Virus record (IMG/VR): IMGVR_UViG_3300033145_000398
Location: 1-28,641 of that record
DNA length: 28,641 nt
Strand: one strand, 5' to 3'
Source: a virus
Program-made: the position numbers and the translations under genes
Notes under the pieces: model-generated
Seen by the model: only the letters and a program-made list of their open reading frames with translations
Told to the model about the DNA's origin: nothing
Databases searched by the model: none
Shown here: positions 1-28,641 of the stretch, one piece after another
How the letters are laid out: every line of letters starts with the position of its first letter
Numbering within the stretch: the first letter of the stretch is position 1

Positions 1-1
1 G

Positions 2-208
2 TTATCAATTATAATGGGCCAGATGGGGCCAGCGGTGAAGTGCACAGAGCTACACGGCAAGCATGCCGGTATGTTTAAGGACCGGACAGAGCACACGCTA
101 TCGGCGGACACGCTAAAGGCGTTACTGGCCGGGCTGCCGGAAAAACAGGTTGCGGCCATCGGGGCCGTGCTGGTGGGTAATCCCAAAAAACTATCAGGGT
201 CGAAATGA
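2..208 (+). CDS. terminase small subunit, C-terminal end (partial)
   Basis: The frame is open to the left edge, so this is the end of a gene that begins outside the window; the ATG at 14 is probably internal. The visible residues contain ELHGKHAGMF, which resembles the conserved 'ALELLGKHLGMF' segment near the C-terminus of many phage small terminases, followed by a helical Ala/Leu-rich tail. In the family this subunit recognises the packaging site and recruits the large subunit. The stop overlaps the start of the large terminase by ATGA (205-208), the usual TerS-TerL arrangement. The assignment rests on one short motif plus position, so a small unrelated protein is possible. Confidence 0.6.
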   Translation, partial: LSIIMGQMGPAVKCTELHGKHAGMFKDRTEHTLSADTLKALLAGLPEKQVAAIGAVLVGNPKKLSGSK

Positions 209-1806
209 TTAACCTATCTACTCAAGACCTCAACCAGTTAGCGACTAACATCCAGGTCGTGTTCCCAGCCGATGTTATAGCTGAGGCGTTCGGGGATTAT
301 CGCTATCGGAGCTACCAGGATGATCCGGTCGGGTTCGGGGAGCAAGTGCTGAAAGAGAAATATACGGATGAGGTTAAAGCTTTGATGGAGTCGGTCAGGG
401 ACTATCCAATCACTGTGGCGAAAAGTCCTAATGCTGTCGGGAAAACTCATGCCGCCGCCCGGATAGCGACGTATTGGTATAAATGCCATCCAAATAGTCA
501 GGTTTACACTGCCGCCGCCCCACCTGAGAGCAATCTAAAAAAGCTCCTATGGGGTGAGATTGGTAGCATCATCGAAAACCACCCACAATTATTTAGTTCT
601 GATGCAGTCACGGCCCTACACATTCAGCGATCCGCACAATCGTTTTTAACAGGCGTGACGATCCCCACATCTGGCACAGAGGCGGTCCGAGAGGCTAAAT
701 TCAGTGGCAAGCACGCCCCCCATCTCCTGTTTATCATTGATGAGGGCGATGCCGTCCCGGATGAGGTGTTCAGGGGTATTGAGTCCTGTATGTCTGGCGG
801 TCATGCGAGGCTACTCGTGATGTTCAACCCTCGTGCCGAGGTTGGCGAGGTCTATCGCATGGAGCGGGATGGTCGGGCCAACGTGGTCAGCCTGAGTGCA
901 TTTAATCATCCCAACGTAGTGTCTGATCAGGAGTCGATCCCCGGCGCCGTGACCCGTGAAACTACGGTCAGGCGCATTAATGAGTGGTGTAGGCCACTCG
1001 TGGCAGATCAGGAGATCCCGGATAGTGAGTGTTTTGAGCTACCAGAGTTTTTAGTAGGGTCTCAGGCCCGCAGTCATAGCGGGGAGATGTATCAGCCCCT
1101 AAGGGCTGGTTGGTACAAGATCGTAGAGCCTGCGTTTTCTTATATGGTTTTAGGCCAGTATCCGGCACAGGGTAGCCAGCAACTAATCTCAAGGGACTGG
1201 GTGGCGAAGGCCCGGGCCAGGTGGGATGTGTATGTCTCAGAGCATGGCGCAAAGCCCCCGGAGCATGCTGTTGGCGTGATGGGCCAGGACGTGGCTGAGA
1301 TGGGGTCGGATGCTAACGTGGCGTGTTTCCGGTACGGGGGGTTCGTGCCGAAGCTATTATTATGGCAGGGCATGGATACGGTCGGCACGGCTGACAGGGC
1401 AGCCTTGGAGGCCAAGGGACGGGCTGTTCGGGTTAATGTGGACGGAACGGGTGTAGGGGCTGGTGTAGCCCCACAGATGCAGAGAGCGGGCGTGTCGGCT
1501 ATGAGTGTGAAGGTAGCCTCTAAGCCCACAGAAAGGTCTGAGTTGGGCGAATTTAAGATATTGCGGGATCAGCTAATGTGGGCAGTTAGAGAATGGCTAC
1601 GGACCGATTCAGGAGCTATGCTGCCCCCAGATGAGGCATTGATGGAAGAGCTATTGGCCCCCACCTATGAGATTGAGAACGGCAAGATCCGGGTCATGCA
1701 GAAAAAGGTTATGAAGGAATTATTGAAGAGATCGCCGGACAGGGCGGATGCGCTTGCCTTGACATTTTATGAGGGCGGTTTTTTTGCGGGGTGTGATCTG
1801 GCATGA
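205..1806 (+). CDS. terL: terminase large subunit (packaging ATPase/nuclease)
   Basis: DNA-packaging motor that threads the genome into the prohead through the portal and cuts it. The ATPase half shows a Walker A at about residues 73-82 (KSPNAVGKTH) and a Walker B at about 175-182 (LLFIIDEGD), followed by VMFNPR at 205-210, probably the coupling motif region. The nuclease half has the RNase H-like acidic pattern: D362 in GQDVAEMGSD, D413 in NVDGTGVGAG, and D512/D515 in SPDRADALAL. At 533 residues the length is normal for the family. The start is set by the ATGA overlap with the upstream gene. The stop overlaps the next gene in the same way, so the three are likely translated together. Confidence 0.96.
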   Translation: MINLSTQDLNQLATNIQVVFPADVIAEAFGDYRYRSYQDDPVGFGEQVLKEKYTDEVKALMESVRDYPITVAKSPNAVGKTHAAARIATYWYKCHPNSQVYTAAAPPESNLKKLLWGEIGSIIENHPQLFSSDAVTALHIQRSAQSFLTGVTIPTSGTEAVREAKFSGKHAPHLLFIIDEGDAVPDEVFRGIESCMSGGHARLLVMFNPRAEVGEVYRMERDGRANVVSLSAFNHPNVVSDQESIPGAVTRETTVRRINEWCRPLVADQEIPDSECFELPEFLVGSQARSHSGEMYQPLRAGWYKIVEPAFSYMVLGQYPAQGSQQLISRDWVAKARARWDVYVSEHGAKPPEHAVGVMGQDVAEMGSDANVACFRYGGFVPKLLLWQGMDTVGTADRAALEAKGRAVRVNVDGTGVGAGVAPQMQRAGVSAMSVKVASKPTERSELGEFKILRDQLMWAVREWLRTDSGAMLPPDEALMEELLAPTYEIENGKIRVMQKKVMKELLKRSPDRADALALTFYEGGFFAGCDLA

Positions 1807-2468
1807 AACTCATAGAAAAAAAGACATATGTGACTCCCGTAGGTCAAACCAAGGAGTATTTCTACCGGCACGAGCCTTCGTGGGAGTACCGCAGGATGGC
1901 GGGTGGACTGGCATGGCCCTCTGGTGAGTCTTCGGGGTTTATTGTGGTCGTGGGCGAGGACTACCGGGAAGATCCTGGCCTAAAACTGAGACACCTACGC
2001 TTGCTGGCGGAATACGAGAGCACGGACACGCCAGCGCTCATAAAGAGGTTGTACGATCTGCAGAATATGTATTTAGTGCGTCCTTGGTACGGGGATAGCA
2101 CCAATGTATTGATGATGCATTTTGTGTCCCGCTTCAATCGTAATTTGGGCCACAAGAAGAAGGGCATTTATGTCTCTGAGGCCCCGTTCGTGGATGACCC
2201 GCACAATCTCAGGCTGTATGCAAATCAGATCAAGGGACGGATGGGTAGGGCCAAGAAATCCCTACATTTTGGCACGTCAAGCCAGCTTCCGGGTCGATTG
2301 GGAGCGCTATCGCCTGATGACGTGCAGAAAACGAGGGTACAAGATTATCCTGCGGTAGCGGCCCTGGGATTTGCCGTGGCTGGCCTGGATGAACCGTATT
2401 TCGATCAAGCAAGAGCCAGAGAGCTATCTGACCAATTAATGGCGAATTATAACGTGAGTGGGCTATAA
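1803..2468 (+). CDS. unknown protein next to terL, possibly RNase H-like
   Basis: I do not recognise a named family. The 221-residue protein is coupled to terL through an ATGA overlap. It has a pattern reminiscent of the terminase nuclease domain: a beta-like run FIVVVGEDY at about 46-54, a long polar segment, then YGDSTNVLM at about 96-104 where the second acidic strand would sit, and near the end a helix DYPAVAALGFAVAGL (about 180-194) that resembles the closing 'DALAL' helix of TerL. The acidic spacing is only approximate. It could be a packaging accessory protein, a degenerate duplicate of the TerL nuclease half, or something unrelated. No Walker motifs, signal peptide or membrane segment are visible. 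Confidence 0.8.
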   Translation: MKLIEKKTYVTPVGQTKEYFYRHEPSWEYRRMAGGLAWPSGESSGFIVVVGEDYREDPGLKLRHLRLLAEYESTDTPALIKRLYDLQNMYLVRPWYGDSTNVLMMHFVSRFNRNLGHKKKGIYVSEAPFVDDPHNLRLYANQIKGRMGRAKKSLHFGTSSQLPGRLGALSPDDVQKTRVQDYPAVAALGFAVAGLDEPYFDQARARELSDQLMANYNVSGL

Positions 2469-2726
2469 ATGGGCTTACTGAACGAACTAATGACTCCTGA
2501 CCAAGCGAACCGTGCGCTATCGTGGGTAGATGGCATGCTTTCAAAGAACCTGAGGCCGACAGAGCGCAAGCGATTTCTGAAAGCCAAGACGTATTTGGAG
2601 TCACAGCTTGAGGCCCAAAAGAAGAGCAGGGAGCGGAGCCTGCTCCAAGAACTACAGCAGGTGCGAAATCCAAGCCTGTTCTCTGGTGAGGAAATTATCA
2701 GGATTCCGACTATTCCGGGCGGCTGA
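2469..2726 (+). CDS. small helical protein of unknown function
   Basis: This 85-residue protein begins on the base after the stop of the previous gene and has only a weak SD-like run upstream (GAGTGGG), so it probably depends on reinitiation. It is charged and predicted mostly helical (residues 15-65, rich in Lys, Glu, Arg, Leu, Gln), with a short Pro/Ile/Gly tail. I do not recognise a family. Its position between packaging genes and fibre-like genes suggests a small packaging or virion accessory role, but this is inference. Confidence 0.7.
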   Translation: MGLLNELMTPDQANRALSWVDGMLSKNLRPTERKRFLKAKTYLESQLEAQKKSRERSLLQELQQVRNPSLFSGEEIIRIPTIPGG

Positions 2727-2771
2727 AAGGCGAGTACAACACTACAAGAACTAATAAAGGGGGACAGATCA

Positions 2772-4079
2772 ATGGCAACAAAAATATCCGAATTTATTAA
2801 CAACATCTCGGACCCGATGGTTCAGCGGTCTCTTCAAGCTATTTGGGAAGCCGTAGATGTAGAAATCAATGCGCTACGAACCTTGGCAAATGAGCTAAGG
2901 GCTGACCATGCTACACAGAAAACCTCGCACGATGCCGCAGAGACTCTAATCGAAGAACTCCATGATGATCATGCCACTCTAATCACGTGGCAGGCAGAGG
3001 TAGATGGCGATCTCGACGAAATCAATGATTATCTCCACTATATGAACGAGCGTGACGGTGTTATTGGTGGTGATTTCAGCCTGACCGCAGGAGCCGCTAC
3101 GACGTTAACCGGGGCTGGTCGTATCAGGTACCGAATCGCCGGTATTGAATATGAAACTGTCTTAGATACCACGATCACGCTTGAAGATAACGGCGACGTC
3201 ACCCAAAGCAAGTGGGGCGCATGGCGACTTTTAATTGATGCAACCGGAACCGTCACAACCCAAGATACCGCTGGTAGCGGCTCTATGGCCCATGATAGTG
3301 CCATTGATGCCTTATTAAGCCTTTCTCAAAGAGCACAAACAGCCGGAACAATTGAGTTTGGTTATATGACAATAGTCGATACTGATAGCGTTTTTAATAT
3401 CGGGACTGACAATTTGAACGCATCGGGTGCGACGGCGACTGTTTATACGGTTCATCAGCCTCGTTTAGCTACCGGCCTTGATACTGCTCTCGGTTCCAGC
3501 GTTGTTGCTGATTCAGCGGCTAATACTTGGTCCGTGGGAACAATTGATCATCATCGGTTGGGCGTGAGCGCCACACAGATAGGGGCAATATCGAACCAGG
3601 CGATGGACGATGCGGATACTATTGCAACCACAAAGTTTGGCGGGTGGCTTTTAGTAACTGACCCTGTAGCTGGGACGGCGGTCTATGCCCTTGCTACCGA
3701 CGGCAAGGCCGGGGCTGTAACCGCAATGACACACGCCGACGTAGCGACCAGAGATACAGCTTTAGATACCGTAGAAGCACGACTCCCCGCCACGTGTGCC
3801 GTAGTTGGGCGAATCCTGGTAGAGAATGGAAGTGGCGGGACCTTTACTGCTGGTACAACTAACTGGGATGCTACCGACATGACGACTACGGTTGAGGATG
3901 CGGTCTTTGCTACTCACGACAGGACGGATACCGTAGGCGCACAGCACGGCATTGATGCTCCGGCCATCCCGGCAACGGTGAATGCAGCCATGCTTGGAAC
4001 TTTAGGTTCTGCAAAGCCCGCTTCCGGCCCTGGTACTATTTCGGCAACGGCAGTATCGGACTCGTTAGAGGGGCAATAA
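2772..4079 (+). CDS. fibre- or decoration-like virion protein with two repeated modules
   Basis: A 435-residue probable structural protein behind a clear SD (AAAGGGGG at about 2756-2763). Residues 1-26 hold the motif I-x-E-F-I-N-x-I-S-D-P, shared with the next gene. Residues 30-90 look like a coiled coil. The rest is Thr/Ala/Gly/Asp-rich beta sequence. Two modules resemble each other: one from about 147 (KWGAWRLLID) and one from about 288 (KFGGWLLVTD), each ending in an F-x-x-G-T-x-N-x-[NA]-A/D run (about 207-216 and 357-366). Such modules occur in phage fibre and appendage proteins. No enzymatic motif is visible. Its place between terL and portal is unusual for a tail fibre, so a capsid-surface fibre or decoration protein is an alternative. 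Confidence 0.88.
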   Translation: MATKISEFINNISDPMVQRSLQAIWEAVDVEINALRTLANELRADHATQKTSHDAAETLIEELHDDHATLITWQAEVDGDLDEINDYLHYMNERDGVIGGDFSLTAGAATTLTGAGRIRYRIAGIEYETVLDTTITLEDNGDVTQSKWGAWRLLIDATGTVTTQDTAGSGSMAHDSAIDALLSLSQRAQTAGTIEFGYMTIVDTDSVFNIGTDNLNASGATATVYTVHQPRLATGLDTALGSSVVADSAANTWSVGTIDHHRLGVSATQIGAISNQAMDDADTIATTKFGGWLLVTDPVAGTAVYALATDGKAGAVTAMTHADVATRDTALDTVEARLPATCAVVGRILVENGSGGTFTAGTTNWDATDMTTTVEDAVFATHDRTDTVGAQHGIDAPAIPATVNAAMLGTLGSAKPASGPGTISATAVSDSLEGQ

Positions 4080-4106
4080 TACTAATAATTATAGGAGGGT
4101 AAAGCT

Positions 4107-4931
4107 ATGAGTTTATCAATTGGAGATTTTGTAAATTCTATCGCAGATCCGGCGGACGCCAAGGCAGTTCAGGGCATTGTAGAAAATTTTGGCGATGTAT
4201 GTCCTGCTGATATTATCAGGCAGAGCAGTCTCGACCGGGATTACACCTACGAGGAATTCGAGACTAACCCAGTAAGTGCAGGAATTGCTGGTGGTGCGGC
4301 AACGGGCACGGCGGGTGATGAAAACGTGATAATACTTGAGGATAATATTTTCGAGTATCACATGATGGGCACGCAGACTATTCTTGCTCCGTCACTCGTT
4401 GCGACAGGGTTGCTTGTTTCTCTGGACCTGACGGATAACGATGGCGCCGAGTACACTCAGGGCATAACGGCTAAGTCCCGGAGTGCGTTTGTTGTCGGCA
4501 CGTCACCGCCGTTTTTTCTAAGGGTGAAGTTTTCTATTGCCGATGTATCCGGGACCGATGATTGCGCCGTAGGATTCAGGTTGGCAGAGGCGTATCAAGC
4601 TAATATTGATGATTATGATACCTTTGCATGTCTGAACATTATCGGTGGTGCGATTAAAACTGAAACCGATATTGACGGGGCAGGGACAACCACAACGGAT
4701 ACAACCGATACCTGGGGTGATGGCGAAACTCATACTCTTGAGGTCTATGTGAGTGCTATTGGTGCCGTGACATACAAGGTCGATGGCGTGGCCCCTACCA
4801 CAACCGTTGCGATGACTATTACCGATGGCGATACCGTGGTGCCGTTTTTCTATTTTCTGCATGCCACTACAAGCCCTGGTAATATTATTTTACAGTCGTG
4901 GGAATGTGGCCCCCAGAGTGCGATGGTGTAG
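4107..4931 (+). CDS. virion surface protein with lectin/LamG-like domain
   Basis: A 274-residue protein with a strong SD (AGGAGGG, 4093-4099). Residues 1-26 repeat the motif of the preceding protein (I-G-D-F-V-N-x-I-A-D-P), which suggests both dock to the same site. From about residue 85 to the end the sequence has the strand pattern of concanavalin A-like/laminin-G folds: FLRVKFSIADVSGTDDCAVGF at about 137-157, a segment reporting internal strands (TFACLNIIGGAI), THTLEVYVSAIGAVTYKVDG at about 211-230 and a closing VVPFFYFLHA strand. Domains of this type in phages usually bind glycans or decorate the capsid. The fold call is by eye; the ligand cannot be told. Confidence 0.85.
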   Translation: MSLSIGDFVNSIADPADAKAVQGIVENFGDVCPADIIRQSSLDRDYTYEEFETNPVSAGIAGGAATGTAGDENVIILEDNIFEYHMMGTQTILAPSLVATGLLVSLDLTDNDGAEYTQGITAKSRSAFVVGTSPPFFLRVKFSIADVSGTDDCAVGFRLAEAYQANIDDYDTFACLNIIGGAIKTETDIDGAGTTTTDTTDTWGDGETHTLEVYVSAIGAVTYKVDGVAPTTTVAMTITDGDTVVPFFYFLHATTSPGNIILQSWECGPQSAMV

Positions 4932-4937
4932 GGCGTA

Positions 4938-5237
4938 ATGGCAGAGATAGAAGTCACCGAAGAGAATGTTGAAGAAGTAAGGCAAGCGATAATTTTCACC
5001 GCCGCTGTCGTGGCCCATATCCGAGCACGATTAGATAAGTACGGGGAAGCGATTGTAGATGATGCCGTTCTGCTCAAGATATGGGGAGGTAAGCCCTGGC
5101 TGTCTGCTACCGGCAACTTGCATGACCGGATTAAGAACCTTGCTAAAGAGATGGAGGCCAAGGTTAGCTGGCCGAAAAAGGGTGAGGCAAGGTTTACGAG
5201 AAAGATACCGATAATTCATGTGGTGGGAGCTAATTAG
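4938..5237 (+). CDS. small protein of unknown function before the portal
   Basis: A 99-residue acidic-then-basic protein, six bases after the lectin-like gene and eight bases before the portal. Residues 1-80 appear helical (VTEENVEEVRQAIIFTAAVV and NLHDRIKNLAKEMEAKV), and a short basic beta-like tail closes it. I recognise no family. The SD is weak (AGGGCG). The tight packing in a virion operon supports it being real and likely a small structural or assembly factor. Confidence 0.75.
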   Translation: MAEIEVTEENVEEVRQAIIFTAAVVAHIRARLDKYGEAIVDDAVLLKIWGGKPWLSATGNLHDRIKNLAKEMEAKVSWPKKGEARFTRKIPIIHVVGAN

Positions 5238-5245
5238 GGGTAGCG

Positions 5246-7285
5246 ATGCCGACCGATAAAAACAAGGCCATGAGTTTTGACGAGATCCAAAGGGAAGCCC
5301 TTGCTGAAATCCAAACCGCCGAGGATAATCGTGGAACTCGGGCCGAAAAGCGAGAAACTAATTGGGATCGCTACTATGGAAGAAAGCTGGGGAATGAAAA
5401 GAAAGGAAGATCACAGTTTATCACTCGTGATGTCATGGATGTCGTTGAGTGGATGATGCCCTTCTTTATGAAGACATTTGCTGCCGGAGACCCAAAAATA
5501 GAGATTGAAATTAAAGGTCAAGAACCGTTTGTCGGCAAGGCCCTGATGGAAAAAATCCAGATTGATTTGGCCGAGGGGACGCCGACAATTTTCTTTCTTT
5601 TCTACCAATGGATTAAAGATGCCCTTGTGTCGGACACGGCATTTGTAAAACTTGGATGGAACCTTGACCAAAAAACCGTTACGGCAAAATTTGATAGCTT
5701 AACTCAGGAGAATCTTGTCCAGCTTGCAAGCGACCCTGACGTTCAGATCACGGAAATAGAAGAGATTGCGGGGCCGTTTGTTGCGCCTACATGGAAAGCG
5801 ACATGTCGTGTTAAGCAGACCATTAAGGACACTATTTATGTAGAGAACACGCCCCACTGGGAATTTTTGGCCTCTTCAAAGGCACGAGACGTTAACGATG
5901 AGTACGGCAAGGGGCAAAAAACCGAAGTTACCCTTGACTACCTAAAACGTATTGACCGTGCAAGATCTGAAGATAAGGAGCAGTACTTTAAGAATCTTAA
6001 CGATCTTGAGTCTGCTGAGGGTAAAGGCGTACAGCCGGATACGCTGTCTGGTGAAAAAGCCAATTACATGGACGAGGACCAGCCGGTTGATCCATACACG
6101 GAATCCGAGACCGGCGCTAAAAGCCCTGTTAAGTTTAAAGAATGGTACACCCGACTTGATGTTGACGGTGACGGCTACCTTGAAGATGTTGTGTGTTACC
6201 TCGGCAATAACAAGTTGCTTAGGCACGAGATTAACGAAGAGGGTTTTATTCCGTTTTGTGCGATTCGTCCGATAATTGATTGTTATAAGTTTAATGGCAT
6301 AGCGTTTGCCGAACTGCTTGTGGAGATTCAAAACTTAAAGACCATGCTGTTCAGGCGGATTCTTGATATGTTCGATTTCCAGGTCTCGGGCAGGTGGCGG
6401 ATAGATCCTGATGGCTCCGTAGATTTGCACGCACTTTACAATCATACACCAGGCGGGGCTGTGACAGCCAAGAGTGGATCGCTTGAGGATATTTCTCCTG
6501 CACCTTTTAACCCCGGCAACTTTACGATTATTGAGTACGTGGATAAATTGAAAGAAAATCGAACCGGTCAAATACGTTATACATCGGATATGAAAGAAAA
6601 AACAGCTACGGGCATTGCCCAGGTACACACAGCTACTATGCAGCGGCTTGAGCTTGTAGCCAGGATTTTTGCCGAAGGGCTAAGAGATTTTTATAAGAAA
6701 GCGGGTTTGCTCTACCAACGCTATTTGCGAAAGCCGTTTACTGCAAAAGTGCATGGGCAAGAAAAAGAAATCACTCCCGAAATGATCCAGGGACAGATTA
6801 TTTGTACCGTAAACATGGGCATTGAGGCCAGCCTTGGCGTTGAGGAAGCCCAAAAGATTGAGCGCATGATCGGGTTGCTATTTAAAGTTAATCAGATGTT
6901 TCCGGGACTCTTGACTCCTGAGAAAATTCATAATCTTTGCCATCGGTATATAACAAGCTGGGGGTTCAAGAACGCCGACAGCTTTATTAATGATTTGCAG
7001 ACTTATGTTCAGCAATCGCAACAAGCAGCGCAACAATCACAAGAGATACAGCAACAGATGGTTGAGTTGCAGAAGAGATTTAAAGAGATGGAGTTGATGC
7101 TAAAGGGCAAAGAAGTTGAAATTAAAGCAAAGAAAGTTGATGTTGATGCGGAGCTTGAATCGAGAAAAATAATAGAGGATGTTCAAATAGAGGAAAAGAA
7201 AATCATCCAAGACGAAAAGGAATCATTAAGGGAGTTTAAGCTCGATTTATTAGAGCTTGCAAAACCCGTGGGTGCAGGGGTTTAA
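5246..7285 (+). CDS. portal protein (podovirus type)
   Basis: The portal is the dodecameric ring at one capsid vertex through which DNA enters and leaves. The 679-residue protein has the features of large podovirus portals: an N-terminal helical section with TNWDRYYGRK and RSQFITRDVMDVVEWMMPFF (about 33-78), which is typical of the family, and a central acidic loop DVDGDGYLEDV (about 305-315), which also recurs in these portals and resembles a calcium-binding loop. ENRTGQIRYTSDMKE at about 436-450 lies in the region of the tunnel helix. From about 576 to 660 there is a Gln-rich then Lys/Glu-rich coiled coil, like the barrel helices of some portals. SD is GGGG four bases before ATG. Position after terL and before scaffold and capsid genes fits. 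Confidence 0.9.
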   Translation: MPTDKNKAMSFDEIQREALAEIQTAEDNRGTRAEKRETNWDRYYGRKLGNEKKGRSQFITRDVMDVVEWMMPFFMKTFAAGDPKIEIEIKGQEPFVGKALMEKIQIDLAEGTPTIFFLFYQWIKDALVSDTAFVKLGWNLDQKTVTAKFDSLTQENLVQLASDPDVQITEIEEIAGPFVAPTWKATCRVKQTIKDTIYVENTPHWEFLASSKARDVNDEYGKGQKTEVTLDYLKRIDRARSEDKEQYFKNLNDLESAEGKGVQPDTLSGEKANYMDEDQPVDPYTESETGAKSPVKFKEWYTRLDVDGDGYLEDVVCYLGNNKLLRHEINEEGFIPFCAIRPIIDCYKFNGIAFAELLVEIQNLKTMLFRRILDMFDFQVSGRWRIDPDGSVDLHALYNHTPGGAVTAKSGSLEDISPAPFNPGNFTIIEYVDKLKENRTGQIRYTSDMKEKTATGIAQVHTATMQRLELVARIFAEGLRDFYKKAGLLYQRYLRKPFTAKVHGQEKEITPEMIQGQIICTVNMGIEASLGVEEAQKIERMIGLLFKVNQMFPGLLTPEKIHNLCHRYITSWGFKNADSFINDLQTYVQQSQQAAQQSQEIQQQMVELQKRFKEMELMLKGKEVEIKAKKVDVDAELESRKIIEDVQIEEKKIIQDEKESLREFKLDLLELAKPVGAGV

Positions 7286-7288
7286 GAC

Positions 7289-7591
7289 GTGACCGAAACC
7301 GAACAAACAGATGATGAGCGAGGGCGTCGCCTTATCTTAGGTCAAGAGGCCCGTAGGTTGCTGGAAGCTCCCTTGATAAAAGGGTTCTTCGCCGACCATT
7401 ATGCGGTTTGTTATAAAGCGTTTTGTGATTTACCAATGGATTCAAGTTTGGAGAATTATCGGGTAGTACACCATAACTTTCTGGCAGCCAAAGCATTGTG
7501 GGACTCTCTTCAACTGCACATCACACGAGCCGAGGCGGACACCATTGAAATGAAACAGGAAGCGAAAGTATCGGAAGATATTGAAGTATGA
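7289..7591 (+). CDS. small portal-adjacent protein, unknown function
   Basis: A 100-residue protein starting at GTG three bases after the portal stop, with GCAGGGG as a likely SD inside the portal end. It is mainly helical and charged; a central segment (ENYRVVHHNFLAAKALWDSL, about 51-70) resembles small proteins often encoded next to podovirus portals, whose function is unknown to me. Its stop overlaps the HNH gene start by ATGA. Confidence 0.75.
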   Translation: MTETEQTDDERGRRLILGQEARRLLEAPLIKGFFADHYAVCYKAFCDLPMDSSLENYRVVHHNFLAAKALWDSLQLHITRAEADTIEMKQEAKVSEDIEV

Positions 7592-8199
7592 AAAAAAAGG
7601 AGCACAGAATAAACAACGGAATAGAAGAAAAACATTGTTTTAAGTGTGATACTTGGAAGCCATTAGGTAGCTTTGGGATTGGTAGTAAGGTGTGGGATGG
7701 ATTAAGGGCTGATTGTAAAGAATGTGCAACAAGGGCTAGTAAACAATACTATCAAAATAATCCTGAAAAGCGGAAAGAAATGCGTAGAAGATACCGCCAA
7801 AATAATCCTGAAAAATACCGCCAAAACAGAAAAAAAGCAAGAATGCGCCGTCAATTAAATCCTAAAAATAAACTGTATGACCTAGTTAGTCATGCTATAT
7901 ATAGGAGTTTATGTAGTAACAAAGATGGTCGTTACTGGGGGGATTTGGTGGGATATTCAATCAAAAAACTAATTCAGCATCTTGAAAAACAATTCCAACC
8001 TGGCATGACTTGGGACAACTATGGTGAATGGCACGTGGATCATAAGGTTCCTGTTTCAGCATTTAACTTCAGAGGCCCTGGGGACATTGACTTCAAAAGG
8101 TGCTGGGCTTTAAGTAATTTACAGCCCTTGTGGGCGAAGGATAATGTAAGAAAGGGTGCCAAGTTGGATAAATGTTTTCAGCCAAGCTTGGCTTTATAG
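7588..8199 (+). CDS. HNH homing-type endonuclease with zinc ribbon
   Basis: A 203-residue probable free-standing homing endonuclease, a DNA-cutting selfish gene. The N-terminus has two Cys pairs, C17-x2-C20 and C43-x2-C46, likely a zinc-binding ribbon for DNA contact. Residues 53-92 are a very basic linker with a duplicated QNNPEK motif. The HNH core is at 147-190: GEWHVDHKVP (H149, D151, H152), then the conserved LSNLQPLW (177 Asn) and KDNVRKGAK (186 Asn). The gene is visibly more AT-rich than its neighbours (long A runs, many AAT, AAA and TTA codons), which is a sign of transfer. It starts inside the stop of the upstream gene (ATGA) and has no role in the virion that I can infer. Confidence 0.93.
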   Translation: MKKKEHRINNGIEEKHCFKCDTWKPLGSFGIGSKVWDGLRADCKECATRASKQYYQNNPEKRKEMRRRYRQNNPEKYRQNRKKARMRRQLNPKNKLYDLVSHAIYRSLCSNKDGRYWGDLVGYSIKKLIQHLEKQFQPGMTWDNYGEWHVDHKVPVSAFNFRGPGDIDFKRCWALSNLQPLWAKDNVRKGAKLDKCFQPSLAL

Positions 8200-8221
8200 A
8201 AGTGCTATGGAACATTAAGGT

Positions 8222-8314
8222 ATGAGCAAGGATACCGATCAAATACTTGAAATACTTATCCGGGGCTTCTCAATGATGGTGGCCTTGCTGAAAAAGCTTA
8301 AAGAGGGTGACTGA
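8222..8314 (+). CDS. 30-residue amphipathic micro-protein
   Basis: The frame runs ATG-TGA and encodes MSKDTDQILEILIRGFSMMV followed by ALLKKLKEGD. It is preceded by AAGG close to the start and is coupled by TGATG to the next small gene. The sequence forms a single amphipathic helix with a basic end. Similar very short helical proteins are common beside podovirus portals, but I cannot name it. It is supported by coupling and composition rather than by homology. Confidence 0.5.
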   Translation: MSKDTDQILEILIRGFSMMVALLKKLKEGD

Positions 8315-8439
8315 TGATTTGGTTATTAACCAAGATCATTCTTAAATATACAGGGCTATTTAGCCTTGCGACAGCAATAGGAGGGCTTGCGATTCTGGTC
8401 CCGGCATACTTAATAGCCAGAGGATTTTTGAGTTTTTGA
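8314..8439 (+). CDS. 41-residue single-pass membrane protein
   Basis: The frame starts within the TGA of the previous micro-gene (TGATG) with a good SD (AGAGGG) at 8302-8307. The 41 residues contain one long hydrophobic stretch (YTGLFSLATAIGGLAILVPA, about 12-31) preceded by two lysines and followed by an arginine, which fits one membrane segment. It could be a small holin-like or inner-membrane protein; one hydrophobic helix is too little to decide. It closes the portal operon, just upstream of a terminator. Confidence 0.5.
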   Translation: MIWLLTKIILKYTGLFSLATAIGGLAILVPAYLIARGFLSF

Positions 8440-8469
8440 AAAATTACTAATTAAAAACAGAGCAATTAT

Positions 8470-8505
8470 TCTGAGCGTCTCCTTGTAATTCGGCACACGT
8501 TCAGA
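8470..8505 (+). other. hairpin in leader of the scaffold gene
   Basis: TCTGAGCGT (8470-8478) can pair with ACGTTCAGA (8497-8505): nine pairs including one G-U. The 18-nt loop begins with CTCCTT, which could pair with the GAGGAG of the scaffold SD 130 bases downstream. This is a pairing seen by eye, not a computed fold. Confidence 0.4.
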
Positions 8506-8524
8506 GGAACCAACCACACCCCGA

Positions 8525-8555
8525 GGGTCTCGTTGGAAATACGAGGCCCTTTTTG
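8525..8555 (+). terminator. rho-independent terminator
   Basis: Stem GGGTCTCGT (8525-8533) pairs with ACGAGGCCC (8541-8549), nine pairs with one G-U, loop TGGAAAT, followed by a run of five T and then GTATTT. This is a standard intrinsic terminator closing the portal-HNH-small gene unit. Because the scaffold and capsid genes lie downstream without a clear sigma-70 promoter in the 70 bases between, either read-through, antitermination or an unrecognised phage promoter must supply their transcript. Confidence 0.75.
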
Positions 8556-8576
8556 TATTTAGAGAACCCTATAACC

Positions 8577-8620
8577 GATAGCGACAAAGGCTATCCGTAG
8601 CGACAGTGGCTACGAGGAGG
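8577..8620 (+). promoter_or_regulatory. twin GACA-loop hairpins abutting the scaffold SD
   Basis: Two consecutive perfect 6-bp hairpins: GATAGC/GCTATC with loop GACAAAG (8577-8595), and CGTAGC/GCTACG with loop GACAGTG (8596-8614). The second ends on the first base of GAGGAGG (8614-8620), four bases before the scaffold ATG. Both stems end in AGC, both loops begin GACA and end G. The arrangement recurs at 11375-11401. Its place beside the SD suggests control of translation or a binding site for a phage protein. Confidence 0.6.
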
Positions 8621-8624
8621 AACC

Positions 8625-9584
8625 ATGCCTAAAGATAAGGCGACAAAATCGGAAGAAGAAGTAAAAGACGACTTAACAAAGGCGGAAGAAGAGGAGGGCT
8701 TTATTCCTTTACCCGAGGCTCCTGAAGAAGTCGAAGAGCCTGAAAAGATCGAAGATGAAGAACCGGAGAAGCCAGAAACAAAAAAGGCTGAGAAAAAAGA
8801 AGAGGAACCGGCTTTTAAGTTGGAGCCCCTTCAGCCCGAGACGGCTCCGGCCTCTGAGGATGAAGATTCTGAGGATACAATAGAAATTGTTTATCACGGT
8901 CAGGTTCATCGGCTTACCAAGGAGAAGATCGTAAATCTTGCACAGAAGGGTTTCGATTATGAAACGAAGGTCGGCCCACATGGCAAGATTGTCCAGATGA
9001 TTGAAGCCGACCCCGAGTTGGCTCAAATAGTCGCAGCTCACTGGAAGAAAAAGACCGAGGGGCCAACCAAGGAAGAGAAGCCAGGCGATGAGGCCCAGGC
9101 TTTAGAAGTAAAGCCAATGGACGAGTACGATAGTGAGGTTGATTGGTTAAAGGACAACCTTCAGGGCGTAGTCAAGCTACTTGGCGCTACTGCACAAAAA
9201 AAGGGTGGCGATGCTTCTACTGAAGCGACAGCGCCACAACAATCGCCGGTAGCAACAATGCTTTTGACACGAGACCCGAAACATTTTCATCATGTCATGA
9301 GCAAGTTCCCTGAATATGTTGGCCGGTTGAGCGTGGCAGACTACCAGCGGATTGATTCGGACCCTGCGGCACTGTGTCAGTTCTACGACTTCGTGAAAGA
9401 CCAGGAAGTAGAAAAATTGACCACGACCTCAGAGGGCAAGCCAAGCTCTTCTAATAAGCCGCCTTTTAAAGTCAAATCTGGTGGAGGTGAAGCTCCAAGA
9501 GCGTCTGATGATGTAGATGCTGCTTGGAAGCTGTCAAACAAGGACTTTGAAACACAATTAGCCAAAGTAAAAGGCTATGCTTGA
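8625..9584 (+). CDS. capsid scaffold protein
   Basis: Scaffold proteins guide capsid protein assembly and leave before the mature head forms. This 319-residue protein has the typical make-up: an extremely acidic, Lys/Glu/Pro-rich disordered N-terminus (residues 1-90), a small ordered segment around 92-130 (IEIVYHGQVHRLTKEKIVNL and a following Tyr/Gly stretch) and a charged tail ending in helical KVKGYA. It sits directly before the major capsid gene, the usual position. It has the strongest SD of the window (GAGGAGG) just behind twin hairpins. The call rests on composition and position, since scaffolds diverge quickly. Confidence 0.85.
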   Translation: MPKDKATKSEEEVKDDLTKAEEEEGFIPLPEAPEEVEEPEKIEDEEPEKPETKKAEKKEEEPAFKLEPLQPETAPASEDEDSEDTIEIVYHGQVHRLTKEKIVNLAQKGFDYETKVGPHGKIVQMIEADPELAQIVAAHWKKKTEGPTKEEKPGDEAQALEVKPMDEYDSEVDWLKDNLQGVVKLLGATAQKKGGDASTEATAPQQSPVATMLLTRDPKHFHHVMSKFPEYVGRLSVADYQRIDSDPAALCQFYDFVKDQEVEKLTTTSEGKPSSSNKPPFKVKSGGGEAPRASDDVDAAWKLSNKDFETQLAKVKGYA

Positions 9585-9605
9585 AAAAATAGGAGGTGTT
9601 TTTAA

Positions 9606-10607
9606 ATGGCACTTATAACAGGAACGAGTGACATTGCGGTAAACTTGCAAGGACACTATGACCGCAACTTACTAACACGGGCGTTGCCAGCCCTTATCCA
9701 TGGCCGTTTTGGGCAGATCCGGCCCCTTCCGAAAAACAAGGGGACGCGGATTAACTTCCGTAGATTTAATTCTCTTGCGGCAAACACGACACCGCTGAGT
9801 GAGGGCGTAACGCCTACTGGCAAGAAACTCACGACCACGGATATTTACGCAACGGTCAAATTTTACGGGGACTTTCTGACTTTCTCCGATGTAATTCAGC
9901 TTACAGGGCTGGATGCGACACTGGTGGAAGGGGGGGAAATCTTGGGTGAGTCAATGGGCCTAACCGCTGATACGCTTGACCGTGATGTGATAGTAGCCGG
10001 TACGAGTGTGCGCTATGCGAATAGCGTTGCCGGCAGGTCTTCTGTTGCCACGGCCATTGCTACGGCAGATGTTAAGTCGGCAGTTCGTATCCTTGAGGGC
10101 AATAACGCCAAAAAGGTGAGAACGATGGTCGTAGCTGGACAGAGGATTGGCACAAGGCCAATTGCCCCTGGTTTTTATTGTATTGCCCATACCGATTGCC
10201 GTCAGGACATTGAGGCATTGGCTGGTTTCACAAAGGTTGAAGAGTACGCCAGTCAGAAAAATGCCCAGGAAGAGGAAATCGGTAGCTGGGGCAACGTGCG
10301 GTTCCTTCTGACCACCAATGCCAAGATTTGGTTGGCTGGTGGCGTAGCCGTTGGCGCTACGGGATTAGTGGCCGCTGACAGCACAAACATTGATGTTTAC
10401 TCTCATCTGATCGTTGGCCAGAACGCTTATGCGACCGTGCCGCTTCAGAAAGGAAACATCAAGAACATTATTCACAAGATGGGTAGTGCGGGCACGGAAG
10501 ATCCTTTGAACCAGAGGGCGACTTCCGGCTGGAAAATGGCTCGCACAGCCAAGATCCTTAACGATAACTTCATGAACCGCATCGAGTGCGGCGTGACCGA
10601 TCTATAG
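9606..10607 (+). CDS. major capsid protein, N4-gp56 family
   Basis: Shell-forming protein with the HK97 fold. The 333 residues match the N4 gp56-type family pattern: an N-terminal arm with YDRNLLTRALPALIHGRFGQ (about 18-37), an E-loop region with KNKGTRINFRRF (43-54) and LSEGVTPTGKKLTTTDI (about 63-79), then YGDFLTFSDVIQLTGLD (about 87-103), and a domain with HTDCRQDIEAL. The C-terminal part has an A-domain-like segment ending TSGWKMARTAKILNDNFMNR. SD is AGGAGGTG (9591-9598), spaced seven bases from ATG. Directly downstream of the scaffold. Confidence 0.94.
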   Translation: MALITGTSDIAVNLQGHYDRNLLTRALPALIHGRFGQIRPLPKNKGTRINFRRFNSLAANTTPLSEGVTPTGKKLTTTDIYATVKFYGDFLTFSDVIQLTGLDATLVEGGEILGESMGLTADTLDRDVIVAGTSVRYANSVAGRSSVATAIATADVKSAVRILEGNNAKKVRTMVVAGQRIGTRPIAPGFYCIAHTDCRQDIEALAGFTKVEEYASQKNAQEEEIGSWGNVRFLLTTNAKIWLAGGVAVGATGLVAADSTNIDVYSHLIVGQNAYATVPLQKGNIKNIIHKMGSAGTEDPLNQRATSGWKMARTAKILNDNFMNRIECGVTDL

Positions 10608-10610
10608 AAA

Positions 10611-10620
10611 GGGAGGTGAT
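10611..10620 (+). promoter_or_regulatory. extended Shine-Dalgarno of the 230-residue gene
   Basis: GGGAGGTGAT matches the anti-SD of 16S rRNA over nine bases (GGAGGTGAT), six bases before the ATG at 10627. It indicates strong initiation for the product just behind the capsid protein. Confidence 0.7.
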
Positions 10621-10626
10621 GATAAA

Positions 10627-11319
10627 ATGAGGGATACATTAGTTTTATATGGTCAGGGGACGGGAGCCTCCACGTATTTCTATACCGGCTTTGCCCCTGG
10701 CTTTGTTGAAGTGCGATCAATGGCAACTGAAGAGGATGTTGCGTTCTGGTGTCCATTACTGCCGGAAGAGGACTCAATCGAGATCAATGCCGACGATGGT
10801 GTTTATAATCTTGACACCAGTGATGGTATTCGACTCGTAAAATTTGACGATGAGCCAGGGACCGTACCTGGGTCTGGTGGAACGCCTTCTGATGTTGAGA
10901 ATGGCCGATGGTACGAGGCGAACGGTATTGAAATCACCGCATCATCCGTTGGTATTGTTGACGGTATCCCATATTGCGTGATTGTTCACAGGATGACCGT
11001 GCCAATGGTTCGTGCCGTCCACGATGGAACCACAAGTAGCAACACCTATTTCGAGGATAGTTCCATTGATTTCCTTGAGGCCGGTGTTTCTCCTAACGGC
11101 AAGTTTATTATTATCAACGAGACAAATGATAATTATGCCTATGTGGGCGAGATTACTAAGCCGTCTGGCAAGACCAGGCATTGCCGTATTTATACCTATG
11201 AAGACGAAAACCTTGATACGGCAACCGCCGCTGCGGACTTCGATACTGCTGATGTTTGCTACATTATTCCGAGGCAGTGGGCACAATCGCCTTTGAGTGG
11301 CGTGGGTTTAATGACCTGA
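10627..11319 (+). CDS. virion protein of unknown function after the capsid gene
   Basis: A 230-residue acidic, beta-rich protein following the capsid gene by 19 bases with a near-perfect SD. Segments of alternating hydrophobic residues (YCVIVHRMTVPMVRAVHDG, KFIIINETNDNYAYVGEITK, ADVCYIIPRQWAQS) suggest beta sandwiches. A high-expression SD beside the capsid gene fits a capsid decoration or head-stabilising protein, but no family is recognised and it could be another head-associated factor. Confidence 0.8.
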   Translation: MRDTLVLYGQGTGASTYFYTGFAPGFVEVRSMATEEDVAFWCPLLPEEDSIEINADDGVYNLDTSDGIRLVKFDDEPGTVPGSGGTPSDVENGRWYEANGIEITASSVGIVDGIPYCVIVHRMTVPMVRAVHDGTTSSNTYFEDSSIDFLEAGVSPNGKFIIINETNDNYAYVGEITKPSGKTRHCRIYTYEDENLDTATAAADFDTADVCYIIPRQWAQSPLSGVGLMT

Positions 11320-11339
11320 TCGTAAACATTCTAACCTTA

Positions 11340-11401
11340 TGTTCGGGGGCCGACAAATGGTCCCCGAACATTACAACAGCGACAATAGGCTGTTGAGGAG
11401 G
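11340..11401 (+). promoter_or_regulatory. long hairpin plus GACA-loop hairpin abutting an SD
   Basis: First element: TGTTCGGGGGCC (11340-11351) pairs with GGTCCCCGAACA (11359-11370), twelve pairs with one G-U, loop GACAAAT. Second: AACAGC (11375-11380) pairs with GCTGTT (11389-11394), loop GACAATAG; GAGGAGG begins on the next base. The long stem lacks a T-run, so it is not a normal terminator. Both loops begin with GACA, as do those at 8577-8614. It may be a processing, stabilising or translational control site. Confidence 0.6.
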
Positions 11402-11406
11402 ACAAC

Positions 11407-11964
11407 ATGAGTACAAAAGAAACACCTTTTTTAGAAAGTGATGTGTTAACCAAGGCCGGTAAACCTTTTGAAAAAAAGGGCGCTTGTGTCATTGCGCTTA
11501 CACAAAAGAAACTAAGAGCGACGCATGAGCCGGTTGCGGTCCCTGGTGGGTTTATTGGCAGAAAGGTTGAGGACAAGCCCAAAATCTCCATAAAGCCACT
11601 AAAGTGCAATATCCGATGTCGTGTTACCCGAACAAACGTGGACCCGGACAATGCCAACATCCCGATAACGGTAATTGTGAATGACCGCAAGAATAAGCGG
11701 GAGTTTTTACCAGGCCAGGAAGTGCTGTTATCTAAAGCGCATGTTGATGCACTGAGAATGTCCGTGGAGGAAACCAGGCTTGTCATACCGGACGATAGCG
11801 GTATCTATCAATCAAGCGATCCTATGGCCCTGGCAAGAAATCAGTACCCGGAGATGATACCGGAGCTTGACCCGATGACGGGGCAGATTGTGATGACCCG
11901 TAAAATCAGCAACTACATAGTTGAGCAACTGGGCAAGGTAGAATCGGAACAAAAGGCGGCATAG
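11407..11964 (+). CDS. head-region protein of unknown function
   Basis: A 185-residue protein with a strong SD (GAGGAGG, five bases before the ATG). The centre (residues 55-95) is basic and beta-like (RCRVTRTNVDPDNANIPI, VIVNDRKNKREFLPGQE), with an SKAHVDALRMSVEETRLVI segment at about 115-133. I recognise no family. Its location between capsid and adaptor genes suggests a head-completion or connector role. Confidence 0.75.
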   Translation: MSTKETPFLESDVLTKAGKPFEKKGACVIALTQKKLRATHEPVAVPGGFIGRKVEDKPKISIKPLKCNIRCRVTRTNVDPDNANIPITVIVNDRKNKREFLPGQEVLLSKAHVDALRMSVEETRLVIPDDSGIYQSSDPMALARNQYPEMIPELDPMTGQIVMTRKISNYIVEQLGKVESEQKAA

Positions 11965-11967
11965 TCT

Positions 11968-12618
11968 ATGGGAACAGTCAAGACCGCTGGCGATAACGCA
12001 CGAGTCAAGATTCGTGATGTAAACAAGTTGCATTTCACGGATGCTGAATTTCTGGCGATAGTTAATGATATACTTGAAACAATTTATCAAAAGCTGTGTT
12101 TTGTCGAGTCTAATCTTGTCTATGCGGAAGGGACTATAACCACCGCTGCCAGCACCTTGGAATATACGCCCACGTTTTCCCATAACGGCTTTTTACATGA
12201 TGGTGTGTGGCTGGACGGGGAGGATACGTTCCTTGGTCAAGTATCTGAAGCGGACAAGGTAAAATACGACTACGGCTCAACTACCTCAGCACCGGAGGCA
12301 TATTATTTAACTGAGGACGGCAAGGTAGGTTTTTTGTGGGTGCCGGACGATACTTATACTGTACATGTTCAATACTGGGAGCCGCTTACTGCCTTGACCA
12401 CCTATGACACCGATGCTTTGCCGTGGGACGGCATTTTCAACAGGGTGATACAGCGGCTTCTGATCGTGGAAGCCCTGGAAACATTAGAGCGTGATAACTC
12501 CAGACAAGCCATGCTTGCAGAAATTGAGATGGGTAGTGCAATGAGCATGGTTTATATGCGGGGCATTAGAATAAGGCGACAAATATCAGACATGTTCAGC
12601 ACAGTGGAGGGTATCTGA
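11968..12618 (+). CDS. probable head-tail adaptor / tail tube A-like protein
   Basis: A 216-residue protein whose layout resembles podovirus adaptor proteins: an N-terminal helical segment beginning KIRDVNKLHFTDAEFLAIVN and continuing to a second helix (about residues 15-45), a beta-rich centre (about 55-135), then a helix-rich C-terminus (FNRVIQRLLIVEALETLERD, about 152-171). In such phages the adaptor ring joins the portal to the nozzle. Position just before a nozzle-like gene supports this. Stop and next start overlap by TGATG. The family assignment is by pattern only. Confidence 0.65.
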   Translation: MGTVKTAGDNARVKIRDVNKLHFTDAEFLAIVNDILETIYQKLCFVESNLVYAEGTITTAASTLEYTPTFSHNGFLHDGVWLDGEDTFLGQVSEADKVKYDYGSTTSAPEAYYLTEDGKVGFLWVPDDTYTVHVQYWEPLTALTTYDTDALPWDGIFNRVIQRLLIVEALETLERDNSRQAMLAEIEMGSAMSMVYMRGIRIRRQISDMFSTVEGI

Positions 12619-15590
12619 TGCTATCTGTAAAGCATTTAGCCAGGGCACCAAGGCGCAAGGCACCGTCTTCACCCATTGTTTTTGATGGCTTCCGCCTCGG
12701 CTTGAACACAAGCCTGTCTCCTGCGGCTATTTCGCCCAAAGAGTTGGCGGCCTGCGTTAATTTCAAAATTCTACCTTTGGGTAGCCTTGAGACCAGGGAA
12801 GGGTTGACACGCTATTCGACAAGCGTATTGACGAACCCTGCCTCTTATATCGCTTACTTTCCAACAGAAGCAGATATAGGAAGTGTTCGGGTTTTTGCGA
12901 ACACCGATGACAGGGAATGGAAAGATACTGATGATAGGACATGGGTATTCGATGCTCCTGGGTCCAGTGCAGCAGATGAGCTTGTTGTTACAAAGACGGA
13001 TAACAAGCTTTATTATCTCTCAGGGACAAAAGCTCCGGTTTTAATCACGACCCTTCAAGGTGAGACAACTATTCTCCCGTTTGGAACTGTGGCCCTGATT
13101 CTGGATAGTAGCTATATCAAAGTATGGGATAAGGCTACCGGAGCCATAACGATTGCGTACGATGATGGAACCGGCACGAACGGTTATCAGCACGATAATA
13201 CCGGCCTGACGGCAGATACACAGATCAAGCTTTATAGTGGGGGTAACACCAAGGCGGGCGTTAAGTTCGAGACGCAATCCTGGGATGCCGGATATACTAT
13301 TACCACTACACAGGTTGATGCCTATCTTAAAAAAGTCGGTAGCCCTACGGGCAATGTCGGCTGTGAGCTTTACAGCAATGCCGGTGTTCTGGCAGCAACG
13401 TCCACCACAATCATTTCTGCGGCTGATATTGACACAACTGCTGAGGAACGAAACTTTGTGTTTAGCTCTGGCGACTTATCTCAACGGACTTTGTATTGGG
13501 CGGTGATAACATATTCTGGCGATCCTCTTGGTTCGGAAAAGGTTACGGATGGGGTGCTTGAGGCAACTTCAAAAGCCACTGCCAAGGGATTGACAGGGAT
13601 TACAAAAGCTAATCCTGGCGTAGTTACATTCAATGCGGGTCACGGATATACAGATGGCGATGTAATTTACTTCAGTGGCCTAACCGAAATGACCGAACTA
13701 AATACCGAGTATTGGGTGTTAAGGAGTAATGCTGGCGATACTTTTGAACTTCAGACTACCGTTGGCAATAGTCTCGATACAAGTGGATATGGGGCAGCAG
13801 AAACAACGGGCGGGGATTGTGCTCAGTTGGTAGATTTTACAAGCTGGACAGAAGGTGCTGGCTATTATCCTGCCGTTGATGGAGCGGGGGCCTTGACCAA
13901 TAAAGCTAATGCCGTTGCGTCCAATGCCGACCTTGAGCAAGACGTTTCTGCCGTGGCGGGCGAAACCTACCGAGTTGTTTTTACTCTATCGGGATTTTCT
14001 GGAACCAGCGTTACGCCTCAAATTGGAGGTGTAAATGGTACGGCTCGGAGCGCAAACGGAACTCATACAGAAGAAGTTACGGCAACCGGAACGGGCAACC
14101 TGAAGTTTCAGGGGTCATCTTTTACCGGCCAAATCGACACCGTATCGGCTAAAAAGATTACAAACTACATTCAGCTTGAATGCGATACCGTGGCTTCTGA
14201 TGGTGACGGCAAGTATTACGACAGTGCTCCTTCATGGCAGGATGATGCCTTAAAGCTTGTGCTAATGGCGATTAAGCCTGGCAGACCACCAAAAGCACGA
14301 TTCGGTCTTGTTGAGGGTAGCAGGGCGTTTGTTGCCGGTGATCCAAACAACAGGGGCGTAATGTGGTACTGCAACGTCAATGATTACTATGATTGGTCAA
14401 CGGCAAGCGGTGGGGGCTATATCGGTGCAATAGATGATAACGCAGCGAATTTTCCTGTCGGAGCTATCGTGGCTCAATATGGGGATATATATATTTTCGG
14501 GCAGGTTAATCAACCTTATATTTGCAAGCTGACAGGCACCTCTCCATCAGACTGGGCTTTGCCGCCCATGTTTCAGCGGGTTTATTCTACGCACAAAACA
14601 GCTTTGCAGATCATTAACGACATCTGGTTCGGCAGTGAAGCTGGCGTGAACGCACTTGCTGGTGTGGAACAGTACGGGGATTTACGGACATTCTCTGAGT
14701 CCGATGCCGTGGATGATCGCATAGACAATTATTGGACGGACGGAGAGGCTTTTGCGGGGTATAATGGCGTTACCGGCCAATATTTTCTAAAACTGGATGG
14801 CTATCCAAGATGTCTCGTAGTACATACAAAAGCTCCGGTGCCGGATAAGCGGGGGAGAATCAGATACCCTTGGACCGAGTATGTTTTTATCAGGGATGAT
14901 TTATCTTCCGCAACATACAAATGGACCGCAAGCGGGAGTGGCACAAATGAATATTATGTAGAATTGACAGGCGGGGGAGACCCGTCTTTAACTGAACCAC
15001 CTTATTTACTCCTTGAAGATTCAATAATAACAGCCGGAACACTTGGCAGCCTCACTGATCATCAATGGGCTTATGGTGATAATGATACTTTGGGTTACAG
15101 CACGATTTATATCAGGGACGATTCCGGTGATCCAGATACCACAAGCGTTCAGGTAAAGACCGTGCTTGAACCAACAGCATTTGCCAGTCACAGCAATATG
15201 TTTTTTGTAGCCTGTGACGATGGCTATATTTACAAGCTGGACTCCACGGTTGTCCAAGATAACAGTGTGGATGTGCCCTATACAATGTCTCCCAAATTAC
15301 TTGAGAGCCCGCTTAATGATGTTTGCCTTGAAAAATATAATGTGTCTCACGGTAGCGACACAACAGGCGTGACGGCAGATTTGGAAATATACGATCAAAA
15401 GATGGATATTGATGACATAGATTCCGTGGCCGCTGATGTTGCTCTTAATATAGCCTTTGACACCAGAAGTGACGGGCTGATTAACGGAAATTATAGTAAA
15501 CTTCAGGCCATTCTTAGAAATATTGACCCTAACGGTGAATCGCTACGGGTTAACAGTATTTTACTAAAAGCAAGACCACTTTCTGAATAA
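12618..15590 (+). CDS. tail nozzle-like protein with inserted modules
   Basis: A 990-residue probable tail hub or nozzle protein, the lower part of a podovirus tail. The N-terminal third (FDGFRLGLNTSLSPAAISPK, about 22-41; SLETREGLTRY, 56-66) and the C-terminal half (PNNRGVMWYCNVNDYYDWS, about 575-593; QYGDIYIFGQVNQPYICKL, about 618-636) have the repeated W/Y-rich blades of beta-propeller nozzles. Between them lie inserted modules at about 221-304 (beta sandwich), 325-381 (NPGVVTFNAGHGYTDGDVIY, like the FCCH-type domains often annotated in phage proteins) and 401-514 (second sandwich). A further small module sits at about 766-844 (GTNEYYVELTGGGDP to YGDNDTLGYSTIYI). TGATG overlap with the adaptor gene. 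Confidence 0.8.
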   Translation: MLSVKHLARAPRRKAPSSPIVFDGFRLGLNTSLSPAAISPKELAACVNFKILPLGSLETREGLTRYSTSVLTNPASYIAYFPTEADIGSVRVFANTDDREWKDTDDRTWVFDAPGSSAADELVVTKTDNKLYYLSGTKAPVLITTLQGETTILPFGTVALILDSSYIKVWDKATGAITIAYDDGTGTNGYQHDNTGLTADTQIKLYSGGNTKAGVKFETQSWDAGYTITTTQVDAYLKKVGSPTGNVGCELYSNAGVLAATSTTIISAADIDTTAEERNFVFSSGDLSQRTLYWAVITYSGDPLGSEKVTDGVLEATSKATAKGLTGITKANPGVVTFNAGHGYTDGDVIYFSGLTEMTELNTEYWVLRSNAGDTFELQTTVGNSLDTSGYGAAETTGGDCAQLVDFTSWTEGAGYYPAVDGAGALTNKANAVASNADLEQDVSAVAGETYRVVFTLSGFSGTSVTPQIGGVNGTARSANGTHTEEVTATGTGNLKFQGSSFTGQIDTVSAKKITNYIQLECDTVASDGDGKYYDSAPSWQDDALKLVLMAIKPGRPPKARFGLVEGSRAFVAGDPNNRGVMWYCNVNDYYDWSTASGGGYIGAIDDNAANFPVGAIVAQYGDIYIFGQVNQPYICKLTGTSPSDWALPPMFQRVYSTHKTALQIINDIWFGSEAGVNALAGVEQYGDLRTFSESDAVDDRIDNYWTDGEAFAGYNGVTGQYFLKLDGYPRCLVVHTKAPVPDKRGRIRYPWTEYVFIRDDLSSATYKWTASGSGTNEYYVELTGGGDPSLTEPPYLLLEDSIITAGTLGSLTDHQWAYGDNDTLGYSTIYIRDDSGDPDTTSVQVKTVLEPTAFASHSNMFFVACDDGYIYKLDSTVVQDNSVDVPYTMSPKLLESPLNDVCLEKYNVSHGSDTTGVTADLEIYDQKMDIDDIDSVAADVALNIAFDTRSDGLINGNYSKLQAILRNIDPNGESLRVNSILLKARPLSE

Positions 15591-15601
15591 CGGAGGATAT
15601 T

Positions 15602-16090
15602 ATGGCAATAGTAACGAGCTTGCAGACTGGGGATGTTTTTAACACTCCAGCAGACCCTTTGCCAACGCCAATATTCGACATGCCCAAAAATCTGTATCCT
15701 TGGAGTGGCTTACCGCCACAACACAGGGAAGGGCTTTTGAGCTCCATCATGCCTCAACTGAAAAAGGCCGCCACGGAATATCCTCAAGCCCTTACCGACT
15801 ATACGGGCAGAATGACAAGGGGATTTGGGGATGTTGTAAGAACGGAAGGGCAAGGGCTTTTGAATCAGCTTGCTGGCCGGAACGTGCTTGGTAGTCAAGT
15901 TTCGGGTGATGCAATGGTGCAGCTAATGAAAGAACTGAACAAGCAGGCAACAGGGACAATGGCTGATGTCGGTGTTCAGGCAAAGACGGCATATCCTGGG
16001 TTGCTGTCTCAGATAGCAGGACTGGGGCGGGGCGGGGAAGATCCGAGTGTCCCGTATCGCACATTCCTGAACTTTTTGCAGAATATTTAA
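15602..16090 (+). CDS. small virion protein of unknown function
   Basis: A 162-residue protein with SD GGAGG (15593-15597). Residues 40-135 look helical, with Ala/Gln/Leu-rich segments (GFGDVVRTEGQGLLNQLAG, KELNKQATGTMADVGVQAKT), and the N-terminus is Pro-rich. Proteins of this size and composition lie beside internal virion proteins in podovirus genomes. I recognise no family; a small ejection or tail accessory protein is plausible. Confidence 0.7.
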   Translation: MAIVTSLQTGDVFNTPADPLPTPIFDMPKNLYPWSGLPPQHREGLLSSIMPQLKKAATEYPQALTDYTGRMTRGFGDVVRTEGQGLLNQLAGRNVLGSQVSGDAMVQLMKELNKQATGTMADVGVQAKTAYPGLLSQIAGLGRGGEDPSVPYRTFLNFLQNI

Positions 16091-16109
16091 TTATTAGGCT
16101 AAGTGAAAT

Positions 16110-16123
16110 GAGGTGATATCTTG
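16110..16123 (+). promoter_or_regulatory. SD that places a TTG start
   Basis: GAGG of GAGGTGAT (16110-16117) is seven bases before TTG at 16121-16123. No ATG lies close by in that frame, and the N-terminal residues from this TTG already look like a fibre N-terminus, so TTG is the probable start. Confidence 0.6.
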
Positions 16124-17599
16124 ACGTTAGCAAACTACAGTTCTACTTCTCTAATCGGTGGTGTAGCAGGCTCCCTTGATAGTATCGACGGGGCTGCCCT
16201 ACAAGACCTTGATGATGCCATTGTTTTTACAGTAGATACTTTCTACTTTTACACCCTGGACGCTGATTCCGCCGCAGCCGAAAGCTCACCGGACGTAATC
16301 TCGCCAGATGCCAATGCTGGCAATAAACGATGGATTCTTGTGGCAAGTTTGGGTGTGAGCGGTGTTCTTACACTAAGCAATGCGGGTCTTCATCTGCTTG
16401 ATACTAATGCTTCTCATGATTTGATTTTCAAGGCGGGTTCTGACCTGACGGCGGATAGGATATTAACAGTAACGACGGGGGATGCGGCACGGACGGTTAC
16501 GCTATCTGGTAATCCTACATTAGCTGATTGGTTCGATCAGGCGGTAAAAACATCCTCGGCCCCCACCTTTGACGATCTAAAGCTCTATGATACTAATGCA
16601 AGCCACACCGCAACTATTCATTGGAATGAAGATGAGGCTACTGCAAACAGAACTCTAAATCTTATTTTAGGGGGTGCGGACAGGACAATAACATTAAGTG
16701 GAAACATCACCGTAAATGGCAATACAACCCTAAATGACTGGTTTGACCAAGCAGTAAAGGCTACAAGCTCACCTACTTTTGCGGCCCTGACACTAACAGC
16801 GGCTTTAACGGTGGCAAGTGGTGGCACGGGAGCCACTACACTTACCGACCACGGCATACTTGTCGGCTCCGGCACGGGACCGATCACGCCACTTGCTGTT
16901 GGAACTACGGGACAAGTGCTTATAGGGGCAACCGGCGCTGACCCTAAGTGGTTAACTGCCATGACAGACGGACAACTTGTTGTTGGCGCTACTGGTGCTG
17001 ATCCTGTCCCCACGACAATTACACCAGAGATTTTTACATCAAATGGAACTTTTACCGCAAAAACTACAAAAAGTACTATTGAAATGTGGGGTGGTGGAGG
17101 CGGTGGAGGCGGTGGTGGTGGGACTACTGGTGGAGGCGGTGGAGGTGGCGGCGGGTATTTGAGAAAAACTTATACAACCGTCGGGGGAACTGACTATGCG
17201 GTAACAATAGGTGCAGCGGGGTCGGGCGGGGCGGCAAATAGTGCTGGTGGAGCAGGAGGAGCGTCTTCGGTAGGAGCTTTAGCTACGTGTGGCGGTGGAA
17301 GTGGAGGGCATGGTGGAGCAGGAACAAGTGATGGGGCTGGCGGTGCAGGGGGATCGTCACCAGGATATCCAGGACAAGCAGGGGATACGGGAGAAACATC
17401 AACGGCGGTCCCGGGTGTAGCGGGAGCAACAAGTCACGCACAAGGTGGAATTGGCGGAGCAGGGGGAGCGACAGCAAATGCCGCCGGCAGTGCAGGAACA
17501 GGATATGGTTCTGGAGGTGGGGGTGGCGGAGCGGGGGCCGGTTCTCCACGAACTGGAGGGGCTGGTACCGCAGGGCTTGTTGTTATAACAAGTTTTTAA
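16121..17599 (+). CDS. tail fibre with polyglycine tip domain
   Basis: A 492-residue fibre-like protein from a TTG start. Two imperfect 60-70-residue repeats run about 92-150 and 154-224, each opening with DTNASH and closing with DWFDQAVK-x-x-S-x-PTF. A triple repeat of the type GTTGQVLIGATGADP / GQLVVGATGADP follows (about 264-295). From about residue 304 (FTSNGTFTA) the sequence becomes glycine-rich, including 11-Gly and 9-Gly runs (about 325-347) and many GGxG turns to the end. This resembles polyglycine-II-type adhesin tips of phages such as S16 gp38, which carry receptor-binding loops between packed Gly helices. Receptor binding is inferred. The frame stays open for 78 codons after its stop. 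Confidence 0.88.
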   Translation: MTLANYSSTSLIGGVAGSLDSIDGAALQDLDDAIVFTVDTFYFYTLDADSAAAESSPDVISPDANAGNKRWILVASLGVSGVLTLSNAGLHLLDTNASHDLIFKAGSDLTADRILTVTTGDAARTVTLSGNPTLADWFDQAVKTSSAPTFDDLKLYDTNASHTATIHWNEDEATANRTLNLILGGADRTITLSGNITVNGNTTLNDWFDQAVKATSSPTFAALTLTAALTVASGGTGATTLTDHGILVGSGTGPITPLAVGTTGQVLIGATGADPKWLTAMTDGQLVVGATGADPVPTTITPEIFTSNGTFTAKTTKSTIEMWGGGGGGGGGGGTTGGGGGGGGGYLRKTYTTVGGTDYAVTIGAAGSGGAANSAGGAGGASSVGALATCGGGSGGHGGAGTSDGAGGAGGSSPGYPGQAGDTGETSTAVPGVAGATSHAQGGIGGAGGATANAAGSAGTGYGSGGGGGGAGAGSPRTGGAGTAGLVVITSF

Positions 17600-17612
17600 G
17601 CCAATCAAAAAA

Positions 17613-17644
17613 TTTGTAAAAAGCTTGAGGAAGAAATTATAGCC
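17613..17644 (+). repeat. imperfect direct repeat, copy 1
   Basis: Copy 1 begins TTTGTAAAAAGCTTGAGGAA and continues through GAAATTATAGCC. It matches copy 2 at 17808-17840 apart from a few differences, with starts 195 bases apart. Confidence 0.55.
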
Positions 17645-17807
17645 AGCAGCCCAGCCAGCAAAACATCGTTTCTAAGGTATATCGTGTATGTGCTCTTGGC
17701 AATCCGTACAATCGTTGTGGGCTTAAGGGCCCGTACTTTGGGCAACATGTCAAACGAGTACGTCCGGCTGGAGCGATATATTGTAATCATAAAGCCCAAC
17801 TACATAC

Positions 17808-17840
17808 TTTGTAAGAGCTTGAGGAAAAAAATCTAATGCC
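17808..17840 (+). repeat. imperfect direct repeat, copy 2
   Basis: Copy 2 begins TTTGTAAGAGCTTGAGGAAA and ends in ATGCC. It lies just upstream of the SD of the 49-residue gene. Confidence 0.55.
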
Positions 17841-17864
17841 CGACAACATACGAGGAGAAATGGC

Positions 17865-18014
17865 ATGAATATTTCCATTGACAAACTGCTTCAATACATA
17901 GGCCATCTTTATGTAAAGCTATCTTTAAGCGAGGAAGTCCTTGTAGTTTTAAAGCAGGAGAACGAGCAGTTAAAGCAAGAAATTGAGACTTTAAAAAAGT
18001 CGGACAAGGAGTAA
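17865..18014 (+). CDS. 49-residue coiled-coil micro-protein
   Basis: The frame opens at ATG 17865 with SD GAGGAG (17852-17857), seven bases away, and ends two bases before the next gene. The first half is MNISIDKLLQYIGHLYVKLS; the second half is a coiled coil with heptads (LKQENEQLKQEIETLKK). An ATG at 17860 is out of frame and stops at once. The strong SD, tight coupling and heptads make it likely real. Function unknown; a small structural or membrane-associated protein is possible. Confidence 0.7.
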   Translation: MNISIDKLLQYIGHLYVKLSLSEEVLVVLKQENEQLKQEIETLKKSDKE

Positions 18015-18016
18015 CC

Positions 18017-18604
18017 ATGCACTACACAGATCAATCACGGCATAGGCCCGAGCCAGAGCTACCCAAAGGTTTACAGAAACAAAAAAAGAGCACGGTAGCA
18101 ATCTCTCTGAAAGATGCGCCACCAGAAGTCATCCGCAAGAAAATTCTTGATGTTGAAAGTAAAATGGCAGCAATACCAGGAGCCTTATTTGAAGATGACT
18201 GTGCTCCCTTAAAGCATACTTTTGTTGATGGCGCTTATGTCCGTGAAATAACAATGCCGAAAGGAATGTTGCTTACCAGCAAGATACATAAAATCTGTCA
18301 CCCCTATTTTGTCTTACGTGGTGATGTGTCCGTATTGACAGAAAAGGGTGTGCAGAGGATTAAGGCTCCGTTTTCCGGTGTTACGCAACCAGGAACAAAA
18401 CGGATTCTTTACATGCACGAAGAGACGGTTTGGGCAACAGTTCATGTAACAAAAGAAACGGATTTGAAAAAAATAGAAGATGAAATTATAGCAAAGACAT
18501 TTGATGATTTGCCGGATAGTGTTAAAAAGCAATCGCCAGGGGAAATAACAGAAGCTAAGCTGATAGAATTTTGCCGTGAAGTGCAAAAGGAGGATATTAA
18601 ATGA
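18017..18604 (+). CDS. cupin-like virion-region protein
   Basis: A 195-residue protein with a small beta-barrel pattern like cupins at about residues 71-145: AYVREITMPKGMLLTSKIHK, then CHPYFVLRGDVSVLT, then a turn-rich AP-F-SGVTQPGTKRI and YMHEETVWATVHV. Candidate metal-binding residues are H91, H95 and H134. The standard glutamate of cupin motif 1 is not obvious. The N-terminal 45 residues are Pro/Lys-rich and the C-terminus is helical. Phage cupin-like proteins of this sort are found beside tail genes with unknown function. The gene is coupled to the next one by ATGA. Confidence 0.7.
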   Translation: MHYTDQSRHRPEPELPKGLQKQKKSTVAISLKDAPPEVIRKKILDVESKMAAIPGALFEDDCAPLKHTFVDGAYVREITMPKGMLLTSKIHKICHPYFVLRGDVSVLTEKGVQRIKAPFSGVTQPGTKRILYMHEETVWATVHVTKETDLKKIEDEIIAKTFDDLPDSVKKQSPGEITEAKLIEFCREVQKEDIK

Positions 18605-19347
18605 GCTGGGGAATGGTAGCAGTGGCAGCCGCTACGGTAGGGGCTGCATATATTGCCTCTGAGGGTCGTGGTGGTGGTGGTGGTGGCACGTCATCCGGTG
18701 CTCAAACTACCGAAATAGTGCCTGGGCCACGCACGGAAGAGGGGAAAAAGTTTTTAGAAACCCTGATGTCGGAATATTTTGGTGATGACGAAGCCGTTGG
18801 CCTAAAAGGTCTTCTTGGAGAACAAGAAGAGTTCTTAGGCGAAGAAGCCGACAAGTTTATTTCTGATTATGAGACCCTGACAGACACATACACGGGCAAG
18901 CTGAAGGACATAGAGACCGGCGGCTTGCTTGACCCCTACACCGTTACTTTTGGTGGCGAGAGTCCTGTCAGTTTTGTGCCGAAGCGAAGCATGGAAACAG
19001 CGGGGCTGTTAGGCGATCTTGCCCGGAACATCTACGGTGCGGAAACGGATGTGGCTGGCAAGAAGATGCAAATGGCCGAAAAATTCACACCTGGTTGGAG
19101 TCAATTGGCCTATCTTGAGGATTTGTGGAAGAAAGCACACCCGCTTGAGGCCATGCGATATAGCATACCCACTACTACGCAAACAGGTAGCCTGGACCAG
19201 CCTGGACCACACTGGACCACACAGGCCGGGAACCTGATGAGCCTTGCCCAATCGGGCTTGGATTTATATTCAGCATTTAAGAAGCCCACACCAACCCCCA
19301 GCGCTGACCCTAATCTGTACGGGCACGGTGTTGGGCCGAATATGTGA
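18601..19347 (+). CDS. probable internal virion protein
   Basis: A 248-residue protein in the block before the giant polyvalent protein. Residues 3-20 are hydrophobic (MVAVAAATVGAAYIAS), followed by a Gly run, so a short membrane-active helix plus a flexible linker. The rest is mainly helical with acidic segments (EEFLGEEADKFISDYETLTD, about 76-95) and ends in a Pro/Ser/Thr-rich tail. Composition and position suit a small ejection protein that enters the cell envelope with the DNA. No family is recognised. Confidence 0.7.
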   Translation: MSWGMVAVAAATVGAAYIASEGRGGGGGGTSSGAQTTEIVPGPRTEEGKKFLETLMSEYFGDDEAVGLKGLLGEQEEFLGEEADKFISDYETLTDTYTGKLKDIETGGLLDPYTVTFGGESPVSFVPKRSMETAGLLGDLARNIYGAETDVAGKKMQMAEKFTPGWSQLAYLEDLWKKAHPLEAMRYSIPTTTQTGSLDQPGPHWTTQAGNLMSLAQSGLDLYSAFKKPTPTPSADPNLYGHGVGPNM

Positions 19348-19356
19348 GGAGGACGC

Positions 19357-20343
19357 ATGAGCGTATTATCAGCGCTAACATCTATGGCAACATCTTATGA
19401 TCCTGATGCCCGTAGCCGTGCACGGTATGGATACTTGACCGGCGTAATGGGCGATGTGGCATTAAAGAAAAATATGACAAACGCCAGTAGGGAGATCCTT
19501 CAAACGATGGGAAGCGGAAAAAAGCTTACTGGCAAAGACGTGCTTGCCATAGCCCACCGAAATAATATTAGAACGAAACAGGGGCTTGAAGCCCTGTTTG
19601 TTGGCCTAAAACAAACTGGTGCAATGGACAAACTGGCCCAACAAAAAGCAGTTGGGGACATCCAACTAAAAGGGCTGCAACGGCAGGAGAAGTTTGAAAC
19701 AAGCCCAGTTCCGCAAGGAATGTTGCAACAGCTTTTCAGGCAGGGCGCAGGTGGGGAAGCTCCAATGATAAGCCCTGGTGAAACAGCCGTGCCAGGAATG
19801 GAGCCTGGAATACCACAACCAGGATTCCCTGGTACTTTCGGTGATGTTGGACGATTAAAAAGCATGGGACTGCTTGAGGGTCTTCTAAAGAAAGAATATG
19901 CGGGTATCCCTTTTTATAAAGAAACTGATGCGGGAGACGTTATTACCAGGATGAGTCGAACTCCGACAGAAGAGGCCGAGCTTGGCAAGTGGGGTACGAG
20001 GGGCAAGTTTACCCCTACAAAGACGCCTACCGTCGGCTTAGAAGAGAAAGCCTCAAAAGACAGGCGTGGCAAAATTAAGTTTTGGTTAGGCACGCTTAAA
20101 AAGACGGCTGGTTTTGATCTAACCACGGAAGATATGCTGGCAAGCCCAGAGGACAGTGTCACGAAACTTGACAATATTATCCGAGATCCTGCCACTTCAA
20201 CATTAAGCAAAAAGGCGGCTCAGAACACTAAAAAGCTTATCAGGGAAGAGCTGGGCCTACCAGCTACGGGGGACAAGGCTACTGTTGGCGGGGCAACTGA
20301 CTACATCAGTAGGGTATTGAAGGACGTGAGTGTTGAGTATTAA
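19357..20343 (+). CDS. probable internal virion (ejection) protein
   Basis: A 328-residue helical, Lys/Ala/Leu-rich protein with SD GAGGAGG (19346-19352). N-terminal residues 10-110 are helical (SRARYGYLTGVMGDVALKKN), the middle (about 115-165) is Pro/Gly-rich, and the C-terminal third is helical and basic. Its place between a small hydrophobic-tailed protein and the giant polyvalent protein matches the internal-protein cluster of podoviruses. I recognise no catalytic motif. Confidence 0.75.
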   Translation: MSVLSALTSMATSYDPDARSRARYGYLTGVMGDVALKKNMTNASREILQTMGSGKKLTGKDVLAIAHRNNIRTKQGLEALFVGLKQTGAMDKLAQQKAVGDIQLKGLQRQEKFETSPVPQGMLQQLFRQGAGGEAPMISPGETAVPGMEPGIPQPGFPGTFGDVGRLKSMGLLEGLLKKEYAGIPFYKETDAGDVITRMSRTPTEEAELGKWGTRGKFTPTKTPTVGLEEKASKDRRGKIKFWLGTLKKTAGFDLTTEDMLASPEDSVTKLDNIIRDPATSTLSKKAAQNTKKLIREELGLPATGDKATVGGATDYISRVLKDVSVEY

Positions 20344-20354
20344 GGATTTTTAAG

Positions 20355-23300
20355 ATGCTACCGGCTTGGGATGAAATAACGACAAGCGATAACTGGATGT
20401 CTCTGACAGACGATCAAAAGCGTGCTGTTCACGGGCAGTATGCAAAAGACCTTCAGCAAGAGCCTTCGTTTAAGTCTCTATCTGGTGAAGATCAAGGCAA
20501 AGTTTTTGCTCAAATGAAAGCAAATGCAGGTTTTGACCTTGAAGAACCTGGATTTTTTGAGACCACGGCAAAGGGTGCGGCGCATGGCGTTTTGGGACTG
20601 GCTAAATCGGCTGGGCTTGCCACAAGGTGGCTGGGTGGCAAAACCGGATCTGATACGATTAAGGAAGCCGGAGACGTTGCAGCAGATTTTTGGGGTAAAG
20701 AACAAACCCATTTTGAAAAACCGGAAGAGTGGGGAACTTTATGGGAAAATCCTGGATTACTGAAAAAGGCAAGCTATTGGGGGTATTCGGTAGCTGATAT
20801 GCTTCCATCATTTGGTGCTGCTATTATTCCAGGCGTTGGAGCGCATCGGTATATTAAGATAGCTGGCAATGCCATAAAGCTTACCCCTAAAGTAGTTGGC
20901 CGATTAGCGACCCTGGGGGCTGGCCTTGCCGGTGGTACGGTTGGTGGCGCACTTGAAGGTACAAACACATACGAGGAATCCCTAAAACAAGGGGCTACCG
21001 AAGAACAAGCAGCCGCAGCAGGAGAGCTTATGACTCTTGCGGCTGGTGTGCTGAACGCTATCCCTGTTGGAAAAGCGCTGACACCTGCAAAACGAGGCAA
21101 GCTCATCAAGTATCTTACAACAGGCGTGGCTGAAGCCGTGACGGAATGGGCAGAGGAGCCTACTGAGGCGGCTATTCTTCAAGCTGGCGGCATGGAGGGC
21201 GATGTTGTCGAGGCCATGAAGCAGGGCGTAGATGTTATTCCTGCCGCATTTCTTCTTGGTGGGGGCATGGGTGCTATTGGGCAAAGAGCTATAAGGAAAA
21301 CAGAGGAAGCAATTCCGCCAACAGAGAAAAAGGTATCTCCCGACAAGCTTCGTGCGGCTCCCCTTGAAGAACTTGAGACCATGCGCCAAGACCCACGATT
21401 TGCCGATCTTACTACACAGATTGATGAGGTTATTGCTGAAAAGCAAGCCGAGGCGAAACCCTCAGAGACAATAGCGGAGCAACGGCAGGTAGAGATTAAT
21501 CGCTTGTGGGCAGAAGAAGAAGCCCGTATTGAGGCCGAAGAGGGCAAGCCACGGCGATTGACGGACGAAGAGCGACAAGTGGTTATAAACAAGGCTTTTC
21601 CTGAAGAGGCCAAAAAGGAGCCAGTAAAAGCCAAGGAAGAGGTTCCGCCTTTGACTACCAAAGAAAGGTTTATCAAAAAGATTGCTGAGAAAAAAGAACC
21701 TGTAGTGCTTCCCGATGTAATACGCACGAAAAAGGATACTCCGTTTAAGACAAAAGGTGCGGCCATTCTTACGGCTAAGGCTAAAAAATTGGGACCTGAA
21801 TATCAGCCCGTTCAGGTTGAGGACGGATGGGAACTACGCAAGCCTGAAGAACTTACCCCTACCGAGAAGCTTCAAGCCAAGGTAGAAGCGGAAGTGCCGC
21901 TTGGCAAACGGATCGTTGATGAAATCAAACAGCCCGTTGACGCCGCTATTGCGGCTGATAAAGCTGGCAGGGCCAAGATTGCCGAGAAAGCCACTCAAAA
22001 GGCCCAAACAAACGCTAAGTCGGTCAAATTAGCCGATGGGCCAGAGGTTGAGGCGTTAGTAGATGAACAATTGGGGAGATTGCCAAAAGCTGAGGCTCCT
22101 AAGGAAGTGGCCCTAAAGGCCAAAGAGCCGTGGGAGATGAAGCAAGCCGATTGGATTGATGGTCATATCAAGTCACCCGCAATGCACAAAGAGCATGTTA
22201 AAATAGCCCTTTCTGAGAATAAGCCTGTACCCGATGCTGTTCTTGTTGAGTATCCTGATTTAAAAGCAACCCTCAAAGTTGAGGCCAAGCCCCTTGCTCC
22301 AAAAGAGCAAAAAAAGTATCTAATTGATGAGATCGATAAAGCGATTGAGGAAGCACCTACTGGTACGTTTGAAAAGGTTTACCTTCCGTATCCAGAAAAA
22401 TGGCGTGGCACATTAAGTAAAAAAGAATTGCAAAAAATAGCTGAAACAACAGAAAAAGAGTTATCAAAACGAGAAAAAGAATACGGCACGATAACAATCC
22501 ACGTCCCTGATGATGGTGATTTTGAGATTATAAACTCTAAGGCACATCTTCAGGAGTTTAAGAAGCGAGCAAAAAAGTTTTTACTGTCTACGCTTGAGAA
22601 AAAGCCATACACGACACCCTCCAAGAAACCTATTGGTAAGCGCATGGAAGGTGAGGTTGAGTATTACAATAAGTACGAGCCAAGGAAACAGGAATTAGTA
22701 GAGGCATATAACAAGGAAAAAGAGGTGGCTGACCAGCATTATAAAGGTGGCTGGTTTTCAGAGGGTCACTATGCAATCAGGGTCCCAAGGTCACAGATAA
22801 AACAACCCGTCCGAACGGGCAAAGAGGCTAAAGACATACAAGGAGCCATCCCAAAGGTAGGGCTAACACCTGCAACAATACTTGGAGAGACAAGATTTGG
22901 TCCCAAAGAAAACGTACCCGTAGTCCATGTTAAGGGCAAGGACGGGGCCGAGGTATTTCTAAATGCTAAATACGTTGATGTGGTGTTTACGAATTATCCC
23001 GATGCTAAACCATCCATTACTGTTGTCGATGGCCCAGTTGTGTTCAAGTCTAAAGGCAAGACAGTTGCTGTTGTTATGCCAATGAGAGAAAGCGGGTTGC
23101 CCGAAAAATTAGCAGGGAGGCCAGGAGAATTATTTCCAGAGGAATATCCAGAAGCAAAGCCTGAACCCGAAGCCGTAGCTCCTACGCAGCCGGGCCTTGC
23201 CTATCGCAAGGGTAAGCAGATACCTTTCCGTGAGTACCGAGAAATTACGAGGGGTAAAGACAGGGGCAAGATTCAAGTAACGTGGCCGGAGGGCAGAAAG

Positions 23301-26300
23301 GGCATAATTGAGAAAGCTGATGTGATACGGATGCCGGAAATTGCGGAAAAACTTTCGACAGACATTGACCAAGCCAAATCCCGCATCAAGTCCGCCCTGA
23401 AAGACCAGCGTGGCTCCTTCTCCATGAAACAAAAAGATGGTCCCGCTATTTATAAGGATCTGGTTACAGTCGGAAAGCACATAATCAATCAGGGCCATAC
23501 AAAGTTCTCTCAGTTCTCAAAGCAGCTCAAGGCTACCCTTGGTAATACATGGGCCAAGGTAAAGAATATGGCCTTAAAAATTTTCGCTGATGCCAAGAGA
23601 GTTTTGAAAAGTGAGCGTGGGGCTATAACGTTTAAAGAGGCTCCCTATGGCGAGAAACCCCTATCACCAACTGCACAGAGCATTCTTGATGAAATTACAA
23701 TGGCAGAAACGAGAAAGGCAACCCCAGCAGACAAAAAAGGTGTAAACGAAATTAAAGAACATTTTAAAGCCCTTGGCAGAGGGCTTGATCCCCGCAAGAC
23801 GGGGCTTGGGAAAGCGGTAGAACATCTTGTTAAGTCTCCTGAATGGTATGACCATCCTGCTCAAAGAAAAGCTACTGAAGTAGCCATAGACCGTTCATCC
23901 CTCTATCATGAAAACTTCAACGAGTTTAATCAAGTAGATGATATAAATAGCCCGTTTGATACTGTAACCGATGCCCTGGTTGCGCTTGGTCGAAAAGGTG
24001 GAATTAGCAAATTCAGATTTTTAACAGGCAGGCGGTCAAAAGAATATGAGCAACTTGAGGAAATCCTTGATGAGGCTGATATTCAAAATAAGGTTCATAC
24101 AGTGGATAGCCTTCGCAAGGCAGGTGTTAATGAGGATATAATCCATGTATGGAGTCTTGTCAGGGCCTCATTCGACAAGCAGCTTGAGGCTATGCAAAAG
24201 CCTATGAGGGACTTGATTGCAAAGATCGAAGAGCAGGCAAAGTTTCAGGACAAAGAACCAGTATACCCTGATTTTGGATCATATATTGATAAGAACGGCA
24301 AAAAGCGGCCCCTTAATCTTAAAGAAGCCCTTCTGATGATGGGCCAGTATAAAGGCTCTTATGCTCCCCGGATTAGAGAGCCTGGCAATTGGGTAGTTCA
24401 AGGAAAATTTGGTATTAGCGGCCAGAGAATAAGACAACACAAGCGGTCTAAGGTTGCCGCCGAGTTTTTGGCAACCAGTCTTAGAAAAAAAGGATATAGC
24501 GATGTAAAAGTTAGCCCCAAAGAACAGCTTCTTGAAGAAACCTTCTCTATGATTCGAGTAATGGAGGTTGGTGCAGCTATTGAGCGGGCGGCCAAGGAAG
24601 GCGAGGGCCTGAAAAAGTATGATACAGAACTTCAAATGATGTTTCTTGAAGATATGCTGACATCAGCCTCAGACCTTATTAAGTCCCGTGGAGCCAGGGC
24701 AACCATGATCCGCAGGCGCAAAGGAGCAGTTATAGCCGGATATATGACTGACCCGCTTGAGAGGTTTATTCGATATACGTCTAATAATAGCGGTGGCATG
24801 GCAAAAGCTGAAACTGCACAAAAGCTGTTCAATCTCTTATTCGGAGAATACAAAGCGGGTAAGAAAGTAGGTGGTGTCGATCAAGCCAAGGAGCCCCAAA
24901 CTCACAGGGCTATGCGTAAATATATTGAGGAACAGCTTAGAAATCCTGAACGGGCAGATAGGGTGATAGGGCTTTTGAAAAGCATAGCTACCTTTAAATA
25001 TCTCGGATTTAACCCACGTTCCATTACCGTCAATATAACATCGCTGGTCACAACCGCACCCGTAGCAATTCATCAATATGTAATGGATGGCAAAGGTGGT
25101 TTTACAAAGATAGGCTTGGCCCTTTCAAAAGCCAGCAAGGATTACGGGAAGGCCATGACTGGCAAAAAGCTTGAGAATAAAGACGAGCAGGCTTTTATCC
25201 TTGAGCAGAAAAGAAAGGGTTATGCTGACCCTCAATACACCCGTGAGGCAAGCGGTCATATCCAGGGGGCTTATGGCACGGCTTGGTCAAAAGCTATGGG
25301 TAGTAGTATGTGGGCATTCGGTAAGTCCGAGGAATGGGTTAGGGGGGCGACTATGTTGGCAGGGTTCCGACTTGCCCGCAAGAACGGTTTGTCCCCATCA
25401 GAGGCTACTAAAAAGGCCAAGGTTGCATCCGACAGGGCTCACGGCATCTATGGCAAAGAAACGCTCCCTTCGTGGGCTCAAGGCACGGGACCGGCGGCCA
25501 GGGTGGGGCAAATGGTTTATGTTTATGCTAAATTCCCGCACAATGCTCTTCAAATGTATTACGACGTGGGCGTGAAAAAGAAAAACGTGAAGGGAATAAT
25601 CTATGCACTTGCGGCCCCTGCGGTTCTTTCTGGTATTGCAGCGTTTCCCTTGAAAGACACAATTATAGCCTTTGCAAATGCCATGCTTAAAGCCCTTGGA
25701 GATGACAGGGATGCTGAAAAAATGGTGTACGATACAATTCGTGAACAGCTTGGAGAACGAGCCGAGAAGGCCGCACGATTAGGCGTATTGGGTGAAATGG
25801 GGATAGACGTTTCTGGCTCTCTTGCGATGGGGCCAGGATCATTACCCAAAGAACTTTTAGACCTTACAGGGGCAATCGGAGGCGTGGCAAAAGATATAAG
25901 CGAGGCGGGTCGATTTATAAGAACGGGCCAGCCTGGGCGGGCCATTGAAAAAGCCCTACCAGGAGTTGGGGCAAATATTTTAAGGGCTATACGAGAGTTA
26001 AGGGGTGCAACGACCAGAAGAGGCTATCCTGTTTGGGATAAACGGGGACGACCACTTGTTCCTGCCAAAGGTGAAACCGCCTTGCGTGTTGCAGGTTTTA
26101 GGTCTGCTCGACAGGCACGATTAGCTCAAAAAACATGGGAGGGCAAGCGAGAACAGGCCAGATTTAATGAGCGGCGCAAAAGAATCTATGAGAAGGTCCG
26201 AGCATACATTTCTAATAGAGACCAATCTCTACGCCAGGAAATAAATGATGATATTGCCAAGTACAATCGTGCGGCATACAGGGCCGGCACGGTATCGCTT

Positions 26301-26381
26301 ATCACTCGACAATCAATAGCACAGCAAATACGACGCATGACAAGGCCCACGGCAAAGCAACGGCGGGCCGTGGCAAGATAA
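20355..26381 (+). CDS. giant polyvalent-type internal virion protein
   Basis: A 2008-residue protein, probably packaged in the head and ejected with the genome. N-terminal residues 1-70 (WDEITTSDNWMSLTDDQKRA onward) resemble the opening of phage polyvalent proteins. Hydrophobic and glycine-zipper segments follow at about 140-160 (DMLPSFGAAIIPGV) and 180-203 (TLGAGLAGGTVGGALEG). Residues 330-760 are charged linkers with small domains such as KTKGAAILTAKAKKLGPEYQ (about 464-483). A beta domain lies at about 832-912 (NVPVVHVKGKDGAEVFLNAK). A helical domain at about 1031-1094 (VTVGKHIINQGHTKFSQFSK) resembles ones seen in polyvalent proteins. The C-terminal part (about 1199-2008) is helical with a hydrophobic stretch near 1748-1780. 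No active site is assigned with confidence. Confidence 0.85.
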   Translation: MLPAWDEITTSDNWMSLTDDQKRAVHGQYAKDLQQEPSFKSLSGEDQGKVFAQMKANAGFDLEEPGFFETTAKGAAHGVLGLAKSAGLATRWLGGKTGSDTIKEAGDVAADFWGKEQTHFEKPEEWGTLWENPGLLKKASYWGYSVADMLPSFGAAIIPGVGAHRYIKIAGNAIKLTPKVVGRLATLGAGLAGGTVGGALEGTNTYEESLKQGATEEQAAAAGELMTLAAGVLNAIPVGKALTPAKRGKLIKYLTTGVAEAVTEWAEEPTEAAILQAGGMEGDVVEAMKQGVDVIPAAFLLGGGMGAIGQRAIRKTEEAIPPTEKKVSPDKLRAAPLEELETMRQDPRFADLTTQIDEVIAEKQAEAKPSETIAEQRQVEINRLWAEEEARIEAEEGKPRRLTDEERQVVINKAFPEEAKKEPVKAKEEVPPLTTKERFIKKIAEKKEPVVLPDVIRTKKDTPFKTKGAAILTAKAKKLGPEYQPVQVEDGWELRKPEELTPTEKLQAKVEAEVPLGKRIVDEIKQPVDAAIAADKAGRAKIAEKATQKAQTNAKSVKLADGPEVEALVDEQLGRLPKAEAPKEVALKAKEPWEMKQADWIDGHIKSPAMHKEHVKIALSENKPVPDAVLVEYPDLKATLKVEAKPLAPKEQKKYLIDEIDKAIEEAPTGTFEKVYLPYPEKWRGTLSKKELQKIAETTEKELSKREKEYGTITIHVPDDGDFEIINSKAHLQEFKKRAKKFLLSTLEKKPYTTPSKKPIGKRMEGEVEYYNKYEPRKQELVEAYNKEKEVADQHYKGGWFSEGHYAIRVPRSQIKQPVRTGKEAKDIQGAIPKVGLTPATILGETRFGPKENVPVVHVKGKDGAEVFLNAKYVDVVFTNYPDAKPSITVVDGPVVFKSKGKTVAVVMPMRESGLPEKLAGRPGELFPEEYPEAKPEPEAVAPTQPGLAYRKGKQIPFREYREITRGKDRGKIQVTWPEGRKGIIEKADVIRMPEIAEKLSTDIDQAKSRIKSALKDQRGSFSMKQKDGPAIYKDLVTVGKHIINQGHTKFSQFSKQLKATLGNTWAKVKNMALKIFADAKRVLKSERGAITFKEAPYGEKPLSPTAQSILDEITMAETRKATPADKKGVNEIKEHFKALGRGLDPRKTGLGKAVEHLVKSPEWYDHPAQRKATEVAIDRSSLYHENFNEFNQVDDINSPFDTVTDALVALGRKGGISKFRFLTGRRSKEYEQLEEILDEADIQNKVHTVDSLRKAGVNEDIIHVWSLVRASFDKQLEAMQKPMRDLIAKIEEQAKFQDKEPVYPDFGSYIDKNGKKRPLNLKEALLMMGQYKGSYAPRIREPGNWVVQGKFGISGQRIRQHKRSKVAAEFLATSLRKKGYSDVKVSPKEQLLEETFSMIRVMEVGAAIERAAKEGEGLKKYDTELQMMFLEDMLTSASDLIKSRGARATMIRRRKGAVIAGYMTDPLERFIRYTSNNSGGMAKAETAQKLFNLLFGEYKAGKKVGGVDQAKEPQTHRAMRKYIEEQLRNPERADRVIGLLKSIATFKYLGFNPRSITVNITSLVTTAPVAIHQYVMDGKGGFTKIGLALSKASKDYGKAMTGKKLENKDEQAFILEQKRKGYADPQYTREASGHIQGAYGTAWSKAMGSSMWAFGKSEEWVRGATMLAGFRLARKNGLSPSEATKKAKVASDRAHGIYGKETLPSWAQGTGPAARVGQMVYVYAKFPHNALQMYYDVGVKKKNVKGIIYALAAPAVLSGIAAFPLKDTIIAFANAMLKALGDDRDAEKMVYDTIREQLGERAEKAARLGVLGEMGIDVSGSLAMGPGSLPKELLDLTGAIGGVAKDISEAGRFIRTGQPGRAIEKALPGVGANILRAIRELRGATTRRGYPVWDKRGRPLVPAKGETALRVAGFRSARQARLAQKTWEGKREQARFNERRKRIYEKVRAYISNRDQSLRQEINDDIAKYNRAAYRAGTVSLITRQSIAQQIRRMTRPTAKQRRAVAR

Positions 26382-26384
26382 AAT

Positions 26385-26401
26385 AGGAGGGTATGATTAT
26401 G
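26385..26401 (+). promoter_or_regulatory. SD that selects the downstream ATG
   Basis: AGGAGG (26385-26390) is only two bases from the ATG at 26393 but eight bases from the in-frame ATG at 26399. The second is therefore the better start. Confidence 0.65.
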
Positions 26402-26782
26402 TCCGATGTGAATGTAATAGATTTTGGTGATGGTGGAGGCAAAAAGCTATACAAATCATTGCACAAGACAGACCGGCAACCACTGGCCTTTGCAACGGGT
26501 GATACGGTCAAGAGTTTCACGATCAGCGCAAATGCACTGACCCATACGCTTGTTGTGGAGATCCCCACTTTTTCGGGGGCCGTGGTTACCGCTATTTGTT
26601 CTATTGAAAATTCAGATAGCAAAGAAATTTATGCCTCAAGCTCACTAAGCGAAGGCTCTACGAACGTGATAGCAACAGAAAAACCACTGGTGGGCGAGAA
26701 TACCGTGAAGATAACGCTTTCAACAGACCCGTTGAGTAGTGGGACTTGTTATGTAGCTATGTATTTAAGGGGGGGCAATTAG
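26399..26782 (+). CDS. small beta-rich virion protein
   Basis: A 127-residue protein from the ATG chosen by SD spacing (the longer form from 26393 adds two residues). After an acidic Gly-rich start (VNVIDFGDGGGKKL) the rest alternates hydrophobic and polar residues in a beta-sandwich-like pattern (THTLVVEIPTFSGAVVTAIC; NTVKITLSTDP; TCYVAMYLRG). It opens the fibre module after the giant internal protein. Likely a small structural or fibre-attachment protein; no family recognised. Confidence 0.75.
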   Translation: MSDVNVIDFGDGGGKKLYKSLHKTDRQPLAFATGDTVKSFTISANALTHTLVVEIPTFSGAVVTAICSIENSDSKEIYASSSLSEGSTNVIATEKPLVGENTVKITLSTDPLSSGTCYVAMYLRGGN

Positions 26783-26784
26783 CC

Positions 26785-27393
26785 ATGACAGAATTTCATG
26801 ACGATAGAGCAAAAACCGAGGGGAGTGCAAAGAAGGTTATTATAGAAAAAACCGTAGAAGTCCCCAAGTTTGTTACAGTAGAGATCGAGCGGCCCGTGTT
26901 TGTTGATACGGAGTACGAGAAGCCAATCATAACCGACAAGGAATACGAGCGGCCTGTTGTAACCGACAAGGAATATGAGAAGCCTGTTATTAGAGAGGTG
27001 GCATACGAAAAGCCCGTGGTAACAGACAGGGAGTACGAACGGCCCATTATCAAAGAAAAAGAAATTATCGTCAAGGTTCCTGTTGTGGTTGAACGACCAT
27101 ACGACGTGCCTGTCCCAAACGAAGTCCCATATGACTTGCCCGTGGTATCTATGGATCAGGTTGCCGAGGTTGCACAGGGGGCTATTTCTATGCTTTCTAA
27201 AGCACAGGCCATGCTAAAAGAGACTGAGGGGCTTGTAGGGGCTCTTGAGGCTACCGTGGCTAAGATTAAAGACAGGCTCCCGGCAGAAATAAAAGTACCG
27301 AAAATCATTGAAGAGGAAGTTACTGTAAAAAAGCCTGTGTTTGTAACTGAAACCGTCAGGGTTATTGGAAGAATCATAGCGAAGGAAGGATGA
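26785..27393 (+). CDS. repeat protein with KPV/RPV motifs and coiled coil
   Basis: A 202-residue protein starting two bases after the previous stop; an upstream in-frame ATG at 26746 would overlap the previous gene by 37 bases and is less likely. Residues 34-93 are six 10-residue repeats of the form Y-E-[KR]-P-[VI]-x-T-D-x-E, followed by degenerate copies (VVVERPYDVPVPNEVPYDLP). Residues 125-170 look like a coiled coil (SMLSKAQAMLKETEGLVGAL), and the end returns to KKPVFVTETVRV. The repeats resemble the charged Pro/Val repeats of articulin/alveolin-type filament proteins by convergence. A role in an extended beta fibre or spacer is inferred. Confidence 0.8.
   Translation: MTEFHDDRAKTEGSAKKVIIEKTVEVPKFVTVEIERPVFVDTEYEKPIITDKEYERPVVTDKEYEKPVIREVAYEKPVVTDREYERPIIKEKEIIVKVPVVVERPYDVPVPNEVPYDLPVVSMDQVAEVAQGAISMLSKAQAMLKETEGLVGALEATVAKIKDRLPAEIKVPKIIEEEVTVKKPVFVTETVRVIGRIIAKEG
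26884..27063 (+). repeat. six tandem 30-bp units coding 10-residue repeats
   Basis: Units start at 26884, 26914, 26944, 26974, 27004 and 27034. They encode IERPVFVDTE, YEKPIITDKE, YERPVVTDKE, YEKPVIREVA, YEKPVVTDRE and YERPIIKEKE. Nucleotide identity is partial (synonymous changes), so the array is old rather than newly expanded. Confidence 0.85.
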
Positions 27394-27740
27394 TGGCCGA
27401 ATACCATGAGTTGAAACATCCGAGGAAAATATCCAACATCGAAGATGGCGAGATTGCTAATTATGGATCATCCGATGGTGGCACAACATGGCATCCTATA
27501 AAATGTGATAGTTCGGGCCAGTTGGTGTTAAGCGATCTGTCTCAATATTCAATCAGCGACATTGATGATTCAGGCGATCCTGCATATTATGGGTTTTTAG
27601 ACAAAGACGGAGGTTGGTATATACTGGAAGAGAATGTCGCAAACGGTACTTATAGATACGATTCTGGAACAAGTGATTATTCTACTAATTGGACAGGAAG
27701 AGCTGGTTTAGCATATCAGTTGTTTAGTTTGGAGTTCTGA
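27393..27740 (+). CDS. small fibre-associated protein
   Basis: A 115-residue protein. Two ATGs (27390, 27393) are in frame; the second is better spaced from AAGGA (27382-27386) and overlaps the previous stop by TGATG. The core DIDDSGDPAYYGFLDKDGGW and the ending DYSTNWTGRAGLAYQLFSL are patterns I associate with small proteins encoded beside phage tail fibres. It probably forms a beta domain with an exposed acidic loop. Function unknown; likely part of the fibre complex. It is coupled to the fibre gene by TGATG. Confidence 0.75.
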   Translation: MAEYHELKHPRKISNIEDGEIANYGSSDGGTTWHPIKCDSSGQLVLSDLSQYSISDIDDSGDPAYYGFLDKDGGWYILEENVANGTYRYDSGTSDYSTNWTGRAGLAYQLFSLEF

Positions 27741-28402
27741 TGAAGACGATTATCAATCCATTTACAAGGCATTTTCAAAAAAGAACGTCTTTGCATAATA
27801 CAGAGCTAACTGATTTGCAGGGAGGGACTTCTGCCGAGTATTATCATTTAACAAGCGCCGAGTACACGGAATTGAGCCAGTGGCTCGATAATGTTACTCT
27901 CGCAGCAGATGGGTCGACTACGTTGCCTAGTCTTACTGTTACTGGTAATTCTGTTCTCGGCTTAAATAGTGCAATATTCCAGCCTACGGTTGATTCTACC
28001 ACGTTCTTCCAAGTACTTGATGCAGACGGCGGAACTCCTGTGTTTAATGTGGATACTGTGAATGAGAGGGTGGGGATTGGGGGAGTGCCAGGAGAGACAT
28101 TTCATATATCGGCTCCTGGGGCCGCCGGCACGCAGACACTTTGGATTGATGCTGATAATGACAATGGAAACGATAGTGCAGATGCTGTGATTAAGATGTC
28201 TGGGGATGGTGGTATAAACTATGCTACTTTAACATTTGAAAACAGTGTAAATGACTTTATTATAACCAACGATAGCACAGGAGGCGATATTAAGTTAGCT
28301 TGTGGCTCGTCAGGCCATATTCTACTTTATCCAGGAGCAGGTAATCTTGGTCTTGCTACAACCACATTCGGCACTAACATGGCTGGTGGCATAGCAGCAT
28401 AG
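27740..28402 (+). CDS. tail fibre, N-terminal part, ended by a frameshift
   Basis: A 220-residue N-terminal piece of a tail fibre. Residues 18-43 (SLHNTELTDLQGGTSAEYYH, then LTSAEYTEL) are a common phage fibre N-terminal element. Beta-rich segments follow, including VFNVDTVNERVGIGG (about 113-127). It ends abruptly at TAG 28400-28402 inside a perfect 8-bp tandem duplication (28390-28405). Removing one copy joins NMAGGIA directly to VKNGTAPTGDVADQF in the same frame, giving the expected fibre continuation. So the gene is either truncated, switched off, or mis-sequenced. Confidence 0.82.
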   Translation: MKTIINPFTRHFQKRTSLHNTELTDLQGGTSAEYYHLTSAEYTELSQWLDNVTLAADGSTTLPSLTVTGNSVLGLNSAIFQPTVDSTTFFQVLDADGGTPVFNVDTVNERVGIGGVPGETFHISAPGAAGTQTLWIDADNDNGNDSADAVIKMSGDGGINYATLTFENSVNDFIITNDSTGGDIKLACGSSGHILLYPGAGNLGLATTTFGTNMAGGIAA

Positions 28403-28405
28403 CAG
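28390..28405 (+). repeat. 8-bp perfect tandem duplication
   Basis: CATAGCAG occurs twice back to back (28390-28397, 28398-28405). The extra eight bases shift the fibre frame and create the stop at 28400. Confidence 0.9.
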
Positions 28406-28641
28406 TAAAAAACGGCACAGCCCCAACCGGAGACGTGGCAGATCAGTTTGCCTTTTACGGGGCAGATATAGTGGCAGGCAACGCAATTCCTTATTTCAGG
28501 ACTGAGAACGGCACGGTTATCGGCCTTAATCAAAGCCTGCTAACCACGGACAACGTAGAATTTGCTGACATCAAAGGCACGGGCGATACCTACTGGACAG
28601 GAGCAGGTTCGGGGCTATCTTACGGTGAAATTTACGCCAAT
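28402..28641 (+). pseudogene. tail fibre, C-terminal part, out of frame and partial
   Basis: From 28402 (the other frame) the sequence reads AVKNGTAPTGDVADQFAFYG, then DIVAGNAIPYFRTENGTVIG and on to TGAGSGLSYGEIYAN at the right edge without a stop. The element with NGTAP, a Tyr-x-x-Asp and RTENG is typical of fibre proteins that normally follow the N-terminal part just described. No start codon or SD precedes it. It continues past the window. Confidence 0.8.

Follow-up and report, generated by a model that had tools for sequence, protein, structure and literature searches.

Why does a phage genome carry short hairpins with the same loop start, directly against the ribosome binding sites on both sides of its capsid gene? 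The question is raised by the window, meaning here the whole stretch of DNA that was analysed, an IMG/VR phage record of 28,641 bases. Its structural gene cluster is of the podovirus type and runs from terminase and portal through a 100-aa protein, scaffold, major capsid protein (MCP) and a gene called X to the gene P185, which is followed by an SU10-adaptor-like gene and by tail and internal virion proteins (table). In StenR_269, the gene in the position homologous to that of the scaffold is annotated as a scaffolding protein. A free-standing endonuclease VII/HNH-like gene (phrog_1035, 7588-8199), with a DNA sequence about 71% similar to part of Methanosarcina virus MetMV, adjoins the scaffold leader, and the C-terminal part of a 2008-aa internal virion protein (20355-26381) matches phrog_11358, a 3431-aa family of unknown function.

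An earlier note on this DNA had described three short hairpins and a longer one with GACA at the start of their loops, the last of each set lying directly against GAGGAGG. Direct reading of the sequence bears this out for all four; the 6 bp given for the third (11375-11394) sit inside a 7-bp hairpin, and the longest hairpin has 13 bp with one G-U pair, or 12 bp when counted at 11340-11370, and has a counterpart at 6725-6761 of the related locus L004. In both leaders the hairpin next to the Shine-Dalgarno (SD) sequence abuts it directly, the first G of GAGGAGG being the last G of the stem. The sequence AGCGACANNNGCT occurs twice in the window against 0.06 expected, and a looser hairpin pattern finds only three sites in the whole record, all forward, with no sites for a reversed control pattern over the same record. 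The window hairpins are present in both the MFE and the centroid structures given by RNAfold, and folding z-scores for the two leaders are -3.0 and -6.4, values to which nearby strong hairpins contribute. An alternative helix at 11391-11407, TGTTG(AGGAGGA)CAACA, would loop out the P185 SD and competes with the P185-leader GACA hairpin, which it excludes; such an SD-sequestering helix is absent from the other leaders inspected. A search of the window against Rfam 15 gave no match at E up to 1, and the element would be a new RNA family.

Features of the window around the scaffold, MCP, X and P185 genes
Feature	Position	Strand	Basis
Intrinsic-terminator-like hairpin and U tract, immediately 5′ of scaffold leader	8523..8551	+	fold
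Scaffold-leader GACA hairpin 1, GATAGC(GACAAAG)GCTATC	8577..8595	+	sequence; covariance model 27.2 bits
Scaffold-leader GACA hairpin 2, CGTAGC(GACAGTG)GCTACG, abuts SD	8596..8614	+	sequence; covariance model 27.1 bits
Scaffold Shine-Dalgarno GAGGAGG	8614..8620	+	sequence
Scaffold gene, 319 aa	8625..9584	+	position before MCP, acidic N-terminus, homology to same-position scaffolds
Major capsid protein (MCP) gene	9606..10607	+	phrog_1357 E 1e-68
Gene X, 230 aa	10627..11319	+	
Long GC-rich hairpin between X and P185, ATGTTCGGGGGCC(GACAAAT)GGTCCCCGAACAT	11339..11371	+	sequence, fold
P185-leader GACA hairpin, CAACAGC(GACAATAG)GCTGTTG, 7 bp	11374..11395	+	sequence
P185 Shine-Dalgarno GAGGAGG	11395..11401	+	sequence
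Extra GACA motif between P185 SD and ATG	11401..11404	+	sequence
Gene P185, 185 aa, neck-region, precedes SU10-adaptor-like gene	11407..11964	+	

The element recurs in related phages. A search with the MCP found 13 relative loci at 73-81% identity. In nearly all of them the scaffold start bears GACA hairpins, and such hairpins are likewise present at the P185 start in those loci that hold it. One or the other site is missing in truncated contigs, and in L006/L189 the P185 leader forms another hairpin, with a GACT loop, and no GACA hairpin. Further loci were added by searches with scaffold and P185 alignments. The element was also found in the scaffold leaders of distant relatives, L173/L177/L178 (MCP identity 63%), L176 (69%), L175 (55%) and L180 (49%); it is absent from L168-L170, L172, L174, L179 and L181 despite homologous head genes, and from most of the set with 42-60% MCP identity. 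This distribution marks the element as old, though patchily present. The leaders compared (16 of scaffold genes from IMG/VR phages with MCP identities of 49-81%, 11 of P185 and six of gene X) come from contigs that are metagenomic fragments and include near-duplicate loci (L011/L012/L013/L024/L124; L014/L126/L015; L173/L177/L178). They were gathered by protein homology; L034 and L021 were first met in a scan for the GACA pattern, but the MCP and scaffold searches also led to them, and the sample is therefore not selected for the element, except for four distant genomes added because they bear it.

A covariance model built from 22 elements has 33 matches at E<0.01 in the 279 kb of contigs that bear the element, a number reached partly by construction (in-sample E-values) and including duplicate loci and a few coding matches, and the same model has one match in 280 kb of contigs from sister phages and outgroups. 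One model match, TCAAC(GACAATG)GTTGA in L115/L120, was dropped as the coding end of the preceding gene on the basis of the homologous frame in L125, and the matches L120:7036/L115:4132 were set aside as coding and in-gene. A pattern scan of IMG/VR with 18 matches revealed no convincing copy next to an SD in phages other than this group, the rest being chance-like, and an MCP search of 84,980 species genomes found no close relative, only matches of 30-44% (MAGs and a few isolates). The element-bearing phages are uncultivated and of the short-tailed type.

Some other features of these genomes were recorded along the way. In the sister phages L168 (4870-4960) and L170 (5890-5960), which lack the scaffold element, AGCGACATCC abuts the 5′ side of a strong GC hairpin located behind X or MCP. 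The MCP gene of L011/L124 (MCP region), L126 and L015 is interrupted at about residue 90-115, in two slightly different places, by a LAGLIDADG-type homing-endonuclease-like ORF of 206 and 263 aa, and this insertion is probably an intron. The portal ORF of L115 (6997-10137) has 1046 aa versus 679 in the window, and the extra 370 aa or so may be an intein or other insertion.

Compensatory differences are found already within the window, where the stems read GATAGC/GCTATC, CGTAGC/GCTACG and CAACAGC/GCTGTTG. Among 22 elements with 7-nt loops, two-sided stem changes number 22 versus 8.0 in shuffles, pairs 2, 3 and 4 changing on both sides only and never on one, and among 31 elements including the distant genomes they number 42 versus 14.4 (0 of 500 shuffles), a signal that is lost when the stem partners are slid; these changes are not independent events, the alignment mixing orthologous and paralogous copies. 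A full strand swap is seen in P185 leaders, GTTAGC(GACAG)GCTGAC in L122 versus GCTGAC(GACAG)GTTAGC in L115. The innermost stem pair is always C-G, and its neighbour is G-C in 30 of 31 elements. Over the same 31 elements the loop consists of G or A, an invariant A and C, then A (with one GACC exception), followed by one to four variable bases with a purine as the usual end; its length is 5-8 nt, mostly 7, and only the 5′ GACA is kept. GACA starts a hairpin loop in 22 of 27 leaders, compared with a mean of 0.54 and a maximum of 4 in shuffles and with 5 for the next tetramer. This covariation and loop conservation show that the hairpins are under selection at the RNA level, as had been proposed from different stems sharing one loop start, and all three observations whose absence the earlier note had named as telling against its view, covarying stems, a conserved loop and recurrence before the homologous genes of relatives, were made.

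The motifs come at least in pairs. When GACA is counted over the last 75-95 nt before the start, at least two copies are present in 32 of the 33 bearing leaders, 75 in total against about 18 expected, and GCGACA occurs in every one of the 33 (16 scaffold, 11 P185, 6 X). Each family contributes to this excess, with 40 copies versus 9.6 expected in the scaffold leaders, 23 versus 5.4 in those of P185 and 12 versus 2.7 in those of X, and CGACA occurs 66 times versus 3.4 in the three families together. Eleven MCP leaders have 3 copies versus 3.1 expected, that is, no enrichment, and the MCP leader of the window is without the element. Usually at least one GACA per leader lies in the loop of a hairpin of 4-8 bp. 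The second motif takes the form of a tandem hairpin in the window, L004, L015, L005, L180 and L175; it follows the stem immediately in most P185 leaders, for example GTTAGC(GACAATA)GCTAAC-GACAAAGGAG; and it forms a hairpin over the SD and the AUG in L118, L124, L122, L121, L125 and L178. The two-motif signature is restricted to few genes: it marks 37 leaders among the 308 genes of element-bearing contigs, and 30 of the 37, in a list that includes near-duplicate loci, belong to scaffold, P185 or X. At L125:9902-9919 and in L024 (minus strand, 798-818), a GACA hairpin with a 3′ GACA is located directly 5′ of the SD of another gene, which in L125 begins MKLNVL..., and there is therefore a fourth target in some genomes.

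The element keeps close to the SD and the AUG in many leaders. Scaffold hairpins end 11-16 nt 5′ of the ATG in most genomes, and GAC is found within the 12 nt that precede the start in 8 of 15 genes with the hairpin versus 15 of 161 others. The hairpins that cover the start are AGGC(GACAAAU)GCCU (L118), GGGC(GACAAAU)GCCU (L124), AGAC(GACAAAU)GUCU (L122), GGAC(GACAU)GUCC (L121), GGAC(GACAU)GUCU (L125) and AGAC(GACAAU)GUCU (L178); the SD flank and codon 2 change together in them (GGC/GCC versus GAC/GUC), in stems of only about 4 bp with few independent changes. The hairpins of X leaders lie 37-70 nt 5′ of the ATG, directly behind a terminator-like stem and followed by an A-rich stretch, and contact with the SD is therefore not required by the element. 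Gene X is located behind MCP in the window, L004, L118 and L126 and before the scaffold gene in L115, L120 (13485-14162), L121, L122, L124 and L125; it has its own two-GACA leader when it precedes the scaffold and none directly upstream when it follows MCP. Thus it is the leading gene of every apparent transcription unit that carries the element; MCP, which is inside the scaffold unit and presumably on the same mRNA, is never marked. A terminator-like stem with a T-run precedes many leaders, as judged by eye except in the window and a few others, since an automatic check with strict rules missed most of them.

From these features the element is best read, with a probability of roughly one half, as a cis-acting two-site RNA operator of translation in head-region leaders, recognized by a putative two-site RNA-binding protein. 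Each leader would offer at least two GACA motifs. At least one would form the 5′ part of a hairpin loop whose closing pair is C-G, and the other would stand in another hairpin, immediately 3′ of the stem, or in the stretch from the SD to the AUG. GACA would be read by a trans-acting RNA-binding protein, probably a dimer or another protein with two binding sites, which, sitting against or on the SD/AUG, would lower (less likely raise) translation of scaffold, X and P185, leaving the MCP cistron free. The translational action is suggested by the position of the element and by its start-covering variants, and the bivalent protein by the pairing of the motifs; we infer the existence, identity and valency of this protein as well as the sign of its effect. 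Structured RNA near or over the SD/AUG and compensatory conservation, two features of the operator class, are both present. The control of scaffold and head-gene translation that the earlier note suggested would fit this anatomy, in which the element abuts or covers the SD/AUG and is absent from the MCP leader, and its other suggestion, a binding site for a phage protein, is plausible. The pattern points to a new RNA switch or protein docking site that would tune the amounts of head proteins.

A search for a co-occurring gene of the binding protein gave no candidate among contigs most of which are fragments. Since almost all genes common to the two longest contigs with the element (53 and 45 kb) are structural, a partner encoded by the phage would probably be a structural protein; otherwise it would be a host factor. 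AlphaFold models of P185 (pLDDT 85) and X (74) had no significant PDB match and matched no solved RNA-binding protein, and the fold of P185 is similar to those of unnamed podophage proteins (best E in BFVD 1.5e-3). Only tentatively can a bivalent GACA operator class be put forward through which scaffold, X or P185 itself might feed back on translation of the assembly genes, sparing the coat; if true, this would provide a sequence-defined system for scaffold-type feedback in a dsDNA tailed phage. With an RNA element at scaffold and two head-region genes and not at the capsid gene, scaffold/coat control becomes testable, and the element, which is conserved and easily mutated, may supply a new RNA-protein pair for synthetic use.

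Other roles can be proposed for the same hairpins. They could belong to the ends of mRNAs, the stems either shielding from decay those head-mRNA 5′ ends that arise at the upstream terminator or by processing close to it, or insulating the SD from upstream structure, and GACA being kept as an especially stable or nuclease-resistant loop like CUUCGG in the intercistronic hairpins of T4. The many elements directly behind a terminator-like hairpin, the X-leader hairpins far from the ATG and beside a terminator, and the tandem copies would all suit such a function, but loop stability does not explain an unpaired GACA beside the stem or GACA hairpins over the AUG, and a loop of 5-8 nt with only its 5′ GACA kept is unlike a compact stable loop, and we consider this role rather unlikely. 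A promoter of the N4 type was rejected, for the SD stands where transcription would start; N4-type hairpin promoters have 3-nt loops and a transcription start just downstream.

The hairpins might instead be boxB/nut-like or put-like elements that cause read-through of terminators between head-gene units, either by loading an N-like peptide or by direct action on RNA polymerase. The elements alternate with terminator-like hairpins, and the tandem hairpins are reminiscent of put sites. Antitermination is retained as a rival because of the likeness to boxB, which in P22 has a GACAA loop (PMC12550061). It is improbable, however: the 33 leaders contain no boxA-like (GCTCTT-like) sequence, the loops are mostly of 7 nt and not 5, and the close placement to the SD/AUG is left unexplained. 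No N-like gene is shared among the contigs compared, but these are incomplete and N peptides diverge fast. A host RNA-binding regulator or ribosomal protein might instead read the hairpins, which would then be host-mimicking sites and not feedback operators of the phage. If the host sets the partner, one would expect what is seen, namely that essentially only structural genes are common to the element-bearing contigs and that the element is missing from several sister phages whose structural genes are the same; gain and loss predicts the patchiness equally well, however, and there is no Rfam match to a host leader element. We consider this explanation improbable.

The proposed two-site operator resembles several known systems in part, the nearest in function being the T4 gp43 operator, CsrA sites and P22 boxB; it would act in the manner of gp43 or CsrA sites. 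Hairpins with CUUCGG recur between T4 cistrons, near SD sites and with the same loop; the elements here share this recurrence, but none has a C(UUCG)G loop and their two-motif arrangement differs. CsrA/RsmE sites are paired short motifs read by a dimer, of which one often lies in the loop of a hairpin and the other at the SD, an arrangement like that described here, whereas their motif is ANGGA and that of the phage head mRNAs is GACA; no GGA in a hairpin loop was found in the 31 aligned elements. The MS2-type operator of an RNA phage is a start-region hairpin bound by coat protein, and the hairpins over the start region are similar to it except for the loop (ANYA versus GACA). The operator of T4/RB69 gp43 (DNA polymerase) consists of a leader hairpin with a conserved loop and a sequence overlapping the ribosome binding site (PMC3014915). 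The likeness lies in a small leader hairpin with a conserved loop near the ribosome binding site, but the gp43 operator has one target gene, one hairpin about 40 nt upstream and a UAAC-type loop, whereas the elements here have GACA loops, paired sites and three head-region targets; no UAAC-type loop before a DNA polymerase gene was found among them, the targets being head genes. The GACAA pentaloop of P22 boxB is folded in a GNRA-like manner, its C being flipped out towards the N peptide (PMC12550061). GACA on the 5′ side of a hairpin loop is common to both elements. The P22 pentaloop adjoins boxA in early operons, whereas here there is no boxA and the placement is at the SD/AUG. In P22, scaffold synthesis is under post-transcriptional control and coat synthesis is not, and such control of scaffold versus coat has been known genetically for decades in P22-like phages; no operator defined in sequence is known to us for such control in a DNA phage. 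Autoregulation by the P22 scaffolding protein was reportedly described by King, Hall and Casjens in 1978 and by Wyckoff and Casjens in 1985. The phage studied here is unrelated to P22, and its scaffold is only a candidate repressor, but the distribution of the candidate operators, present at scaffold and absent at MCP, is alike.
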